IMG/VR virus record: IMGVR_UViG_3300032770_000001
Location: 62,001 to 126,000 of that record
Length of the DNA stretch: 64,000 nt
Origin: a virus
Strand: one strand, 5' to 3'
Shown here in pieces: positions 1 to 64,000 of this stretch. The notes under the pieces were generated by a model that worked only from the letters and a program-made list of their open reading frames with translations, searched no databases and was not told the origin of the DNA. Position 1 is the first letter of the stretch, and the number at the start of each line of letters is the position of its first letter. Made by a program: the position numbers and the translations under genes.

Positions 1-721
1 GCCCCACTACACGGACCTCACAGGCAATCAGGATGGGCAGGGGCTCTCCGCAGGCGTCCTCCAGTGGAACGCCGGACAGGGTACCCTCCAAAGCCTGCTC
101 GTGAACAACATCGCCCCCAAGATGGGTTGGGACAAGATGCAGACCTTTTTCAAGTCCGACATCCACCACTTCGCCATGCTCCGGGGACAAGACGCCATTC
201 AATGGTGTCTGGATCACTACATCGAATCCGGCTCAACGCACGTCGCGGCAGCGGCGGCTCAGTGCTGGACTGCGATGCTCGGTCAACCGGAATCGGTAGC
301 CGGACAAGTGGAAGCCGCCAAGAACTGGCAGTTGATGCGTGCCAACAAATTAGCAGCGCAGTACGCTCCAGACTTTCCGGGCTCCAGCCGCGTGCTGGCT
401 TTCTTCTTCGATGTGGTAGTTCAGGAAGGTGGAATGATTACGCAGCACGGCTCAGTACAGCCGCTCCCGGCTGGCAGCGATCCTGACTGTTCCGCAGCCC
501 TGCAACTGGCTCAGGCTAACAGCCCCCACACCCAAGCGATTTGGCAAGCAGCCACAGGCGGGGATCGACTGGCACGTTTGCTCCTGTACTACGGCTATCA
601 GCGTGCGCTTTTGGGGAATCCGACCTACTTGTGGGATGCGTGTTCTCGACGTGGCTCGATTGCCTGTCGAGGCGGGATCGTGCACAACACGAAGGTGGAC
701 TTTACTTCGTTGCTGGATTAA
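1..721 (+). CDS. Lysozyme-like / peptidoglycan hydrolase-like protein (5' truncated)
   Basis: The reading frame is open from the left edge (frame beginning at base 2) to the TAA at 719-721, so the start lies outside the window. The visible N-terminus contains a glycine-rich segment GLSAGVLQWNAGQGTLQ, followed by a helical region. A Gly-x-x-QWN-x-GQG-type segment occurs in lysozyme-like phage and bacterial cell-wall hydrolases, where it lines the active-site cleft; this is the only basis for the functional call. No signal peptide can be judged because the start is missing. The last 20 nt overlap tail-to-tail with a minus-strand gene. It could instead be a structural protein. Confidence 0.5.
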   Translation, partial: PHYTDLTGNQDGQGLSAGVLQWNAGQGTLQSLLVNNIAPKMGWDKMQTFFKSDIHHFAMLRGQDAIQWCLDHYIESGSTHVAAAAAQCWTAMLGQPESVAGQVEAAKNWQLMRANKLAAQYAPDFPGSSRVLAFFFDVVVQEGGMITQHGSVQPLPAGSDPDCSAALQLAQANSPHTQAIWQAATGGDRLARLLLYYGYQRALLGNPTYLWDACSRRGSIACRGGIVHNTKVDFTSLLD

Positions 722-1079
722 GCGACCGTTCCCACTCACTGATCTCGGCATCGACAATGCCGATGTCAATCGCGTGCTCTTCTTGAAGACGCTTACGGTA
801 CGATCTCAATTCATTGATGCGGGTCTCTGCCTGAATTCCGGGCATCTTGTCCTTGCGATACGCCCGTGCAAGACAACGGCCTAACGCACAATCCGGGCAA
901 CTGATGATGTCCTCTCCCGATGCACTGGTGAAGTTCAATTTGCAACGTTCACAGACATAGTCGTACATGGTGACGCTCATAGATTCCTCTCGTACACGGG
1001 CGGACAAATGAGTCAGTGGGTGATCCTTACCGAAAAAGTCAGTCAATACGTCGCCTAGATCGAAGGGTCTGTCTTTCAC
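702..1079 (-). CDS. Small zinc-ribbon protein
   Basis: 125 residues from a GTG at 1079 that overlaps the stop of the upstream gene (GTGA, translational coupling). An alternative ATG at about residue 34 is preceded by a good AGAGGA ribosome site, so the true product may be the shorter form. A CxxC...CxxC pair (YVCERC and SCPDC) forms a zinc ribbon in the middle, followed by a charged helical tail. The gene lies at the end of the minus-strand tail transcription unit and overlaps the convergent gene by 20 nt. Function is unknown; zinc ribbons of this kind bind nucleic acid or mediate protein contacts. Confidence 0.6.
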   Translation of the reverse strand: MKDRPFDLGDVLTDFFGKDHPLTHLSARVREESMSVTMYDYVCERCKLNFTSASGEDIISCPDCALGRCLARAYRKDKMPGIQAETRINELRSYRKRLQEEHAIDIGIVDAEISEWERSLNPATK

Positions 1080-1366
1080 GGAAGCGGCCCGCCTGCTTCG
1101 GCACGAACTCGATTGGTTTCCTCGCGATCTTCAATGGCAGCGAGTTCGTCGGCGTTCGTGGCTCCAGTTCGAGGATCAGGTTGACGGACGGTACGAGCCA
1201 TCGCTTGAAGCTGCTCATCGGTGTAATGCTGAGCCTTCTTGACAGCGAAGTCGTTGAGGTAATAGAGGGCTTGCCCCTCTTCCGGGTCAATGCCCCCTGC
1301 TGAGTATCGCTTGATGACCAACTGCAAATACTCGTGCAGGTCATCGGGTAATTGAATCACGACCAT
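1076..1366 (-). CDS. Hypothetical protein, 96 aa
   Basis: ATG start one base after the stop of the HNH gene upstream, and a 4-nt overlap with the zinc-ribbon gene downstream, so the frame fits a tightly packed operon. The protein begins with a hydrophobic-polar pattern (MVVIQLPDDLHEYLQLVI) like a small beta-alpha fold and ends in a charged, Pro/Gly-rich tail. No family is recognised. Two overlapping ORFs on either strand lack this spacing and were not chosen. Confidence 0.55.
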   Translation of the reverse strand: MVVIQLPDDLHEYLQLVIKRYSAGGIDPEEGQALYYLNDFAVKKAQHYTDEQLQAMARTVRQPDPRTGATNADELAAIEDREETNRVRAEAGGPLP

Positions 1367-1367
1367 T

Positions 1368-1916
1368 TCAACAATCCTTTCGAGCTAGATGAGCGGCACT
1401 CCGTTGCACCCACATAACGAAATCCTCATACGACATATCGCTTTTCGCTCGATTACACACGTGACAGCACGGAACAACGTTGGTCTCGGTGTAACCAATC
1501 GAGTTCTTAACTCTGTCAATACCATTGTAAGTGAATTTTCCGGATTTCACAACATAGGTTTTGAGTGGCTCCACTCCACAGTAATGACAGGGGCTTGCAG
1601 TGAGAACATCGAACTGCTCCGACGTTAGCTCCCAAGACAATCCTCGGTTCTGCGCTGAGCGAATGTAGTTTGCCCAAATTTGATTTCTCGCCCGTACTCC
1701 CGGTTCCAGCAAGCGATTGACTTTCCGGCTTTCGGCCCAAAGGCACCCGCAGCTTCGGGTTCTGCCTTTACGTAGTGCACTTCCCGGCACTACCTTTTCA
1801 ACACCGCAGGCGCAGAGAACTCGCCATTGAACTTCGCCCCACGGCGAATCCTCGCTCCTGCTAAGGACGGTAAGTCTTTCGAACTGCTTCCCAACGAGAT
1901 CGATAAATCTACCCAT
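1368..1916 (-). CDS. HNH homing-endonuclease-like protein
   Basis: 182 residues. The N-terminal third has a CxCG...SCGC zinc-binding module (LCACG, then RSCGC near residue 57) typical of phage free-standing HNH proteins. The C-terminal part has an HNH layout: SPCHYCG, then a YNGIDRVKNS...Y stretch and PCCHVCNRAKSDMS, with paired CxxC motifs around the catalytic region. Such enzymes nick or cut DNA at intron or intergenic insertion sites and spread themselves. It sits between the secreted lysozyme-like gene and two small genes. A TATTGT -10 candidate lies only 5 nt upstream of the ATG, with no good ribosome site. Confidence 0.82.
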   Translation of the reverse strand: MGRFIDLVGKQFERLTVLSRSEDSPWGEVQWRVLCACGVEKVVPGSALRKGRTRSCGCLWAESRKVNRLLEPGVRARNQIWANYIRSAQNRGLSWELTSEQFDVLTASPCHYCGVEPLKTYVVKSGKFTYNGIDRVKNSIGYTETNVVPCCHVCNRAKSDMSYEDFVMWVQRSAAHLARKDC

Positions 1917-1921
1917 ACATT

Positions 1922-1927
1922 ACAATA
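1922..1927 (-). promoter_or_regulatory. -10 element directly before the HNH gene (leaderless candidate)
   Basis: Reading the minus strand, CAGTATTGT is followed after 5 nt by the ATG at 1916. This geometry puts the start codon at about +1 and matches the leaderless pattern seen at other genes in the window. The hexamer is a weaker match than the others. Confidence 0.4.
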
Positions 1928-1946
1928 CTGGATAGTCGATCAATTA

Positions 1947-2495
1947 CTACTCCTGCTGGAGAATGGGAAGAGTAGTCGGCGTATTGAGAATCGCCGGGTC
2001 GAGATTTGTGGCGACAAAACCGATCTGCGGTGCCACGGGCTCTTCTGGCGTAAAGTACGCTTTCAAGGTCGTGGAAGGTTCAACGCCAAGGTTATGAGAC
2101 ACGTTCTTTGACCATGTACGCCACTTGGTCGCATACAGTTTGGCGACCGACTTGATGGTCATGTTGCGTCCGTAGTATTTGGACTCCCCGGCAGCCATCT
2201 TGGTCAGGTTCGACCGGAGCGCGGCGAAGCCAGCGGCGTCATTTTTGAAGATCACGTAGCCCTGACGGTTTACGCCGATCTGTCCCGGATAACGCACGCC
2301 CTTCTTGAAGGTGCGGATATCGCCGGGGTTGTGGTAGCGGGTGGGGACGGCTCCCTTGACGCCGAAGCCTTCGGCCTTCCCGATTGCGTGTGCAAGAGCG
2401 TCTACCTTCTCAGAATCAATCTGAGAATGGCATGGCAGAGCAACAACAAGCACGATGAACAATGTCGCTAAAAATGCCCATAGTTGTTTTGTCAT
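1947..2495 (-). CDS. Secreted lysozyme/transglycosylase-like protein
   Basis: 182 residues with a Sec signal peptide (residues 1 to about 24, a hydrophobic core ending ALPCHS). The mature part begins AHAIGKAEGF, carries a YHNPGDIR motif, and continues through a GFAALRSNL helix and a NVSHNLGV segment. The same order of motifs (AIG-x-x-EG, NPGDI, GF-x-AL, LG) occurs in the N-terminal domain of the tail protein at 12114-13571, so both carry one muralytic-like domain; the Glu of AEG/QEG is the likely catalytic acid. The export signal suggests it acts in the periplasm, for lysis or superinfection exclusion. A strong promoter and GGAGG site precede it. Confidence 0.72.
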   Translation of the reverse strand: MTKQLWAFLATLFIVLVVALPCHSQIDSEKVDALAHAIGKAEGFGVKGAVPTRYHNPGDIRTFKKGVRYPGQIGVNRQGYVIFKNDAAGFAALRSNLTKMAAGESKYYGRNMTIKSVAKLYATKWRTWSKNVSHNLGVEPSTTLKAYFTPEEPVAPQIGFVATNLDPAILNTPTTLPILQQE

Positions 2496-2521
2496 CGGTC
2501 TATTGTACCTCCGATACTCCT

Positions 2522-2552
2522 ATTCTACCAGTGAAATGTACGATAATGTTTA
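2522..2552 (-). promoter_or_regulatory. Extended -10 promoter (TGGTAGAAT), minus strand
   Basis: Reverse complement of 2522-2530 reads TGGTAGAAT, an extended -10 element. The 17-nt string TTTCACTGGTAGAATAG is shared exactly with the promoter at 25356-25374. It directs transcription into the secreted lysozyme-like gene, with a short leader containing GGAGG. Confidence 0.75.
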
Positions 2553-2566
2553 GCTCCTAAAATGTT

Positions 2567-2593
2567 GACGGCGAAGGGGTTACCTTCGCCGTC
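2567..2593 (-). terminator. Hairpin terminator at the end of the tail operon
   Basis: Perfect 11-bp inverted repeat (GACGGCGAAGG / CCTTCGCCGTC) with a 5-nt loop. On the minus strand it is followed by AACATTTT. It lies after the fibre-like gene ending at 2661 and just before the promoter of the next gene, as expected for a transcription boundary. Confidence 0.7.
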
Positions 2594-2660
2594 CTGAAAT
2601 GTCGTTCATTTAGGGTACGATAGTCGGAAAATTAGGGCGATTTTTTACTAACCCCTTTGT

Positions 2661-5600
2661 TTAGAAGAGGTTAGATATGCGGGTTGGGATGTGCGGCTCG
2701 TACAAAAAGGTGTCCGTAGCGATCACGCGACCAATGCAGATGATCCAACCGACCGTGGTCAGAAGGGGATCGAAGTCTTGCGTCAGAGTGCCGTCCGCAG
2801 CCACATAGAGCAGACCGCCGACCGTCCAGCCCGTGTTCGAGACTTGGAAGACACCGCCGTAATTGGTGCCGACCGGAACCGTGTCGCCCTTGGTCGCCGG
2901 AGCCAGCGTGACACCATCCGGATATGGTGCCAACGGCACACCCGTGGCGTCGATAGCCAGAACTGCCTGCCCCTGCGTCTCAGCCCCGGTGTATCCGGCG
3001 TGCCCCAGCGGAGCCGCCCCGGTGAAAGTTGTCCCAGTTACCGCCGTAATCAACAGGACGTACCCGTTCAGGAACGTCGCGGCACCGAGATTCTGGAGCA
3101 GGATATACTGTCCGACCGAGAAACTGTTCGCAGCGGTGATGGTCGCTACGTTGCTGCCATTGATCGACACATTGGTGATTGCCGGGATGACCGGGTTGAC
3201 CGGAAGCACCCCACCATCTGGCTGAATCGCGACCGCCGACAGGGTAGCAAACGTACCGTCCGCTTCAAAATTCTTACCGAGGGTAGCGACCGAACTCGGA
3301 AGCTGCTGCGGGACCGTATTGGTGGAACTCTGGATCATCCCGAAATAGCTGCCGATCAAAATGTTCTGCGAAGACGGCAGATCGTGGCTTGCGAAAACTT
3401 GAATCACGTCTCCGACTTCCGCGATGAGAGATGTCGAGAACTGCTGTGAAAACGGCCCGGTCGTTGTCGGGTCAGTCGAGTCAGTAAACGCAGGCATTCC
3501 GTTCTGGAAAATGGTGACCGTGCGAATACCCGCTGCCCCGGTGTCCCAATCCAGTTGTCCATAAGCTTGGTAGGTTCCAGCCTGCTGAATGGTGAAGGTA
3601 GTTGCGTTCGTGACATTACTCGTCATGTCGAACACAATTGTGTCGAACGGAACCACTACGCCTGCCGCCCCGGTCGGGATACTAACCCCAACGCTCCCGG
3701 CTTGAACCAAAAAACCGTACTGCTGTCCGGCTGCGACTCCAGCCGATGCTAAAGCGATCTGGTTGCTGATCTCTGTCTGAAACGCCTGCGAGAACTTCTG
3801 GATTCCCGCATAACTCAAATTGGTGCGGAGCATGGCAAGCTGCACGGGAACTGGCTGACCTTGAATATCCGGGCGGCTGAGGAAAGCTTCCGCATCCAAA
3901 TCGGTTGGCGGTGCCGTCCAGCCGTTGCTTGCATCGGTTGGTGTTGAAGAGTTGGTGTAGTTTACCTGCGGCAGCGGTGGAATGTTCAGCAACGGCGTAC
4001 CCGTCGCCCAAAGGCGATTACGGGTTGCCACATCCAAAGCCACAATCTCATAATCAGTCGGGTCACCCAGCGGGTCGATGGCTGCGTCGAGTGAATCCAC
4101 ATACGTGACCACGAACTGAACTAGATACGGGTCTTGCACCAGCAGAATTTGCAGGTTGTTATTGAATTCCCGCCAAAACTGCGTAAATCTATCCACGGTT
4201 GTAGCTTGAGCGAACTGATCGTATACGAACCGGAACTTCGGATGCGGCGACTGATAGCTCGTATTGTTCTGGATGTTGATGGTCGCGATAGCGATAACCT
4301 GATCCAGCACCGCTTTGATCGAGGCCGGGAAGGTGCAGGAGACGGGGAATTCCGCCGTAGTTGCTCCCAGCACTTCTGTCACGGTCGCTGTCGTGATCGT
4401 GGTGGGCATGTAATCCACGTCAGTTCCGGTAAAGCCGGATACGAAATTGTTATCTGCCCCGCCATCAAAATTCTTGTTGCGGGTATAGCCAAGGATCGCC
4501 GCCTCAATGTAAGACAATTTCCACAGGAGGTTCTGCTGCGTCTGCGCATCCACTGCCGTAAGGATCGTAATCAAGGGGATTGCAGTCGGAGCATCTTGAA
4601 CTCCGGTACCACCGAGTACATCGTTCCACGGAGTCGGAGTGTTAGCCAGATAGGTGACGGATGGTGTAATCAGTTCGGTGTACACCGCCTGAATATTCGG
4701 AATCCAGATACCCGCACGTCCGGTGCGGGAGTTGTCAAGGTAAAACAACCATTCAGCCGTCAAGTTTGGATCAAAGTTCGAATCCACCACAGCTTGCAGG
4801 TTCACATAGTGAACAAGGGCGCTGCGTAACGCCGTGGGATCAGTGATGCCACGTGTTGCCGGAACGACCGAGATGATGTTGTCACGGTATGTCTGAGACG
4901 GCATCTGATAGTTCGAGATGATCGTGCTCGGATCAGGCACGCTGCCCAACATCGACGAATTCGGATTGAACGGTGTATTGGTTGCCCCAGCCGGGAGTGA
5001 TGAGGTAAGCGTCGTCGGCAGGAAATATGGTTCTACGTTCGTAGCCTGCATCAAAGCAATGAAGTTCGGGTCGCTAAGGTTTTGTCCCGTATTCGGAATC
5101 AGACCACCCAACGGCGGTACGAAGAATGGCGTGCCATACGTCAACCCGCTGTAGGTCTGCGTCGTGCTTGGGTAGTTCCGGAAGATGTTGATGTTCGGAA
5201 CGTGGATCACGCACTGGTTAAACGCGAAGTTAAAATCGAAATTCACGTTCGACTTAAACGCCGCCAGCGGGAAGAAGTTAAAGCCATTCCAATTCCACAC
5301 GGTATCCGAGAAGAAATTCGGAATCGCCGGAAGATCAGGCAAACCCCAGTTGCAGATGTTGTTCAGCAGGTTCGCTAGAGCGTTGAGGCTCCCCTGCACC
5401 ATGCCGAGCATGTTCTGCTCAATCGACTGGAGCATTCCGATATTCTGGGACAAGGCTTTGGTGATCGCCGAGATGTCCTGTTGAACCTGAGCCACGTCCT
5501 GAAGGAACTTAATCGAGTCCGCAATAAGCAGGAACTTGCGGAGGCGGTGCTTATTCTGCGCATCGACCGCTGTGGTATTGATTTGCAGCTTGGTTGCGAT

Positions 5601-5804
5601 GAACTGAAGCAACTGCTGTTTCTTCTCCATCAACTGGTAGTTGGCATCAGTAATGGAGTTCTCAAGAACGCGGCCCTGCTCCATCGCTTTTTGATAGTTC
5701 GTAGCGATCTTCGGGTCGCCGAGCGGATTAAGGCGTGTAACAGCGCCCTTGGCACTGATCGGCCATACCAACGAATTTTGCAGACTAGAAGGTAGTGATC
5801 CCAT
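2661..5804 (-). CDS. Large tail fibre/baseplate-periphery protein with C1q-like and repeat modules
   Basis: 1047 residues. Residues about 30-150 are helical and coiled-coil-like, followed by a long Asn/Thr/Pro-rich beta region. Around residues 700-825 there is a jelly-roll pattern like C1q/TNF-type domains (alternating strands with FTIQQAGTYQAYGQLDW and a VFASHDL turn). Residues about 873-945 carry a module with NSFSVGQ, TFLNG and VTGTTFT motifs that recurs twice in the plus-strand fibre protein at 37365-40307. The protein is the distal member of the tail operon, and its ATG overlaps the upstream stop (TAATG). This fits a fibre or host-binding component; receptor and exact position are unknown. 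Confidence 0.7.
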   Translation of the reverse strand: MGSLPSSLQNSLVWPISAKGAVTRLNPLGDPKIATNYQKAMEQGRVLENSITDANYQLMEKKQQLLQFIATKLQINTTAVDAQNKHRLRKFLLIADSIKFLQDVAQVQQDISAITKALSQNIGMLQSIEQNMLGMVQGSLNALANLLNNICNWGLPDLPAIPNFFSDTVWNWNGFNFFPLAAFKSNVNFDFNFAFNQCVIHVPNINIFRNYPSTTQTYSGLTYGTPFFVPPLGGLIPNTGQNLSDPNFIALMQATNVEPYFLPTTLTSSLPAGATNTPFNPNSSMLGSVPDPSTIISNYQMPSQTYRDNIISVVPATRGITDPTALRSALVHYVNLQAVVDSNFDPNLTAEWLFYLDNSRTGRAGIWIPNIQAVYTELITPSVTYLANTPTPWNDVLGGTGVQDAPTAIPLITILTAVDAQTQQNLLWKLSYIEAAILGYTRNKNFDGGADNNFVSGFTGTDVDYMPTTITTATVTEVLGATTAEFPVSCTFPASIKAVLDQVIAIATINIQNNTSYQSPHPKFRFVYDQFAQATTVDRFTQFWREFNNNLQILLVQDPYLVQFVVTYVDSLDAAIDPLGDPTDYEIVALDVATRNRLWATGTPLLNIPPLPQVNYTNSSTPTDASNGWTAPPTDLDAEAFLSRPDIQGQPVPVQLAMLRTNLSYAGIQKFSQAFQTEISNQIALASAGVAAGQQYGFLVQAGSVGVSIPTGAAGVVVPFDTIVFDMTSNVTNATTFTIQQAGTYQAYGQLDWDTGAAGIRTVTIFQNGMPAFTDSTDPTTTGPFSQQFSTSLIAEVGDVIQVFASHDLPSSQNILIGSYFGMIQSSTNTVPQQLPSSVATLGKNFEADGTFATLSAVAIQPDGGVLPVNPVIPAITNVSINGSNVATITAANSFSVGQYILLQNLGAATFLNGYVLLITAVTGTTFTGAAPLGHAGYTGAETQGQAVLAIDATGVPLAPYPDGVTLAPATKGDTVPVGTNYGGVFQVSNTGWTVGGLLYVAADGTLTQDFDPLLTTVGWIICIGRVIATDTFLYEPHIPTRISNLF

Positions 5805-8128
5805 TAGCTGTTCTCATCGCTCGAATAGAGCCCTTGATTGTGCACAATGTCCGGCGCTTCCGTTGTGTGCCGCGTCAAGCCTTTCTCAATTATTTTCTGC
5901 GCAGTAAATATGATGTCCGTCTTTGTCGCATGACGCCACGTGGTGCATTCCGTGATCCAGTCACCTGTCGAATGCCAGTGCAGGTTGCCTTGATGGGTGA
6001 TGTCGATATCACCCTGAATCTCCAACCGCAAAGCCTTACCCTGAGTGTTGGGTTTGAGCGTGACTTCAACACCACCGTCGAACTGCCCGGTGATCGACCG
6101 ACCCTGAGCATCCTTGCCGAACGCAAGAACCACACCACCAGCCAGATCAATCAAGAGAGATTGTCCGCTGTCCGGGTTCTGACCCAGACGCAGGAGGACA
6201 TCGCGGTTACCATGTACGTCAAGCGAAAGTCCCATGGCATCCGGCGTATTCACTGGTTGACCGCTCCAGTTGTACGGCAGCATTTGAAGCTGCGGGGCAC
6301 CCACCTGAGTCATGTCGTGGAACTGGTAGAGGCTATCCCCAGCCCCGTATGTCGGACGACCGGGGGAATGAGAATCAATGCGAGCCGGGTCGGTTACAGC
6401 GTATGGGTTTTTTCCTTGTGCGTCAGAATAACCGTTAACAAGGTGACGCCGAAGAGAAGACGCATTCCTTGCACCAAGACGTAAAATTGAACCACCGTCA
6501 AATGCGGCACGAAGTGAGACATTTTCTGCTCCTGTTTTATTGGTCAGGCTTCCGGCATCGCCCGGTGCGAGCTTCGGGGCTGTCCAGTATTGTAAAGTGC
6601 GAGCGGCTACGGCATCTCCCTTGCTGCGGATTTGAGTTTCCACTGTACGCCGAGAGTTCGGCAACGATGTGTCATCTGCACCGAGACGAATAACCGCCTG
6701 ACCCAGTGCTTGCAGATCAACGGCGTCTTCTTCGTCACGGTTCTTTCCGATGACAGCCTTAACTGATCCAACAGAGTGAAGCTCAAGGGAGCGTCCGGCT
6801 CCATGCGGGTGCTCGTAGCCGCCCGCAAACTTGATATTTTCTTTCGGCATCGTGGAGCCGATCTCAATGCTTGTGAAACCTTCTTTCGTTACATCCAAGC
6901 GAGTCGTGTTGTACTCGTATGGGAAGCGGATCGCCAGAGCGTCCGCCGCGAGGCGAGCTTCGACATGATCCGACGAGTCATTGACCGGAAGGTAACCGGA
7001 TTCAACATCTGCCCCGAAACGTCCTTGTTGCGTGTATGGGAATAGAACGGGCTTGAGCACCTGACCATAGGTTGCTTTATCAAAACGGTTGTAACCCACC
7101 AGCGTGCCTTGTGCGCGTTCAACGATGAATGCCCGACGACGGGGCGTGACGCCCTCATTGAGCGTCGGACCGACCGGAGCGGTCATAGTGCTCGTCGGAT
7201 GATCCCATGTCTGATTGACCATGTAGGTCTGATCGTCGCCTTTAACGTTGCCGGGTGCGAGTTCGCCGTTGACCGTCAGAGCCCCAATGTTAGTGCGCTG
7301 CCACGGGTCTTGATACGTACCGACCAACTGATCGAACAAGTCGGTCTGAAGAAGTTCAGCAGGCAGCGGATAGTCCAAAGCAAATTCCTGAACAAGTTCC
7401 GTGCTTTCGGTGAATGCGATCACATCCTGCTTACCGCTGACATAGCGGTCAGTCGGTTGCGAGCCGGGGGCGAGGTATGCCACGTACTCTTGCGTGCCGT
7501 CCGGGAGTTGAACGGCGACCAAATTGGTCGCATTTGGACGATTCACCGGACCTTCCATCTGCACGCCGCCAGCGGTGTACTTCAACTGCCGACTGGTGAT
7601 GCGTGTCCATGTCCGGCTTTCAGGGTCAAGGCGATCACGGCTCATGTCCGATCCGGCATGATCCCAGCCCGTATCGATGCGCTCAGTGTAGCCTCCCGTG
7701 TACGATGATGTCTTTTGTCCCGGATATGCTTTACGATAGCTGCCGCGAAGACGATCTGAAAGTCCCTGAATCTCTGCTCCGGAAAGCGGACGATCAGCAA
7801 TTGTATCGATACCCTTTGTGGTGTCGCTCAAATACCAACTCAGAACCGCAATCTGAGCGAACCCATTGACATACATGGTGTATGCGCACAGACAAGTCGA
7901 GAACTGCTCCGGCATGTGCACATCAGTCTGCGTGACCGAGGACTGTCCAGCCGGAAAGACTGACACTTCGACGAAGGTCATCCCAGTACGGATGTCCTCA
8001 ATCGTGAGCACCATGCGCTCGTAGTCAACTGAAAGCACGCGCCCCAGAAAAACTTCAAAGCGGTGCTGTTGACGCTGAATATCGAGCGCCGATGGCTGAT
8101 ACATTCTCGAATTGTCTTTGATCGGCAT
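5804..8128 (-). CDS. Baseplate spike/puncturing-type protein
   Basis: 774 residues. The N-terminal region (about 20-110: FLGRVLSVDYERMVLTIED...FAQIAVLSWYL) has the strand pattern of an OB-fold domain found at the base of gp5/gpV-type tail spikes. The C-terminal third consists of short repeated strands (VEVTLKPN, LRLEIQGDIDITHQGN) that resemble an intertwined beta-prism or helix. It lies directly after the hub-like protein and overlaps the next gene by one base, an order expected for hub then spike. It has no visible lysozyme domain; that activity appears to be on the 12114-13571 protein. Family assignment is by pattern only. Confidence 0.6.
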   Translation of the reverse strand: MPIKDNSRMYQPSALDIQRQQHRFEVFLGRVLSVDYERMVLTIEDIRTGMTFVEVSVFPAGQSSVTQTDVHMPEQFSTCLCAYTMYVNGFAQIAVLSWYLSDTTKGIDTIADRPLSGAEIQGLSDRLRGSYRKAYPGQKTSSYTGGYTERIDTGWDHAGSDMSRDRLDPESRTWTRITSRQLKYTAGGVQMEGPVNRPNATNLVAVQLPDGTQEYVAYLAPGSQPTDRYVSGKQDVIAFTESTELVQEFALDYPLPAELLQTDLFDQLVGTYQDPWQRTNIGALTVNGELAPGNVKGDDQTYMVNQTWDHPTSTMTAPVGPTLNEGVTPRRRAFIVERAQGTLVGYNRFDKATYGQVLKPVLFPYTQQGRFGADVESGYLPVNDSSDHVEARLAADALAIRFPYEYNTTRLDVTKEGFTSIEIGSTMPKENIKFAGGYEHPHGAGRSLELHSVGSVKAVIGKNRDEEDAVDLQALGQAVIRLGADDTSLPNSRRTVETQIRSKGDAVAARTLQYWTAPKLAPGDAGSLTNKTGAENVSLRAAFDGGSILRLGARNASSLRRHLVNGYSDAQGKNPYAVTDPARIDSHSPGRPTYGAGDSLYQFHDMTQVGAPQLQMLPYNWSGQPVNTPDAMGLSLDVHGNRDVLLRLGQNPDSGQSLLIDLAGGVVLAFGKDAQGRSITGQFDGGVEVTLKPNTQGKALRLEIQGDIDITHQGNLHWHSTGDWITECTTWRHATKTDIIFTAQKIIEKGLTRHTTEAPDIVHNQGLYSSDENS

Positions 8129-10968
8129 TATTCGGTACCCGACTGGTTGCTTGTATCAGTTTGGAACTGCGGCAGCGTATTTGGAGGCGCGGAAGGCGAC
8201 GGTGTAAGTCCGATGTTTTTGGTCGGAATTGTAGACTGCGTTGCCAACAGGCTCTCCTGCGTGGTCTTCGACGGTGCAATAGTCCCACTTACTAATACGT
8301 CAATCAACTGCTCTCCGGCTGTTTCAGTACCAAACAATTGCTGACGGACCGCAATATTAGAATCGTCCGGCTGAGCCGCGTTGAGCAACTGCTGGTCGGA
8401 TGGGGTCGTCTGCGGGAACGGATTATACGCAGTGTTGTACTGAAGCACGATGATGGTGTTGTCCTGAACCGCTTGCTGAATTCCGCTGAGATAACTCTGC
8501 AACGTATTGACAGTGTCGTTGTTGACGGTCGGCGTTCCCAGACCCGCGAACAGGAAAGCATTAACGTTAGTCGCAGTGGTAGTGTCCCCAAGCGGTTGCC
8601 CGGTTGTTGGATCGGTCGGCGGTGCCGCGATATATCCGTCCTGAGTCATTTCCTTAACCGCTTTGCGCAGCGAAATCCAACGGCCCCACGGGAAAGGTGC
8701 CACAACCTCATAGCCCTTATCATCCGTAAACGGAATCGTGCGGCGGATATCGTGGTAGTAATTCTGATCGACGAACCGCTGCTTGGTAAAGATGCCGCCA
8801 TTCGACGGGAAGTTCGTGTCCGGCGAGGCAACCACGTTACCGTTCCCATCGGTCGTGTATTTCTGCCGTTGGTAGGTGTCGTTCTGAATGCGGAAGCTGC
8901 ACACGGAGCTATCGGTTTCCGTGCCCCACGTATTACCCAAAATCTGTTGTCGCAGCGTAATGAGGGATTTCTGATCCGGTGAAGCGGCCTGATCTGGAGT
9001 CAGGGGCAGGGTGGTGGGGTTACCGACCAAACTCGCCGGATTCGCCTGATTAGACTGACTCCCCGTCACATTCTGATTGCCCGTAGTCAATTGGTTCTGA
9101 GTCGGCTGCGTGTTCGATGTGTTCTGTAACGGAGCTTGCGCAGTCGATTGGTTGGTCGGTGCGACTTGATCGTTTGTTCCTGCCGTTGCAGCCGCGCCCG
9201 TCGTCCAACGGTAGACAAGGTTCGGAGCACTAGTAAAGATTTGCGTTTTCGCCCCGTTCTGGTCAGTGTGCAGCGTCGGAATCAGCGGACGGCGGCGAAG
9301 CGTATCGAGCATCAGCGTCATCGTCGCGGTGCCGCCCGTGTTGTAATTGATGCTCACCGATTTGAGATAACCATACATGTCACGATGCGGAATAAAGACA
9401 GGGAACCCCAGCTTCAATTCTGGACGCAACGGGATTGTGCAGGAATAGGTACGGTATCCACGGTTGGCGCGAGCCACTTCCGATGCCGCGTAACCGAACA
9501 AACCGAACTTATCCCCGGCAAAAAAGCCGCATTGTGCGCTGGGTTGTTCGCGAAGTCCGAACTTCTGGAGCTTACCTACGTCGATGTACTCGACCACAGT
9601 CAGCAACTCTTGATGTCCCTTCATCTGAATCGAAGTTGACCAATTGTCCAAAACAGTCATGCGGGTCATGCGTATCGCCGCTTGATCCTCCGTCTCCTGT
9701 TCACTGATGATTTCATCGAGTTGAATCACGAACGGGTTGTTGTTCTCGTAAATCTCAGTCAACGAGTTTTGCGGAGTGCTCGGCCCGCCAGTCTGAGTCG
9801 GGGTTGTGCTCGTCTCAGTACCGATGTAGGTCACGTCGAGATTGTAGAGGGGCGGTTTGAAAATAATCTTGCCGTTGATGTCCTGATACCCCTCGTAGGT
9901 GAGCACGCGCAAGATGTGACGAATCTCTTCAAGGCGGTTCACATATGTTGGGTTAAACAACTGTACGTTACTGACACTCTGATCCGGAGTGTACTGACGA
10001 ATCGCCGGGAACGGGTTGTTACCCGTGGTATCGGTGACGTACAGGAAGTCCTGCAACTGATCTACTTCAGTCTTGCTCAATTCCTGCTTCGCTTGATCGG
10101 ACAGAAGCACTCGATCCTCAGTTCCCTTGCTCGAAGAATCCTGAGTTCGACCCGTCGTGGTTGGGCTGTCCTTGTACTGCAACCCGTAAATGTGAACATC
10201 ATTTCGAATGTTGTTCAGAATTGACTGCCACTTTGCGATATACCCGGCCTGAATTGCCTGTGCGAACGCGCCCTGATTGACTTTACCGGACGGTAAGTCG
10301 CCCGGAACCGTAGCCGTACCGTTGTTCAGGTTGAGGTTCGAAACGCCGCCATTCAAGCTATTCGTATAGAAGCCTTCCGTCGATGTTGCACGCACGAACA
10401 TGTCGAGCAGCATGAGGTACGGGTTCAAATACGCGAGTTGCGTCTGCGTTGGCACCTGCTGATAATTGGAGCTTGATTGTGCGGCAGGTGAAAGATCGAC
10501 CTGCATGAGTTCCATGAAATGGAGGATACCGCGACACTGTACGCCGATCTCCAGCATCTTGCCAGTGTCGTTGTAGCCGATGTGAGAAACCACGCCTTTG
10601 AATACGCGCCGAAGCACCGTCGAACCATCGCTTGCAAAGAAATAACCCTTTGCAAAAACCTGTACCTGCATCATGCTCTGGATGAGGTTGTTTCCACCCG
10701 GCATCTGAAACAGGTACTTCTGATAGTTCGGAACCTGAAGACTGAATGAACAGGTCGGAATCAGGTTGTCGGTGTCGTAGCTGGCTTGGAAATTCGTCAC
10801 GTAGTCGTTGAAATTAACGAGGGTGTATTGACGCCCCGACGATGGGTCGTTGATGAAATAGTTCAACAAATACGGTAGACCTTCGAGGTACACCACGAGA
10901 TCGGGCGCGGTTTTGACGATTGTGCGCTCTTGCGCTGTTTGCGAGATGTTACGAATCATGTTCGCCAT
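8128..10968 (-). CDS. Baseplate hub-like protein
   Basis: 946 residues. The first 150 residues (SFSLQVPNYQKYLFQMPGG, then VFKGVVSHIGYNDTGKMLEIGVQCRG) have the alternating-strand layout of the first beta-barrel of gp27/gpD-type hub proteins, which join the tail tube to the spike. The central region is long and mixed; residues about 610-670 are Gln/Asn/Thr-rich linker. It lies between a tube-initiator-like protein and the spike-like protein and overlaps both neighbours by one base, indicating translational coupling. No enzymatic motif is visible. Confidence 0.6.
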   Translation of the reverse strand: MANMIRNISQTAQERTIVKTAPDLVVYLEGLPYLLNYFINDPSSGRQYTLVNFNDYVTNFQASYDTDNLIPTCSFSLQVPNYQKYLFQMPGGNNLIQSMMQVQVFAKGYFFASDGSTVLRRVFKGVVSHIGYNDTGKMLEIGVQCRGILHFMELMQVDLSPAAQSSSNYQQVPTQTQLAYLNPYLMLLDMFVRATSTEGFYTNSLNGGVSNLNLNNGTATVPGDLPSGKVNQGAFAQAIQAGYIAKWQSILNNIRNDVHIYGLQYKDSPTTTGRTQDSSSKGTEDRVLLSDQAKQELSKTEVDQLQDFLYVTDTTGNNPFPAIRQYTPDQSVSNVQLFNPTYVNRLEEIRHILRVLTYEGYQDINGKIIFKPPLYNLDVTYIGTETSTTPTQTGGPSTPQNSLTEIYENNNPFVIQLDEIISEQETEDQAAIRMTRMTVLDNWSTSIQMKGHQELLTVVEYIDVGKLQKFGLREQPSAQCGFFAGDKFGLFGYAASEVARANRGYRTYSCTIPLRPELKLGFPVFIPHRDMYGYLKSVSINYNTGGTATMTLMLDTLRRRPLIPTLHTDQNGAKTQIFTSAPNLVYRWTTGAAATAGTNDQVAPTNQSTAQAPLQNTSNTQPTQNQLTTGNQNVTGSQSNQANPASLVGNPTTLPLTPDQAASPDQKSLITLRQQILGNTWGTETDSSVCSFRIQNDTYQRQKYTTDGNGNVVASPDTNFPSNGGIFTKQRFVDQNYYHDIRRTIPFTDDKGYEVVAPFPWGRWISLRKAVKEMTQDGYIAAPPTDPTTGQPLGDTTTATNVNAFLFAGLGTPTVNNDTVNTLQSYLSGIQQAVQDNTIIVLQYNTAYNPFPQTTPSDQQLLNAAQPDDSNIAVRQQLFGTETAGEQLIDVLVSGTIAPSKTTQESLLATQSTIPTKNIGLTPSPSAPPNTLPQFQTDTSNQSGTE

Positions 10969-12110
10969 TAGTTACCCCCATTCGCTACGGAGGTCGGCGT
11001 AGGTCCGGCGGCTGCAATCGGTGTCACGCTGGTGCCCGGAATATTCACGGTAGCCGGGACGCTGTCGCAGACATCAGTTGTGGTGCTAGGCAGCAAAGCC
11101 TGTTGCTGGAAACTGTTCACCGCAGGCGATAGCGTATACGGGTTGTTTGTAGTGGACGATGCAAGCGTCGGCACTACTGAATTTGATGGCGGCAGAATGT
11201 TGTTCAAGTTCTGTAAGCTGGTCGCCGACACGGTGTGTTGATATACCGAGTAGGCATTGCCCCGCTGAATGTCGTTCTGAATCTGATTCTGATACGGCGA
11301 GGATTTCTGGAACCGTTCCTTCCATGCGATGAAAGAAAGTTGAAAGTCCATTAGGAACGGCGAGTCCGCCGACTGATGAACCTGCAAAGTGTCGAACATC
11401 CCGTACCAGATGAAATTGCCGCAATTCAAAATCACGTCCTGATGCATCTTGATGCGGCGACGGGTAAAATCTGCCGCGAGCGGGCCTTCAGCCGCCTGCT
11501 CGCCCTCAAACCAGTAGCCGTTGTTCTCAAATACAACCTGAAGCTGTTCGAGATTTCGGTACGATTGGCTGTAGATCAGATATTGATCGGTGTTACCAAA
11601 AGCGAAATACTGTCCAGCCGTCTTCCCGCTCAGGTTGACTTGAATCATGTCTTCGCCCCATACACCGAACTGCCATCCAGCACGGGACATTGCCTGTGTG
11701 TCAATCGTCGAGCGGCTGATCGATACCTGACTGGGGTTGATAAGGAAGCGAAAGGTCGCGTTCTGCGTTGGATCATCGACGCCCTGCGAATCGATCCCGC
11801 GATTCTGAATCACGATGCTGATGTAGTCGATGTACGGGCGTAGTGCCGCGCTGACATAGAAATCCGACTGTTCGACAAGTTGATTGCGGCTGCCGGAGTA
11901 GCCGGACGCCTGCGGCGAATCCATGCCGGATGCGGTGTATTGTGCGTTGAAAGCATCTGACAACTCGTTCGGGTTAACCGGAGTCGGAATGATGCGCTTC
12001 TCCCCACGGATGGGAAGTTGCGTCGGCGACAGGTTGGGGTTTGCGGCCCCGTTTGTTCTAACGTCGCTGAGGTCATTCGATGGCTGATTATTTGGATTCT
12101 GCGCTGCCAT
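10968..12110 (-). CDS. Tail tube initiator / baseplate protein
   Basis: 380 residues. After a Pro/Asn-rich N-terminus, residues about 105-160 contain FLINPSQVSISRS followed by a GWQFGVWG turn and a VNLSGKTAG strand. This pattern is typical of phage baseplate proteins that cap the tail tube (XkdP-like N-terminal region). Residues about 245-265 (FLMDFQLSFIAWKERF) form a closing strand. The C-terminus is low-complexity. It appears paralogous to the C-terminal half of the neighbouring gene (12114-13571), which has a matching strand-turn-strand order. Confidence 0.6.
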   Translation of the reverse strand: MAAQNPNNQPSNDLSDVRTNGAANPNLSPTQLPIRGEKRIIPTPVNPNELSDAFNAQYTASGMDSPQASGYSGSRNQLVEQSDFYVSAALRPYIDYISIVIQNRGIDSQGVDDPTQNATFRFLINPSQVSISRSTIDTQAMSRAGWQFGVWGEDMIQVNLSGKTAGQYFAFGNTDQYLIYSQSYRNLEQLQVVFENNGYWFEGEQAAEGPLAADFTRRRIKMHQDVILNCGNFIWYGMFDTLQVHQSADSPFLMDFQLSFIAWKERFQKSSPYQNQIQNDIQRGNAYSVYQHTVSATSLQNLNNILPPSNSVVPTLASSTTNNPYTLSPAVNSFQQQALLPSTTTDVCDSVPATVNIPGTSVTPIAAAGPTPTSVANGGN

Positions 12111-12113
12111 ATC

Positions 12114-13571
12114 TTAAAAAGTCCCTGTGAACGGGAAATAGTACGAACTCAGTGTCCGTTCAACTTGGAAAACGAAATTAAAGTTCCATGAAAATGGTTT
12201 CTCTGCATCAACTGCCCACGATAAACTCTTGAAATAGCCGAGATACGTGCTATTACGGTATTTCATGACCACATAACCCTTCGTCAGCACATCATTGGCA
12301 CGGGAGTTCCGCTGAAAGCTTGTAGTTCCCTGCGAAGGCACCCATGCTGTCGGCGAATATTGGGACGTGGAATCAAACGCCCCGTCCGTTCTGGTGTTGT
12401 TTCCCTGATACCAGACCACGCCGTTCATCTGGAACAACTTCAAAAACTCAGTGAAGCAGTCTTGAGCCGCAATACGCAATGCTTCCGGATTGTTGATTAA
12501 CGACTGGTTGGTCACGTTGCTGCTGCTGGTGCTGGGTCTCTGCTGTCCGGTCTGCTGGTTAATGAACGCTTCCTGCACCTGCTGGAAAACATCGTCCGGT
12601 ACGTCCGCGATGCTGAAGTAGTCTGTCAACCCATACTGATTCATGAACACGCCAGTCGAAGCGGAGCCCGTAATCAAATCGGGCTGCATTCCCCAAAACG
12701 TAACGTGATGTCCGGTGCGAGTCTGTTGTTTATTGAACACGTGTTTGCTCTGAACCGCGAAGTCATTCATCGAGCAGTTTAGTTGCAAAGTCGTGACTTC
12801 CCCGGTATTCGGATTCGTCAGCATCTCTCCGGTGAGTTGGCTCAGATAGACTTGAAAAACTACTGGCTGCACCGATTGACGAACGCGCTTATTCCCAGTG
12901 ATGAGGCTCGCATCGTTGTACCACGGTATTTCACTCATCCCACTGGTGATCTCAAGATTTGTGCTGTACATCGCAGCGTAATCCGCATCAGTGATATCTT
13001 GCCCGGTCGGAGTGGTCGCGTTCGTTGGGTTATCGCCGACAAGCGCCCCGTTGCTATTGGTGCCCTGCGTAGAACCTGTTGCTCCGGTTTGTTGTCCCGG
13101 TACGCTACCTGTCGTTGCCAATTTGTTTGCCGGAAGGATGTCACTTGCCGCCTTGACTGGGACGACACCGCTAGTCAATTGCTGCATTGTGACAGCCGCT
13201 CCCGGTGGGTTTGGAATGCCAAGGGCTTTAGCTACGCCGTTTGCCCAATTCGGGTCGGCGGCATACTGAGAGCCCACATCAGCGAGCGTCACCGTCTCCG
13301 GATTGCCGCAATAAGTATTGCTGTTCTGATTCAGAATGTGCGCAGTCTGACTCTGGAGCGCATTGAAACCATCCGTGGAAGTGGGATAAATGATGTGTCC
13401 CTGATCGTCTACAGGATAGTTGTTCGGGTTGTTACTCCCGCTCGAAGTCACCTTGATATCGCCGGGATTGTTGTTGCGAGCGGGGCGCGATCCAGCCACA
13501 TTGTAGCCCTCTTGCAGACCGATAGCGGCTGCGAGTGACAACGTGATGGGATCATTTGCGGTTACTGGCAT
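12114..13571 (-). CDS. Tail protein with N-terminal lysozyme-like domain
   Basis: 485 residues. Residues about 10-140 repeat the domain of the secreted protein at 1947-2495: AAIGLQEGY, NNNPGDI, a GFNALQSQ helix and an ALGIPN segment. After a Gly/Thr/Asn-rich linker (about 150-200), residues 200-485 form a baseplate-type domain (LQLNCSMNDFAVQSKH, HVTFWGMQPD, then a closing FSWNFNFVFQVERT strand). The arrangement suggests a virion-borne muralytic enzyme that opens peptidoglycan locally during infection. It follows the tape measure gene by 8 nt. Confidence 0.68.
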   Translation of the reverse strand: MPVTANDPITLSLAAAIGLQEGYNVAGSRPARNNNPGDIKVTSSGSNNPNNYPVDDQGHIIYPTSTDGFNALQSQTAHILNQNSNTYCGNPETVTLADVGSQYAADPNWANGVAKALGIPNPPGAAVTMQQLTSGVVPVKAASDILPANKLATTGSVPGQQTGATGSTQGTNSNGALVGDNPTNATTPTGQDITDADYAAMYSTNLEITSGMSEIPWYNDASLITGNKRVRQSVQPVVFQVYLSQLTGEMLTNPNTGEVTTLQLNCSMNDFAVQSKHVFNKQQTRTGHHVTFWGMQPDLITGSASTGVFMNQYGLTDYFSIADVPDDVFQQVQEAFINQQTGQQRPSTSSSNVTNQSLINNPEALRIAAQDCFTEFLKLFQMNGVVWYQGNNTRTDGAFDSTSQYSPTAWVPSQGTTSFQRNSRANDVLTKGYVVMKYRNSTYLGYFKSLSWAVDAEKPFSWNFNFVFQVERTLSSYYFPFTGTF

Positions 13572-13579
13572 GTCTCACC

Positions 13580-16500
13580 TTAGCGTGGCGGCCCGGCGTT
13601 GGCTGCCTTGGCTCTGTAATAGTCCGCGTTTCCGTTCCCCGCCGTTTCACTGGAACTAATCATGGAGTTGCGTTCTTCAATGTAGTGCTTGATGTCGGCG
13701 TCATTGTAGGTGTGGTTAATGACCGTCTGGATGACATGTCCGGTGACCTTGCCAGTCGCATCCGTAACCTGCGTATCCTGCAACAGACCACGTGACTGGA
13801 AGGCAAGAATCTGATTCTTGACCTTCTCGAATTGGTCATCGGTGAGGGTAAAGCCGTATTGTCCTGCGGTCGGACCTGTTGTAGCCTGCGTTGCCGTCAC
13901 ATTCATTGAACCCATGAGATCGGTGATCGGTTTATTCAGATCGACGAGGGCATTTGCCATGATGCCAATCTGATCGCCAGCCTGTTTCATTCCTCGTCCG
14001 GTGTTTACGCCGAAATCTCTGTCTTTGATGTCGCTGAGCAACTGGCTGGTATCGGTGATTTGTTTGTCGATACTGGTAGTATCTTCGCCATTTGAAACCA
14101 TCTGGCTCTTGATATCGTTCAAGGCATCGAGCTTACGCGACACAACATCCGTAGCATCCGCTGTGAGTTTTGCGTTGTCGGTCTGCTTCATCACGTCCCC
14201 AGCTTTTTTCTCTTCGTCAGCGTTGATGCCTGTACCGAAAATGCTGGAGTGTGCGAAGAAACCGCGAATCTCTTCCAAGATGCCGATGACTTTGTTGAAC
14301 AACGCGGGGATGATGTTCTTGATTACTTCCTCAATGGTTTGAGTCGCTCCACCGATCTGACGGGCGGTTCCGAGGTCGGTACCCTTTTGCTGCTGGAGAT
14401 CGGCCTTAGCCATTCCCTTCTGTAGTTCAGTATCGTTCTGGAACAATTCGGCAAGATCGCTGAGCAAGAAAAGCATCTTACCGCCAGTGCGACGATCCAT
14501 ACTCCAACGAGTCAATGCCTTCTGCTGCATCGTAATGCCAGCTTTCATCTCAGCATCAGTCGGCTTATCCAAATTCGGGTCGGCTTTGAACAGGTTGGGG
14601 TCGGACTTCTGGAGCATCGCGTATACACGTGCCGCCATTTCCGGACTCTGTTCGGAGGTCTGCAAACGAGTCAACGCTTGCGAGTGCATCGACTGACGCA
14701 TATCTTCCATGAACGCTGGGTCACCGAGGAACGTACCGCTCAGCATGTTGCCGAGCATCCCGGCGTCAGCCCCACCCTTAAAGAACATCGACGCCACGTC
14801 CATGCCTTTACCAGCTTTTCCCTGAATCGTCTTCAGAGTTTGCAAAGTCATAGCACGCATGATCTCAGGGTTCTTATTCAAACGTGTCGATTCGAGACCA
14901 CCTGCGATGTCAATCGCATTCTTGCCGCTGGAGAAAAGTCCGATACCTTCCGTCGTAGCCTGCGCTGCTTCCACCAATTGATATAATTGGGTGATATCGC
15001 GATCCGCGATGTTAGCTCCACCAGCACGAGCCTTCGCGACCATCGTCGGAATTTTCGCCTGAAGATTCGCCACGCCGCCCGGAGCCATCAAATCGGCCAT
15101 GATGTCTTGAGTTGACATGGCGAGACCCAAACCCTGCATCGCACTACCAATTTTGTTCGCCTGCATTCCCAGTGTTGCTTGCAGGTTCTTGGCGACCCCG
15201 GCTTGTCCCGCCGTACCCATTTGCTGAATGATGAAAGCGTTTGTCGCTTTATCCTGTGGACGGTTGACGCCATAGATCGCCGATAAGTTCTGATTCAGGT
15301 CTTCGGCGGTTTCAGTTGCCGAGGAACTCAGCATACGCATGGTACCTGCGACCTCATCAATGGCCTTGTTGAAACGGCTGAAGTGGTCTGTGATACCTTC
15401 AAGGATCGACACGTACTTGATGCCGGAAATGCCTGCCGCACGCGAGTCCTTCTCGATATTGACAAAGAAATCCTGCGCATCGCTCAAGGATTCCTGATAC
15501 TGCATCGCAAGCTTGAGCGTGGTTTCAACGCCCTGTTGATCGGTCATGCCTAGAATGCGTCCCTGCACTGAGGCGATTTGCTGCATCTGACCGAATGTGC
15601 CGCCTGCAAATTCCGACTCACCCCCATAAGCCCCAGTCCGTTTCTTGTTCAGATTGAGACTGGTAAGGTCTTCGATGTTCAGACCCATGTCCGCTACCGT
15701 CTGCGCCATTTTAAGATTGCGTTCGAAATTCAGACCGAGACGATTCGGCATCAGGTTGGTGAGGTTGGAACGAACAATATCCATCGCCTGCATTCCACCC
15801 ATCCCGCCAGTGAAAATACCGCCCTTGCCGAGCGCCGTTTCAACCTCTTTGTTCATCTTGGCGTTCACATCCCAGAGGTCAGTAAGAAACTCAGCGACCA
15901 TCAGGTATGGGTTCAATTTCCCAATGATTCCACCCAGAGCGCCCTCACCGGAGACGAGTCCCGCTCCCGGCAATGCTTTCATCATGCCGCCAAGCCCGGT
16001 TCCTGCACCACCACCATAACCACCAGCGATGAGCTTCTGCATAAACGTGTACTCGCCGGGGTCTTTACCTTCCATCCCAGCGGCAGCTTCGGAGAATCGT
16101 CTACCGTAACCCAACTGACGGTAAGTTTCCGGACGAGAATAATCCATCGGGCCGTGTCCGACCATACCCGCCTTTTGCAAACGTTGAACCATCGCATCGC
16201 GGCTGGCTACGAACTTTTCACGTCCGGCTGCGGTTGTGGCAGTAGCCTTCAGTTTCCCGAAGTCGCGGAGATTTTTCCCCGCCTGCGCCATTTGTACCCA
16301 TTTCTCCATGTCTCTGGGTTTGAGGAAACCGACATCAGCAAGATGCTTACGAACACCCATGAGGGATTTGGAGAACGTGTCCATCGTCACGTTGCCGAGA
16401 TTCTTGGACAACACGCTTGTTTCTCGATTCAGACGACCAACGAAATTCAGGAGCCCTTGATGCTTTTTATCGTCCAATGCTTCATCGAGATTCGCACTGA

Positions 16501-16978
16501 GATCGTGAATCGTCGCGTTCAACTGCCCGATGCGCTGTTTTTGACGGTTGATTTCTTTCTGACTGAGGATGCCGCGATCAATCAAGCGTTGGCTGGCTGC
16601 GACCATAGCCTCCAATGCGGCGACCGCCTCTCGCGGCATACGAGTCTTTGAAAGGTCTCTGGACATGGTCTTGGTGTAGTCGTGCATACCCTTCATCGCG
16701 TCTTGCGCATCATCAGCGGCAGCCACGATGCCGACCATCTCGGTTTTAGCTTTCTCGAACTTTTTACTGATTGACTCGGCGAGACCGGGGAAGGTCGCGA
16801 GCGTGTCTTTCAAGCTGGAAACAGTACGGGCATTGTCCGCGATGCTGTTTGCTACTTGATTGAGTCCGTTAACGAGGTTGGTGTAGTCCTGCGGAGGCAC
16901 ACCGCCGCCTCCCGGAGGGGTTCCGCCTCCCGGTGGAATACTACCGCCGCCCGGTGGTGTCATTGGGGGTGTGCCCAT
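13580..16978 (-). CDS. Tape measure protein
   Basis: 1132 residues, the longest gene of the tail operon, located after two chaperone-like genes and before the baseplate genes, the standard place for a tape measure. The N-terminus is a Pro/Gly repeat segment (residues 1-30), then long helices dominate (30-250 and 880-1060). Residues about 315-345 form a Gly-rich hydrophobic stretch (GGYGGGAGTGLGGMMKALPGAG) that could be membrane-active. By the family rule of roughly 1.5 angstrom per residue the tail would be near 170 nm. A 357-codon open frame on the opposite strand is a shadow. Confidence 0.85.
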   Translation of the reverse strand: MGTPPMTPPGGGSIPPGGGTPPGGGGVPPQDYTNLVNGLNQVANSIADNARTVSSLKDTLATFPGLAESISKKFEKAKTEMVGIVAAADDAQDAMKGMHDYTKTMSRDLSKTRMPREAVAALEAMVAASQRLIDRGILSQKEINRQKQRIGQLNATIHDLSANLDEALDDKKHQGLLNFVGRLNRETSVLSKNLGNVTMDTFSKSLMGVRKHLADVGFLKPRDMEKWVQMAQAGKNLRDFGKLKATATTAAGREKFVASRDAMVQRLQKAGMVGHGPMDYSRPETYRQLGYGRRFSEAAAGMEGKDPGEYTFMQKLIAGGYGGGAGTGLGGMMKALPGAGLVSGEGALGGIIGKLNPYLMVAEFLTDLWDVNAKMNKEVETALGKGGIFTGGMGGMQAMDIVRSNLTNLMPNRLGLNFERNLKMAQTVADMGLNIEDLTSLNLNKKRTGAYGGESEFAGGTFGQMQQIASVQGRILGMTDQQGVETTLKLAMQYQESLSDAQDFFVNIEKDSRAAGISGIKYVSILEGITDHFSRFNKAIDEVAGTMRMLSSSATETAEDLNQNLSAIYGVNRPQDKATNAFIIQQMGTAGQAGVAKNLQATLGMQANKIGSAMQGLGLAMSTQDIMADLMAPGGVANLQAKIPTMVAKARAGGANIADRDITQLYQLVEAAQATTEGIGLFSSGKNAIDIAGGLESTRLNKNPEIMRAMTLQTLKTIQGKAGKGMDVASMFFKGGADAGMLGNMLSGTFLGDPAFMEDMRQSMHSQALTRLQTSEQSPEMAARVYAMLQKSDPNLFKADPNLDKPTDAEMKAGITMQQKALTRWSMDRRTGGKMLFLLSDLAELFQNDTELQKGMAKADLQQQKGTDLGTARQIGGATQTIEEVIKNIIPALFNKVIGILEEIRGFFAHSSIFGTGINADEEKKAGDVMKQTDNAKLTADATDVVSRKLDALNDIKSQMVSNGEDTTSIDKQITDTSQLLSDIKDRDFGVNTGRGMKQAGDQIGIMANALVDLNKPITDLMGSMNVTATQATTGPTAGQYGFTLTDDQFEKVKNQILAFQSRGLLQDTQVTDATGKVTGHVIQTVINHTYNDADIKHYIEERNSMISSSETAGNGNADYYRAKAANAGPPR

Positions 16979-16984
16979 TTAGCT

Positions 16985-17623
16985 TTACTTCATCTCCGTT
17001 GGTTCTGAACTCAGACCCTCTTCCGGCTCCGGCTCATAGAGTTTCGAGACGGTGTCTTCAATGATCTGCTTGTTCATGTTGTCAATCTGCTCGCGTGCCT
17101 GCTCGAACAGACGGCGTTCCACGTCAGTCATCAACGCTGATTCCGGCAAACTTTCGCGGAGATGGTCTTCGATCTTCTGGCTGTGGGCCATCAAAATCTT
17201 CCAGAGCACCTGCACGATTTCCTGACCCCAGCCGAGGAGCATATTTTTGAGCACGACTTGGATATCGCGCTCCTCATTCGTCTTAGGGTCTCTGATAATA
17301 CGTTGGGCAGGCGTAAGTTTCTTGATACTGACGCCGTTGAGCCACGAGATCGAACGGGAAAGGATTTCAATCTTGACCGTCTTGATCCAGTTGTAGCCCT
17401 TAATGCCTTCGGCAGCGACCATTGACTCCATCTCGTCGGTAGACGGGATATTGGAAATGCGCAGCCGCACGCTTCTTCCACTTTTGAGGGTGATAGTCAG
17501 GACCTCTTCCAACTCCTCGATGCCAAACCCCTGAAGGCTATCGATAATCTCCTGAAGAGACTTTGGGACTTCTTCCACCTGAGGCGTCAGTTCGGCCTGC
17601 GCTACCTGTACCTTCTCATCCAT
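16985..17623 (-). CDS. Tail assembly chaperone-like protein
   Basis: 212 acidic residues with predicted helices and strands (EVLTITLKSGRSVRLRISNI near 40-60; a long helical C-terminus). It lies immediately before the tape measure gene, where tail assembly chaperones are normally encoded; with the 18807-19319 product it may make up the chaperone set. No frameshift signal was found. A GAGGAGTG-type ribosome site lies upstream. The role is inferred from position and general character rather than a motif. Confidence 0.5.
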   Translation of the reverse strand: MDEKVQVAQAELTPQVEEVPKSLQEIIDSLQGFGIEELEEVLTITLKSGRSVRLRISNIPSTDEMESMVAAEGIKGYNWIKTVKIEILSRSISWLNGVSIKKLTPAQRIIRDPKTNEERDIQVVLKNMLLGWGQEIVQVLWKILMAHSQKIEDHLRESLPESALMTDVERRLFEQAREQIDNMNKQIIEDTVSKLYEPEPEEGLSSEPTEMK

Positions 17624-17674
17624 AAAACACTCCTCTGCTTAACGAACCAGCAACAGCAAACTCGAAAAACACCG

Positions 17675-18826
17675 TTAGCGATATCTTTTGAGCTTATCTA
17701 CTCCAGATTGAACAACTTCGCGTGCATCCCGGTCGAAATGCGGGCTCTTCTTCTTCGGCAACTGTCCTTTCTTCAGGGCAGCCTCCCGTTCCCGGATTTC
17801 TTTTTCGGTGTACACGAAAACCTTTTCCTCAACCACGCCGGGGGTGGTGTAGCCTTTGCTCTTACGCTTGGCTTCCAATGCCGCAACCCGTTTGGCTTCG
17901 TCCTTCTCTCGTGATTTATCGAAAGCCGCCATCGCTTTCTCGTGTTTGTCGCCCCGCATCATGCCCAACATTTCGCGTTCGAGATCGGCGACAGAATCAC
18001 CGGGGTGCCCCCAACCATCACCCATATCGCGCTTCGGATCGGCACGGACGATCTGCATCCATGGGTCCATGGAATCGACCGCCAGCCGCCGTTGAATGGA
18101 CTTGAGTTCACTTTGCAGCGGATCAGCATTACGTCCGGCCATCGGACGAATGGTCAACAAGGCATTCCAGTTCTCATCCAGACGTTTCTTCGCCTGCTCA
18201 CGGTACGTGCACAAGGTCGCCCACATCCGGGCGTGATCGGGAGGCTGCGCGATCTTGACGGTTTTGCCATCCGGCATGGTAACCTCTTTGTTTTCATAGG
18301 AGGTTACGTTGGTACTGTTACCAAACCAGAGGTTCTCCGAGGTCTGGGTGCATGAAAACGCCGACAGGTAAGGCCACAGAGACATGTCGTATTCGGTCAT
18401 CCGCTTCACCACCGACATCAGGCTTTGAAGCTCGGCGGCTGACATGTTGTTGATCTGGTCAATATCAAACGAAGTACCCAGCAACAGGATGTTAGTAACG
18501 AATTCATTAGGGTCTTTTATCCATCTTTTCAACCACTTACGCTCAGATGGGTGTACCCCGCGCACCCAGCCGACCTGCTTATCGCCGGACATCAATGGAC
18601 GTATCCGGGCTCCGACTTCGATCAGTTCTTCGCAGTTTTCAGACACCCGGCGACGGACGGATTCGAGGTACTCAGTTGGGGCCTGAGGGGCTTCCCCGGA
18701 GTTGATCCGGTCGAGCAGGTCTCTGCCAGAAGGTAGCGGATTACGCCGGGGGGAGGACGCCGGACGTGGGTGCCGAGTCTCGAATTGACCACCGAGGACG
18801 GAACGATTAACGGGAGGGGTTGACAT
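17675..18826 (-). CDS. Tail operon protein of unknown function
   Basis: 383 residues when started at the ATG at 18826, which has a near-perfect GGAGGAAAAGA ribosome site; a longer upstream start would overlap the previous gene extensively. The first 60 residues are Pro/Arg-rich and disordered; the centre is helical (HPSERKWLKRWIKDPNEFVTN). The C-terminus is strongly basic with Lys/Arg/Glu heptad-like repeats. It overlaps the upstream gene by 20 nt. No family is recognised; the position suggests a virion or tail-assembly role. Confidence 0.6.
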   Translation of the reverse strand: MSTPPVNRSVLGGQFETRHPRPASSPRRNPLPSGRDLLDRINSGEAPQAPTEYLESVRRRVSENCEELIEVGARIRPLMSGDKQVGWVRGVHPSERKWLKRWIKDPNEFVTNILLLGTSFDIDQINNMSAAELQSLMSVVKRMTEYDMSLWPYLSAFSCTQTSENLWFGNSTNVTSYENKEVTMPDGKTVKIAQPPDHARMWATLCTYREQAKKRLDENWNALLTIRPMAGRNADPLQSELKSIQRRLAVDSMDPWMQIVRADPKRDMGDGWGHPGDSVADLEREMLGMMRGDKHEKAMAAFDKSREKDEAKRVAALEAKRKSKGYTTPGVVEEKVFVYTEKEIREREAALKKGQLPKKKSPHFDRDAREVVQSGVDKLKRYR

Positions 18827-19319
18827 TCTTTTCCTCCACAACGATCTGTTCGGAGGATGCGCGGGTCGCCCCACGGAGTTTGGAGCCCTTAGCAATCGCG
18901 GCTTCCAACTCGCGAGCCGCCTCCATTTCCTCGCGACCGAACTTGCGTTCCATCATCTCTTCGACCTGTTTGAATGTGTCTTCCTCTTGGTCATGCTGAG
19001 CCGCTTCCACCTGTCGGTAATACTTCATCGGCTCCGGTGCCTTGTAAAGACCGAGAGTTGTGAACAGATGGGCGGCAGGCAATTTACCCCTGTACACGAT
19101 GAAAATTCGGCTGATGATCGTAAGCGGAATCGCCTCAAACACTTTCATCGAATCGGTGAGTGATGTGATCGGAAAGCCGGACACTTCCGTCAGTGCATGG
19201 GCAAGCAACTGACGACGACGGTCCAACTTCGGCTCAGGCTTGATCGACAACTCCTCTCGCCAAGTGAGCGGTTTGAACCGAAATCGGTATTTCAGGATGT
19301 TGACTTCGACTGTGTCCAT
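18807..19319 (-). CDS. First gene of the tail operon, assembly-chaperone-like
   Basis: 170 residues: an N-terminal strand segment (VEVNILKYRFRFKPLTWREE), then helices, and a charged helical C-terminus. A short strand pair followed by an ERE-type helix is common in phage tail assembly chaperones. It is the first minus-strand gene after the divergent region, with no evident ribosome site before its ATG. Function is inferred from position only. Confidence 0.5.
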   Translation of the reverse strand: MDTVEVNILKYRFRFKPLTWREELSIKPEPKLDRRRQLLAHALTEVSGFPITSLTDSMKVFEAIPLTIISRIFIVYRGKLPAAHLFTTLGLYKAPEPMKYYRQVEAAQHDQEEDTFKQVEEMMERKFGREEMEAARELEAAIAKGSKLRGATRASSEQIVVEEKNVNPSR

Positions 19320-19547
19320 GCAAGAAACGAACGGAAAGACCGGGAACCGAAAATCGCCTCAACTGGTTAATACGGAAGAAAACAGCAGCGAACGCGGTAT
19401 TGAATAGTACGCGCTCCCGAACTGCGTAGTCCAAAATTCGCGGTCGGGTTTGAAGGGGGATGTGTTTCCGTCCCTTACACTCCCCCTTCTCATATAACCG
19501 GAGGAATGGGACGGGGTGTTAAATAACTCTCCGAAAGAGGACGACAG
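19320..19547. promoter_or_regulatory. Divergent control region between tail operon and replication genes
   Basis: 228 bp without a credible gene. On the minus strand a CGTACTATTCA string (about 19400-19410) is a -10 candidate for the tail operon. On the plus strand GTGTTAAATAAC (19517-19528) resembles the GTATTAAAT elements elsewhere in the window and precedes the helicase gene. A stem with one bulge (GGGGGA-T-GTGT / ACACTCCCCC, 19455-19486) lies between and may separate the two directions or bind a regulator. Confidence 0.45.
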
Positions 19548-21173
19548 TTGATCGATTTGTTCGTGTATCACCTTCTCTCCGGGACAGAAAACCCGGAACT
19601 CTACGAGCTATTTCTGAAGAACAGAAAGACGCTCTTGACTATCGCGCAAAAACCCAAGCTGGATGATAACGAATACTACAAAGTGCTTGAGTTCATCATC
19701 GGCTACTCCGAAAAGTACAACAAGCTCCCGGAAAACGCCAAAAAACTGAGAGACTTCATCAAGAACTCCCCCGATCTCGATGTCACTGAGTCGTGGACTG
19801 CTTCGCTCGTCAATGCCTTGAAAGAACTCAACAACATGGATGAGACCCGCCTGAAACTGTGCGGCGATTTCAACGTGATGATTGACAACGTCATCAACGA
19901 CGCACGCAAGGACTGGATGCTCTTCACCGCACGCCGCTTTTGCGACATCGTGGTGAACGGGCCGACACTCCAGCAGGAGAAAAAAGGTAAAGACAAAGTG
20001 CAGTCCGGGCCGAATGATGCGAAAACGTATCTGCTCTCCGAACTGATGCACGACGTAAACTCACAAACCGAGATCGAAGCTGGTTTGCTCCATGAGAACG
20101 TTGATAAAGTCGCGATCTCATTGGACAGCCGCCTAGCCGAAGAAAACGCGGAAGGCCGCATAAAGACTGGCTGGGATCATGTTGACCAAGCTATTATTAT
20201 TGGTCGTCAGGCACTACGTTACATCGGCATCGCAGGCATGTCAGGTGACGGTAAATCTACGATCCTGAACACGCTGGTGTACAACTTCCTGCGTGGGGGC
20301 AAAAACGGTCTCTACCTCAGCTTCGAGCATTCACCGCTCGAAATCTGGGAGTTCATGGCGTTCCTGCATTCCGCACATCCGGATTACGTGGATTGGGAAA
20401 TGCAGCTTCCATCACTCACTGAATGGGACTTGGCGAAAGACCCTGAGTCCGGCGTGACCGTAACGAAAGAGCACATGGAATTCATGGGGCAATTGCTCAA
20501 GGATATCCAAAGCCGCAAGAACCTGCCCGGTTTGCTCGATGTGCAGGACGCATCGCGCATCGCAACCTTCGATCAGTTCGTGGCACACCTTGAAGCGTTC
20601 AACGAGAAGTATCAGTACGACTTCGCGGTGATCGACTACATGGCACGCATGGACGTTGGCGGCGATGCCCGTTGGCGTGAGAAAGAGATTGGTTCCATCA
20701 TTCACCGTGGACAACTTCTTACCCGCACGTTCGACAACGGTAAAGGCTTGGTGCTCGTGACGCCGATGCAGATCAACCGCGAAGCTCACAAACAGGCTGG
20801 ACGCGAGGCAAAAGATGCCGCCGAGAATCAGAACGAAGGTTTACTGGTTCCCTACGACATCAACGCTGTCGCGAATTTCAGCGAATACCAACACGATCTG
20901 GATTACATCTTCGCCGTATACTCCACCGAAGACATGAAGAAAAATTATCAAATGCTGATGCAGACCCTCAAGGTCCGCAAGGGTAAGCGCCCGAAGCAAA
21001 TGATGATGAAAATCGATCAGGTCTCCGGTATGGTAGCTCCCTATGTTGGCAAAGAGCCCACAAAGGCAGTATCCTCCATTATGGAGGAAGGTGATGATGA
21101 GCTACCTCCATCGACAGATACGCCGAAGTCTGAAGTCATCGATTTCGGAATTGACATGGGTGACGGTAAATGA
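19548..21173 (+). CDS. dnaB: Replicative DNA helicase, DnaB family
   Basis: 541 residues from a TTG with an AGAGG ribosome site 8 nt upstream; no better start is available. The N-terminal 200 residues are helical (loader/primase-binding region). The RecA-like motor follows: Walker A GMSGDGKST (about residue 230), FAVIDY Walker B (about 358), and VTPMQINRE (about 403), which corresponds to the ssDNA-binding H4 region. The protein would unwind the fork as a hexamer. It is the first gene of the plus-strand early unit and is followed with a 4-nt overlap by an initiator-like gene carrying iterons, a typical replication module. Confidence 0.9.
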   Translation: MIDLFVYHLLSGTENPELYELFLKNRKTLLTIAQKPKLDDNEYYKVLEFIIGYSEKYNKLPENAKKLRDFIKNSPDLDVTESWTASLVNALKELNNMDETRLKLCGDFNVMIDNVINDARKDWMLFTARRFCDIVVNGPTLQQEKKGKDKVQSGPNDAKTYLLSELMHDVNSQTEIEAGLLHENVDKVAISLDSRLAEENAEGRIKTGWDHVDQAIIIGRQALRYIGIAGMSGDGKSTILNTLVYNFLRGGKNGLYLSFEHSPLEIWEFMAFLHSAHPDYVDWEMQLPSLTEWDLAKDPESGVTVTKEHMEFMGQLLKDIQSRKNLPGLLDVQDASRIATFDQFVAHLEAFNEKYQYDFAVIDYMARMDVGGDARWREKEIGSIIHRGQLLTRTFDNGKGLVLVTPMQINREAHKQAGREAKDAAENQNEGLLVPYDINAVANFSEYQHDLDYIFAVYSTEDMKKNYQMLMQTLKVRKGKRPKQMMMKIDQVSGMVAPYVGKEPTKAVSSIMEEGDDELPPSTDTPKSEVIDFGIDMGDGK

Positions 21174-21952
21174 TCGTTGAAGGCGATGGGCTCTGGGATG
21201 GTGAGCGGTTACGCAACGTCGGCGACGTGTCGGCGTTAGCACACTTGTTCTTTCCATTCTGGTGTTCACTAGGAAACAACTTCGCCCGTCTTGAACTGGA
21301 TTGGAGACTTTTTGCCGAACACGCCAAGAACCGTTTCGGCAAACTGGCTCCGTCCATTCAGGACATCAAAGAACAGTTCCGGCTTTACGAAGAGAACTAC
21401 CTGATTCTCACCTATGAATCCAACGGCAAGCTGTGGGGTCAGTGGGATGTCAAGATCAAGAATCTTCGACGCCACAAAACCGTAAAAGACAACGACAGTC
21501 CCCGCCCTCCCGAACCACGGTACACCGAGTGGTTGAAGAAGTACCACCCGGACAACTGGCAGGAGCACCACTCGTTTTTCGATGACGATAGCATCTCCGC
21601 TAAGCGGTCCGTAGCCGGAGCTAAGGGTGCTGCTGTGACTAACGCAAAGCGGCAAAAGTCGGCAAAAACAATTTTTGCTGAATTTGCCGAGCGGCAAAAC
21701 GGTTTGCCGCGTTTGCCGAATTTGCCGAAAAATGAACACCCCTCCGAGGATGGTTTGCCGAAGGGTAAAGTCGTTGATTCCATTGGTCAAAGTCGGCAAA
21801 TGGCGGCAACGGTCGGCAACGGTCAGCAAAACGTGCGTGGTATTGGTGTTGGCAGTGGCAATACTTTAGAAGAAGAGGAAGACTCCTCTCTCTTTACCAC
21901 CGAACCGAATTCCAAAGAAGTTGACCTCGAAGGTGTTGATCTGGATTTGTAA
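21170..21952 (+). CDS. Replication initiator-like protein with internal iterons
   Basis: 260 residues, ATGA overlap with the helicase gene. Residues 20-100 form a helical domain (DWRLFAEHAKNRFGKLAPS, EENYLILTYES...GQWDVK) like winged-helix or DnaD-type replication proteins. Residues about 145-240 are a low-complexity linker whose DNA holds at least nine copies of GGCAAA/TTTGCCG in both orientations. The C-terminus is an acidic tail. Lambda O protein has the same design: initiator domain, origin iterons inside the gene, then a partner-binding tail. The functional call is inferred from this design and from the neighbouring helicase and possible loader. Confidence 0.6.
   Translation: MIVEGDGLWDGERLRNVGDVSALAHLFFPFWCSLGNNFARLELDWRLFAEHAKNRFGKLAPSIQDIKEQFRLYEENYLILTYESNGKLWGQWDVKIKNLRRHKTVKDNDSPRPPEPRYTEWLKKYHPDNWQEHHSFFDDDSISAKRSVAGAKGAAVTNAKRQKSAKTIFAEFAERQNGLPRLPNLPKNEHPSEDGLPKGKVVDSIGQSRQMAATVGNGQQNVRGIGVGSGNTLEEEEDSSLFTTEPNSKEVDLEGVDLDL
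21651..21828 (+). other. Candidate replication origin: cluster of CGGCAAA/TTTGCCG iterons
   Basis: Copies of the heptamer or its GGCAAA core occur at 21651, 21660, 21683 (reverse), 21692, 21703 (r), 21712 (r), 21721 (r), 21754 (r) and 21794. Variants ending CAAC occur near 21804 and 21813, and a GCAAA at about 21825. The density is far above background, orientation is mixed, and the cluster lies inside the initiator-like gene. A further GGCAAA...GCAAA pair lies at about 22693-22708 in the next gene. Confidence 0.65.
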
Positions 21953-22770
21953 TGATCTCTGAACAAGACATCCAATCCCTCTGTTCCTACCTGTCTCAGG
22001 AAAGCGGCACTCCTGTCCAAGAAGATTGGGCTGAGCACGCAAAGCGTGCATTCCGTGCCATGCCCTACAAGGACGAGAACAAAACTCTGGCTCTTCATCT
22101 GAAATGTGTCTGGTGGATATTCAACACCGACACTTCCACTCCCGGTAAGTTCAAAGGTTGGGGTGCGGTGACACACAACATGAAGAACTATGCTGATTGG
22201 TTGGAGAAAGGTGCCCTCAAGCGTCAGTTTTTGGAGTACATGAAGGCCAAAGCCATTGCCAAGAAAAGTGCGCCTCAGGTTGTCGCCGAGAAAGCCAAAA
22301 TTTCTGATCTCATCAAGACCGACGCTGTCGGGCCTTTTCAGTTCGCGATGCAATGGAACAAGTGCACTGAGAAGTGGACGGCGAATGATTTTCGTCGTGC
22401 CATCCTGTACCGCTCTTACGTTGAGAACAACCCGTGGTGGAGAACCAAGATTGTTGAATCCGAGATTCTCGCTCGCGCCGATGAATTTTGTGCGATACCG
22501 ATCACGTGGAGCCTTGCCTACGACGGTATTGGATATTATGGGTGCCGGAAGTGCTTCGGAACTAATCAGCGCAGAGTTTACGAAAACGATAGAGTGGTGG
22601 GTTTTGCGGATTGCGTGTGCGTTCGCTTCGTTCCAAGATTGCCTTTCATCACTACTCTCGTCGGTGAGTACAACGATTCAAACCCAAATAGCGGCAAAGG
22701 TCAGCAAAAACGCAAATTGCTGTACGAGGCTCTCTCGCAGTATTTCATCGAGGACTCATTTTTCCAGTAA
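21952..22770 (+). CDS. Possible helicase loader / replication protein
   Basis: 272 residues beginning one base after the end of the initiator-like gene. The first half is helical (NKTLALHLKCVWWIFNT, HNMKNYADWLEKG). The second half has a zinc-binding-like set of cysteines (YYGCRKCFG...FADCVCVRF). No P-loop is visible, so it is not a DnaC-type ATPase; lambda P-type loaders also lack one. The assignment is by position after a helicase and initiator. It could equally be an unrelated early protein. Confidence 0.4.
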   Translation: MISEQDIQSLCSYLSQESGTPVQEDWAEHAKRAFRAMPYKDENKTLALHLKCVWWIFNTDTSTPGKFKGWGAVTHNMKNYADWLEKGALKRQFLEYMKAKAIAKKSAPQVVAEKAKISDLIKTDAVGPFQFAMQWNKCTEKWTANDFRRAILYRSYVENNPWWRTKIVESEILARADEFCAIPITWSLAYDGIGYYGCRKCFGTNQRRVYENDRVVGFADCVCVRFVPRLPFITTLVGEYNDSNPNSGKGQQKRKLLYEALSQYFIEDSFFQ

Positions 22771-22826
22771 CACTGCTATTTTGAAAAACGCCTGCCTCGG
22801 ATTTTTCCAGTACCACTGCCATTTTC
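22757..22826 (+). repeat. Direct repeat pair upstream of the ribonucleotide reductase gene
   Basis: ATTTTTCCAGTAACACTGC (about 22758) and ATTTTTCCAGTACCACTGC (about 22801) repeat with a 43-bp period. Each is followed by a near-identical TATTTT/CATTTT segment. The first copy spans the stop codon of the upstream gene. The pair could be operator half-sites or a small duplication. Confidence 0.7.
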
Positions 22827-22867
22827 AGAATTCTTATGTTAATCGCATGTGAAAAATTTCTACCAAT

Positions 22868-22888
22868 CTCGAACACAATAGTGTCGAG
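22868..22888. promoter_or_regulatory. Imperfect palindrome before the reductase gene
   Basis: CTCGAACAC and GTGTCGAG form an inverted repeat with a single bulged A and an AATA centre, 48-68 bp upstream of the reductase ATG. It is a plausible operator. It is not a typical NrdR box. Confidence 0.4.
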
Positions 22889-22935
22889 TAAACCGCACGA
22901 CTCATTCATTTTTCTTCCACAGAGGGAACGTTCGC

Positions 22936-24849
22936 ATGTCACGCAAGCTGTCTTCTTATCAGACGTACATAGCCAAATCACGCTATGCTCGTTGGCTTCC
23001 AGAGCAAAATCGCAGAGAAAATTGGGACGAAACAGTCCATCGCTATATTGAATTTTTTACCCCACGCATCCCCGAACCTGATCGTGAAGCGACCGCCGCA
23101 GAGCTAGAAGAAGCCATCGCCGGAATGGATGTAATGCCGTCGATGCGTGCGCTCACCACCGCTGGTCGAGCCTTACAGAAAGACAACTGCGCTGGCTATA
23201 ATTGCTCCTACATCGCAGTTGATGATCCGAGAGCATTTGACGAAGCCATGTACATTTCGATGTGCGGCACTGGCGTCGGCTTCTCGGTTGAACGTCAGTA
23301 CGTCAACAAGCTGCCCGAAGTCCCGGAGAATCTTTTTCCGACTGAAACGGTCATCAAAGTTCGCGATTCGAAGATCGGTTGGGCGACAGGCTTTCGCCAA
23401 CTCATCACCTTGCTTTACGAGGGTCTGATTCCCAAATGGGATTTGTCTTCGGTTCGTCCCGCAGGTTCGATCCTGAAAACTTTCGGCGGTCGTGCTTCCG
23501 GCCCTGACCCATTGGATCGCCTGTTCAAGTTTACTGTTCGTTTGTTCGATGGTGCCAAGGGTCGTCGCTTGAATTCTATTGAGTGTCACGACCTGATGTG
23601 CATGATCGCCGACATCGTGGTTAGCGGCGGCGTGCGCCGTTCAGCAATGATTTCGCTTTCCAACTTGTCTGATGATCGTATGCGTCACGCGAAGAACGGA
23701 CAGTGGTGGAATGAGTTTGAGCACCGCCGTCTGGCGAATAACTCAGTCGCTTACACCGAGAAGCCAGACGTTGAGATTTTCATGAAAGAGTTTCTCACCC
23801 TGATCGAATCCAAGGCTGGCGAGCGTGGCATCTTCAATCGTGCTGGAGCCATCAAGCATGTTGCCAAGATCGGTCGCCGTGCTGTCGCCGATGAAAAAGG
23901 CGATCAGTACGCCTTTGGTCTCAATCCCTGCGCTGAGATCATCCTACGTCCCAAAGGTTTTTGTAACCTTACGGAAGTAGTCATTCGTCCGGAAGACACG
24001 ATCAGTTCACTCAAGAAGAAAATTCGCTGCGCTACCATCCTTGGCTGCCTTCAGTCCACGTTGACTGATTTCCGCTACCTACGCAAGGAATGGCAGAAGA
24101 ACGCCGAGGAGGAGCGGCTGCTTGGCGTCTCCCTGACCGGGATTATGGACAATCGCATGATGTCCACTAACGGTCCGGAGTTGGCGAGACTTCTTGACGA
24201 GCTTCGTGAATATGCCATTGAAGTTGCAAAGGAATGGGCAGGCAAGCTCGGTATTAACGTACCAGCGGCTATCACCTGCATCAAGCCGTCCGGCACAGTG
24301 TCGCAGCTTGTGGATTGCTCACCCGGCATCCATACGCGCTATGCTCGCTGGATTTGGCGTGCCGTGCGCGAAGACCGTAAGAATCCGGTCGGTGCGCTAT
24401 TGAAAGCGATGGGGGTCTACTGTGAACCTGAATCATCTAAACCAAACGACGTGGATGTCTTCTACTTTCCACTGGAGTCCCCGGTCGAGTCGGTTTGTCG
24501 CAACGACCTCAACGCCATTCAGCAGTTGGAATTGTACCTCACGTACAAGCAACACTGGACTGAGCATAATCCCTCCTGTACCGTTTACGTTAAGCAAAAC
24601 GAATGGCTTGACGTTTGCGCATGGGTGTACCGCAACTTTGACTTCATCGGTGGGGTGAGCTTCCTGCCACACAGCGACCACATTTACAAGCAAGCTCCGT
24701 ACACAGAGATCGACGAAAAGCAGTATTTGTCATATAGAGACAAGCAGCCGGAGATCGATTGGGCCCGCTTGCCTGAATTCGAAAAGGAAGACATGACCAC
24801 GTCAGCCAAAGAGCTTGCCTGTTCTGCGGGGGTCTGTGAGATTGTCTAA
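22936..24849 (+). CDS. nrdJ: Adenosylcobalamin-dependent (class II) ribonucleotide reductase
   Basis: 637 residues. It reduces ribonucleotides to deoxyribonucleotides for phage DNA synthesis. Visible features: an N-terminal Cys in the substrate site (CAGYNCSY, about 84-91), the finger-loop Cys in NPCAEI (about residue 330), and a C-terminal redox pair CSAGVCEIV at the end of the chain. The length and the MPSMRAL...YISMCGTGVGFSVE pattern match the monomeric triphosphate-reductase type rather than class I; no small-subunit gene is nearby. The enzyme needs B12, so the host must make or import cobalamin. An AGAGGGAAC ribosome site precedes the ATG. Confidence 0.9.
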   Translation: MSRKLSSYQTYIAKSRYARWLPEQNRRENWDETVHRYIEFFTPRIPEPDREATAAELEEAIAGMDVMPSMRALTTAGRALQKDNCAGYNCSYIAVDDPRAFDEAMYISMCGTGVGFSVERQYVNKLPEVPENLFPTETVIKVRDSKIGWATGFRQLITLLYEGLIPKWDLSSVRPAGSILKTFGGRASGPDPLDRLFKFTVRLFDGAKGRRLNSIECHDLMCMIADIVVSGGVRRSAMISLSNLSDDRMRHAKNGQWWNEFEHRRLANNSVAYTEKPDVEIFMKEFLTLIESKAGERGIFNRAGAIKHVAKIGRRAVADEKGDQYAFGLNPCAEIILRPKGFCNLTEVVIRPEDTISSLKKKIRCATILGCLQSTLTDFRYLRKEWQKNAEEERLLGVSLTGIMDNRMMSTNGPELARLLDELREYAIEVAKEWAGKLGINVPAAITCIKPSGTVSQLVDCSPGIHTRYARWIWRAVREDRKNPVGALLKAMGVYCEPESSKPNDVDVFYFPLESPVESVCRNDLNAIQQLELYLTYKQHWTEHNPSCTVYVKQNEWLDVCAWVYRNFDFIGGVSFLPHSDHIYKQAPYTEIDEKQYLSYRDKQPEIDWARLPEFEKEDMTTSAKELACSAGVCEIV

Positions 24850-24861
24850 TGGTGTTCTCTA

Positions 24862-25152
24862 ATGGCAGAAATTCGCTTAACGTTTAAGATCACGCTGACC
24901 AACGGCGAGGAAACTGAGCAAACGATTTCGGTTCCCGCAACCAACGATGCGCCGTTTGAACAACAGGTGATTTTCTGGATGAACAAGGCGCTGTCGCAGT
25001 ACGCTCAGGTGGGTCTGCTTCGTCAGACGGACAAGGACAAATTCCTGCTCCTATGCCCCAGCCAGATTGCATTCGTCGAGTGTCAACTACCTAGCATTGT
25101 GCTCGCCGGGGCTGGTGATGTTCCGGCAACCCCCAAGGTGACCCTTGATTAA
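24862..25152 (+). CDS. Hypothetical protein, 96 aa
   Basis: Small beta-rich protein (MAEIRLTFKITLTNGEETEQ at the N-terminus) 12 nt after the reductase gene and probably in its operon. No motif is recognised. Its stop region overlaps the start of a small membrane-protein ORF. Confidence 0.6.
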   Translation: MAEIRLTFKITLTNGEETEQTISVPATNDAPFEQQVIFWMNKALSQYAQVGLLRQTDKDKFLLLCPSQIAFVECQLPSIVLAGAGDVPATPKVTLD

Positions 25153-25324
25153 GCCACAGGGATTGAGCCTCGAATGGGTTCTGTGGCTGGTCGTTTTCAT
25201 CGGCGCGTATTACGCGATCCGTCCGGCTCCCGCCGCGTCGAAACCGTATCATCCTGATCCGGCAGCCGCATGGTGTGACGCTCCCCCAGTCGATGGGGCG
25301 GGCGCTCCGGCTGCATGTAATTGA
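25145..25324 (+). CDS. Small membrane protein, 59 aa
   Basis: TTG start overlapping the end of the previous gene, with AAGGTG a few bases upstream. One transmembrane segment at about residues 10-26 (EWVLWLVVFIGAYYAI) is followed by a Pro/Ala-rich tail with two cysteines. No family is recognised. It would be a single-pass inner-membrane protein with a short N-terminus. Confidence 0.5.
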   Translation: MIKPQGLSLEWVLWLVVFIGAYYAIRPAPAASKPYHPDPAAAWCDAPPVDGAGAPAACN

Positions 25325-25342
25325 TTCTACAGCCGAAAATAC

Positions 25343-25372
25343 TATCCAAACTACGGGTTTCACTGGTAGAAT
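25343..25372 (+). promoter_or_regulatory. Extended -10 promoter, leaderless for the next gene
   Basis: CACTGGTAGAAT: the extended -10 hexamer TAGAAT is at 25367-25372 and the ATG follows after 6 nt, so the start codon is at about +1. The 17-nt core is shared with the minus-strand promoter at 2522. Confidence 0.75.
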
Positions 25373-25378
25373 AGAGAT

Positions 25379-26350
25379 ATGAACACACCAGTCATCGATG
25401 CCCTGCTTGCCAGCAACGCTGAAGGTAGCTCCCATTTCACCAAAAAGGATGCCTTTAACCAGCGGATGATTAACAACTTGCACGAGGCAGTTAAGGGTTT
25501 CGAGGGTGCGGTAGCCGCCAAGAAGATTTTCAACACCGAGTACAAGGACGGCTATTCGAGCATCAGCCGTGCGGTCGAGGAAGCGTTCGATGTTCAGAGT
25601 CAAGGTATCGCCGGGGATTTCCGTGCAGTGAGCCAAGGCTGGAATCGAGATAGCGACCCACGCATGTATCTCTGGTATCACCCCTCTTTCGCCAATGTCG
25701 GCGGGGCACTTAAGAAACTCCAGAAGTTCGAGGGCAAGGACAAGCTGGTCGATGCGTTCCTTCCGGTCCTGAAAGAAGCGGTTGCCCTGCTCGATCTCTG
25801 TAAGTCCGCGAAGCCTTTTATTGTCAAAGGTCGCAAGCCGAATCCGAACTATGTGCCGCCTGACATGACCAACACCGGGCACTGCGCGATCTGTGGCAAG
25901 CAACAGAAGTTGACCCCGGCTCAGAAGATGGTCGATCATGGATTTCAGATCAGCAACGGCGTGCACTACTTCGGTGCGCGTGTCGGCCACTGTTTCGGCG
26001 TCGGCTATGCTCCGTATCAGTTGTCGAACGAGGCCAACATCGCATTCAAGGCGTATCTGGAAAAGATGCTCAAGCAGACGCAGAAGAATCTGGCTGAGTT
26101 GAAGTCCGGCACAATCACCAAAGTCAACAGCACGAAGCGCGTGAAGGACGGGTTTAGCTGGAAAGACGAGCCCGTGGTTTATGTCAAGGGCAAAGATGAG
26201 CCCTTTTTCCAGCGTGAATTGGACTCTATGATTGACCGCGCCGAGTGGCAGGAAGATACCATCAAGTCTGATATCAAGCACAACGACGAAAAAATTGCGA
26301 ATTGGACACAGAAGCCACTTCCAGAGGGGCAGGTTCTCGGTATATTCTAG
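25379..26350 (+). CDS. Phage protein with a zinc-binding centre, unknown function
   Basis: 323 residues. The central part has GHCAICGKQQKL followed about 20 residues later by VDHGFQ and then GHCFGVGY, a CxxC-His-Cys arrangement seen in many phage proteins of unknown role. The N-terminal 130 residues and C-terminal 100 residues are helical and charged. There is no ribosome site; the start lies 6 nt after a strong -10 element. It precedes the sigma-factor gene. Confidence 0.65.
   Translation: MNTPVIDALLASNAEGSSHFTKKDAFNQRMINNLHEAVKGFEGAVAAKKIFNTEYKDGYSSISRAVEEAFDVQSQGIAGDFRAVSQGWNRDSDPRMYLWYHPSFANVGGALKKLQKFEGKDKLVDAFLPVLKEAVALLDLCKSAKPFIVKGRKPNPNYVPPDMTNTGHCAICGKQQKLTPAQKMVDHGFQISNGVHYFGARVGHCFGVGYAPYQLSNEANIAFKAYLEKMLKQTQKNLAELKSGTITKVNSTKRVKDGFSWKDEPVVYVKGKDEPFFQRELDSMIDRAEWQEDTIKSDIKHNDEKIANWTQKPLPEGQVLGIF
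26341..26346 (+). promoter_or_regulatory. -10 element before the sigma-factor gene
   Basis: CGGTATATT lies at the 3' end of the previous gene; the ATG of the sigma gene follows 7 nt later and no ribosome site is present. It fits the leaderless series but is one of the looser matches. Confidence 0.45.
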
Positions 26351-26353
26351 GGT

Positions 26354-26983
26354 ATGGCATCTGCGGCAGTCGCCCCGGCGCGATTATATCGGGCTCTTAA
26401 CGATAAGGAACTCTCGCGGCGGTTCGCTAGCCGCCCTCTCCGTGCTTTGTTCGACGAAGCATACCACCGTCATCGCGATCAGATTTATCACGTCTGTTAC
26501 AGCTTCGTGCGCAATCAGGACGATGCCGAGGACATGGTCAGCCAGACCTTCCTGAAAGCGTGGAAGGGGCGCAAGGGTTTTCGAGCCGACGCCAAGTTCT
26601 CTACGTGGCTTCATCGAATCGCTGTCAACGAGTGTTTGATGTTCATTCGCAGCAAAAGCGCATTCGGCCACGATGCCCCCACGATCTCGCTGGACGCCGC
26701 AGTACCGAACACTGCCGGGGACGACTTCGTCAAGCCCGATGTTCCTCTCGATCCGCGCACGCTCGACCGCATGGTGGATCACCAGCAGCTACAGCGTGCT
26801 CTGCTCCGGCTGAGTGATGGTCAGCGGGAAGTGTTCGATCTGTATTTCTACAAGCAGCACACCATCGAAGAAATCCAGAAGAAATTAAAGCTGAGTGAGC
26901 CAGCGGTAAAGTCCCGCATTTTCCATGGGCGGCAGAAAGTCCTCCGGGCATTCGGTCGGCTGGATACAGCCGAGATGACCTAA
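26354..26983 (+). CDS. ECF-type RNA polymerase sigma factor
   Basis: 209 residues with the two domains of extracytoplasmic-function sigma factors. Region 2 is at about 30-95 (HRDQIYHVCYSFVRNQDDAE, DMVSQTFLKAW, FSTWLHRIAVNE), which binds core polymerase and the -10. Region 4 is at about 145-200 (ALLRLSDGQREVFDLYFY, then EEIQKKLKLSEPAVKSRIF helix-turn-helix), which binds the -35. The domains are joined by a Pro/Asp linker. It would redirect host RNA polymerase to phage promoters. No anti-sigma gene is adjacent. Confidence 0.88.
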   Translation: MASAAVAPARLYRALNDKELSRRFASRPLRALFDEAYHRHRDQIYHVCYSFVRNQDDAEDMVSQTFLKAWKGRKGFRADAKFSTWLHRIAVNECLMFIRSKSAFGHDAPTISLDAAVPNTAGDDFVKPDVPLDPRTLDRMVDHQQLQRALLRLSDGQREVFDLYFYKQHTIEEIQKKLKLSEPAVKSRIFHGRQKVLRAFGRLDTAEMT

Positions 26984-27009
26984 GTAACCCCAAAATAATT
27001 TTCAAAATC

Positions 27010-27040
27010 CTACCCTTTTCCCCGACCCGGCTGGTAGAAT
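27010..27040 (+). promoter_or_regulatory. Promoter of the RNA region, CTACC-N18-GGTAGAAT type
   Basis: CTACC at 27010, GGTAG at 27033 and -10 TAGAAT at 27035-27040. The same architecture with identical spacing is found at 43376 and 46298. It lies just after the sigma gene and heads the structured RNA and tRNA region. Confidence 0.75.
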
Positions 27041-27379
27041 GTGAGTGTAAAGGGACACCACGTTACGGGACGCAACGAGAGCCCGAACACGTAACTGGAG
27101 GTTGCTGCGCTTCCAGCGAATTGCCCGAACAGTTAGCGGCGTAACCATCTGCGGGGTGAACAGTATGAGAAACTAATTGCGGTGACCCATAACTGATTCG
27201 AACCAAGAAAAAATTATAGAAATTTCGCTCATGGGCTACGGCCCCGGAAACTACATCAACGGCTCCACCCCTTTCGAGTTGAAAATATCCTAGTCAGGGC
27301 TGGAGCCCCAATTTTTCGGCGGGAGCAACGAACGAGGTTCAAGACCTCGATCTTGCGTCTATGACGCGGGGTAGCTTGA
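27041..27379 (+). ncRNA. Putative structured non-coding RNA / long leader
   Basis: 338 bp without a credible gene, directly downstream of a strong promoter. Inverted repeats are dense: GTTACGGG with CCCG and GTAAC (27064-27097), CTGGA/TCCAG (27097-27118), GGGCT/AGCCC (about 27299-27312), and a T-arm-like CGAGG TTCAAGA CCTCG. A 20-codon ORF (27232-27294) and a 17-codon ORF at the start are possible but weak. No match to tmRNA, 6S, or a group I intron core is evident. Confidence 0.4.
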
Positions 27380-27652
27380 ATGGGTAGCTTCGGCGGCTGC
27401 GCTGATGCATCAGCGTTGTCCGTGCCCCCTCCGCTTTATCTTATGCACAAAATTCTCCACATCATCGAAGTCTGGTTCTCGGTGGCCGCGCTCTGGATAG
27501 TGTTCAAGGCATGGGCTGGTGGTTGTTTCGAGACGGGGCTGGAAGGCTGGCTTCTGCCGTGGGGCAAACCGAATCCCGGATGGGATGCGCCGACCGAGGA
27601 TGAGATGGAAGCTATGGGGTATGACCGATGGATTATCGAGTTGAAGTTTTAG
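27380..27652 (+). CDS. Small membrane protein, 90 aa
   Basis: One transmembrane helix (HIIEVWFSVAALWIVFKAW) and an aromatic C-terminal part. The start could be the ATG at 27380 (GGGG about 9 nt upstream) or the ATG at 27443. No family is recognised. Confidence 0.45.
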   Translation: MGSFGGCADASALSVPPPLYLMHKILHIIEVWFSVAALWIVFKAWAGGCFETGLEGWLLPWGKPNPGWDAPTEDEMEAMGYDRWIIELKF

Positions 27653-27783
27653 TTGACAACGTGGTGGTGAAGTGCAAGACTGATATTGCGCCGGGTAAGA
27701 TGCCGATAGAGGTCAAGAACCTCTCGCTGTGGGCGCAGTCGAACCGCTACTTGGCGTTCGACATCAAGGTAACAAAGGTTTAG
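27628..27783 (+). CDS. Small hypothetical protein, 51 aa
   Basis: ORF overlapping the end of the membrane-protein gene, beginning MDYRVEVLVDNVVVKCKT; the alternating hydrophobic pattern suggests a small beta-sheet protein. A GGGG stretch precedes the ATG. It is followed by a 6-bp hairpin with a CGGG loop and GTTT (27784-27803). Confidence 0.4.
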   Translation: MDYRVEVLVDNVVVKCKTDIAPGKMPIEVKNLSLWAQSNRYLAFDIKVTKV

Positions 27784-27932
27784 CCAGCCGGGGCTGGCGT
27801 TTGAGGTTGGGGCGGTTCTATTTGCTGAATGAAGTGCCAACCGGGGAGACCCGGACTGAACGATAGATGGAACCACCATCATGATTGTTTTTGGGACTTT
27901 GTTGCAGGTGGTGTGCACCCGCCCCACATTAT

Positions 27933-28055
27933 GCCGTGTCGTCTAGCTTGGTTAGGACGCTCACTGGAGCGAGGCTTCTGCGAAAAGGGCTATCGCTCAG
28001 TCCGAAGTAGTGGAGGTCTGGTGAGTGGACTTGGGTTCAAATCCTAAGCACGGCA
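27933..28055 (+). tRNA. tRNA-like gene with an oversized central region
   Basis: A 7-bp acceptor stem (GCCGTGT / GCACGGC), a canonical D-arm (TCTAGCTTGGTTAGGA) and a T-arm (TTGGG TTCAAAT CCTAA) are present, but the span is about 123 nt. Between D and T arms lie CTCAC...GTGAG, enclosing a GAGCGA...TCGCTC stem. This could be a tRNA with an insertion in the anticodon loop, or a degenerate gene. No CCA is encoded and the anticodon cannot be assigned. Confidence 0.45.
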
Positions 28056-28162
28056 CCCAATTTCTTAACTACGGTATTAGATAGTGTAAGCCCGGATGTG
28101 ACCGCTGCTCTGCATGTTCTCCGGGCGCTAGGAAAGCTGCCCGGTGGTGTCAGGCCGGGTCA

Positions 28163-28238
28163 GGGCGTGTAGTTCAGTTGGGAGAGCGGTTGCTTTGCAA
28201 GCAACAGGTCATCGGTTCGATCCCGTTCACGTCCACCA
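28163..28238 (+). tRNA. tRNA-Ala(UGC)
   Basis: Acceptor GGGCGTG/CACGTCC with the G3-U70 pair that specifies alanine. Anticodon loop TTTGCAA on a GGTTGC-type stem, TTCGA T-loop, encoded ACCA end. Reads GCA. Confidence 0.92.
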
Positions 28239-28251
28239 AGTTTAGATCGGA

Positions 28252-28298
28252 GCCGTCATCGAAGATCGGGATGCAGGTGGTTCGAATCCCCGGACGGC
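28252..28298 (+). other. Minimal tRNA-like structure or tRNA remnant
   Basis: A 6-bp stem GCCGTC/GACGGC encloses a short ATC...GAT element with GG and a T-loop-like TTCGAAT. It is too short (47 nt) for a full tRNA and lacks a recognisable anticodon arm. Confidence 0.35.
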
Positions 28299-28330
28299 GA
28301 TAATCACGCGGAGCGGGTTGAGCCGGGTGA

Positions 28331-28380
28331 ACAACAGGCATGGTGCTGAAATCTACCGGGTTCGATGTCCCGGCTGTTGT
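28331..28380 (+). other. Acceptor/T-arm minihelix-like structure
   Basis: A perfect 7-bp stem (ACAACAG/CTGTTGT) and a perfect T-stem (CCGGG/CCCGG with TTCGATGT loop) are joined by only 18 nt. This is the acceptor plus T half of a tRNA without room for D and anticodon arms. It may be a remnant or a functional tRNA mimic. Confidence 0.4.
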
Positions 28381-28570
28381 GCCGATCAATTTTGAAGCGG
28401 TGACCGTAGTGGGAACGGGTGCGAGGGAAATTCTGCACCAGTCGAAAGACCGTGGAGTGGAGTGAATCTGGTTTGTTCCTGTAGGATTGGGCAACCCTTC
28501 CGGGATTAGGGCAAGCTGGTGACACCAGAAACGCTACCGAAGTACCAGCAGGAATCGCTTCAAATTTTTC

Positions 28571-28897
28571 GTGCAGGGTAAACCGCCGTATACGACCAAG
28601 GCTCATTTGAGACGCGGGATAGCGGTTATTGGCAAGGGAGAGCCGGAGAATCGGAACCCGTTTGGAGCCTACTGCACGACTCTTTTTATGCAGACGCCGA
28701 AACTGGTTTACGACTTCATCCGCAGCCGGGTGTACATCGCGACTCGATACACCGAGGACGCAATCGGGCGGATCAAGGTGCTGGAGAAGCACGACGTGAC
28801 CGAGGACTTCGATGGTATTGCGGTCCGGCGCGGATTCTGGGAAGAGACCGAGGTCGGGCAGCAAACCAGAGAGAAATTTGCAGCAGCCGAAAAATAA
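28571..28897 (+). CDS. Hypothetical protein, 108 aa
   Basis: GTG start at 28571, or ATG at 28688 for a shorter form. The C-terminal two-thirds (MQTPKLVYDFIRSRVYIATRY...EDFDGIAVRRGFWEE) has a typical mixed alpha/beta composition. There is no clear ribosome site. It occurs between tRNA-like elements and the small gene at 28960. Confidence 0.45.
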   Translation: MQGKPPYTTKAHLRRGIAVIGKGEPENRNPFGAYCTTLFMQTPKLVYDFIRSRVYIATRYTEDAIGRIKVLEKHDVTEDFDGIAVRRGFWEETEVGQQTREKFAAAEK

Positions 28898-28904
28898 TTG
28901 TTGT

Positions 28905-28929
28905 AAGTTTTCCGAATATCTGGTACTAT
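28905..28929 (+). promoter_or_regulatory. Extended -10 promoter of a micro-gene
   Basis: TTGTAA, 17 bp, then TACTAT inside CTGGTACTAT. The downstream leader carries GAGAGG before the ATG at 28960. Confidence 0.65.
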
Positions 28930-28959
28930 GTATTAGACAGTGAATTTCCGAGAGGCATT

Positions 28960-29091
28960 ATGAACTTCAACTTCACCAACGCGGGATGGCAGACGGGCGC
29001 TGTAGGCGCGGTCGCCGCCGTGTGTGAAGCTGAAGGTATTGTCGCCGCAGGAGCGGCGGATAGCGTGCCCTCGGAGGGTTGGGATGATTAA
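28960..29091 (+). CDS. 43-aa microprotein with its own promoter and terminator
   Basis: The ORF begins MNFNFTNAGWQTGAVGAVAAV and ends in SEGWDD. It has a complete expression unit: extended -10 promoter, GAGAGG ribosome site 6-7 nt before the ATG, and a strong terminator after the stop. The middle is Ala/Gly/Val-rich and weakly hydrophobic. The product is unknown; a regulatory peptide or small anti-host factor is possible. Confidence 0.6.
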   Translation: MNFNFTNAGWQTGAVGAVAAVCEAEGIVAAGAADSVPSEGWDD

Positions 29092-29117
29092 GTAACTCCC
29101 AATCAGAGACTTCCGAG

Positions 29118-29148
29118 GGCGACCTGAAAAGGTCGCCTTTAGTTTTTT
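29118..29148 (+). terminator. Rho-independent terminator
   Basis: GGCGACCT, GAAA tetraloop, AGGTCGCC, then TTTAGTTTTTT. It ends the micro-gene transcript. Confidence 0.85.
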
Positions 29149-29159
29149 GCAGTAGATGT

Positions 29160-29239
29160 TGCCCGGTGGAGTGAGTGGCCGAAACCCCTTCTCTTACAAA
29201 GAAGGCTTACCGCTGGTTCGAATCCAGTCCGGGCAACCA
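29160..29239 (+). tRNA. tRNA-Val(UAC)
   Basis: Acceptor TGCCCGG/CCGGGCA with an encoded CCA. Anticodon stem CTTCT/AGAAG with loop CTTACAA, T-arm CTGG TTCGAAT CCAG. The variable loop is 8 nt. Anticodon UAC reads GUA. Confidence 0.85.
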
Positions 29240-29242
29240 GAT

Positions 29243-29319
29243 GCGGGATTAGCTCAGGCTGGTAGAGCGGTTCGTTGCCAACGAACAGGTCGAGGGTTCA
29301 AATCCCTCATCCCGCCCCA
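29243..29319 (+). tRNA. tRNA-Gly(GCC), copy 1
   Basis: Acceptor GCGGGAT/ATCCCGC, D-arm GCTCAGGCTGGTAGAGC, anticodon loop TTGCCAA, T-arm GAGGG TTCAAAT CCCTC, encoded CCA. Reads GGU/GGC. Confidence 0.93.
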
Positions 29320-29334
29320 AGTTTAGGAGTGAAT

Positions 29335-29550
29335 GTGAAACGCAGCAGACAACGTATCGTGAAGCTGGTGACGACCGTGGAGGTCGAGAAGCATGATTGG
29401 GGATTCCAAGTGAATCACCCGACGTTGGGTCTGGTTGCGACTGCTGACACCGAGGATGAAGCCCTGTCCAAGATGGACAAGATGGTTGTTCGGCAGCTTG
29501 AGTTTGATCTGGCGCACGCGAAAGCGAAGCCAGCAAAGATGGGCCGCTAG
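29335..29550 (+). CDS. Small hypothetical protein between tRNAs, 71 aa
   Basis: GTG start with AGGAG 9 nt upstream, just after tRNA-Gly. The protein (VKLVTTVEVEKHDWGFQVNH...EDEALSKMDKMVV) looks like a small beta-alpha domain. Its last codons and TAG stop are contained in the 5' end of the next tRNA gene, where the stop is formed by U8-A9-G10 of the tRNA. Confidence 0.6.
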   Translation: MKRSRQRIVKLVTTVEVEKHDWGFQVNHPTLGLVATADTEDEALSKMDKMVVRQLEFDLAHAKAKPAKMGR

Positions 29551-29615
29551 CATAACTGGGAATGCATCGCACTTGCAATGCGAAGGAACGGGTTCGAATC
29601 CCGGCGTGTCCACCA
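29541..29615 (+). tRNA. tRNA-Ala(UGC)-like, with a defective acceptor stem
   Basis: Good D-stem (GCAT/ATGC), anticodon stem TCGCA/TGCGA with loop CTTGCAA (UGC), TTCGAAT T-loop and ACCA end. The outer acceptor pairs, including G3-U70, are kept, but the inner three (CGC against CGT) do not pair. Because the 5' strand is also the coding end of the upstream gene, the tRNA may have been compromised by the overlap. Confidence 0.65.
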
Positions 29616-29632
29616 AGTTCAGATGTACCTGT

Positions 29633-29705
29633 AGTGGCTTAGCCAAGTGGTAAGGCGACCCTCTGCAAAAGGGTTAATGCGCGGGTTCGATTCCCGCAGC
29701 CACGT
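29633..29705 (+). tRNA. tRNA-Cys(GCA), copy 1
   Basis: D-arm TAGCCAAGTGGTAAGGC, anticodon stem ACCCT/AGGGT with loop CTGCAAA, T-arm GCGGG TTCGATT CCCGC. Six good acceptor pairs (GTGGCT/AGCCAC) with an A-G at the end, discriminator U73 as in Cys tRNAs. CCA is not encoded. Confidence 0.85.
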
Positions 29706-29706
29706 C

Positions 29707-29783
29707 GGGGTGTTGGAGGAGTTGGAGTCCTCGCCTCCCTGTCACGGAGGAGATCGCGGGTTCGAGGCCCGTACACCCCGCCA
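29707..29783 (+). tRNA. tRNA-Asp(GUC), copy 1
   Basis: Acceptor GGGGTGT/ACACCCC, discriminator G73 (an Asp identity base), anticodon stem CCTCC/GGAGG with loop CTGTCAC, TTCGA T-loop, encoded CCA. Confidence 0.93.
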
Positions 29784-29801
29784 AGTTTGAAGTAGAAGTT
29801 C

Positions 29802-29878
29802 GGTGACGTACCATAATTGGCTAATGGGCTCCCCTGTCACGGGAGAATATGGGGGTTCGAGTCCCCTCGTCACCGCCA
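29802..29878 (+). tRNA. tRNA-Asp(GUC), copy 2
   Basis: Acceptor GGTGACG/CGTCACC, G73, anticodon stem CTCCC/GGGAG with the same loop CTGTCAC, T-arm GGGG TTCGAGT CCCC, CCA. The body differs clearly from copy 1, so this is not a recent duplication. Confidence 0.93.
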
Positions 29879-29880
29879 AC

Positions 29881-29955
29881 GCATCCGTGGCGAAACGGGA
29901 ACGCGGCGGTCTGCAAAACCGTCATGAGTCGGCTCGACACCGACCGGGTGCTCCA
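29881..29955 (+). tRNA. tRNA-Cys(GCA), copy 2
   Basis: Acceptor GCATCCG/CGGGTGC, U73 then CCA. Anticodon loop CTGCAAA on a CGGT/ACCG stem. The T-loop is CTCGACA, lacking the usual T54. Different in body from copy 1. Confidence 0.88.
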
Positions 29956-29961
29956 AGATTG

Positions 29962-30114
29962 ATGCGGCGAAAAATACAATTCGCGATGCTTTGGATAGCA
30001 AAGCGGTTGAGAGCCGCAGCAGACAGTGTTGAGAAACACGCCCCAGTCGTAAATGAGGGGCGACCGACGCTGGAAGATTTGATGTTAGAGAATCGCCGAG
30101 GCGATTTGAAATAG
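29962..30114 (+). CDS. Small basic protein between tRNA and RNase P RNA, 50 aa
   Basis: ATG 7 nt after the CCA of tRNA-Cys, no ribosome site. It begins MRRKIQFAMLWIAKRLRAAA, amphipathic and basic, with an acidic second half. The message might become leaderless after tRNA 3' processing. Confidence is limited by the small size. Confidence 0.4.
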   Translation: MRRKIQFAMLWIAKRLRAAADSVEKHAPVVNEGRPTLEDLMLENRRGDLK

Positions 30115-30125
30115 TTCTTTTACAG

Positions 30126-30500
30126 TTTGTGTCAGTGCCGGACGGTCGCGAGTGGCGTTTGTTTCAGCAGGCGTCATTCGAGGAAAGTCGGGGCACCACA
30201 GGATGGCGTACCAGAGAGACACTGGGCTCCGGTGTGCTTGGAAGCGTCGGCGAAAGCCTTCCCAACCAAGTCCCCGGATGACGATTAGAGCAACAGAGAC
30301 GAGTCGGCGTTAGTACCGCAGCACGGGCTGCGGAGGCCGGGTGAAACGGGCAATCTCTACGCGGTGCAAGCGCAAATAGGCCGACAGGAGTGATCCGCTC
30401 CGTTATGAATCGGCGGGTAGCGTGCTTGAGCGTTACGGCGACGTAACGCCTAGAGGAATGATCGTCCTCGACAGAACCCCGCTTACAGGGCTGACACAAA
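30126..30500 (+). ncRNA. rnpB: RNase P RNA (type A-like), phage-encoded
   Basis: Catalytic RNA that removes tRNA 5' leaders. Seen in order: a perfect 10-bp P1 (TTTGTGTCAG/CTGACACAAA at the two ends), the conserved GAGGAAAGTC block near 30178, AACAGAGACGA, GGGTGAAACGG, GGTGCAAGCGCAAATAGG, GGGTAGCGTGCTTGAGC, CTAGAGGAATGATCG and the 3' block ACAGAACCCCGCTTACAG. Helix P4 forms AAG-U-CGGGG / CCCCGCTT with the universal bulged U kept. One P4 pair is flipped relative to the common bacterial sequence on both strands, a compensatory change showing selection for structure. It lies between tRNA genes. A 133-codon minus-strand ORF here is spurious. No protein subunit gene is visible. Confidence 0.95.
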
Positions 30501-30508
30501 ATTGATGG

Positions 30509-30583
30509 GCGGGTGAGGTATAACTGGTGGTGCCGTGGGCCTCCAACCCACTGAGGCAGGTTCAATTCCTGTCACCCGCTCCA
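30509..30583 (+). tRNA. tRNA-Gly(UCC)
   Basis: Acceptor GCGGGTG/CACCCGC, anticodon stem GTGGG/CCCAC with loop CCTCCAA, TTCAATT T-loop, discriminator T and CCA. Begins 8 nt after the RNase P RNA. Position 33 is C in this loop. Confidence 0.88.
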
Positions 30584-30584
30584 T

Positions 30585-30661
30585 GCGACCATAGTTCAGT
30601 CTGGTAGAATGCTTCCTTGCCATGGAAGAGGTCGAGGGTTCAAATCCCTCTGGTCGCTCCA
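30585..30661 (+). tRNA. tRNA-Gly(GCC), copy 2
   Basis: Acceptor GCGACCA/TGGTCGC, anticodon stem CTTCC/GGAAG with loop TTGCCAT, T-arm GAGGG TTCAAAT CCCTC, CCA encoded. The T-arm is identical to copy 1, the rest differs. Confidence 0.92.
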
Positions 30662-30728
30662 GATTTTAGTTGTACGGGTTCGGCTAATCGGAGCCGAGTG
30701 AACGCGAGATACCCTTCTCGCACCCGAC

Positions 30729-30804
30729 GCGGGAATAGCTCAGTTGGTAGAGTGCGTGCTTCCCAAGCATGAGGTCGTGGGTTCAAGTCCCATTTCCCGC
30801 TCCA
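30729..30804 (+). tRNA. tRNA-Gly(CCC)
   Basis: Acceptor GCGGGAA/TTCCCGC, D-arm GCTCAGTTGGTAGAGT, anticodon stem CGTGC/GCATG with loop TTCCCAA, TTCAAGT T-loop, CCA encoded. Reads GGG. Upstream (30670-30720) are unassigned inverted repeats. Confidence 0.92.
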
Positions 30805-30815
30805 AGTTTTTGTGG

Positions 30816-30821
30816 TATCAT
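30816..30821 (+). promoter_or_regulatory. Extended -10 promoter, leaderless
   Basis: TGTGGTATCAT, with the hexamer at 30816-30821, then 5 nt (GTAGT) and the GTG of the nuclease gene. The same 5-nt spacing and AGTGTG context is found at 43401-43414. Confidence 0.65.
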
Positions 30822-30826
30822 GTAGT

Positions 30827-31228
30827 GTGGCGAATACTACATTCAAAGGTGAGATTGCCGTCCAGAAGGTGATTCTTCGGGCAATCGAAAAAGATGTAAT
30901 CGCAAGCAAGCCTGTCGTTGAAGGTTGCCGTTACGATCTGGTTTTAGATGTTGATGGGTTGAAGAGAACCCAAGTGAAGTATGCTGGACAGACTAGGAAT
31001 GGTGCAATAAAAGTTTCGGTTGCATCACAAGATAGCCGGGGCAAGAAAGGTAAGCGATACGGAGAGCATGAAGTCGATCTCATAATCGCGTATTCTCCGA
31101 TCACGGGAAAGTTTTACAAACTCCCACCCGAAGTCTGGCGAGGGAAAAGGTTGCTTCACCTACGATACGAGCCATCGAAGAACAACCAAAAGATGGGTTG
31201 TTTCGATGCGAGAGATTTTGAGTGGTAA
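30827..31228 (+). CDS. PD-(D/E)XK endonuclease, I-Ssp6803I-like family
   Basis: 133 residues from the GTG at 30827 (a GTG 15 nt upstream is in frame but lies inside the promoter). Motifs: GEIAVQKVILRAI helix with the early Glu, YDLVLDVDG, and TQVKYAGQ (the D...QxK core), followed by DLIIAY. This pattern is that of the PDDEXK_5 family, whose known member is encoded in a cyanobacterial tRNA intron. Placement inside a tRNA array fits a homing-type or array-remodelling nuclease. Stop is 5 nt before the next tRNA region. Confidence 0.78.
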   Translation: MANTTFKGEIAVQKVILRAIEKDVIASKPVVEGCRYDLVLDVDGLKRTQVKYAGQTRNGAIKVSVASQDSRGKKGKRYGEHEVDLIIAYSPITGKFYKLPPEVWRGKRLLHLRYEPSKNNQKMGCFDARDFEW

Positions 31229-31235
31229 CAAGTTC

Positions 31236-31311
31236 GGGCCTATGGCGCAGTTGGGAGCGCGTTTCCATGGCATGGAAAAGGTCGTGAGTTCGAATCTCAC
31301 TAGGTCCACCA
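31236..31311 (+). tRNA. tRNA-Ala(GGC)
   Basis: Acceptor GGGCCTA/TAGGTCC with G3-U70, anticodon stem TTTCC/GGAAA with loop ATGGCAT, T-arm GTGAG TTCGAAT CTCAC, ACCA. Reads GCU/GCC. Position 33 is T. Confidence 0.9.
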
Positions 31312-31316
31312 AGTTT

Positions 31317-31444
31317 GGCGAGCGTCCGAGTTGACGTGCTCGAAGGCTGCAACCTTCCACGTTGACTGGCTCTGGCGAGTAACGGACGGAAACGCGGATC
31401 AGCTTGCAGGCTCCCGTGGAGAGGGGTTCGATTCCTCCTCGTTA
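31317..31444 (+). other. Long tRNA-like structure with GCA loop
   Basis: Possible acceptor GGCGAG/CTCGTT (two G-U pairs), D-like CGAG/CTCG, a stem GAAGG/CTTCC with loop CTGCAAC, a CCACG...CGTGG stem enclosing about 50 nt, and a T-arm GAGGG GTTCGAT TCCTC. At about 128 nt it is much longer than a tRNA. It may be an interrupted or degenerate Cys-like tRNA. Confidence 0.35.
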
Positions 31445-31496
31445 AATTTTCAGCGGTTTTATTACGTATTATAAAACCGCGTTTGACTGAAATTTT
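31444..31496 (+). repeat. AT-rich nested inverted repeat
   Basis: Inner stem GCGGTTTTAT/ATAAAACCGC (10 bp), outer near-perfect arm AAATTTTCA/TGAAATTTT. It may act as a weak terminator or mark an old insertion. Confidence 0.6.
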
Positions 31497-31503
31497 ATAG
31501 CGT

Positions 31504-31580
31504 GGCCCATTCTTCTACGCTGGTTAGGAAAGCGGCCCTTCAAGCCGAAAAAGGGGGATCGTCGCCCCCATGGGCTACCA
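31504..31580 (+). tRNA. tRNA-Glu(UUC), with C33
   Basis: Acceptor GGCCCAT/ATGGGCT with a G1-U72 pair shared with the Glu(CUC) gene at 32297, D-arm TTCT/AGGA, anticodon loop CCTTCAA on CGGC/GCCG, T-stem GGGGG/CCCCC with an unusual ATCGTCG loop, ACCA. Position 33 is C instead of the near-universal U. Confidence 0.75.
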
Positions 31581-31588
31581 AATTTTGA

Positions 31589-31666
31589 GTGCTGTTAGCT
31601 CAGTCTGGTTAGAGCGGTTGCTTCACACGCAACAGGTCGGGGGTTTAAATCCCTCACGGCACACCA
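31589..31666 (+). tRNA. tRNA-Val(CAC)
   Basis: Acceptor GTGCTGT/ACGGCAC, D-arm GCTCAGTCTGGTTAGAGC, anticodon stem GTTGC/GCAAC with loop TTCACAC, T-loop TTTAAAT, ACCA. Reads GUG. Confidence 0.92.
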
Positions 31667-31674
31667 AGTTCGTT

Positions 31675-31827
31675 ATGGAAAAGTTACTTCGCAAAATCGG
31701 GGAATGGTTGAAAGAGTGGGAGTGCAAGCATCCTTCTCTCGTTTGGTCTCGTCTCATTAAAGTGGGAAAGCGTATGGGACGCATGTGTCCTGATTGCGAA
31801 ATGTTCATTGAAGATTTGGGCGTGTAG
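31675..31827 (+). CDS. Small CPxC protein between tRNAs, 50 aa
   Basis: ATG 9 nt after the CCA of tRNA-Val, with no ribosome site. Begins MEKLLRKIGEWLKEWECKHP and ends with MCPDCEMFIEDLGV. The TAG stop is made from U8-A9-G10 of the following tRNA-Ala, and the last codons are the tRNA 5' acceptor strand. It is an unusual but coherent overlap, seen also at 29550. Confidence 0.5.
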   Translation: MEKLLRKIGEWLKEWECKHPSLVWSRLIKVGKRMGRMCPDCEMFIEDLGV

Positions 31828-31893
31828 TTCAGTTGGGAGAACGCTTCCCTCGCACGGAAGAGGTCACGAGTTCAACTCTCGTCACGTCCACCA
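31818..31893 (+). tRNA. tRNA-Ala(CGC)
   Basis: Acceptor GGGCGTG/CACGTCC with G3-U70, identical in acceptor to the UGC gene. Anticodon stem CTTCC/GGAAG with loop CTCGCAC, T-arm ACGAG TTCAACT CTCGT, ACCA. Reads GCG. Confidence 0.92.
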
Positions 31894-31897
31894 GTTT

Positions 31898-31958
31898 TAC
31901 GGATGCCTAGAAGTTGGAGGCACGCAATATCAGCGGCGGGTTCGATGTCCGCTCCGTA
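31898..31958 (+). other. tRNA-like structure lacking an anticodon arm
   Basis: Acceptor TACGGA/TCCGTA, D-arm GCCT...AGGC, and T-arm GCGGG TTCGATG TCCGC, with only about 14 nt where the anticodon arm and variable loop should be. It lies between two canonical tRNAs. Confidence 0.45.
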
Positions 31959-31959
31959 T

Positions 31960-32035
31960 GCGCGGCTAGCTCAGTGGTTAGAGCACTTGCTTGACACGCA
32001 AGAGGTCGCAGGTTCGAGTCCTGCGCTGCGCACCA
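31960..32035 (+). tRNA. tRNA-Val(GAC)
   Basis: Acceptor GCGCGGC/GCTGCGC, D-arm GCTCAGTGGTTAGAGC, anticodon stem CTTGC/GCAAG with loop TTGACAC, T-arm GCAGG TTCGAGT CCTGC, ACCA. Reads GUU/GUC. Confidence 0.93.
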
Positions 32036-32040
32036 AGTTT

Positions 32041-32127
32041 GGAAGTGTAGCTCAATTCAGGAGAGCAACATACGACGCCGCGAGGCGCACGTGGCATGTG
32101 GTGCAGTGAGAGGCTCACCCACTTCCA
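32041..32127 (+). other. tRNA-like structure with aberrant anticodon and T arms
   Basis: A perfect 7-bp acceptor (GGAAGTG/CACTTCC) and a canonical D-arm (GCTC AATTCAGGA GAGC). The remainder is a GC-rich hairpin (GCC GCGA GGC) and a GTGAG/CTCAC hairpin without a TTCRA loop. No CCA is encoded. Bases 32128-32296 downstream hold nothing I can identify. Confidence 0.4.
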
Positions 32128-32296
32128 AAGTTTTTGTACCGGGTTGGTGGGGGAATATATCGAATACCCCCATGCGGTGTCGATGACGCGGCTGCTATCG
32201 CTAAACGCGGCACTGCTTTGTGACAACCCTGATCGAAGCGGCTGCATAATGCCCCGTCCATAGCAGTGGATGGTCAAAAGCAGCCGTAGAGTTTAC

Positions 32297-32370
32297 GGCC
32301 CTATCTTCTAGTGGCAGGAAACCCGACTCTCAATCGGAAAACGCGAGTTCGATTCTCGCTAGGGCTACCA
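32297..32370 (+). tRNA. tRNA-Glu(CUC)
   Basis: Acceptor GGCCCTA/TAGGGCT with G1-U72, D-arm TTCT/AGGA, anticodon loop CTCTCAA on CCGA/TCGG, T-arm GCGAG TTCGATT CTCGC, ACCA. Last tRNA of the array; reads GAG. Confidence 0.9.
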
Positions 32371-32595
32371 TAATCTGAACTTCGGCAGGTCGGCAGGACG
32401 CCGAAGATTTCCAAGGCGACGGGCTCTCGTCGCCTTTCTTGCGACCGCAGGACATCCCGTAATCATGGGGGAACACCGGGGCGGGTCACCTTGACCTCCC
32501 GATAGGGCATTCCGCAGGTCACCGTATTTGGCTACCTGACCGCAACCGTAGTAGCAGAGGATGTCTCCGGTGTGGTCTTCGATGAGTTTGCCCAT
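32365..32595 (-). CDS. Zinc-binding remnant of a homing-endonuclease-like protein
   Basis: 76 residues. Residues 10-50 (ILCYYGCGQVAKYGDLRN...RCSPMITGCPAV) match the Cys-rich N-terminal module of phage homing endonucleases. The catalytic part is missing, and the C-terminus reads through the tRNA-array terminator hairpins. No ribosome site is evident, and it overlaps the upstream minus-strand gene by 64 nt. Probably a truncated relic. Confidence 0.4.
   Translation of the reverse strand: MGKLIEDHTGDILCYYGCGQVAKYGDLRNALSGGQGDPPRCSPMITGCPAVARKATRARRLGNLRRPADLPKFRLW
32413..32440 (+). terminator. Terminator after the tRNA array
   Basis: AAGGCGACG, loop GGCTCT, CGTCGCCTT followed by TCTT. A second hairpin (CTTCGGC/GCCGAAG, 32379-32405) precedes it. 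Confidence 0.75.
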
Positions 32596-32753
32596 ACTGA
32601 AGGTTTCTGTATTGGGCTATCGTAAAAAGCGGGTTGCTCCGCTTTCCACGCTGTGTATCCCACGCCGAGAAATACAACCACCACTACCGAGATCAACGTG
32701 TTTCGTAGTAAAATGTAGATTCGTCCCAGTTTCATCAGTTCGTTTGAGTCCAT
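32532..32753 (-). CDS. Small single-pass membrane protein, 73 aa
   Basis: ATG at 32753 with a perfect AGGAGG ribosome site 6 nt upstream; a longer in-frame start was rejected for that reason. N-terminal charged segment, transmembrane helix at about 17-34 (LLRNTLISVVVVVFLGVGY), and a Ser/Thr/Pro-rich outer tail. The topology suggests a periplasmic C-terminus. Function unknown. Confidence 0.65.
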   Translation of the reverse strand: MDSNELMKLGRIYILLRNTLISVVVVVFLGVGYTAWKAEQPAFYDSPIQKPSVWANSSKTTPETSSATTVAVR

Positions 32754-32998
32754 GTGAATCCTCCTAGTTGATAAGTCGCTCGGACGGGGCAAAACGCACC
32801 ATCCGTTAAAAATAAATCGCACGACAAGGTCGAAGTGTTACACCCTGTCGAGGATAAGTACGTTGGCGGGGTCATTTTCTCCCGGCTCTTCAGAGATATA
32901 AACGGATGAGACGGGTAAATCTTTGCACGATATTTTCGCTCCACTAGGAATATGCGTGGGCGGGGCAAATCCTTACATTTTCGGGTATTAAATCTACA
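32754..32998. promoter_or_regulatory. Divergent intergenic region
   Basis: 245 bp with no gene. On the plus side TTTTCGGGTATTAAAT (32978-32993) matches the element before the gene at 42683 and places the GTG of the phosphoesterase 7 nt after TATTAA. The minus-side promoter for the membrane-protein gene is not clear. Confidence 0.5.
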
Positions 32999-33742
32999 GT
33001 GAAACTCCAACTCATCAGCGATCTGCATACCGAGTTCTACGACATGCCCAAGGTCCACCAGATTCCTCTGGCGAAGGACGTGGACGTGCTCGTGATCGCA
33101 GGTGATCTGATTGTTCCTTCCCGGCAGCATCCCAAGGTGGTGCAGAAGGTCATCCAGTATTGGGCGGACAAGGTGGGACATATCCTGTACGTGTCCGGCA
33201 ACCACGAGTATTACGGTGGTCGTCGAGAAGAGGTCGAGTTCAAGTTGCGGTCGTGGATGCCGAGAAATTTTATCTGGCTCTACAACGATGAGATCACCAT
33301 CAACGGACAGCATTTCTACGGCGGTACGATGTGGTTTAAGCCGGAGCCGTTGAACCAGCTTTACGAGAGCAGTCTGGCGGACTTCTCTGAGATTCATGGC
33401 GATTTCCGCAAGTGGGTGTATGAGGAGAACGCCTTGTTCCGGGAGAATGCCATGAAAGTGGTGACTGAGAATTCGGTCGTGATCTCTCACCATCTGCCGC
33501 ACCCCAGATCAACGCCGTTGCAGTTCATGGGCAGTCCGATCAACCGCTTCTTCGTGTCGGATGAGTCATATCTGATCGAACAGAAACAGCCGAAGCTCTG
33601 GTTGCATGGACACACGCACCACTGGTGCGATTACAATCTTGGCAATACCCGCGTTCTCTGTTACCCTTTCGGTTACCCACATGAGCGACCGAAGCTTCCG
33701 GAGAAACAACAAAATTACGAACCTGAGGTAGTGGAATTATGA
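32999..33742 (+). CDS. Calcineurin-like metallophosphoesterase 1
   Basis: 247 residues, GTG start placed directly after a -10 element (leaderless candidate). All family motifs are present: SDLHTE (about 7-12), AGDL (about 34), GNHEYY (about 66), ISHHLPH (about 161) and LHGHTHH (about 202), which bind two metal ions. Substrates of this class include phosphodiesters, nucleotides and cyclic nucleotides; the particular substrate is not evident. It begins a compact cluster of small genes with ATGA overlap. Confidence 0.85.
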   Translation: MKLQLISDLHTEFYDMPKVHQIPLAKDVDVLVIAGDLIVPSRQHPKVVQKVIQYWADKVGHILYVSGNHEYYGGRREEVEFKLRSWMPRNFIWLYNDEITINGQHFYGGTMWFKPEPLNQLYESSLADFSEIHGDFRKWVYEENALFRENAMKVVTENSVVISHHLPHPRSTPLQFMGSPINRFFVSDESYLIEQKQPKLWLHGHTHHWCDYNLGNTRVLCYPFGYPHERPKLPEKQQNYEPEVVEL

Positions 33743-33957
33743 ATCGTGAACACGTAGGACAGGGCGCACGCAAGGCGGCACGCCGCAAGCTTCGTCACGC
33801 TCTTCGCAAAACCAAACTGGCTGAACTTAGCCGCCTGCATCTGTTCTCTCCCGCAGCCCTGAAGTTTCAGGCTCGCATTGCTGTGGATCGCGAGCTATCG
33901 CAGGGTTCCACTGACAAGAACGCGCACGGTCGCGGTTTGGTGAGAAAGAATGCCTAG
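33739..33957 (+). CDS. Small basic protein, 72 aa
   Basis: ATGA overlap with the phosphoesterase gene. It is Arg/Lys-rich throughout (GARKAARRKLRHALRKTK), suggesting nucleic-acid contact, but no motif is recognised. Confidence 0.55.
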   Translation: MNREHVGQGARKAARRKLRHALRKTKLAELSRLHLFSPAALKFQARIAVDRELSQGSTDKNAHGRGLVRKNA

Positions 33958-34111
33958 CGATCACGCCAAGATCAGCTACCTCAAGAGTGCCATACGCATT
34001 CTCGCGGCGGCGTGTCTGTTCGGTGTCGATCATCACCCACTCATCTGGGTATTTGCGGTGCTGTTTATCATCGCCGAGATCATCGGCATCATTGAGGAAT
34101 TCGGACATTGA
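33950..34111 (+). CDS. Small membrane protein, 53 aa
   Basis: ATG overlapping the previous stop region, with GAGAAAG upstream. The C-terminal half is strongly hydrophobic (LIWVFAVLFIIAEIIGII) and ends in a short acidic tail. Operon position supports it. Confidence 0.5.
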   Translation: MPSDHAKISYLKSAIRILAAACLFGVDHHPLIWVFAVLFIIAEIIGIIEEFGH

Positions 34112-34557
34112 GACCTGCGCAACAAATTCCGACTGACCCGCAGCGGCAGTTGATGCAGACTCTCTGCCTGTTCATCAAGAAATATGGCGTGAAGTGTGAT
34201 CTCGGCTACGCGGTCGAGGTTTCGTTCGACAAATTGGAAGAAGTAGCCCTGCAAGCTCAATTGCAGGTGGATCGGGGAATTAACGGCGTCGTTATTCGAT
34301 ATTTCCCGAATATTACAATCGAGGGGGAACTATCTGATGGTGGACGCACTCAACCTGCCGAAACAACCGAAACGAATGAGCAAGACCGATCTGGAGTGGT
34401 GGATTCTGTTCGGAATCGCCGTCGCCGGAAAGGGCGCAAAGCAAACGCAAGAAAAAATGCGAGTGTTCCTGTCGGACATTCCGAATCCGAGAATCAGCGG
34501 CTCGACGACCTCGGACACGGTGATGGCGGAATTCCGAAAGACGGCGACCCCGTTTGA
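34108..34557 (+). CDS. Hypothetical protein overlapping the glycosylase gene
   Basis: TTG start overlapping the previous stop (TTGA), or ATG at 34153. The first 75 residues (QLMQTLCLFIKKYGVKCDLGYAVEVSFDK...NITIEGEL) look like real protein. The last 70, which overlap the glycosylase gene in another frame, are Arg-rich and probably only permitted read-through. A frameshift or a shortened gene is possible. Confidence 0.4.
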   Translation: MRPAQQIPTDPQRQLMQTLCLFIKKYGVKCDLGYAVEVSFDKLEEVALQAQLQVDRGINGVVIRYFPNITIEGELSDGGRTQPAETTETNEQDRSGVVDSVRNRRRRKGRKANARKNASVPVGHSESENQRLDDLGHGDGGIPKDGDPV

Positions 34558-34993
34558 GCGCGTTCGCTACCTGATCTCCGAAGGCAAACTGCTCTCCCAG
34601 ATGCGAAAGCACAAGCTGGGGAAATACAAACTTTTCAACAAGGCATTTCGTTCAGCCATCAAACTTGATCTGGACACCATCACGGTCGAGGCTCTTGAAC
34701 AAATACCCGGAATCGGTCCGAAGACCGCTCGTATGGTCGCCATGTACGGCTTTCCGGATACTTGCGGCGATGTGGCGGTTCTGGACACCCACATTCTGAA
34801 GTGGCTCCGGCTAAAAGGTTACAATGCTCCTAAATCCACCCCACAAGCCGGGAAGAAATACCTGACGCTGGAGCAAGCTTTTATCGCCGAGGCGAAGAAG
34901 GAAGGCAAGACCCCAGCCGAACTAGACACCGAGATTTGGCAGGCTTACGCCATAAAGCCCGGTTTTACCGACAGTTACGAACAATCCGCCTAA
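34337..34993 (+). CDS. HhH-GPD family DNA glycosylase / AP lyase
   Basis: 218 residues, with GGGGGAA upstream of the ATG. The helix-hairpin-helix is EQIPGIGPKTARMV (about 121-134), whose Lys would be the Schiff-base lysine, and VLDTHILKW (about 148) supplies the catalytic Asp. No Cys cluster follows, so this is not a [4Fe-4S] EndoIII type. It would excise damaged or modified bases. The first 30 residues may be dispensable, since a second ATG lies at about residue 14. Confidence 0.78.
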   Translation: MVDALNLPKQPKRMSKTDLEWWILFGIAVAGKGAKQTQEKMRVFLSDIPNPRISGSTTSDTVMAEFRKTATPFERVRYLISEGKLLSQMRKHKLGKYKLFNKAFRSAIKLDLDTITVEALEQIPGIGPKTARMVAMYGFPDTCGDVAVLDTHILKWLRLKGYNAPKSTPQAGKKYLTLEQAFIAEAKKEGKTPAELDTEIWQAYAIKPGFTDSYEQSA

Positions 34994-35044
34994 CGTGATT
35001 CGCTAGTCCGACTTCGGGGCTCTTTTCATAGGAGCCCTGAATAG

Positions 35045-35710
35045 ATGCCCGTCCGTCTTTCCATTGCCAAACTTGCCGCTTCAGCCGTCGCCCCGCTGAC
35101 GACAACTCCCCAGTTTTCAAACGCTTTGCTGGAATCCGGAGCGACGTGGGCTCAGGATGTGAACTATCTCCGTGACACCTACATGGAAATTCACTCCATC
35201 TGGGAGCGTCTGAAAGACCCCTCGCAGGATAAACAACTCTACACCGAGACCGAACCCCACCTTCGTGAACTGCTCCTCGGCTTGGAAGACGTGAGTAAGC
35301 AGGTCACCAGTCGTGGTGACGTGTATCGGGACGTGACCAATGCCAGCCACGATGCTGAAATTGCCGGATCGTATGCTTCGGCTGAAGACTACGGGCTTGC
35401 TACGGTCTATCAGTCCTACGCCATGATGAAACTTCATCGAGTGCTCGATTCCCTCACTGCCATGGCGAACAAGAGAAAGCACGGCAGCCGAAAAGTTGGC
35501 TATGGGTACGATGTTAGTGGAGAAGTTCAAGAAGGCGGCGGCACCAGCGGTCAAGACAACCATCTGTGGGACTCGGCACAGCCGCAGGATCATCACGAAA
35601 CAAAACCCAGCCCGGTGAATCTGGAGACTGATTTCGAAGCGGAGCAGGATTTCCCAGAGTTGGCCGAATTTAAGAGCAAGCGGGTTGAATTCCCGGCGAG
35701 GATGAGTTAA
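35045..35710 (+). CDS. First gene of the plus-strand structural block, unknown
   Basis: 221 residues, helical in the centre (WAQDVNYLRDTYMEIHSIWERLKD, EPHLRELLLGLEDVSKQV) with a Gly/Gln/His-rich acidic tail. A GGGCTC/GAGCCC hairpin lies just upstream and its 3' arm contains AGGAG before the ATG. The stop overlaps the next ATG (TAATG), coupling it to the fibre genes. A virion or fibre-attachment role is inferred from position only. Confidence 0.55.
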   Translation: MPVRLSIAKLAASAVAPLTTTPQFSNALLESGATWAQDVNYLRDTYMEIHSIWERLKDPSQDKQLYTETEPHLRELLLGLEDVSKQVTSRGDVYRDVTNASHDAEIAGSYASAEDYGLATVYQSYAMMKLHRVLDSLTAMANKRKHGSRKVGYGYDVSGEVQEGGGTSGQDNHLWDSAQPQDHHETKPSPVNLETDFEAEQDFPELAEFKSKRVEFPARMS

Positions 35711-37365
35711 TGCCGAATCCGACAAGAGTTATAGTTTTCAACACAACTGATGCACCCGCTGCTCCGGCGATTCCTCTTCAGACGAACTCCCACCTGATGG
35801 ACATTGTCACCGCAGTAGACGGCGTAATCCAGCCGACACCCGGCCCGTCTGCCGCAGGCGTTCCGGTCGTGCTCAACCCCGCTGGTGTTATCGATCCCAG
35901 CCTGATTAACGCTGGTAGCAAGAACACGGTTGATACTGGCGGTGTGACTAGTGGACAGTTGGTCGGTATCTACGTTCCAACGAGCGGTCCGTACATCGGT
36001 CAACTAACGATTCAGCCAGCGACAGCGAACCCAACAGGTGTTGGTGAGACGGCTCCGGCACCACCGTCTGGCTATCCGCTGGCAGCGGCGGGTTTTGTCT
36101 CAGCATCCGGGCTTGCTGGCACCACGGCAACAGTTTCGTTTTACGGCACATTCAACTACAACGACCCACTGAGTGAGTTTTCCGCATCGTCCATCGGTAT
36201 GCAGGTGTACCTTGCCGACTCCGGCGACGGATCACATGGCGTCGGAGCTATCACCCTAACGCTGCCGAGCGCACCCGGAACGCTCAAACAGGCGGTCGGT
36301 ATCGTGGTCGCCTACAATTCGGGTGTCGTCACGTGCGAATTCGTTCCATCATTCCCCGGCAGCATTCCGGTTACATTCGGTAACGTACTGGCAGGTACCA
36401 ACACAGGTCAAGCTCTCGTGGTCGGTACGGGATCGACTCTATCATTTTCCGGTTCCGGCACCATTAACGCAAATCAGATCACCGGAGACCCGGTCAATAC
36501 ATCCGGTCGAACGAGTGGACAGGCTCTTATTTGGAGCGGTACCGCATGGGCTCCAGCAACAGTTTCGGCGGCTCCGGGCGGTTCTAACGGACAGCTTCAG
36601 TTCAATAACTCCGGCTCTTTTGGTGGGGCGTCCAACAGCAGTGTGGGCGGTACGGGTGCTGTCGTGCTTGGCAACGTCAATGACCCCAGTCCCGTTTCGA
36701 CAACCGCATTTACCGTCAGTGCTTCTGGTGGTATCGCCATCTCCGCTCAAGACTGGTATAGCTCGAACGAAGGTTTCATTGTCGCAAACATGCAGACTAG
36801 TGGTCTGTTGAATGTTCAGGGCATCAATATCCAGAGCAGCATTTCCATCGGGGCAGTTCCGCCGCTAGTCGTTCATGGAGGTAATGCAGGCAGCCCGGAC
36901 ATCGCAGATTTTATTACAGCCGTTGGCGGCACACCATCCAACGTCAAGACCGTTTGGATCGATTACAACGGCAACTTGAACCTCGGCGGCGGTGGAAGCG
37001 GCGGCATCAAGGACAGTACAGGATCACTGGGCACTTCCGGGCAGGCGCTCACAACAACTGGAACTCAAGTTCTCTGGGCTTCCGCTGATACCAGTGTGAA
37101 CATGCGGTCGCAGCGTTTTTCCGCAGGCGCGGTCGCCGCTGGGACTTTTGCCGGGCCGTTCTCGATCACCTTTTCTCCGGCATACGCGGACAACAACTAC
37201 ACCGCTGAAATCAGCGTTGAGCTTGATACTGACGCTGGGTTTGCACCCGTGGTGACTGGTGGGTTTACAAAGCAAGCCGCAGGAGCGGGAATCAACGTGA
37301 CGGTGATGAACAACGACAGTAGCTCACATAACGTGACTATTCACGTAATAGCGAGGCACGACTAA
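35710..37365 (+). CDS. Tail fibre/adhesin protein 1
   Basis: 551 residues rich in Gly, Ser, Thr and Asn. The central GSNGQLQFNNSGSFGG segment (about 290-310) is a motif common in phage fibres and precedes beta-rich repeats. The C-terminal 100 residues (FSAGAVAAGTFAGPFSITF...NVTIHVIARHD) form a compact beta domain suited to receptor contact. It overlaps both neighbours by one base. Confidence 0.65.
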   Translation: MPNPTRVIVFNTTDAPAAPAIPLQTNSHLMDIVTAVDGVIQPTPGPSAAGVPVVLNPAGVIDPSLINAGSKNTVDTGGVTSGQLVGIYVPTSGPYIGQLTIQPATANPTGVGETAPAPPSGYPLAAAGFVSASGLAGTTATVSFYGTFNYNDPLSEFSASSIGMQVYLADSGDGSHGVGAITLTLPSAPGTLKQAVGIVVAYNSGVVTCEFVPSFPGSIPVTFGNVLAGTNTGQALVVGTGSTLSFSGSGTINANQITGDPVNTSGRTSGQALIWSGTAWAPATVSAAPGGSNGQLQFNNSGSFGGASNSSVGGTGAVVLGNVNDPSPVSTTAFTVSASGGIAISAQDWYSSNEGFIVANMQTSGLLNVQGINIQSSISIGAVPPLVVHGGNAGSPDIADFITAVGGTPSNVKTVWIDYNGNLNLGGGGSGGIKDSTGSLGTSGQALTTTGTQVLWASADTSVNMRSQRFSAGAVAAGTFAGPFSITFSPAYADNNYTAEISVELDTDAGFAPVVTGGFTKQAAGAGINVTVMNNDSSSHNVTIHVIARHD

Positions 37366-40307
37366 TGGCTGGATTTACTGGCTGGGAATATAACGGCGAC
37401 ACATACGCATCGGGCACGGGCAACGTTTACGCTGCCTCAAGTGTCAATGTCGGGTCTTTGATCTCACCCGGAGCCATTCTTACGGCTAGCGGTACAATTG
37501 CTCTTCAAGGTACGCCGGATTTGTCAGCAGGTGACCAACTTTTCCTTTCAGGAAATTGGATAGTTACCAACACCACACCTGTGACTTCTGGGTCTGCCAC
37601 GGGTTTGTCCTCCATCGTTACCTACGACGGTCAAACAGCATCATCGACATCGGTAGTTGTGTCCAATAAATTGTTCGCTCAGACATCCGCAGCGACAACC
37701 GATACCATCCAGAATTTGTACGGCGTAGAAGTTCTCGCATTTCCGCAAAATGCCACGAATGTGAATGGGCTTTCCACGGGCATCTTTGTCAATAGCTCAA
37801 ACGCCACGACGGGTAATATCGCAGAATGGGGCTGCGTCAACGTTGTATTTGCGGGTGCAAGTCAAGTGGGGACAGTGGGCACAGCAGCGGCAATTCACAT
37901 CGAGTCGCCCACTGGTAGCTCAACCATTACAGGCACCGACAAGAATGTCGGCTTGTTGATCGACAATCCGATCATGGGAGCGTTCACGAACGGGACTTTC
38001 TCGATTTACGCAACCGGGCAGATGCAGATCAACTCAAACGGCGATGCGACAACGGATATCGCTACGTTCTACGATCCGACGAACGTTTATAACGTCGTGC
38101 AGATTGCTCAGCCGCTTAGCGGAAACGCGGCGGTTGCTATTACAGGCGATACCAATGGTCAATTTGTCCTAAACTGCACCACAAACGCAGGATCGGCGTC
38201 CTCTTTTGGCACAATGTACAGATTTGCGGGGGCTGGGCTGGGCGCTGGAAACGGATTACAAGGCGCTATTTTCACCATGAACCCGCAGGCGTCGAGTGGG
38301 TCTCCGGGTAGTGATTACACCGCTCTTCAAAGCGAGATGTACGTTACCCCAGCCAACGGATATGTCGATCCGAACAACTACACTGGTACAAAATCATACG
38401 TTTTCGCTCATGGCTCAGGGGGAGCGGCTACGGTTTCGGGGTATGTGGCTGGTTTTGGGATGTACATCGTCGCGGGAAGTCCCGCGCTGGCGGATGTGAT
38501 CGACAATGTGTATGGTTTCCGTTCAGACTTCACAGTGTCGTCAAGCTCTACAGTTGTCAACGCGGCAGGTCTGTTTGTGCCTTCTCCCGGAGCCGTGGTA
38601 GCGAATGCTGGAACGATCCAACACAACTACGGTATTTACATTGGCGATCAAACTGTAGCTGGCACTGGACAAAACTATGACCCGTGGGCGATCTATTCAC
38701 CTAGCAATAGCCGTGTGATTTTCGGACCTGCGGATTCTACTCTTCCTAGCTCAGTTCAATTTGAAGCCGCGTCTACGAGTGCTGTCTATCGTTTTGCAAG
38801 TTCCGGTCAAGCGAAGCCATTCTCCGTTGCCAGTGTCACATCGGTTCAGATCACAAGCAATGTGGTCACCCTGCAAGCGGTGAACACCTTCTCCGTTGGT
38901 CAGACCGTTCAGGTTTATGGATTCACGTCGGCGACATTCCTCAACGCGGTGGTGTTGGTCATCACAGCGGCGACTGGTACTCAGTTCTCCGCGAACTTCA
39001 CTCATGCCAACTACGGTCCGACTGCGGAAGGTGGTGCATTCGCTATCGCTGCTGAGTACAGCACGGCATTCTCCGTTCAGTCAGCGGAAGACCCGTCTGT
39101 TGGCGGTCAATACACTTTGAGCGCGATGGAAGCGGTTCTCGGCATCTCAACCGCTAGCGATCTATTCGTGCCAGCAGGGGATGTACCTGTTGTATGGCCT
39201 TCGGGCGGTGTGGTCGGTGGAAACTTCACGGGGAATCATGAGGGTGCGGGTCGCATTTACGGTCAGACTCCCGTACAGACCGTTCAAGTCACTAGCAACG
39301 TACTCACAGTTGTTCCGCAGAGTGGCAACCGTTATTCACCTTGGATTATCGGCACTACGCTAACGTTCTCCGGCTTTACTACAGCAACATTCCTCAACCC
39401 GGCGACGATTACGCAAACTCAAGTCGCGTCCAACGTTCTTACAGTCACTTGTGCGAACAGCTTCGCCAACGGACAGACGATTCTGTTGAAGGGGTTGACT
39501 ACTTCGACGTTCCTGAACTGGCAGGTTGTGACGATCACCACGGCAACTGGCACTAACTTCACTGCGCCGTTCACGCACGCGAACTACGGACCGACTGCTG
39601 ATACCGGGTCTGCTAACCCAATCGCGACCGTTACTGCGTCTTCGTATTCTGGTGGTGGTGCGTCACCGATCACGGCGACCTTCGGAACTCACGCTGACGT
39701 TGGCCTGACTACAGACACGACTGGCGTGATCGTGGGCGGCACATTCCTGACTACCTCTGGTGCAGTCATAACCACGGCAGTCAACGCCTCTACAGGCGGT
39801 ATGGACATGGTGTGCGGTCAGGTTATTGATACAGGACTGCAAGGTCACGCGAACAATGTCTGCGGTACGTTCTATACCCAGATGAGCGATCAAGCCGGGT
39901 ACGCGGACAACCAGTACGCAATCTACGTCCAAGATCAGACGCAGACGGCTCGCAGTCGCAGTGGAAACGTCTGGGCGATTTATGTTCAGGGCGGTACGTC
40001 CCGCTTTACGGGCGTGGCGACCAACATCCAGACGATCACCACGACGTACACAGCTACGGTGAACGATTACACGCTGCTTTGCAACGGTACGTTCACAGTT
40101 ACCCTGCCAACAATAGGCACACTGTTAAGTGGTGCAAACCCACAAGGTGTCAAGGTCGGACAGCTTTTCGTCATCAAGAACGTAGGCACAGGCACAATCA
40201 CAGTTTCCTCGACAGCGAATATCGACGGGGCGACAACCTACACGATAGGAGCACAGTACCAAAGCATCACCGTGCAGTGGGACGGTACGCAATACTGGAT
40301 CATTTAA
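37365..40307 (+). CDS. Tail fibre/adhesin protein 2 with repeat modules
   Basis: 980 residues, beta-rich. Two copies of a module with NVVTLQAVNTFSVGQ / NVLTVTCANSFANGQ, TFLN and HANYGPTA lie at about 490-560 and 685-750. The same module is found in the minus-strand fibre-like protein (2661-5804). The last 85 residues (LLCNGTFTVTLPTIG...VGTGTITVSSTANIDG, ending QWDGTQYWII) form a terminal domain repeated in the next protein. These features fit a trimeric fibre with exchangeable tips. Confidence 0.68.
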   Translation: MAGFTGWEYNGDTYASGTGNVYAASSVNVGSLISPGAILTASGTIALQGTPDLSAGDQLFLSGNWIVTNTTPVTSGSATGLSSIVTYDGQTASSTSVVVSNKLFAQTSAATTDTIQNLYGVEVLAFPQNATNVNGLSTGIFVNSSNATTGNIAEWGCVNVVFAGASQVGTVGTAAAIHIESPTGSSTITGTDKNVGLLIDNPIMGAFTNGTFSIYATGQMQINSNGDATTDIATFYDPTNVYNVVQIAQPLSGNAAVAITGDTNGQFVLNCTTNAGSASSFGTMYRFAGAGLGAGNGLQGAIFTMNPQASSGSPGSDYTALQSEMYVTPANGYVDPNNYTGTKSYVFAHGSGGAATVSGYVAGFGMYIVAGSPALADVIDNVYGFRSDFTVSSSSTVVNAAGLFVPSPGAVVANAGTIQHNYGIYIGDQTVAGTGQNYDPWAIYSPSNSRVIFGPADSTLPSSVQFEAASTSAVYRFASSGQAKPFSVASVTSVQITSNVVTLQAVNTFSVGQTVQVYGFTSATFLNAVVLVITAATGTQFSANFTHANYGPTAEGGAFAIAAEYSTAFSVQSAEDPSVGGQYTLSAMEAVLGISTASDLFVPAGDVPVVWPSGGVVGGNFTGNHEGAGRIYGQTPVQTVQVTSNVLTVVPQSGNRYSPWIIGTTLTFSGFTTATFLNPATITQTQVASNVLTVTCANSFANGQTILLKGLTTSTFLNWQVVTITTATGTNFTAPFTHANYGPTADTGSANPIATVTASSYSGGGASPITATFGTHADVGLTTDTTGVIVGGTFLTTSGAVITTAVNASTGGMDMVCGQVIDTGLQGHANNVCGTFYTQMSDQAGYADNQYAIYVQDQTQTARSRSGNVWAIYVQGGTSRFTGVATNIQTITTTYTATVNDYTLLCNGTFTVTLPTIGTLLSGANPQGVKVGQLFVIKNVGTGTITVSSTANIDGATTYTIGAQYQSITVQWDGTQYWII

Positions 40308-40308
40308 C

Positions 40309-42156
40309 ATGGCATATATCGCAGGACGCTCGGTAAACGCACAAACCGGAACAACCTACACGATCTCGAACGGCGATCACGACAGGCTAGTTACGTTTAG
40401 CAATACGTCGGGCGTGGCCGTTACGTTGCCGCAAGCAGGTACCTCCCAGCTATTCCCCGCTGGCTGGACGACCCATCTCCAGAACATTAACACTGGAACG
40501 GTCACTATTACGCCTACGACTTCAACGATCAACGGGCAAACTTCAATCACGCTGTTCTCTTGGCAGACCGCGACGATCACATCAGACGGTACAAACTACG
40601 AAGCGTTCATTCAACCCTTCAGTAGCACGGACAACGCTGCGGTTCTCAGCAGCTATTTGGCAAACGACGCTGGTCCGGGTGCGGCACGTAACCAGATCAT
40701 CGTCCGCAACATCAACACAGGCGTAAACAGTCAGCGCAAAGCGTTCAATATTTACCTTGAGCATGATGGTGCTGCGGCGTCAAATTACGATGCTCTCCAA
40801 GTCAACCACGGCTTCACGGTAGACGCCCACACACCTTTGGGTCAAGGTCACAATGATGGCGTAGAGTTTTTGACTTACGCTGCCGTCGCCAACGCAACGT
40901 TCACGTCAGTTGCCAACGCTTCGGCTGGTACGACGGTGTATACCGGGACGATTCAGAATGGTGCAAGCAACGGACTGGTTGGCTTGACCTACGTCGTTAC
41001 GGGTTTTACCAACGGCGCAAACAATGGCACTTTCCAAGTCACAGCATCGACTTCGACAACCCTGACATTGAACAACGCAAGTGGTGTCGTCGAGACTCAC
41101 GCAGGAAGCGCAACGGCACTCACCACTTTCACATTGACTTCTGTTGCGAACCACAGTGGCTCGACCACGGTTTATACGGGTACGATCCCCAATGGCGGAA
41201 GCAACTTCTATGTCGGCTGGCCTTTTCGTGTGTACGGATTTACCACCGCAGCCAACAACGGATATTTCACATGTACCGCATCAACTACAACCACGTTGAC
41301 GTTGAACAATGCGGCTGGCGTGGCAGAAACAAATCCGGCGAACGCCATCTGGTACTGTGTTGGTCAAATCAATGCCATGAAACTTCGTTGGGGCGCTCAG
41401 CAAGCAGCCAACGTCAACAACATGGTCGGTATTCTGCAATACTTACCGAGTATCGCAGCAACATCCAACATTGAGACCTTTACAGGGTTCAGCCTCGACT
41501 CTCCGGGCGGCGGTTTCGGTGTTTGGAACTGGTATTCCGTTGTAGCCAACAGCAATCTCAATGGTTTGACGCACGTTCAAAACGAAGTTGGTCTCGTTGC
41601 CGGAGGTACATCCAACCCATCCGTATACGGCGCAGGCATTCATGCTCTCGGAAAGAGCGCAGGTATCGTTGTTCATGATGGTACGGCTGTTGGAAGTTTC
41701 ATCGGTCACGGTCTCGTATCAAATGGCCCACCAGCCACTCTCCACGATGGTTGGTATGGCTTCACGGGCTCGCCTGAAGGCGCGGTTTCTGCGAATGTCG
41801 GTTCGATATATTCTCGACAGGATGCAACCATCGGCGATTCGTTTTACCTGAAATCCTCAGGAACAGGTAACACTCTGTGGTCGCCTTCCGACTCTATCGG
41901 CCCGATCAAGACAGTCTCCACGACGTACTCTCTGACGAACTCAGACAGCACGATCAACTGTAACGGAACTTTCACGGTGACACTGCCGAACACGGGTGTT
42001 CCTACAGGAAAGAAATATTGGATTAAGAATATAGGGACTGGAACGATTACAGTCTCCTCAGCGGTTAATATCGACGGGGCTACGACCTTCCCTCTCGGCA
42101 CTCAGTACCAAAGCATTAAGGTGCAATGGGACGGAACTCAATGGTGGATTTACTAA
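40309..42156 (+). CDS. Tail fibre/adhesin protein 3
   Basis: 615 residues starting 1 nt after the previous stop. The N-terminal domain (about 10-105: TTYTISNGDHDRLVTFSN, AVTLPQAG, INTGTVTITPT, SDGTNYEAF) is a divergent copy of the terminal domain of fibre 2. The C-terminal 80 residues (TINCNGTFTVTLPNTG...ATTFPLGTQYQSIKVQWDG) are a close copy. The middle carries two repeats with YTGTI, NNGTF and LTLNNA(S/A)GV motifs. Duplicated tips suggest host-range diversification. Confidence 0.66.
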   Translation: MAYIAGRSVNAQTGTTYTISNGDHDRLVTFSNTSGVAVTLPQAGTSQLFPAGWTTHLQNINTGTVTITPTTSTINGQTSITLFSWQTATITSDGTNYEAFIQPFSSTDNAAVLSSYLANDAGPGAARNQIIVRNINTGVNSQRKAFNIYLEHDGAAASNYDALQVNHGFTVDAHTPLGQGHNDGVEFLTYAAVANATFTSVANASAGTTVYTGTIQNGASNGLVGLTYVVTGFTNGANNGTFQVTASTSTTLTLNNASGVVETHAGSATALTTFTLTSVANHSGSTTVYTGTIPNGGSNFYVGWPFRVYGFTTAANNGYFTCTASTTTTLTLNNAAGVAETNPANAIWYCVGQINAMKLRWGAQQAANVNNMVGILQYLPSIAATSNIETFTGFSLDSPGGGFGVWNWYSVVANSNLNGLTHVQNEVGLVAGGTSNPSVYGAGIHALGKSAGIVVHDGTAVGSFIGHGLVSNGPPATLHDGWYGFTGSPEGAVSANVGSIYSRQDATIGDSFYLKSSGTGNTLWSPSDSIGPIKTVSTTYSLTNSDSTINCNGTFTVTLPNTGVPTGKKYWIKNIGTGTITVSSAVNIDGATTFPLGTQYQSIKVQWDGTQWWIY

Positions 42157-42535
42157 TATGGCATATAGTGTTGGGGCAATTCAAACCGCGATAGTATCGC
42201 TGTCCGCTGCGGACATCGGCAACCTTTATGCAACGCCGAAGGTGGTCGTTAACGCACCGGGTGCGGGATTCTTTATCTGCCCGTTGACTGCGTATTTCCA
42301 ATTCTACCCCGGTACGCAGCAGTACGGACAGAGACATCTGCCAGTCATCACCGAGATTGCTGGTGACACCGGGAACAGAAACATGGTTGCGCTGTGCAGC
42401 TTTGAAGGCAGCACGGAAATCGGTGCTATTTGGGTTGCGACCGATAATGTGCTGGAAAGAAGCGTCTTGCGCTGAGGCGAAGAAACTCAGCAGTGAACAC
42501 AACAGGGCGAGAACTCCGAAACGGAGCTTTGTCAT
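42116..42535 (-). CDS. Signal-peptide-bearing ORF antisense to the fibre block
   Basis: The first 22 residues (MTKLRFGVLALLCSLLSFFA) form a clear signal peptide, with AGGAG 9 nt before the ATG and a near-consensus promoter upstream. The rest runs antisense through the small fibre gene and into the fibre 3 end and has no recognisable domain. It may be the start of a former secreted-protein gene whose body was replaced. Confidence 0.3.
   Translation of the reverse strand: MTKLRFGVLALLCSLLSFFASAQDASFQHIIGRNPNSTDFRAAFKAAQRNHVSVPGVTSNLGDDWQMSLSVLLRTGVELEIRSQRADKESRTRCVNDHLRRCIKVADVRSGQRYYRGLNCPNTICHISKSTIEFRPIAP
42158..42475 (+). CDS. Small protein at the end of the fibre block
   Basis: 105 residues, beginning MAYSVGAIQTAIVSLSAADI one base after the fibre 3 stop and sharing the MAY start of that protein. 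Beta-rich, probably an accessory tip or fibre-associated protein. A minus-strand ORF with a signal peptide covers the same DNA (see 42116-42535). Confidence 0.5.
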   Translation: MAYSVGAIQTAIVSLSAADIGNLYATPKVVVNAPGAGFFICPLTAYFQFYPGTQQYGQRHLPVITEIAGDTGNRNMVALCSFEGSTEIGAIWVATDNVLERSVLR

Positions 42536-42608
42536 TCTTTGTTTTCTCCTGAAAGGATTTGAAGCTTTTGAGAGGTCGGGAACCGCGCACTCCTTCCCCT
42601 ACCCCAAT

Positions 42609-42637
42609 AAGATAACATCTCTACACCCCCATGTCAA
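42609..42637 (-). promoter_or_regulatory. Near-consensus sigma-70 promoter, minus strand
   Basis: TTGACA (42632-42637), 17-bp spacer, TATCTT (42609-42614) on the minus strand, directed toward the fibre block. It is the best -35 match in the window and unlike the extended -10 set. Confidence 0.6.
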
Positions 42638-42663
42638 GCTTATTTTTGATAAAGTTAGCGGGA

Positions 42664-42679
42664 ATTTCGGGTATTAAAT
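42664..42679 (+). promoter_or_regulatory. TTTCGGGTATTAAAT element, leaderless
   Basis: This 15-nt string is shared with 32979-32993. TATTAA at 42672-42677 is followed after 5 nt by the GTG at 42683. Confidence 0.6.
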
Positions 42680-42682
42680 AAC

Positions 42683-43339
42683 GTGAAGATTCGTGTGGAA
42701 AATCGAGGGCCGAGCCGGAATTTCTACGACCTCCGTGAAGAGTTGATCGACGAAGGCAAGAAGTTTGACGAGGCAACGCTTCGCGTCTTGCCATACGACC
42801 AACTTCAACTGTGTTGCATGGGTAACGCAGGGGACGCCGCATGTACGCCCCGACAGGTAGCGGAAGAGAAAGCATTCCGTCGTGAGCGATTTTTGGCTCT
42901 CGAAGAAGACGAATTCAAGGACTGCGAACGATTCCTGCGTACTGAAGGCATGTACGATGACGTGATGTTCGAGATCGCGGCTCGTAATGCTCCACGATGG
43001 GACGATCTGAATGATCGGCAGAAAGTTTGGGCGAAACTGAATTGCATCTACAACCATGTCGGCAATCCAGAGTCGCGCATTGAAGACACGATTGTGAGCC
43101 TCCAAAAATGCGGAACAACGTGCTTGCCCGAAGACGTGTGCAAGCATTATATTCAGAAGTTGAAGAGTCTGCTGACGGTTTATCCGGGCGGCATCACTGA
43201 CGACTTCTTCCGTACTCAGATCGAGGACATTCGGGACACCATCCGGGACTTCCTGCCGGATGATGAGCAGATGGTTTGCCAGCGGCAACAAATCCGGGAT
43301 TTTAGCTGTACGTCCGATTGCTTCAAAGTTCTAGTGTAA
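42683..43339 (+). CDS. Hypothetical protein, Cys-rich, 218 aa
   Basis: GTG start at about +1 of the promoter. Helical and charged with nine or so cysteines scattered (LCCMGNAGDAACTPRQ, KCGTTCLPEDVC, FSCTSDC), suggesting metal binding rather than disulfides. No family is recognised. Followed by the XPD-like helicase gene. Confidence 0.6.
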   Translation: MKIRVENRGPSRNFYDLREELIDEGKKFDEATLRVLPYDQLQLCCMGNAGDAACTPRQVAEEKAFRRERFLALEEDEFKDCERFLRTEGMYDDVMFEIAARNAPRWDDLNDRQKVWAKLNCIYNHVGNPESRIEDTIVSLQKCGTTCLPEDVCKHYIQKLKSLLTVYPGGITDDFFRTQIEDIRDTIRDFLPDDEQMVCQRQQIRDFSCTSDCFKVLV

Positions 43340-43375
43340 GTCATTGATTTTATGGACAATATTCAAGGCGATCCG

Positions 43376-43406
43376 CTACCTTTTTTCGAAGGCGAACAGG
43401 TAGAAT
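43376..43406 (+). promoter_or_regulatory. CTACC-N18-GGTAGAAT promoter, leaderless
   Basis: CTACC 43376-43380, TTTTTTCG, then GGTAG at 43399 with -10 TAGAAT at 43401-43406. The GTG of the helicase follows after 5 nt. The first 13 nt match the promoter at 46298 exactly. Confidence 0.75.
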
Positions 43407-43411
43407 ATAGT

Positions 43412-45160
43412 GTGACTACTGTGACTGCCTCCAAACGCAAGTCGGTCTACGAAACTTCCACGGATATCAAAGACCATTTCCCGTTCGCCGAAGCCCGTGA
43501 CATCCAGATTCAGGCGATGGAGGGCGTGCAGGACACGTTTACCAAGACGAACAAGAAGTTCTTCATCTTCGAAGGCCCGACTGGAACTGGAAAATCCGGC
43601 ATCGGCATCGCGGCAGGTTCATGGGCTAAGACCCTGCCTGTCACACAAAGCACTCGCGGCGAAGATTGCCAGCGGATGCCCGGTGCCTACTTGCTCTCTC
43701 CGCAGAAAACCCTCACGGCTCAGTACATGGCTGACTTCGCCGACATGGGCTTGAAGGAACTCAAGGGCAAATCGAACTACCTCTGCCAAAACTTCACGGA
43801 TAGTGAAACTGGTTTACCGATGAACTGCGAGGACGCAGAGGATGTGTTCGAGGATGACCACAACATCGACTCTTGCACTGGCTACAAGCCTGCTAAGCGT
43901 GCGTTCATGGATTCCCCGCTCGGTGTCACCAACTTCGCCTACTGGTTGAATGAACAGACACACGCTGGACAACTCCCGCAGCGCAATATGCTGATTCTTG
44001 ATGAGGGTCACAACGCAGAGAATCAGATTCTTGGCTTCACGGACACCGTGATCGATCAACGCCGTTGCGATGAGTACAGCGTGGCAGGTGGTCTGCCGAC
44101 GTTCTCGGCTGGTTACAACGAGGACGTAGCCAACTGGCTGACGAACGAATTCATCCCGGCTCAACAGACGTGGCAGCGCGACATCAAGTCACAACTTTCA
44201 GTTGCTCGTGACACTGATGACAAGCCTCTTACCGTGAAGTTGATTCGCAAACTACGTGCCTCATCCCGGTTCATGGAGCGCATCAACCTGTTCATGAATC
44301 AGGAGGACAAGCGGGATTGGCTGGCGTGGTCGGATTGGGATGAGAAAAAGAAAGGCACCTATAAGGGCACGAACAACCTGACGATCAAGCCGCTGACTGC
44401 GACTTTGTTCGCCGACGATATCATGTTCTCGAAGGCCGACAAAATCGTGTTGATGTCGGCGACGATCCTTGATTTCCCGACGTTCATGCGAAACTTGGGG
44501 ATCAAGTCATCGGATGCGACTTGCCTCGCGGTCGATAGTGAATTCCCGCTCGACCATCGCCCGATCTATTACAAGCCCGTGGGCAACATGGGCTACAAAA
44601 CCCGCGAAGCGACCTTGCCGAAGATGGCAGAGTTCGTAGGCAAAATTCTGGCGAAGTATGCGACCCACAAAGGCATTGTTCACACCCATAGCTACGAGAT
44701 CAACAAGTACCTTGTGAAGGCTTTGTGGTCTGACTACGGTGTACGCATCATCACGCACGACAACAAGCCGGGAAGCCGCGACCGTGCGGTTCTGGATCAC
44801 ATCGCAAGCGACCGCCCGACCGTACTATTCTCTCCGTCGATGACCGAAGGTCTCGACCTGAAAGAGGATTTGAGCCGTTTCCAAGTCATCACGAAAGTGC
44901 CTTATCCCTTCCTTGACCCGTATGTAACAGCCCGTATGGAGCGCGATCCTGCGTGGTATCAGTGGCTCACGGCCCTGACGCTGGTGCAGGCGACTGGTCG
45001 TTCGGTGCGCAGCAAAACGGACAAGGCGCACACCTACATTCTGGATTCAGGTTTTGCCGACTTCTATTGGAAGAATCAACGCACCACCGCCAACAGCATC
45101 GAATTGCCGAAGTGGTGGACGGATTCGATCATCGGCATGACGGCTCCCCGCTGGTTGTGA
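43412..45160 (+). CDS. XPD/DinG-like superfamily 2 DNA helicase
   Basis: 582 residues from the GTG at 43412; an in-frame ATG at 43352 would place 20 codons inside the promoter. Motif I EGPTGTGKS (about 54), motif II LDEGHNAE (about 196), motif III VLMSATI (about 346), and motif VI QATGRSVRS (about 525). Cysteines at YLCQ, MNCED and DSCTGYKPAKRA fall where the XPD iron-sulfur cluster lies, although one ligand is uncertain. It would unwind DNA 5' to 3' in repair or replication restart. Confidence 0.85.
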   Translation: MTTVTASKRKSVYETSTDIKDHFPFAEARDIQIQAMEGVQDTFTKTNKKFFIFEGPTGTGKSGIGIAAGSWAKTLPVTQSTRGEDCQRMPGAYLLSPQKTLTAQYMADFADMGLKELKGKSNYLCQNFTDSETGLPMNCEDAEDVFEDDHNIDSCTGYKPAKRAFMDSPLGVTNFAYWLNEQTHAGQLPQRNMLILDEGHNAENQILGFTDTVIDQRRCDEYSVAGGLPTFSAGYNEDVANWLTNEFIPAQQTWQRDIKSQLSVARDTDDKPLTVKLIRKLRASSRFMERINLFMNQEDKRDWLAWSDWDEKKKGTYKGTNNLTIKPLTATLFADDIMFSKADKIVLMSATILDFPTFMRNLGIKSSDATCLAVDSEFPLDHRPIYYKPVGNMGYKTREATLPKMAEFVGKILAKYATHKGIVHTHSYEINKYLVKALWSDYGVRIITHDNKPGSRDRAVLDHIASDRPTVLFSPSMTEGLDLKEDLSRFQVITKVPYPFLDPYVTARMERDPAWYQWLTALTLVQATGRSVRSKTDKAHTYILDSGFADFYWKNQRTTANSIELPKWWTDSIIGMTAPRWL

Positions 45161-45161
45161 A

Positions 45162-45446
45162 ATGAGACCCTCTCGTCCCCGGTTCCCGCATGTTCGTGAT
45201 ATCGACTTCACGAGGGCTCTGATTCAGCAGCAAGTGACGATGGATTATCCTCTCAAGGAAGGCTGGCGGAACTCCCAGAAAAACGTCCCGAATTACCGCC
45301 TTGAGGGGCAGACTCGAAAGATTGTGTGGTTGGTCGATATCTACGCCGGAAGCCATTTCGTGATTACGGTCGCGGATCGGTACACGCAGATTTGCAAATC
45401 CGTTCCTTCAACGATTCTTTTTTTGCGGCGGATGCTGAGGGTTTGA
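45162..45446 (+). CDS. Hypothetical protein, 94 aa
   Basis: ATG just after the helicase stop. Mixed beta-rich sequence (KIVWLVDIYAGSHFVITVADRY) of unknown function. The 180 bp downstream contain only shadow ORFs. Confidence 0.5.
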   Translation: MRPSRPRFPHVRDIDFTRALIQQQVTMDYPLKEGWRNSQKNVPNYRLEGQTRKIVWLVDIYAGSHFVITVADRYTQICKSVPSTILFLRRMLRV

Positions 45447-45629
45447 ACTTCGCACGGATCGCTCGACCGAGGCAGAAGCTTGCGAGTCCACTGAAAATGT
45501 CGTGCAAACGGCACCAGAAATTCACAGTCAGTTGCATGACGTTACCCCTATGTTGGAATTGAGTTTACATTCACTCATGCGTTTCGTATCGGAAAAAGTT
45601 TCACTAACTGGTATTTCTAATTGAGAGAC

Positions 45630-46295
45630 ATGTCAGAACGACCGTTGGTCCCAATTCGAAATGCCGAAGATTTGAAGAAAGTCCTCTTCGTCCAGCGCAC
45701 TGTCACCGAACAGGCGACGAAAGAAATGGCAGCCATTGCCGAATCCGGCGTGGCAAATCCGCTCACCGCTAAGCAGTTCATTGCCGAAGAACGCAAGCTG
45801 CTTGAAAAGTATGCGAACTATCCAACCCTCTCCGAATTCACCGATTCTCTCTCCCTTATGAACGCCTCAAAGTGGGGAGCGACCTTCGGCGTGGCGATTC
45901 TGGTGGGTGGTCTAATCCTCAAAGAAGCTGAGGGACGCCTGCCGCACATGAAGCCCGTTCTCCGGCACATGCTCATGCTTTTGCTCAAGGAACTCTATAA
46001 GCCTGAGCATCGCTACTTAATCGAGCCCCTCGAAAAGAATCTGACGATGAACTCCAAATCCATGTCCAAGAACAATCAGGCGGCAATCAAGCGGCAGATC
46101 GTGATGGAACTGACCGACGTTCTGATTGCGGTCTGCTCTCGATATGGGCTGGTCTCTAAAAAGAACGGCGTGTCAATCACCCCCATTGGTTACCGCGTGT
46201 TACTGCACATGGCAGACGCCCAACGCTTCATCGATGAAGTTTCCAAGGCTCATGGCCGTTTTCAGGCTATAAAGCCAAGATTATCAATGGTTTAG
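45630..46295 (+). CDS. Hypothetical protein with one hydrophobic segment, 221 aa
   Basis: ATG at 45630 (a TTG 9 nt upstream is possible). A CTGGTATTTC element lies about 20 nt upstream. Long helices, a hydrophobic segment (WGATFGVAILVGGLIL, about 87-102), and a C-terminal winged-helix-like end (LVSKKNGVSITPIGYRVLLHM). No family is recognised. Confidence 0.55.
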   Translation: MSERPLVPIRNAEDLKKVLFVQRTVTEQATKEMAAIAESGVANPLTAKQFIAEERKLLEKYANYPTLSEFTDSLSLMNASKWGATFGVAILVGGLILKEAEGRLPHMKPVLRHMLMLLLKELYKPEHRYLIEPLEKNLTMNSKSMSKNNQAAIKRQIVMELTDVLIAVCSRYGLVSKKNGVSITPIGYRVLLHMADAQRFIDEVSKAHGRFQAIKPRLSMV

Positions 46296-46297
46296 GG

Positions 46298-46328
46298 CTA
46301 CCTTTTTTCGCCTCCTAGCTGGTAGAAT
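46298..46328 (+). promoter_or_regulatory. CTACC-N18-GGTAGAAT promoter
   Basis: CTACC 46298-46302, GGTAG 46321-46325, -10 TAGAAT 46323-46328. This one has a leader with a GGAGGGGA ribosome site. Confidence 0.78.
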
Positions 46329-46346
46329 ATAGGTACGGAGGGGAAT

Positions 46347-47450
46347 ATGGACAACCAGAATATCCAACTTTCGCCGAAAGCGACCGAGCAGCTTGAGGGC
46401 TTGATCGATGTGGCATCTTTCCTGACCTATCCCGTCCGTCTGGTCATCAATGGCTGGCGACTATTCGCCGTCATCCTGCTGTCTTTCGTGCTCGTTGTTG
46501 GCGGCTCGATCTTCTGGTGCTTCACTGCGCACCGTTCGCACGCCGATCAGATGAGCGATTTTGCGAAGCGGCAGGATATGGCGACGGTGGACTTCACCAA
46601 GTCAGCCGGGGCGCAGGCTCCGTTCGCGATTCATGTCAAGTACATTTCCACGCTGGACGCGGCGTATGCTGGCGACGGGTGGGTCGCTGACCGTTCGGCT
46701 GATCTCTCGAAGTTCTTCTCCTATTGCAACGCGGACGCGGTGAAGGTTCGCCGCTGGAGCGACGGTTATCGCTGGATTTCAGACAAGAGCAACGTCATGA
46801 TGACGGCGTACCTAACAGGTGCGCGAAACATCGATGCCCTGCGCGTGGCACTGGCGGCAATCAAGGCTGGTGAATCAATTCCTCCGTCTCAGTCCTGCAC
46901 TGCGGTGACTGGCGATGCGGCGTTTCTCGAAGCGTACAAGAGCATCGTGATCCCGAATGCCCCGGTGATTACGTTCACGCACGTCTTTTCGTTGAAGAGC
47001 ATCAATGCGGTCTACAACGAGAACGAAACGATGAATCTGATGACGGGCATGTGCGTGGTCGGTCATTGCACGGACGCCGACTTGGTGCCTCGCAATGACT
47101 CGATCTTTATCGATTTGATTCATCCGCAAATGACGGCTGGTCAGCAGGAAGCTATCGATGCCCTGTATGCTACTGGCACGCTGGAGTTCTGGCAGGCTGC
47201 GGCTGAGGCGAACGGTATTCCGATTCGAGTTCATGCCGTCCGCGTCAGCACGTTTCAACAGGTTAACGCCCGTGATACGCGCAAAGCGACTGCCTCGTAC
47301 CTGTCGAGCGATGACCGTATGATGACAGTTTTTGAATTCGCATATATCGCCTTCGTGCTGTTCGTAGGCATCACGACCGTGGTTTATATCCGCCACAAGT
47401 ACCGTGAGTACCGAGAGCGCCGTCAGGCGGTCCGGGAAATGGCGGCGTAA
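46347..47450 (+). CDS. Membrane protein with a large periplasmic domain
   Basis: 367 residues. Transmembrane helices at about 38-60 (LFAVILLSFVLVVGGSIFW) and 328-350 (FEFAYIAFVLFVGITTVVYI) flank a domain of roughly 265 residues with four cysteines. Short basic tails lie on both sides. The topology fits an inner-membrane protein with a periplasmic domain, or a spanin/holin-associated factor; no motif decides. Confidence 0.6.
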   Translation: MDNQNIQLSPKATEQLEGLIDVASFLTYPVRLVINGWRLFAVILLSFVLVVGGSIFWCFTAHRSHADQMSDFAKRQDMATVDFTKSAGAQAPFAIHVKYISTLDAAYAGDGWVADRSADLSKFFSYCNADAVKVRRWSDGYRWISDKSNVMMTAYLTGARNIDALRVALAAIKAGESIPPSQSCTAVTGDAAFLEAYKSIVIPNAPVITFTHVFSLKSINAVYNENETMNLMTGMCVVGHCTDADLVPRNDSIFIDLIHPQMTAGQQEAIDALYATGTLEFWQAAAEANGIPIRVHAVRVSTFQQVNARDTRKATASYLSSDDRMMTVFEFAYIAFVLFVGITTVVYIRHKYREYRERRQAVREMAA

Positions 47451-47474
47451 AAAGCCATCGGATTGAGTATTGAA

Positions 47475-47506
47475 CCCTATGAGGAATCCCCTCATGGGGT
47501 TTTTGT
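47475..47506 (+). terminator. Terminator hairpin that covers the next gene's ribosome site
   Basis: CCCTATGAGG / CCTCATGGGG (10 bp, one G-T) followed by TTTTTG. The GGGG of the 3' arm is 7 nt before the TTG start at 47507. Confidence 0.7.
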
Positions 47507-48016
47507 TTGTACAAAATCTACCTAGCCGCGTCGTTCGAATGGATCGAGTTGATCCGGGAGTATGCCCGAATACTCCGGTCGCTTGGCTTCGTCGTTACGT
47601 CCCGCTGGCATGATGAACAGTCCTACAGCGACCCAAAGACCAATATCTCCAAGCCCGATGGCTCCACAGACCTGAGCCGGGAAGAGCAGGCATTCGGCTA
47701 CGCCTGCCGCGACATCCGCAATATTCTCGAAGCCGACACATTGATCCTGTTCACCCCCGGCACTGCGTTTATTCGCAACACCCGGCTGGCTGAGTTCGGC
47801 GGTGCCCTCTTTACTGGACGTAAATGCATCGTGATCGGTCCTGAGAACCCAGAACTTCGTGCCAATATCGACACGATTTTCGTGTTCCTGAAAAGCCTGC
47901 CCCCAGACTTGCAGGCGGCGGGGATTCAACCTGTGGAACACTTCCACAAGTGGGAAGAGTGGCTCGGAACCTTGATAGCCAGACGAACTGTAGTACAATC
48001 GGCTTGTGAGCAATAA
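47507..48016 (+). CDS. Nucleoside 2-deoxyribosyltransferase-fold protein
   Basis: 169 residues from TTG; the first strand (KIYLAASFEW) immediately follows, so no later start is possible. The order IYLAASF, SRWHDE, a DIRNILEADTLILFTP strand and RLAEFGGALFTGRKCIVIGP corresponds to the deoxyribosyltransferase family, which swaps bases on deoxynucleosides or cleaves them. The active-site Glu would be in RLAEFG. The start lies at the foot of a terminator hairpin. Confidence 0.7.
   Translation: MYKIYLAASFEWIELIREYARILRSLGFVVTSRWHDEQSYSDPKTNISKPDGSTDLSREEQAFGYACRDIRNILEADTLILFTPGTAFIRNTRLAEFGGALFTGRKCIVIGPENPELRANIDTIFVFLKSLPPDLQAAGIQPVEHFHKWEEWLGTLIARRTVVQSACEQ
47994..47999 (+). promoter_or_regulatory. 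-10 element inside the preceding gene, leaderless
   Basis: TAGTACAAT with TACAAT at 47994-47999, then 6 nt and the GTG at 48006. Confidence 0.5.
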
Positions 48017-48836
48017 ACTACGACCGGGCGTGCGTGTGAATGGGCAGCCGATGGTGCCGCAAATGCTCGACACGTATCCGACAACCAAGAAGGTCAATGT
48101 ACTGATCGGCGACAGTGCCGCTCAAATCCGTTTCGCTGAACGATATCTTTCCGAGGTCCACCAAAGCGATGTCACCTGTAAACTCGTTCCGATTCTAAAT
48201 GACGAGATGGTGCAGGGCGCAGATGTTGCGCTACTCTATCGCGTGGATCGTTTACGTCATCTGGAGTTGTCCTCCGGTGTGAAGTCCAAGATTGGAATTT
48301 GGTCGCTCGATCCTATCGAACGCGGCAGTTCCGGGGCGAACGCAATCATCAGGTTCGCGGCAAAACTACTCGACAAAGAGAAAATGCCGACCGCCACGAT
48401 TGAGTCTTACGGCAATGAGATGGTGAAAGAACAATCCCGGCTGAGCTACTCCGGCGAGGTCGAAGATGTCTTTGCGGCGATCTGGACTGCGATGTACCTT
48501 CTGCTCGGACCTGAGCCTGCTCCGTTCAAACCGTGGGCTCGTCCGTGGGACAATCACCTGACATGGATGCCGAAAGACGTAGACCCCTCATATCGTCTTA
48601 ACACTTTGTACCGGGAACTGGTGATCCATGTTTTTGCACGAGAGGGTGATGAATACGCTGCTCGGAAATTCGCTTCCGGTAGGTTTAAGCCCAAAGAATT
48701 CAAACACTTGAAAAACCTCAAACTACCAATTTCCAAGGTTCGAGACAGCATTCATATCTTGGGTACGTGGCAGAAAGAAAAAACGGACCCATACATTTGT
48801 GCACTCAAGATTGCCAAAATCTGGGAAAGATCGTAG
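48006..48836 (+). CDS. Hypothetical protein, 276 aa
   Basis: GTG start overlapping the previous gene by 11 nt. The first half has a Rossmann-like alternation (VNVLIGDSAAQIRFAERYL, GADVALLYRVDRL); the second half is helical and basic (FKPKEFKHLKNLKLP). No catalytic motif can be assigned. Confidence 0.55.
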   Translation: MSNKLRPGVRVNGQPMVPQMLDTYPTTKKVNVLIGDSAAQIRFAERYLSEVHQSDVTCKLVPILNDEMVQGADVALLYRVDRLRHLELSSGVKSKIGIWSLDPIERGSSGANAIIRFAAKLLDKEKMPTATIESYGNEMVKEQSRLSYSGEVEDVFAAIWTAMYLLLGPEPAPFKPWARPWDNHLTWMPKDVDPSYRLNTLYRELVIHVFAREGDEYAARKFASGRFKPKEFKHLKNLKLPISKVRDSIHILGTWQKEKTDPYICALKIAKIWERS

Positions 48837-48860
48837 TATTATATCTGAGTGGGATAACCT
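48832..48860 (+). promoter_or_regulatory. Candidate promoter of the outer-membrane protein gene
   Basis: CGTAGTATTATATC near 48832-48845 gives a TATTAT -10, with a leader of about 30 nt and TAGGAG before the ATG at 48878. Confidence 0.45.
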
Positions 48861-48877
48861 CCCCTATAGGAGAAAAA

Positions 48878-49537
48878 ATGAAAGCAATTCTGTCGATTTT
48901 TGCGGTTCTGGCGATTCTAGTCGGCTCCGCTTTTGCTCAGTCTGGGGCATTCGCACCTTACGTTCAAGCAGGCATCAGCGCCTCTTCGACGTTTACGGGC
49001 AACAACTCAGTGACCGCCCGTAACCCCAATTACATCGTCGGCGCTGGTATCGAATCCAGCACCAAGCACCTGTTGCTCGATGTGAACGCAAACTTCAATT
49101 CGCAGGACTATCGCACGTTCGGCATCAGCGGACTCAACAACAACAGCTACGCTGCAACCGTTACGGGCACAGGTTTCCTGAAGGTCGGCAAGCTTCTGCT
49201 TGGCGGCGGCACTTACTACAAGAACACAGTGACCACGGGCACGATCAGCAAGTTGCTCCCCGGTGCTGGTGACGTTTTCGTCCCTCTCGTGGGCGGCGGC
49301 TTCCAGTTCTCGCGTGACCGCATCACGGCTGTTTACGAACTGCCGGGTCGTTCCGCGACCAATCAGCGTACCGTGGACTTCCACAACGAAGTTTTCCTGA
49401 CCAAGAAGGGCCACCTTCGCCTGACTCAGGATGTTTCGTTGAATTCGTCCGTGGCTCAGATCACGAACAGCAATCTCAGCCTCTCTCAGCGTGTCAGCGG
49501 TGGTTCGGCTGGCGCTGGCTTGAAGCTGGTGTTCTAA
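48878..49537 (+). CDS. Outer-membrane beta-barrel protein
   Basis: 219 residues with a Sec signal peptide (residues 1-20, ending GSAFA). The mature chain consists of alternating strands (YVQAGISASSTF, YIVGAGIESS, FLKVGKLLLGGGTYYK, LGFQF-like) and ends in GAGLKLVF, the C-terminal Phe being the outer-membrane assembly signal. An 8- to 10-strand barrel is predicted. Phage-made barrels of this kind can alter receptor display and block superinfection. ATG chosen for TAGGAG upstream and the signal peptide. Confidence 0.78.
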   Translation: MKAILSIFAVLAILVGSAFAQSGAFAPYVQAGISASSTFTGNNSVTARNPNYIVGAGIESSTKHLLLDVNANFNSQDYRTFGISGLNNNSYAATVTGTGFLKVGKLLLGGGTYYKNTVTTGTISKLLPGAGDVFVPLVGGGFQFSRDRITAVYELPGRSATNQRTVDFHNEVFLTKKGHLRLTQDVSLNSSVAQITNSNLSLSQRVSGGSAGAGLKLVF

Positions 49538-49568
49538 AGGTTCCCCCGGCGATTCACTGATCGCCATC

Positions 49569-49602
49569 GCCCCCGGCCACAAACCGGGGGCATTTCTTTT
49601 TT
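49569..49602 (+). terminator. Strong terminator
   Basis: GCCCCCGG, 7-nt loop, CCGGGGGC, ATTTCTTTTTT. Ends the barrel-protein transcript. Confidence 0.88.
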
Positions 49603-49654
49603 CCCAATTTTTCTCGCATTTTTCGAGTATTTGATAGATGAGGGAAAAATTGGC

Positions 49655-50005
49655 ATGTCCACTGGTAAATCAAAAGCTGGTCGTGACGAATTGACTTCTC
49701 GGGTCCAGCAGACGTTGGAACTTCCCACGAAAAAGCAAGCCGAAAAGATCATCGATACGGTCATTGCGGCACTCGAAGCGACTCTTCTGAACAATCTGGA
49801 CAAGTCCGGTTTCACTCTCAAATTAAATTCGTTTGGCAAGTTCACCGTTCGCCATAAAGCGAGTATTACACGAAAGATTCCCTTCGTGAAAAACCCGGAC
49901 GGGACATTTGCCACGAAGACGACGAACGCAAAGCGCAAGGTGAAATTCGTTTCCCTCGGTGATCTGCGCAAGTCGGAAGTAGTACCTAAAACTGAGACCA
50001 AATAG
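49655..50005 (+). CDS. HU/IHF-family DNA-binding protein
   Basis: 116 residues from the ATG at 49655. Helices 1-2 (VQQTLELPTKKQAEKIIDTVI), then the GFTLKLNSFGKFTVRHKASITRK beta region and a DNA-binding arm with KNPDG (proline equivalent to the intercalating residue region), followed by a C-terminal basic tail. It would bend DNA for replication, packaging or transcription. GAGGG lies about 10 nt upstream. Confidence 0.82.
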   Translation: MSTGKSKAGRDELTSRVQQTLELPTKKQAEKIIDTVIAALEATLLNNLDKSGFTLKLNSFGKFTVRHKASITRKIPFVKNPDGTFATKTTNAKRKVKFVSLGDLRKSEVVPKTETK

Positions 50006-50019
50006 GAGACCTGAGACCT

Positions 50020-50982
50020 GTGAACAAACTGAACTTTTCAGAAGACGAACTCGATGATGTGAAACCGCAGCAAAAGAGCACTACGCAAGCTGCTGCCGCC
50101 GCTGCCCCGGCTGAAGACCCGGTCGCCGCGCTGGAGCGTCAGCTTGCTGCTGCAAAGGCTGCCGCAGCCCACAAGCCTGCCGCTGCCGCAACACCCGCAC
50201 CAAAGGCTGCCCAACCCGCCGCTGTTGAAGATGAGTTGGATGAGAAGCCCGTCGCCTCCGGCAAGTCCGGCAAGAATGCCGTTGTCGAGGAAGAAGATAA
50301 CATGGACGTGGATTTCGGCGACGATAAACTCGCCACACGCCCGAACCAACTGCCACGCTGCCGCCCCTCCGAAAAGGGCAAGGCTGTGCGCTTCGCTCTC
50401 CTGCCGTTCATGAAGCCGAAATCGGCGAAGAATCACTTCGTCGAAATGCCCGGTAAGAAACTTACGGCCCGCTGTCTGACTCCGCAGGACGCAGATCAAG
50501 CTGGTTATTGCTGCGCCAAGCTGGGTGAGGACGGCGAGTTGCACGTAGCCGCTCTTGTCATCCGCTATCTCAATGCGGACAGCAAGAATGGTGCGTTGGA
50601 TAAGAACGTCGCCATCGATTGGGAAATTCAGTACGTCGATCTGACCCGCTCGAACTATCGTCAGGTGTCGCATCTGGTGGACGAGTTGATTGAAGACAAC
50701 CCGAACATTTCCGTGTATGACATCGATATCGTCATGCACCACGACCCAGATCGCGCCTTCGGTTATCAGTTCAAGCGCATCTCGCAAAAGGCCCGCTGGA
50801 AGATGAATCCAGAGCTTGTCAACGAGGTCAAAGCGGCGGCTGAGAAGTTCACCAAGGACGATGGCAAGATTCTGAAAGCGCGTCTCGGCAAGAAGATGAC
50901 GCTGGCGGAATGGAAGGCTCTACTCACCACGGGCGCTGCTGGCGCTGAAGAAGCCAAGCTCGACGACGTGGTTGACCTCTAA
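50020..50982 (+). CDS. Single-stranded-DNA-binding protein candidate
   Basis: 320 residues, 14 nt after the HU-like gene. Residues 1-95 are an Ala/Pro/Lys linker-rich region. The core (KAVRFALLPF, KNHFVEMPGKKLTARC, YCCAKLG, LHVAALVIRYLN, WEIQYVDLTRSNYRQ) looks like an OB-fold with the pattern of gp32-type proteins. The very C-terminus is acidic (EEAKLDDVVDL), as is usual in phage SSBs. Location among recombination genes supports it, but no decisive motif exists. Confidence 0.5.
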   Translation: MNKLNFSEDELDDVKPQQKSTTQAAAAAAPAEDPVAALERQLAAAKAAAAHKPAAAATPAPKAAQPAAVEDELDEKPVASGKSGKNAVVEEEDNMDVDFGDDKLATRPNQLPRCRPSEKGKAVRFALLPFMKPKSAKNHFVEMPGKKLTARCLTPQDADQAGYCCAKLGEDGELHVAALVIRYLNADSKNGALDKNVAIDWEIQYVDLTRSNYRQVSHLVDELIEDNPNISVYDIDIVMHHDPDRAFGYQFKRISQKARWKMNPELVNEVKAAAEKFTKDDGKILKARLGKKMTLAEWKALLTTGAAGAEEAKLDDVVDL

Positions 50983-51018
50983 ACACGCACTTGTACCCCT
51001 CCGTATTTCCCGTGTTTG

Positions 51019-51056
51019 TGGGGCTAGGCAAAACCTAGCCCCATAGAGGTTTTAAG
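51019..51056 (+). terminator. Terminator
   Basis: TGGGGCTAGG, CAAAA loop, CCTAGCCCCA (perfect 10 bp), then TTTT at 51050. Lies between the SSB candidate and the MazG-like gene. Confidence 0.82.
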
Positions 51057-51058
51057 GG

Positions 51059-51064
51059 TATAAT
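51059..51064 (+). promoter_or_regulatory. Consensus -10 directly before the MazG-like gene
   Basis: GGGTATAAT followed after 5 nt (GAGAC) by the ATG at 51070. It is the clearest leaderless example, with an exact TATAAT. Confidence 0.72.
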
Positions 51065-51069
51065 GAGAC

Positions 51070-51459
51070 ATGGAAACTCCAGAGACAGTTGGGCGATGGG
51101 TTCAGGAAGCTTTTCCTGAGTGGGCGGGGGCAAAGGGTCGCGCTCTCGCAATCGTAGAGGAAGCCATTGAATTGGCTATCGCGGCGGGACTCACCAAAGA
51201 GCAGATTCAATCTGCTGTCAATCTTTCCACCGGACAGCACGAACGTCGTATTCAAGACCCAAATTATGTAGCAGAATCGGACGAGGGCGAAGTCGCCGAT
51301 ACCATGCTGAATGTTTACGCTTACGCCTACGTGCGTGGCATTGATCTGCAAGCGGCATTGGACAAAAAGATGGCGAAGAACCGTGCCAAGCCGATTGAGC
51401 AGTACCGCGCCAAAACCAAGTTGAAAAAGAATCTCGGTCTGGCACTTGATACTTTGTAA
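51070..51459 (+). CDS. MazG-like nucleotide pyrophosphohydrolase
   Basis: 129 residues. The helices contain VEEAIELAIAAG (about 30-41, EExxE) and DEGEVADTMLN (about 71-81, ExxD), the four-helix metal-binding signature of MazG-type enzymes that hydrolyse NTPs or dNTPs to monophosphates. Phage MazG proteins may lower ppGpp or clear unwanted nucleotides. Stop overlaps the next ATG (TAATG). Confidence 0.72.
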   Translation: METPETVGRWVQEAFPEWAGAKGRALAIVEEAIELAIAAGLTKEQIQSAVNLSTGQHERRIQDPNYVAESDEGEVADTMLNVYAYAYVRGIDLQAALDKKMAKNRAKPIEQYRAKTKLKKNLGLALDTL

Positions 51460-52193
51460 TGCTTATCACTGGTGTTGATTTCGAAACTACTGGCAACGAC
51501 CCGGAAAAGAGTTACATCACCGAGGTCGGCATCGCCACGTGGGATACGGAATTGCACCAGCCAATTAGACTCACGGGCTACCCCGTCAATCCCGGCGTAG
51601 AGAATCTGGAATGGGACCCAGAAGTCCTAGAGAAGTTCCCCGACGCCCCCGCCCTTCTCAAGTACGGCATTCCAGACGATAAAGCTGCACGACAATTCTT
51701 CATTCACCTGCAAGCAGCGGAGATGCTGTGCGCCCACAACGGCAACAAGTTCGACAAGAAGTTCGCCAAGAAGTGGGCCGACCGCCACAACTTTGAGTTC
51801 CCCGAAACCCTCTGGATCGACACCTTCACCGATCTCCCGCTGCCGCGAGGCTACTCGCGCAAGCTTCCCTACATGCCCATCGATCATCGTCTGTATCCGA
51901 ATCCGTTTCCTCACCGAGCGGTGTTCGATGTGGTCAGCATGTTCACGGTTCTCGATCAATACCCGCTGGAGAAAGTGCTGGAATTGGCACGCAGCCCGGT
52001 GATGATCGTCAAGGCACTGGTGGGCTTTAACAACAACCAGTTAGCCAAGGATCGCGGCTATCGTGCTGAGTACAAAAACGGCAAGTTTGTGATGTGGTTT
52101 CGTGAGATGAAGGAACTCAACATCCCGGCTGAGATGGAAGCGTGCGAGGCAGCAGGATTTCAAATCGAGACTATCGGATTTGCTGATAGGTAA
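51459..52193 (+). CDS. DnaQ-like 3'-5' exonuclease (DEDDh family)
   Basis: 244 residues. Exo I DFETTG (7-12) supplies Asp and Glu, Exo II AHNGNKFDKKF (about 91) the second Asp, and Exo III PHRAVFDVVSM (about 151-160) the His and final Asp. The C-terminal 60 residues are an extra helical extension. It could proofread or degrade single-stranded DNA or RNA. Confidence 0.86.
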   Translation: MLITGVDFETTGNDPEKSYITEVGIATWDTELHQPIRLTGYPVNPGVENLEWDPEVLEKFPDAPALLKYGIPDDKAARQFFIHLQAAEMLCAHNGNKFDKKFAKKWADRHNFEFPETLWIDTFTDLPLPRGYSRKLPYMPIDHRLYPNPFPHRAVFDVVSMFTVLDQYPLEKVLELARSPVMIVKALVGFNNNQLAKDRGYRAEYKNGKFVMWFREMKELNIPAEMEACEAAGFQIETIGFADR

Positions 52194-52250
52194 AATTTTC
52201 TGCATGTTACTGTACTTTTTCGACTATCAGGTGCAGTATTGATACCTATA

Positions 52251-52266
52251 TGTGACCTACGTCACA
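52251..52266. promoter_or_regulatory. CRP/FNR-like operator TGTGA-N6-TCACA
   Basis: TGTGACCTACGTCACA matches the CRP consensus half-sites exactly with the correct 6-bp spacer. It lies 16-31 bp before the ATG of the secreted protease, downstream of a weak GTATTGAT -10 candidate, so it may act as a repressing site. As RNA it would form a 6-bp hairpin near the ribosome site. Confidence 0.5.
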
Positions 52267-52281
52267 ACATGTGAGGGTTCC

Positions 52282-53751
52282 ATGAAGTTTTGCCGGGTAG
52301 CAAGTTTGCTTCTTCTGTTGGCAGGGACTATGCTCGGTCAGGCCATGCCTTCTTATCAGCCCTTTTTCTTTCCACAGGGAATTCAACAAACAACTGATCT
52401 TCTTCGTCAACGCGAGGAATACGAACACATCTTCCAAGGAACATGGGACTGCAACCAAGGCCACGGTGGGATGGATTCGACTCTCCCCGGCAGTGACAGC
52501 TACGCGGTTGTCACCGACGTTGTGAGCACGTCCAGCGTCACCGCTAACCCGACGAAGATGAAGATCATCATCGACCATGCTTACAAGATGCCGGATGGTC
52601 GTATTCGCTACACGTCCCTCTGCGGTCAATATTTCCTCACTCAGGATCAGTTGGACGGAACCATCAACGCTCTCAAGCAAATTGTGATTTCGGCTTCCGA
52701 ACGTGACAATGCCTTTTATCAGGTGGTTGCTGAGAAAGCGGTGTCCGCCCGTGCTGCAAAACTGGGACTCAAACGTGACGAACTCGTCGCTGAGTTAGAC
52801 GAGAAGGTCCCAGATTATGACATTACCTTCCGCGAGTTGCACCGTCTGCCAAAGCCCTCTAAGGCTTCTGACTTTGTGCCCCGCGAATTGCACCTTGGCT
52901 ACAACCCGCCCCTCGGCGGCATCCTCGGCGTCACGTGGCTTAACACGGGTGTGATCTATTACAACCCGAACGCTTGGATGACCGATTACGTTAACACTAT
53001 CCCCAAGATCATGCAGCACGAAATGGTGCACGGCAACATCAACTTCGAGAAGTTTCCCATGTCAGAAGCTTTTGACGTGGAGTTGATGGCGGATATGCCC
53101 ATCGTGCTTCTTTCCGAAAACACCACGGACTTCCCCACCCACGGCTATGCTACGGACATTCGTGAACTGGCGGAAATCTACTACGGCTTCGATTGGGATC
53201 AGTTCCGCTCGGACACGATCAAGTTCGATTTCGCAGGCAACATTGTCTACGATGACGCGAACTACGTCTATTACTACAAGCAGATCGATCAGATCAAGGC
53301 AGAAATGCTCAAGTTCTTCGAGGATGTAACCATCCCTGAGTTTTACTCGGACCCAGTCTGGTGGTCAGCGATGAACAACATTCGCGGCGATAACAACAGT
53401 GTGTTCCGCATGACGATGGCGTTGAAGTACAATCCGACCATTCTCGACGGTGCTGCTAAAACGCTGGACTGGTTGGAATCGCATCGCGAAGAGATCAAAG
53501 AAATCGGCGATGAAGCGTTTCAGAAAGGACTCGGCGGCGGGGGCGGCGGTATGGCTATGGATGCGACAAATATCTCGCCCTACATGATCGAGCAGTACAA
53601 TCGCATGTTCACGGCATCAGAGCGTGCACAGATTGAAGCCTTCATGCGTGACCACCCGGAGAAGCTGAAAGAGCTTCAAAAAGGGTCTCCGGCTCAGGCG
53701 TTAGAATTCCTTAGCACGTTCAAAACCAGTTCGAAGGGGATGGCGAAATGA
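52282..53751 (+). CDS. Secreted HExxH zinc-metallopeptidase-like protein
   Basis: 489 residues from the ATG with GAGGG 4 nt upstream. Signal peptide at 1-20 (MKFCRVASLLLLLAGTMLGQ). At about residue 246 HEMVHGN matches HExxH, with a downstream Glu in SEAFDVELM as a possible third zinc ligand. A Gly-rich segment (about 420-430) precedes a helical C-terminus. The protein is exported and probably processes envelope proteins. It overlaps the lipoprotein gene by 4 nt, so the two are likely to act together. Confidence 0.72.
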   Translation: MKFCRVASLLLLLAGTMLGQAMPSYQPFFFPQGIQQTTDLLRQREEYEHIFQGTWDCNQGHGGMDSTLPGSDSYAVVTDVVSTSSVTANPTKMKIIIDHAYKMPDGRIRYTSLCGQYFLTQDQLDGTINALKQIVISASERDNAFYQVVAEKAVSARAAKLGLKRDELVAELDEKVPDYDITFRELHRLPKPSKASDFVPRELHLGYNPPLGGILGVTWLNTGVIYYNPNAWMTDYVNTIPKIMQHEMVHGNINFEKFPMSEAFDVELMADMPIVLLSENTTDFPTHGYATDIRELAEIYYGFDWDQFRSDTIKFDFAGNIVYDDANYVYYYKQIDQIKAEMLKFFEDVTIPEFYSDPVWWSAMNNIRGDNNSVFRMTMALKYNPTILDGAAKTLDWLESHREEIKEIGDEAFQKGLGGGGGGMAMDATNISPYMIEQYNRMFTASERAQIEAFMRDHPEKLKELQKGSPAQALEFLSTFKTSSKGMAK

Positions 53752-55427
53752 AGAAGTACGCACTGTTTGCAATACTCACCGCTATTCTGTTGGGAACGGT
53801 AGGCTGCGTGCCGCCGTACCGTCAGACGTTCGATGACCGTGGTAAGGAAAAGCACTGGACTAAGAAAGAAATTCTCGCTGCTTTCGCCTACTACGACAAG
53901 ATTGGTCTGGCTCGTGAGACCAAAGAAGGCTCCGGCAACTACGTGATCCTGTATGGTAAGGTGCCGACCGCCAAGGTTGACTCCCAGATCGACACTGTGC
54001 TGATGGACCTCGATTCCTCGCTTGACCCAAACAACAAGGAAATGCGTCAGTACCTCGACACCTTCGGTCTTCGCAAAGACTTGGAGCACGAGGAAGTAGT
54101 GACTGAGGCACAGAAGTCCCGTATCCATGCCGCCGTGCTGGAGAACCAGTTCGAGCAGACCATGGGTGACAAGCAGGAATACGGTCACGAGGCGGAAATG
54201 GCTGGCGGATATAACATCCGCAAGATTTTCACGTCGAAAGACCTAAGCAGCGTGTTCCCGTTCACGTCTGATGAAATTGAGGGTGCCAAGAAAGACGGCT
54301 CTCTAAAGCCCATCGAGACATTGGAACTTGACCTGTCCAGCAAATACGACCACAAGGCTCCAGACCCGGCGCACCCGGACGATGCGGAAGCTTTCCTGTG
54401 GAAGCCAAAGAAGCTCTCCATCCGTTTGACTGACTACAAGATTCTGGTCGAAGACAGTCCGCAGGACAACAAGGGCAACTATATCGAGGGCTATCGCGTT
54501 CTCGATGGTAAGCAGGAGTCCAAGCCAGCCCTGAAGATTTTCTTCCCCAACACTGGCTACGGTGCGGTAGTTCTGATCGACACGGATCGTGAGGGCGAGG
54601 CGGGGTTCGGTATGCCGGACATCCTTCAGACCGTTGGTGGTCTGGAGAATGCTCAGGATGTGATCCGCGATGGTCGCCTGCTGGCTGTGCTCTTCCAAGA
54701 CAAGAAATCTGAGAAGCGCGTGATCCCAGAGCACCATTTGTTCAAGATCGAAATTTCTCACACCGATCAGCCGATTGATCCGTGGGAGAAGTCGCCTGAT
54801 GCTGAGGGTTGGATTGTCCCCTTCAAGTATGCTTCGATGATCGGGGATAACTTCAACATCCGTATCAAATACAAAAAGCCACAGATTAGCGGCGACAACC
54901 CCGGCTACCCTGACGGTGACCACGAGCACAGCATGTATCGTGAGATTGAGTACATCGCCAAGGAATACACCAAGGTCGGCAAACGTTACGATGCATCGGC
55001 TGGCCGTGTGATCGAATACTACCGCCCGAAGGGTGAGTTCGCCAAAAAGGTCGAAGCCACTCAAGTCGAGGAGTACAGCGAACACGAGGGTGCCAGTCCG
55101 AACGTCCGCAAGATTCGTTTTGAGTTTGAGGACGGCAACGAAATTACCGGATTGATTACCCCCGGCGAAAACAAGTTCATCGAAGACAAGCCATACGCCA
55201 AGTCCTACTGCGAGCCCTGCTCGCCGCCTGAAAAGCGTTACTGGATTGAGTCTTCTGCAAACAACGGCAAATACGACAAGCGCAAGAAGGTCTCACCGCC
55301 TAAAGAGAGCACGGGCAGCTACGGTTGGGGCGATGATTCCTATGAAGCTTCGTCACCTAGTCGCGACAACAGCAGCCAGTGGATGGATAAAAAGGAAACT
55401 CCAGCCCCGGTCCAGCCGCAGAAATAA
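53748..55427 (+). CDS. Lipoprotein, 559 aa
   Basis: Signal peptide with a lipobox ending GTVGC, so the lipidated Cys is residue 20. The mature protein is charged, with beta-rich central regions (LKIFFPNTGYGAVVLIDTD, LFKIEISH) and a Ser/Pro/Lys-rich tail of about 50 residues. ATGA coupling to the protease gene suggests a membrane-anchored partner, substrate or inhibitor. No family is recognised. Confidence 0.7.
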   Translation: MKKYALFAILTAILLGTVGCVPPYRQTFDDRGKEKHWTKKEILAAFAYYDKIGLARETKEGSGNYVILYGKVPTAKVDSQIDTVLMDLDSSLDPNNKEMRQYLDTFGLRKDLEHEEVVTEAQKSRIHAAVLENQFEQTMGDKQEYGHEAEMAGGYNIRKIFTSKDLSSVFPFTSDEIEGAKKDGSLKPIETLELDLSSKYDHKAPDPAHPDDAEAFLWKPKKLSIRLTDYKILVEDSPQDNKGNYIEGYRVLDGKQESKPALKIFFPNTGYGAVVLIDTDREGEAGFGMPDILQTVGGLENAQDVIRDGRLLAVLFQDKKSEKRVIPEHHLFKIEISHTDQPIDPWEKSPDAEGWIVPFKYASMIGDNFNIRIKYKKPQISGDNPGYPDGDHEHSMYREIEYIAKEYTKVGKRYDASAGRVIEYYRPKGEFAKKVEATQVEEYSEHEGASPNVRKIRFEFEDGNEITGLITPGENKFIEDKPYAKSYCEPCSPPEKRYWIESSANNGKYDKRKKVSPPKESTGSYGWGDDSYEASSPSRDNSSQWMDKKETPAPVQPQK

Positions 55428-55450
55428 CCCCTGACGTTGTTACAACAGCA

Positions 55451-55486
55451 AGCCCCGGCATTTGGTACTCGCCGGGGCTCTTTTTT
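55451..55486 (+). terminator. Strong terminator
   Basis: AGCCCCGGC / GCCGGGGCT perfect 9-bp stem followed by CTTTTTT. Ends the protease-lipoprotein unit. Confidence 0.9.
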
Positions 55487-55489
55487 GCG

Positions 55490-55495
55490 TATTAA
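55490..55495 (+). promoter_or_regulatory. -10 element, leaderless
   Basis: GCGTATTAA then GTAGT and the ATG at 55501 (5-nt gap). It directly follows the terminator, so it starts a new transcription unit. Confidence 0.6.
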
Positions 55496-55500
55496 GTAGT

Positions 55501-55791
55501 ATGTGTGTCGGTAGCGAACATTTCAACCTATGCACCTGCGGCTGCCCTGAGAGTCTGCACCAAACCCCCGGCATCGTCGAGGAGTTGATCTTCAACAACA
55601 TGGGTTTCAGCGTTCCCGGTCGCGGTAAATGTCTTGGTCAGGTTCCTACCCATCTCGATAAAACCGCTGGGGAAATTATCCAGATGTTTAAGGATGCCGA
55701 GGCTAAGGGCGAACCAAGGCCCAGTCTTACTAAACCATGTGAGTGTCAGAAGTTTGAACAAGCGTGGAAACCCATGTGCAGGATGCCGTGA
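55501..55791 (+). CDS. Cys-rich small protein, 96 aa
   Basis: ATG at 55501; an upstream in-frame start would run through the terminator. The N-terminus NLCTCGCPESLH and C-terminus KPCECQKF and MCRMP give several paired cysteines, probably a zinc-binding fold. The stop overlaps the RuvC-like gene start (TGATG). Confidence 0.6.
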   Translation: MCVGSEHFNLCTCGCPESLHQTPGIVEELIFNNMGFSVPGRGKCLGQVPTHLDKTAGEIIQMFKDAEAKGEPRPSLTKPCECQKFEQAWKPMCRMP

Positions 55792-56630
55792 TGCCGAAAG
55801 AAATTCCTCTTCGTATCCCAGAACCCATCACTGGAGTTGATGGTTGGATTATCCTCGCGATTGACCCATCGCTCAGTCGCAGTGGCTATGCCGTGATGAA
55901 AGTGCTGCGGGGTGAGAACGGCACCGTAGCGGCATGGCTGGCGGCAGGCTCGACCAAGCCCGATGCCGTCACCAACGGGCTTCACCCGGATCGCACGATC
56001 TGGATTCGCACCAAGGTTCAATCGCTGTACATCAAGAGTGTTCTGGAGCGGGAGGTATTTAAGCTACAAGCCGAGGGCATTGACACTCAAAAGATGGGGT
56101 TGATCTTTGCTCTCGAAGCTCCCCCGCCCCGTAACGATTATCTTGCTTCAATCCATCGAGCGGTGCACACAGCCTTATTCGACGGCACCTTCGTGGCAAC
56201 CAATTTCCAGCAGACCCGCGTTTTGTACATCAATGCCGCTACGTTGCGGTCACTGATGCACTTGACTCAGAAAGGTTCTCGGAATAAGGGCGAGAACATT
56301 GCCAAGGCATACGAGTTCATCAACAAGCAGGAGTATCCGGAACTGGATACCGACTCCTGTGATGCGGTGCTGGTCGCTATGACGGCCCGTTACGCAGCCT
56401 CGATAGCGATGGGCTTTTCGAATGAAGTCCCGCAGAACTTCCTCAATTCGTTCTGCAACGCTACGCAGGAAATGAAAAGTGAAGGTACCAGCCGTCAGCG
56501 GCTCGTGACCAAGGGAATATTCCATCGGAACGAGTATTGGTATATGTACGCCCGACAAGGCTACAACGTCTGCGTCAAGGACGCTACTATCCCCAAAAAG
56601 ACGTTGAGCAGAGTAGAGTTTTTCATTTAG
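55791..56630 (+). CDS. RuvC-like Holliday junction resolvase
   Basis: 279 residues. Strand 1 IILAIDPSLSRSGYAV (about 20-35) gives the first Asp, FALEAPPP (about 105) the Glu, and DTDSCDAVLVAM (about 185) the paired Asp residues, the RNase H-fold pattern of RuvC resolvases. The C-terminal 80 residues are an extension of unknown role. It would cut branched DNA before packaging, and is followed directly by recA. Confidence 0.8.
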   Translation: MPKEIPLRIPEPITGVDGWIILAIDPSLSRSGYAVMKVLRGENGTVAAWLAAGSTKPDAVTNGLHPDRTIWIRTKVQSLYIKSVLEREVFKLQAEGIDTQKMGLIFALEAPPPRNDYLASIHRAVHTALFDGTFVATNFQQTRVLYINAATLRSLMHLTQKGSRNKGENIAKAYEFINKQEYPELDTDSCDAVLVAMTARYAASIAMGFSNEVPQNFLNSFCNATQEMKSEGTSRQRLVTKGIFHRNEYWYMYARQGYNVCVKDATIPKKTLSRVEFFI

Positions 56631-56643
56631 GTTCGGAGGGAAC

Positions 56644-57912
56644 GTGGCAAAGAAACAAACAGTTGAAGTTGAAGATACGCGAGTAATGACGCTCAAGCAG
56701 CGTCAGGCGGCGTTTAGCAAGATTCGCGGCAACAGCGAAAAGGACTATCGCGTCATCGACCCGGAGAAGATCGAAGAGGTTATCCCCTACGGTTTGCTCA
56801 CGCTCGACGAGGTCTGCTTGCTTGGCGGCATCAAACGTCGCGGTCGCGTGATTGACATTCACGGCGACGAGCACTCCGGCAAGTCAACCCTTACCTACAC
56901 CATCGTCCGCAACTATCAGCGGCAGACAGGCGAACCTGCTGTCATTTTCGATTTTGAACGCACTGGCGATTGGTCTTACCTCCACAAGATTGGCGTGGAC
57001 GACACGCTTTGCGAGCTATACCAGCCCGACTCCATTCAGGACGCCGAACGCCGCACTTTGGAGTTCATGAAAGGCGGCACCCGCCTGTTCGTGTTCGACT
57101 CCATCATTCGTATGCGTGAAGAAGTGGACGAGAAGGCGATCATGTCAGGAGACGCCCACAAGACGACTCCCGGCGAGCACGCTCGCGCAATGGAACGTTT
57201 CTTCATCAACATGCTGACTCCGGCTGCACGCCATGACTGTGTTTTCTTGATGGTCAATCAGACCCGTGCGCGTATCGAGGCATCACAGGAGGCGATGTAC
57301 GCCCAAAAGTACCCCTCTTTCACAAATTTGCCTTACGTGCTTCCGGGCGGCAAGACCTGCCGTTTCACACCTTCAGTCATGATTGAGACTAAGGTGCACA
57401 AGGCATTGCGTGCTGGCTCCGGCGATGATGAGTTCCTGATTGATCCAGCGGCGGGGATTAAAGACAAGGAAGACTTCGTCGCAACCCGTGTCAAGGTCCG
57501 TATTCTGAAAAACAAGGTCACGGGCGGCGGGTACCGCGAGGGCGGCATGTACATGCGCCCCGGTTCTGGCTTCGACGACAACATCAGCATCCGCGAGTAT
57601 GCCCGTGAGTATGGGTTAATCGCCAACAAGGGAGCCAAGTGGTTTGTCGGTACCGACGCGGATAATGCCATCGCAACGTACCCGAACAAGGACGCGGCAG
57701 TTGAAGACCTCGTTGTCAAACAGAACCCTGAGGTTCTCCAAAAATTACGCGCTCTGCTGATCGAGACGATCCGTAAGGACGATTCCGGTCGCCACACCTT
57801 CGAAGTCACCGATCAGGATCAGCGTTATCTGGCTGGCGTCGATGACACGGAAAGCGTCGATGGAGTGCCGAAAGCCAAGGGTTTTGAAGTCGTGGACGTG
57901 GATTTGGACTAA
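56644..57912 (+). CDS. recA: RecA/UvsX-type recombinase
   Basis: 422 residues. Walker A GDEHSGKST (about 73-81), Walker B LFVFDS (about 149), a VNQTRAR segment (about 203) and the DNA-binding loop region LPGGKTCRFTPSV (about 231), whose PGG matches loop L2 of RecA. The N-terminal 60 residues and the C-terminal acidic tail are phage-specific. It forms filaments for homologous recombination. GGAGG lies before the GTG start. Confidence 0.9.
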   Translation: MAKKQTVEVEDTRVMTLKQRQAAFSKIRGNSEKDYRVIDPEKIEEVIPYGLLTLDEVCLLGGIKRRGRVIDIHGDEHSGKSTLTYTIVRNYQRQTGEPAVIFDFERTGDWSYLHKIGVDDTLCELYQPDSIQDAERRTLEFMKGGTRLFVFDSIIRMREEVDEKAIMSGDAHKTTPGEHARAMERFFINMLTPAARHDCVFLMVNQTRARIEASQEAMYAQKYPSFTNLPYVLPGGKTCRFTPSVMIETKVHKALRAGSGDDEFLIDPAAGIKDKEDFVATRVKVRILKNKVTGGGYREGGMYMRPGSGFDDNISIREYAREYGLIANKGAKWFVGTDADNAIATYPNKDAAVEDLVVKQNPEVLQKLRALLIETIRKDDSGRHTFEVTDQDQRYLAGVDDTESVDGVPKAKGFEVVDVDLD

Positions 57913-58175
57913 TGCATACTCCTGAGACATGTCCCTATTGTGGTGATTTTCAGTCCGGGCTGCCGTCCGTATTCGACCCTGAATTGAACGTCTTCAAAAA
58001 GCACGTTTTGGCGAAGCTGGCTGAGCTTGAAAGTCGAGTACAGCGGGAAGAGTGGCGCGACATGCCGATAGGACCGAGACCTGAAAGCTATGAGCCCGAT
58101 CCGAAAGTTGTTGAGGCTCTCGTCGAACGAGCACGAAAGGCGATAAAAGATGCCGAGTCAGAAAGCAACTCGTGA
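57912..58175 (+). CDS. Small zinc-finger protein, 87 aa
   Basis: TAATG overlap with recA. N-terminal TCPYCGDF gives one CxxC; the rest is helical and charged. Function unknown. Confidence 0.55.
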   Translation: MHTPETCPYCGDFQSGLPSVFDPELNVFKKHVLAKLAELESRVQREEWRDMPIGPRPESYEPDPKVVEALVERARKAIKDAESESNS

Positions 58176-58377
58176 GCATGTTGTCACCGATCAAGGCAAT
58201 GGCGGGGCGTATTGCTCTAACTGCGGTTACGATCTAACGTCCAAGATGAACCCCGATTTTTGGGCAAACAATTCAGTGTACAATTATTTTCTTCCAGTCC
58301 CCAATCCTTGTCCGGGTTGCGGCTTAGAGTGGGAAGAGGGCGGCACGTATATCAACTACGGGGGTTCAGACTTCTGA
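58150..58377 (+). CDS. Zinc-ribbon protein, 75 aa
   Basis: Overlaps the previous gene by 26 nt. YCSNCGYD and NPCPGCGLEW form a two-knuckle zinc ribbon. The stop overlaps the next start (TGATG). Confidence 0.6.
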   Translation: MPSQKATREHVVTDQGNGGAYCSNCGYDLTSKMNPDFWANNSVYNYFLPVPNPCPGCGLEWEEGGTYINYGGSDF

Positions 58378-58709
58378 TGGCGAATAAGAAAAACATTCCC
58401 CACAAGCACGAGTTCGTGGACTGTGGTTATGATGAACAGCAATGCGATAGCGCCTGTCGCGCCACACATGTGTGTGAGACCTGCGGCAAGACCCGTTCGC
58501 AAATTGCGAAGCAGACTGGAGACGTTCTCTTTCAAGTTAAGGATCAGACGGTGACTGTCCTCGCCCTGCTGAACCAAGTTGTAAACGCTACCAGCCTTGA
58601 AGAAGCCGTGGACACGGTGAAAAGCTGTTCCGACCAACTCGCCGCGATAGCACGACAGCAACTTGTCGAACTGGCGGTCTGGGAAGAAAAGCGTGAAGTT
58701 CTCCGGTAA
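58377..58709 (+). CDS. Small Cys/His protein, 110 aa
   Basis: HKHEFVDCGYDEQQCDSACRATHVCETCG in the N-terminal half is a cluster of Cys/His ligands; the second half is a long helix (TVLALLNQVV...SCSDQLAAIARQQ). It overlaps the SbcC-like gene by 17 nt. Function unknown. Confidence 0.6.
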   Translation: MANKKNIPHKHEFVDCGYDEQQCDSACRATHVCETCGKTRSQIAKQTGDVLFQVKDQTVTVLALLNQVVNATSLEEAVDTVKSCSDQLAAIARQQLVELAVWEEKREVLR

Positions 58710-59838
58710 AAACTTTCAGCCGTGGGCTGAGTTTTCGATGGATATCGACAAACTCACCGTACTCACAGGCCCGTCCAACAAAGGCAAAAGCTCTCTCTTC
58801 CGTGCCTTGCTGGGACTTCTACGTAACGAAATGGATGCTTCGTTTATCCGTGACCCCAAGGACGAAGCGATGGAACTCACCCTTGAAATCGACGGAATGA
58901 CGATTAAGGCGACCCGGAACAAGCGTGGCAAGGTCTCTTACGTTTTGAACGGGGATGAAGAACACCCGTACACCAGTCTGGACGGGGCTATCCCGCCGCC
59001 CATGAAAGCCCTCGCCTGCGGGGAGATCACGGTCGGCGAGTTTACTTTTGACCCAATTTTCGGACGGCAGAACTCGCCTCAGTTCTTGCTGGACAAGAAA
59101 GCCTACAAGCCGGGGGACATGAACGCCATTCTGGGGGCTTTCGGCGGCACTGAGCGGTTGGAAGCCGGGAAGAAAGAGGCAGGCAGTCGGATATCGGAGA
59201 AAAACAGTGAAGCCAAGACAGTGGCTTCTGAAATACGGCAGGCTGAAGAGCGTCGGTTGGCTCTCGATCCTATGGCTCTACAGGGGTCGGGGCTGGTGGT
59301 CAACCTCAATGCCCTTGAAAAAGACGCCCGTGGGTTCGAGGCGGAAACGGCATGGGCAGGTGAAGCAGCGACTCGTTTAACGCGAGCCTTACGCCTCAGG
59401 CTGCTTCTGGATCAATTGACCATGCCGGACATCGTCTCGGCGGAAAAGCTCGCTCTAAAGGCGTCCTATGCGCAGCAAGGGGTGGATTCTTACCTCTATG
59501 TCAAGTTCCTGAAGAAATTTTTGAACGCGATTAACGCTCTGGACTGGGCACCCGTAGCCGAGAAGGTGACATTACTGTCCGCCGTGGAGAAGGTCCAGAA
59601 TTTGAGGGCAACACGCCGCACGCCTCCGGATATTTCTCAAATTGATGGCACTTACTCCGAAGCCATCGGTTTGTACCTGCGTATTAAACGGGTAGGGGAG
59701 ATCATTGCCCTCCGGGAGTCGATCCAGCAGAAGCAGGCTGAATTGACTGAAATTGACCGAAATCTGACCGAAGCACAGGAGGAACTCCGCAAGGGTTCCT
59801 GCCCGAAGTGCGGAAAGCCTCTCGAACATGTCTGCTAA
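58693..59838 (+). CDS. SbcC/Rad50-like ATPase half ending at a zinc hook
   Basis: 381 residues from the GTG at 58693 (an upstream in-frame TTG is less likely). N-terminal ATPase lobe with Walker A TGPSNKGKSSL (about 26), then helical coiled-coil-like segments (about 150-360). The last 15 residues contain CPKCGKPL, a CxxC zinc-hook motif. Rad50 proteins normally continue past the hook into a returning coil and a second lobe with Walker B and signature; those are absent here. The SbcD-like gene lies 0.8 kb downstream. Confidence 0.68.
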   Translation: MKFSGKNFQPWAEFSMDIDKLTVLTGPSNKGKSSLFRALLGLLRNEMDASFIRDPKDEAMELTLEIDGMTIKATRNKRGKVSYVLNGDEEHPYTSLDGAIPPPMKALACGEITVGEFTFDPIFGRQNSPQFLLDKKAYKPGDMNAILGAFGGTERLEAGKKEAGSRISEKNSEAKTVASEIRQAEERRLALDPMALQGSGLVVNLNALEKDARGFEAETAWAGEAATRLTRALRLRLLLDQLTMPDIVSAEKLALKASYAQQGVDSYLYVKFLKKFLNAINALDWAPVAEKVTLLSAVEKVQNLRATRRTPPDISQIDGTYSEAIGLYLRIKRVGEIIALRESIQQKQAELTEIDRNLTEAQEELRKGSCPKCGKPLEHVC

Positions 59839-59933
59839 TAAACGAGATAAAATTCAAGCATTCCTATGCTGGCTACTGCGTGCCCATGTTTGGTCGGATG
59901 GGCGTTGTATCCTTTGTTTCAAACAGGAGAATC

Positions 59934-60221
59934 ATGGAAGCTAAAGAAAAACTGACGCAATTGAAAGCGCGGGTGTCAGCCCTTCAAGCCAGCAAGGACC
60001 GGATCAATCGCGAGCAGGGTATCGAGGAGCGCAAGCTGGAAGAGGCTTACGGCAAGCTCCGCGAACTGGGGGTCGAGAACCCGGAGCAGATGTCCGCCAA
60101 AGCATTACAGGCTCTCGCCGACGAAGCGCAGACCAACCTGACTCAGATTCTCGCAACGCTGGAAGAACAGGTTACGCAGGGCGAAATTTTGTTGCAGAAA
60201 TACGAGCAGCTTCAGTCCTAA
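59934..60221 (+). CDS. Coiled-coil protein, 95 aa
   Basis: ATG with AGGAGAATC upstream. Entirely helical, with heptads (LTQLKARVSALQASKDRINRE). It sits between the SbcC-like and SbcD-like genes; it could pair with the former. Confidence 0.6.
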   Translation: MEAKEKLTQLKARVSALQASKDRINREQGIEERKLEEAYGKLRELGVENPEQMSAKALQALADEAQTNLTQILATLEEQVTQGEILLQKYEQLQS

Positions 60222-60239
60222 GCCGCAGTATTACCACTC

Positions 60240-60674
60240 ATGGGATACGTCTACCTCGCGAGTCCGTACACGGCAGATTCGATGCTGGTCCGTGAGACTC
60301 GTTTTATTCACAACATTCACGCTTCAGCTTATCTCATTAACACGCTGAAGCAGCACGTCTTCAGCCCGGTAGTGCACTGTCATCCCATTGTCTTCCGTTA
60401 TGAACTGCCGCAGGAGTGGGAGTTCTGGTCTCAATACGATGAGATCATGATCTCAAACGCCGATGAACTGTGGGTGCTCTGCCTGCCGGGGTACACCAAC
60501 TCGATGGGCGTTCAAACCGAATTGAAGATTGCTAAAAAACTTGGCAAGCGGGTGCGCTACCTGATTCCACACGAGTTTGGGTATGATCTGACAGACGACG
60601 CCCCCAAAGAAGAGAACCTGTACGGTTTAGTTCTCCCCGGTCGGTTGGTAACGGAGAAAGTCAGTGACGTTTAA
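60240..60674 (+). CDS. DUF1937-like / deoxyribosyltransferase-fold protein
   Basis: 144 residues. YVYLASPYT at the N-terminus, FSPVVHCHPI, WEFWSQYDE, an ADELWVLCLPG strand and GVQTELKIAKKLGK match the DUF1937 pattern, related to nucleoside deoxyribosyltransferases. It is the second protein of this fold in the window (see 47507). Confidence 0.7.
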   Translation: MGYVYLASPYTADSMLVRETRFIHNIHASAYLINTLKQHVFSPVVHCHPIVFRYELPQEWEFWSQYDEIMISNADELWVLCLPGYTNSMGVQTELKIAKKLGKRVRYLIPHEFGYDLTDDAPKEENLYGLVLPGRLVTEKVSDV

Positions 60675-61674
60675 GACAGTAGTTCTTCCCCATGCGAAGG
60701 TCAACCTAGTCTGGATCACAGACCTGCACTTCAGTGAAATTGCTCCCGGTCGTCGCGGCGACGATTATAAATCGGCACTGCTCGACAAATTGAACTTCGT
60801 GTGCGATCTTACAGAGAGACTCCACGGAGTCGGCATCTGCGGGGGCGATGTCTTCCATGAAAAGAAAGCTAAACATCCTGCTAACAGCCTCAGCCTGCTC
60901 GTTAGCCTACTTCGGGCATTCCGTCGTTTTCCTACAGAATGTGTGTACGGCAGCGTGGGTAACCATGACTTGTTCAACGATAGGATGGATTCTCTTCCGC
61001 ATCAGCCTCTAGGTCTGCTGATCGCTGCTGGCGTCTATCACGATTTGAATAAAGACCCAGTCATTTTCACCAATCAGGATCAGACCGTTAAGGTCTCGGT
61101 CGAAACATTTCCCTACGCTCCCGGCGACAGAACGTTGGAACGACTCCTCGAATCCGGGCCAAGACACGAAGGCGTTGACATCCGTGTTGGCGTCGTTCAC
61201 TCCTATGGCGAGCCGGGTAATGGTGGTACCCTCTACGGCGAGCCGAAGATCGGCTACAACCAAGTCTCCCATCTGGACTTCGACTTCCTGCTCTGGGGGC
61301 ACGACCACAGCCGCAAAGAGACGGAGACAGTTGGTAACATCACCCACATCAATTTGGGCTCCATGGCACGGGCAGCGTTCTCCTACGATGAAAAGGATCG
61401 CCCGGTCGTGGCTCAGATTATCTCTTGCGCCCCGGATGGCGTCCGCCTGCTGGAAAAGCCGATCCCGGTCAAACCGTTGGAGTCCGTCTTCATCCACGCC
61501 GACAAAGCCGTTGAAAAGGTGGGCAAATCCGTCGATGTCATGGACTTCTTTGCTAAGATGGAAGAGACGATGGAAGGTATCGAAACCAGTGAACCACGAG
61601 AAGTCATGGAGACCCTTGCAGGAGACGACAAGAAGCTGTTAAAGTTGGGTCTGGAGCTATGCAATCTGGGCTGA
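60664..61674 (+). CDS. SbcD/Mre11-like nuclease
   Basis: 336 residues, GTG overlapping the previous gene. Metal-binding motifs WITDLHFSE (about 18), GGDVFHEK (about 60), GSVGNHDLF (about 97), VGVVHSYG and LLWGHDHS (about 209) follow the Mre11 order. The C-terminal 80 residues are helical and may bind the partner ATPase. It would process DNA ends with the SbcC-like protein at 58693. Confidence 0.82.
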   Translation: MTFKTVVLPHAKVNLVWITDLHFSEIAPGRRGDDYKSALLDKLNFVCDLTERLHGVGICGGDVFHEKKAKHPANSLSLLVSLLRAFRRFPTECVYGSVGNHDLFNDRMDSLPHQPLGLLIAAGVYHDLNKDPVIFTNQDQTVKVSVETFPYAPGDRTLERLLESGPRHEGVDIRVGVVHSYGEPGNGGTLYGEPKIGYNQVSHLDFDFLLWGHDHSRKETETVGNITHINLGSMARAAFSYDEKDRPVVAQIISCAPDGVRLLEKPIPVKPLESVFIHADKAVEKVGKSVDVMDFFAKMEETMEGIETSEPREVMETLAGDDKKLLKLGLELCNLG

Positions 61675-61886
61675 CAGCTTACGATGCGGCAATCATTACG
61701 GCTATTGCGGTCTCTTTTGTCGGAATTATCTGGGCAAGCTATCAGTTGAGAAAACACAGACGAGAGATCAAGATCGTCGGCATCGTCAAAGCTGAAACCG
61801 GAATCAGACCTCCAAAATATTTGCTGAAGCTGTACGAAGCAACTTTTCGTCCCGATAGTAAGGGATCAGGTGATGAGCAGCGGTAA
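61659..61886 (+). CDS. Small membrane protein, 75 aa
   Basis: ATG within the last codons of the nuclease gene. One transmembrane helix at about 8-26 (DAAIITAIAVSFVGIIWASY) followed by a basic tail. Confidence 0.6.
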   Translation: MQSGLTAYDAAIITAIAVSFVGIIWASYQLRKHRREIKIVGIVKAETGIRPPKYLLKLYEATFRPDSKGSGDEQR

Positions 61887-62205
61887 GGATCGCGTCGAAG
61901 AGCGAATCTATAAAAGCCTGTGGCATATCCTCATCGCCGGGGTTGGCGTCTACGAGCTTCGCAATCATAAAACCAAGCTTTCAAAAGTTCTTGCCTGTGG
62001 GCTGATTGCATTCCACATCGATGGGGCTATCGCGGACATTTGCGATAGCAAACCCTTGTCGCGGCGGGTATTAGAAAGTATACGACCGGAGAAACGCGAT
62101 GAGTCCCTCAATAGCACTAAGCTTAAACAGCTTGAAAGACGCCTCGAAAAGTTACGGCAGCAAACCGTACTGGTTCGGCCTCGGCTTCATCCAACTGAAG
62201 CTTAA
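61873..62205 (+). CDS. Small protein with a hydrophobic segment, 110 aa
   Basis: ATG overlapping the previous gene. A helical segment (SLWHILIAGVGVYEL) and a second one (VLACGLIAFHIDGAIADI), followed by a basic coiled-coil-like end. The last third overlaps the cupin gene by about 107 nt in another frame, which is unusually long; one of the two starts may be wrong. Confidence 0.45.
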   Translation: MSSGKDRVEERIYKSLWHILIAGVGVYELRNHKTKLSKVLACGLIAFHIDGAIADICDSKPLSRRVLESIRPEKRDESLNSTKLKQLERRLEKLRQQTVLVRPRLHPTEA

Positions 62206-62701
62206 CGACGTTTCCCGCGTTCATTACTGGTGTCCTTGGATTCCGGCCCATGAGCGGGAAGAGATTCACGATCATCGCTACAACTTCAAGTCTACGGTTG
62301 TCGCCGGGGTCTTGCATTTCGAGCTTTATGAGCCTACGCCAATGCAGCGGGATCACGTTTTCACTCATGAATTGTTTCAGACGGATTGTGCGCCGGGGCA
62401 TGAAGGCAACAAAGACCACAAAGTTTATCCGGTGACTCTGGAACATCGCGGCACCTATGACGTGCACGCCGGGTCGAGTTACTGGTTCAGCGAAAAGCAA
62501 TTCCACACGACTGAGGGCACGAGATTCGCCATCACGTATCTGGAACGCGAGGAGAAGACCAAGCAGTTTGCGAACGTAATTAAGCCTAAGGGAGCCCCGG
62601 TCTCCTGCCCGTTTGCGAAGACGTTACCGGAAGATGAATGCTGGAGCTACATCGAACAGGCGATTGCAGCGGCGTACTTTTTGAAAGACAGTCATGGCTA
62701 A
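62099..62701 (+). CDS. Cupin-like protein, 200 aa
   Basis: EIHDHRYNFKSTVVAGVLHFELYE (about 56-80) has the His-x-His and a following Glu/His layout of a cupin barrel, with a second SSYWFSEKQFHTTEG motif (about 146-160). Metal-dependent dioxygenase or isomerase activity is possible. The true start may be the Met or a later codon, given the overlap with the preceding gene. Confidence 0.65.
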   Translation: MSPSIALSLNSLKDASKSYGSKPYWFGLGFIQLKLNDVSRVHYWCPWIPAHEREEIHDHRYNFKSTVVAGVLHFELYEPTPMQRDHVFTHELFQTDCAPGHEGNKDHKVYPVTLEHRGTYDVHAGSSYWFSEKQFHTTEGTRFAITYLEREEKTKQFANVIKPKGAPVSCPFAKTLPEDECWSYIEQAIAAAYFLKDSHG

Positions 62702-63512
62702 CATCAACACAATTTCGGACGTTTTCTTCACGTCCGACTGCCACTTCTACCACGGCAAGATTCTGTGGTTGGGTAACGGTCGTCCGTTCGGTCCGGCTGC
62801 CGCACTCAAGGAAGCGGGACGGGCGTGGCTCACCGTCGAGCACGAGTTACGAACGGCTAAAACGGCTCTGGCTCTGAAACAGGGAAGCAGCGAGGCTGAA
62901 GTCAAGGCGCTCGAAGCCAAGGAACTCGCCCTGCGTGAAGCCCTGAAGCCGATGGAAGCGGAAGGTCTGAAGGAAATGAATGAGGTTCTGGTCGAACGAC
63001 ACAACAAAGTCGTTCGTAAGGGCTCTCGTGTCTACAATCTGGGTGATGTATTCCTGAACTGCACTTTGGAGCAGGCTTTGGCAATCCGCCGAATGCTGGC
63101 TGGTCAGCATTTCTTGCTGGAAGGCAATCACGACAGCATCGCCGTGGAGATGGCAAAGCACGGCTCTTGGGTTTGGGTTAAGGACCGCAAACGCATTGAC
63201 GTTCAGATTCCTGACGGCATCGTTGCTCAGGGGCAAACGAAACACAAGATCATGCTGAGTCACTATGCACACTTGACTTGGCACGGCTCGAACAAAGGTG
63301 TCTGGCATTTGTACGGACACTCTCACAACCAACTGGAAGGATGGAAGGACACAGTATTGTCTAACATGCTCTCTTTTGACGTGGGCGTAGATTGCTGGGA
63401 TTACACCCCGGTATCCCTCGAACAGGTCATCGAGAAGATGAAGACGAAAATCCCGGTCTGGCAGGAGTGGCGAAACACCCTGAAGGCACGGGATATCGAA
63501 ATGGAATTCTAA
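62694..63512 (+). CDS. Calcineurin-like metallophosphoesterase 2
   Basis: 272 residues. FTSDCHFYHG (about 12), YNLGDVF (about 116), LEGNHDS (about 142), MLSHYAHL (about 188) and YGHSHN (about 206) carry the metal ligands. A Lys/Glu-rich helical insertion (about 45-95) separates the first two motifs. It overlaps the cupin gene by 8 nt. The substrate is unknown. Confidence 0.83.
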   Translation: MANINTISDVFFTSDCHFYHGKILWLGNGRPFGPAAALKEAGRAWLTVEHELRTAKTALALKQGSSEAEVKALEAKELALREALKPMEAEGLKEMNEVLVERHNKVVRKGSRVYNLGDVFLNCTLEQALAIRRMLAGQHFLLEGNHDSIAVEMAKHGSWVWVKDRKRIDVQIPDGIVAQGQTKHKIMLSHYAHLTWHGSNKGVWHLYGHSHNQLEGWKDTVLSNMLSFDVGVDCWDYTPVSLEQVIEKMKTKIPVWQEWRNTLKARDIEMEF

Positions 63513-63528
63513 TTGGTTCGGAGGGTTT

Positions 63529-63897
63529 GTGAGCGAGACGGTAAAGACATACGATGCGGCGGCTGGAGAGCCGATGCCGACTGGTAATGGCGTTGACGTG
63601 GCGGTCGTCGCAGCGCAGTGGTTCAAAAACAACGGATACGATGAAATCGCCGAGGACATTGAAGCGCGTATCCGTTTAGGCGAACGCAAGTACGGCACCC
63701 GCCTGAAAGCGTTTAATGGACGTGTGGCGTTGATGGACTTATATCAGGAAGTCCTCGATGCCATCAATTACGCTCAGCAGTGTGTGATTGAGGACAAGCC
63801 GGACAAAGTCACGGCTCAGATCATCCTTGACAAGCTGCAACTGCTGGCGGTACAAGTGCAGGGGCATTTGAAACATGGCGAACAAACTTCACTGTGA
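63529..63897 (+). CDS. MazG-like / dATP-dGTP hydrolase-like small protein
   Basis: 122 residues from GTG with GGAGG upstream. ERKYGTRLKAFNGR and MDLYQEVLDAINYAQQ (about 60-90) resemble the helical core of phage nucleotide pyrophosphohydrolases, with the E...E/D pattern of MazG folds. The assignment is by pattern, not by a complete active site. Confidence 0.55.
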   Translation: MSETVKTYDAAAGEPMPTGNGVDVAVVAAQWFKNNGYDEIAEDIEARIRLGERKYGTRLKAFNGRVALMDLYQEVLDAINYAQQCVIEDKPDKVTAQIILDKLQLLAVQVQGHLKHGEQTSL

Positions 63898-64000
63898 TTG
63901 TTGCGGAGCAATCGACGGCACCAATCTCACCGTCAAAAGCTCAAAAACAAACAGAACGGTAGCCTCTGCCGTTTACAAGGTGTGGCACGGCGTAACTTTC
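63875..64000 (+). CDS. Zinc-binding protein, 3' truncated
   Basis: ATG overlapping the previous gene. 42 residues are visible, beginning MANKLHCDCCGAIDGTN, with a CDCC cluster. It runs off the window. Confidence 0.5.
   Translation, partial: MANKLHCDCCGAIDGTNLTVKSSKTNRTVASAVYKVWHGVTF

Follow-up and report, generated by a model that had tools for sequence, protein, structure and literature searches.

A class A RNase P RNA gene within the tRNA array of a jumbo phage record

Introduction

Nearly all cells possess the ribozyme RNase P RNA. In T4-type tRNA processing, phage tRNAs need 5' maturation and depend for it on the RNA of the host; the tRNAs of the phage described here have the same need, but this phage brings an RNA of its own. 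We found no description of an RNase P RNA (P RNA) in a phage in the open-licence papers searched, although reports elsewhere are not excluded. The translation sets described for jumbo phages are the nearest comparison on the viral side. The huge-phage paper of Al-Shayeb et al. 2020 (PMC7162821) lists tRNAs, tmRNA, release factors and SmpB, and keyword look-ups in that paper, in a 224-genome jumbo-phage survey (PMC7824862) and in a 2026 jumbo-phage review (PMC13282480) turned up no RNase P in phages. The present record follows a similar logic in bringing translation functions, shares RF-1, tmRNA and tRNAs with these sets, and has a P RNA besides.

On the bacterial side, the RNA resembles the rnpB family RF00010 over the whole model, with all core blocks, helices P1-P5, P7, P10-P12, P15 and P18, and the bulged U of P4. 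It differs in being phage-encoded, within a tRNA array and without an RnpA gene, and in lacking P13/P14 and the GGU of L15 and having one P4 pair swapped. Among the bacterial loci compared, the best nucleotide matches are Betaproteobacteria bacterium GR16-43 and relatives (71.6-72.2%). The P RNAs of GR16-43 and BP07, both of the betaproteobacterial group, likewise lack P13/P14 and carry the same G-C pair in P4, and the junctions of rnpB in GR16-43 and its relatives are very similar; unlike the phage gene, the genes of GR16-43 and its relatives are chromosomal single copies with no tRNA gene in the surrounding 8-kb locus. The molecule is of a kind already known; what is new, so far as the literature searched shows, is its viral home, its placement in an array and the trimmed forms reported below.

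Results

The window analysed here, 64,000 nucleotides long, runs from base 62001 to base 126000 of a virus record of 455,708 bp (IMGVR_UViG_3300032770_000001, here G000). An earlier note, made from the sequence alone, had placed in it a P RNA with all conserved blocks in order, closed by a perfect 10-bp P1, and had held that a covariance score below threshold or a loss of core bases would refute the assignment. Neither was the case. A cmscan search against Rfam matched RF00010 (RNaseP_bact_a) at 30128-30502 (+), with 167.1 bits against a curated cut-off (gathering score) of 100 bits, E = 4.1e-52 and full coverage of the model (1-367 of 367), and the 455,708-bp record contains no second copy. 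Together with the covariation described below, the match defines a class A gene without P13/P14 at 30126-30502 (+). The RNA is intact: the P1 strands (30126-30135 and 30491-30500, both +) form 10 perfect base pairs, and the conserved blocks all occur in order, namely GAGGAAAG at 30180, ACAGA at 30293, GGUGAAA at 30340, GGUGCAAG at 30363, CAAAUAGG at 30373, GCUUGAG at 30424, UAGAGGAAUG at 30451 and ACAGAACCCCGCUUA at 30471. Its folding beats 100 of 100 dinucleotide shuffles (z = -2.9).

Both substrate-recognition junctions are present and conserved. J11/12, with the ACAGA block (30293-30304, +), is invariant in the alignment of related phage RNAs and, by analogy, may serve in T-loop recognition; J12/11 holds the GGUGAAA block (30340-30346, +). 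Three features go beyond the earlier note, namely the missing P13/P14, an L15 without GGU and the absence of RnpA. Helices P13/P14, which are common but not universal, are missing from the window RNA (43 columns deleted relative to the RF00010 model), and P12, CGGC/GCCG with an inner CCGCAG/CUGCGG, occupies 30305-30339 (+). The GGU of L15 pairs with the tRNA CCA and is not universal. P15, supported by sequence and structure, lies at 30380-30414 (+) with an inner GGAG/CUCC hairpin, and its loop has no GGU motif anywhere in 30385-30409. GGU is also absent from L15 in cyanobacteria and many CPR, and P13/P14 are also missing in various bacteria (PMC8172020), so that the absence of these helices is no defining loss. 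The related phage records G005, G012, G022 and G040 lack P13/P14 as well; in G016, at the same array position, the two helices are present.

The earlier note had also read P4 as CGGGG/CCCCG in place of CCGGG/CCCGG with the bulged U kept, which is right in detail. P4 consists of eight pairs and the bulged U30188; its 5' strand (30185-30193, +) reads A30185, A30186, G30187, bulged U30188, C30189, G30190, G30191, G30192 and G30193, i.e. AAG(U)CGGGG, and its 3' strand (30477-30484, +) reads C30477-C30480, G30481, C30482, U30483 and U30484, i.e. CCCCGCUU. The only pair off the class A consensus is 30190-30480, where C-G has become G-C. Many bacteria have the same G-C in their one chromosomal P RNA, for example Bacteroidales and some beta- and deltaproteobacteria. 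In a scan of bacterial genomes for C at the 3' position of this pair, most of the matches listed were from Bacteroidales, the rest from beta- and deltaproteobacteria, among others; in these matches the 5' strand compensates with G. Since many bacteria carry the swap, it proves little by itself about selection, and its use as sole proof was rejected. A phage-specific P4 signature was rejected too, as C-G, G-C and A-U all occur here among phages. The swap falls within natural variation and does not mark a phage.

The claim of structural selection for which the swap had been offered nonetheless stands on other evidence. We aligned ten related phage RNAs, all without P13/P14, and counted pairs in the model structure with P4 added. 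Pairing was found in 93.2% of 710 cells (74.4% when shuffled), 46 of 79 pairs were changed on both sides (27.6 shuffled), double-changed cells numbered 134 (40.9 shuffled), and the covariation score was 0.487, against 0.168 for shuffled alignments and at most 0.091 for slid ones, in which pairing did not exceed 42%. No shuffle was as good as the real alignment. P4 pairs in every cell (100%), two of its pairs show double changes, and the swapped pair is C-G in three of the ten RNAs and G-C in seven. Because the structure comes from the model and one of the ten aligned RNAs, the slid control is biased toward it, and the shuffle control takes no account of relatedness among the ten; the margin is large in both. 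In the alignment of the window's lineage, the catalytic core and both recognition junctions vary little or not at all. Covariation among related phages, which the earlier note had called for, is thus the strong evidence that this RNA is under selection.

The P RNA lies, as the earlier note had it, inside a tRNA array, in which a tRNA search found 16 tRNAs on one strand (28163-32370, +). It is preceded by tRNA-Cys(gca) (29881-29955, +) and followed by tRNA-Gly(tcc) (30509-30583, +), both conserved in related phages, with spacers of 170 nt and 6 nt, respectively. The order tRNA-Cys(gca), P RNA, tRNA-Gly(tcc) recurs in G005, G012, G016, G031 and G044 as well as G000, and in G005, G012 and G031 the spacers are 6 nt on either side. 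In 24 of 24 loci, the window included, all detected tRNAs share the strand of the P RNA, and many of the neighbouring tRNAs are at most 10 nt from it. Such placement suggests a function in connection with tRNAs. The P RNAs of G046, G047 and G053 are several kb from the nearest tRNA found and that of G040 is 1.6 kb away, so that the idea of ends punctuated by adjoining tRNAs cannot be general. No promoter was recognised near the window P RNA in a promoter scan, which was uninformative. A gene for a sigma-70-like factor (26354-26983, +) lies near the array, and one for a PD-(D/E)XK endonuclease (30812-31228, +) lies inside it.

The surrounding record is that of a tailed phage, by the criterion of virion structural genes in the same contig: it encodes a major head protein (E = 6.8e-42), a portal protein and a minor head protein, along with RIIA and RIIB, ribonucleotide reductase, a DnaB-like helicase, UvsX and a clamp loader. 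A terminase was not detected with PF03237. Given the phage structural genes and the synteny shared with other records, host contamination of G000 was rejected. ARAGORN detected a tmRNA and 61 tRNAs, the latter spread over several clusters; 19 amino acids are assigned, two more tRNAs have a CUA anticodon, one is unassigned, and 59 of the 61 encode CCA. Genes for RF-1, peptide deformylase, Thg1 and RNA ligases are also present. A complete two-subunit RNase P would require an RnpA gene in the same genome, and G000 does not meet this requirement: no RnpA (PF00825) was recognised in any of 26 records, G000 and 25 others, with a profile that found the protein in 10 of 14 control genomes.

The earlier note had called a virus with this RNA unusual. 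A class A P RNA in a phage is real, but it is not a sole case, since two IMG/VR motif scans and whole-record searches yielded some 30 further records in which RF00010 occurs together with tRNA arrays or structural genes of phages. About 12 short high-scoring records that look like bacterial flanks of proviruses were left out on the grounds of the size of the contig, the score and the absence of a tRNA array, with no gene-by-gene check. In the records retained, the P RNA is mostly in a tRNA array and on the tRNA strand. The RNA is common to many large phages; nine further records exceed 200 kb (G005, G024, G028, G030, G040, G046, G047, G051 and G053), and all of these except G030 score above the RF00010 cut-off. 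The same major head family was found in 10 of 30 tested records, G000 included, and a terminase in four others. No RF00010 match was found in Tunturi_5 (the nearest isolate by a helicase, at 44% identity), phage G, XacN1, Atu_ph07, Lak-C1 or a 735-kb record. Two apparent cases were discarded: the class A P RNA of Microcystis phage MaAM05 (MW495066.1, L234) lies beside fabI, engB and glyS and looks like bacterial sequence, and the match in Acinetobacter phage MD-2021a has an integrase and coaD next to it, much like a bacterial contig that carries a prophage.

A much shortened P RNA was found in G032, a 48,232-bp contig with baseplate wedge and portal-like genes. It is 191 nt long (L033:482-672, -) and scores 106.8 bits, above the cut-off; P1-P5 and P15 pair, and a 4-bp hairpin, GGAC-GAAA-GUUC, stands in place of the specificity domain. 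It directly adjoins tRNA-Glu (0 nt) and tRNA-Arg (-1 nt). To our knowledge, a bacterial P RNA without the specificity domain has so far existed only as an engineered construct, and the 191-nt RNA, if active, would be a natural one. Other short matches of 202-216 nt (L102:8202-8408, L112 and L107, in the viral records G025, G007 and G010) may be reduced forms or deletions.

In a tree, the nine phage RNAs of the window's lineage group as a single clade (bootstrap 100). Its placement among P RNAs of the betaproteobacterial group is moderately supported (51-89 at successive nodes), and a donor or host among the betaproteobacteria is a reasonable guess. Other groups of phages branch at different points, interspersed with bacteria, but a common origin of the phage P RNAs was not rejected (AU p = 0.106). 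The tree rests on 288 columns from a single RNA and carries little weight as evidence.

Discussion

We consider it probable that the window encodes a functional phage P RNA that joins the host RnpA and matures the phage's 61 tRNAs. Co-transcription, processing punctuated by tRNAs, use of host RnpA and catalysis are inferences, as there are no activity or expression data. The P RNA would probably be transcribed together with the surrounding tRNAs, and its ends would be set largely by their processing: RNase P itself would cut the leader of tRNA-Gly(tcc) 6 nt downstream, leaving a tail of a few nucleotides at the 3' end of the P RNA. Assembled with host RnpA, the hybrid enzyme would remove the 5' leaders of the phage's tRNAs, whose maturation would then depend less on the survival of the host RNase P RNA during infection. 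The other suggestion of the earlier note, that the RNA might replace host RNase P, is conjecture. Contact with the substrate 3' end may be weak, because L15 has no GGU although 59 of the 61 tRNAs encode CCA.

The hybrid with host RnpA is favoured because core and junctions are retained, RnpA is absent and the tRNAs are co-located, but the absence of RnpA can be read in other ways. Since no RnpA was found in 26 records, a protein bound by the RNA would have to come from the host's supply, and the RNA might then be a decoy that binds host RnpA and blocks or redirects host RNase P, with no need to cut phage tRNAs. The G032 form, which keeps mainly the catalytic domain, would fit such a role. We nevertheless regard it as quite improbable: a pure decoy would not need a core and two recognition junctions that are (nearly) invariant in the window's lineage, and placement in tRNA arrays points to tRNAs. 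Bacterial P RNAs can work without protein at high Mg2+, and J18/2 and neighbouring segments contact RnpA in known enzymes. The former allows for a fully viral RNase P, consisting of the P RNA by itself or together with a phage protein that is no relative of RnpA (a recent structural study, PMC13254310, concerns protein-free catalysis). With most phage proteins unassigned and RnpA found in no record, a diverged phage protein could stand in for RnpA undetected; no candidate has been identified, however, and the segments that would contact RnpA are conserved, which makes this reading unlikely. Decoy and protein-free action remain possible, with less support than the hybrid enzyme.

That the RNA is a decaying passenger picked up along with host tRNA genes, or host DNA misplaced in a viral contig, is the reading to which we give hardly any weight. 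The moderately supported grouping with P RNAs of betaproteobacteria, from which P13/P14 are missing too, is compatible with it, and some matching records in viral or phage collections, such as MW495066, do look bacterial. It is already contradicted by covariation across diverged phages and a conserved position in independent contigs, and phage structural genes lie in the same record.

Turning from this RNA to the phages at large, P RNAs of their own in tRNA clusters, without a protein partner, suggest that viruses bring part of the tRNA-making machinery. Large phages might form a distinct reservoir of P RNAs, acquired perhaps several times from bacteria and acting as a viral or hybrid RNase P that frees itself by cleaving tRNAs, some trimmed to a catalytic domain of about 190 nt without the specificity domain; this broader proposal is tentative, and we would not yet lean toward it. 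The phage copies supply many diverged P RNAs, trimmed in nature, on which structure and function can be studied, and through them the extent of phage takeover of tRNA maturation becomes testable. A hybrid of viral ribozyme and host protein, if demonstrated, would represent a new type of enzyme, built from phage and host parts.

Other RNA-related genes of G000 were noted in passing. The tmRNA (L077:10958-11240, -) matches the permuted-tmRNA family of Rfam (78.8 bits), and an SmpB gene was not found in the record. The two tRNAs with CUA (amber) anticodons lie at L077:5852-6052 (-); together with the RF-1 domain protein, they may reflect stop-codon recoding. An RNA-repair set, comprising a Thg1-like tRNA 5'-end polymerase, RlaP, a PNKP phosphatase and an RNA ligase, lies within bases 206001-286000 of the record (L084-L087) and shares this stretch of the genome with a tRNA cluster.
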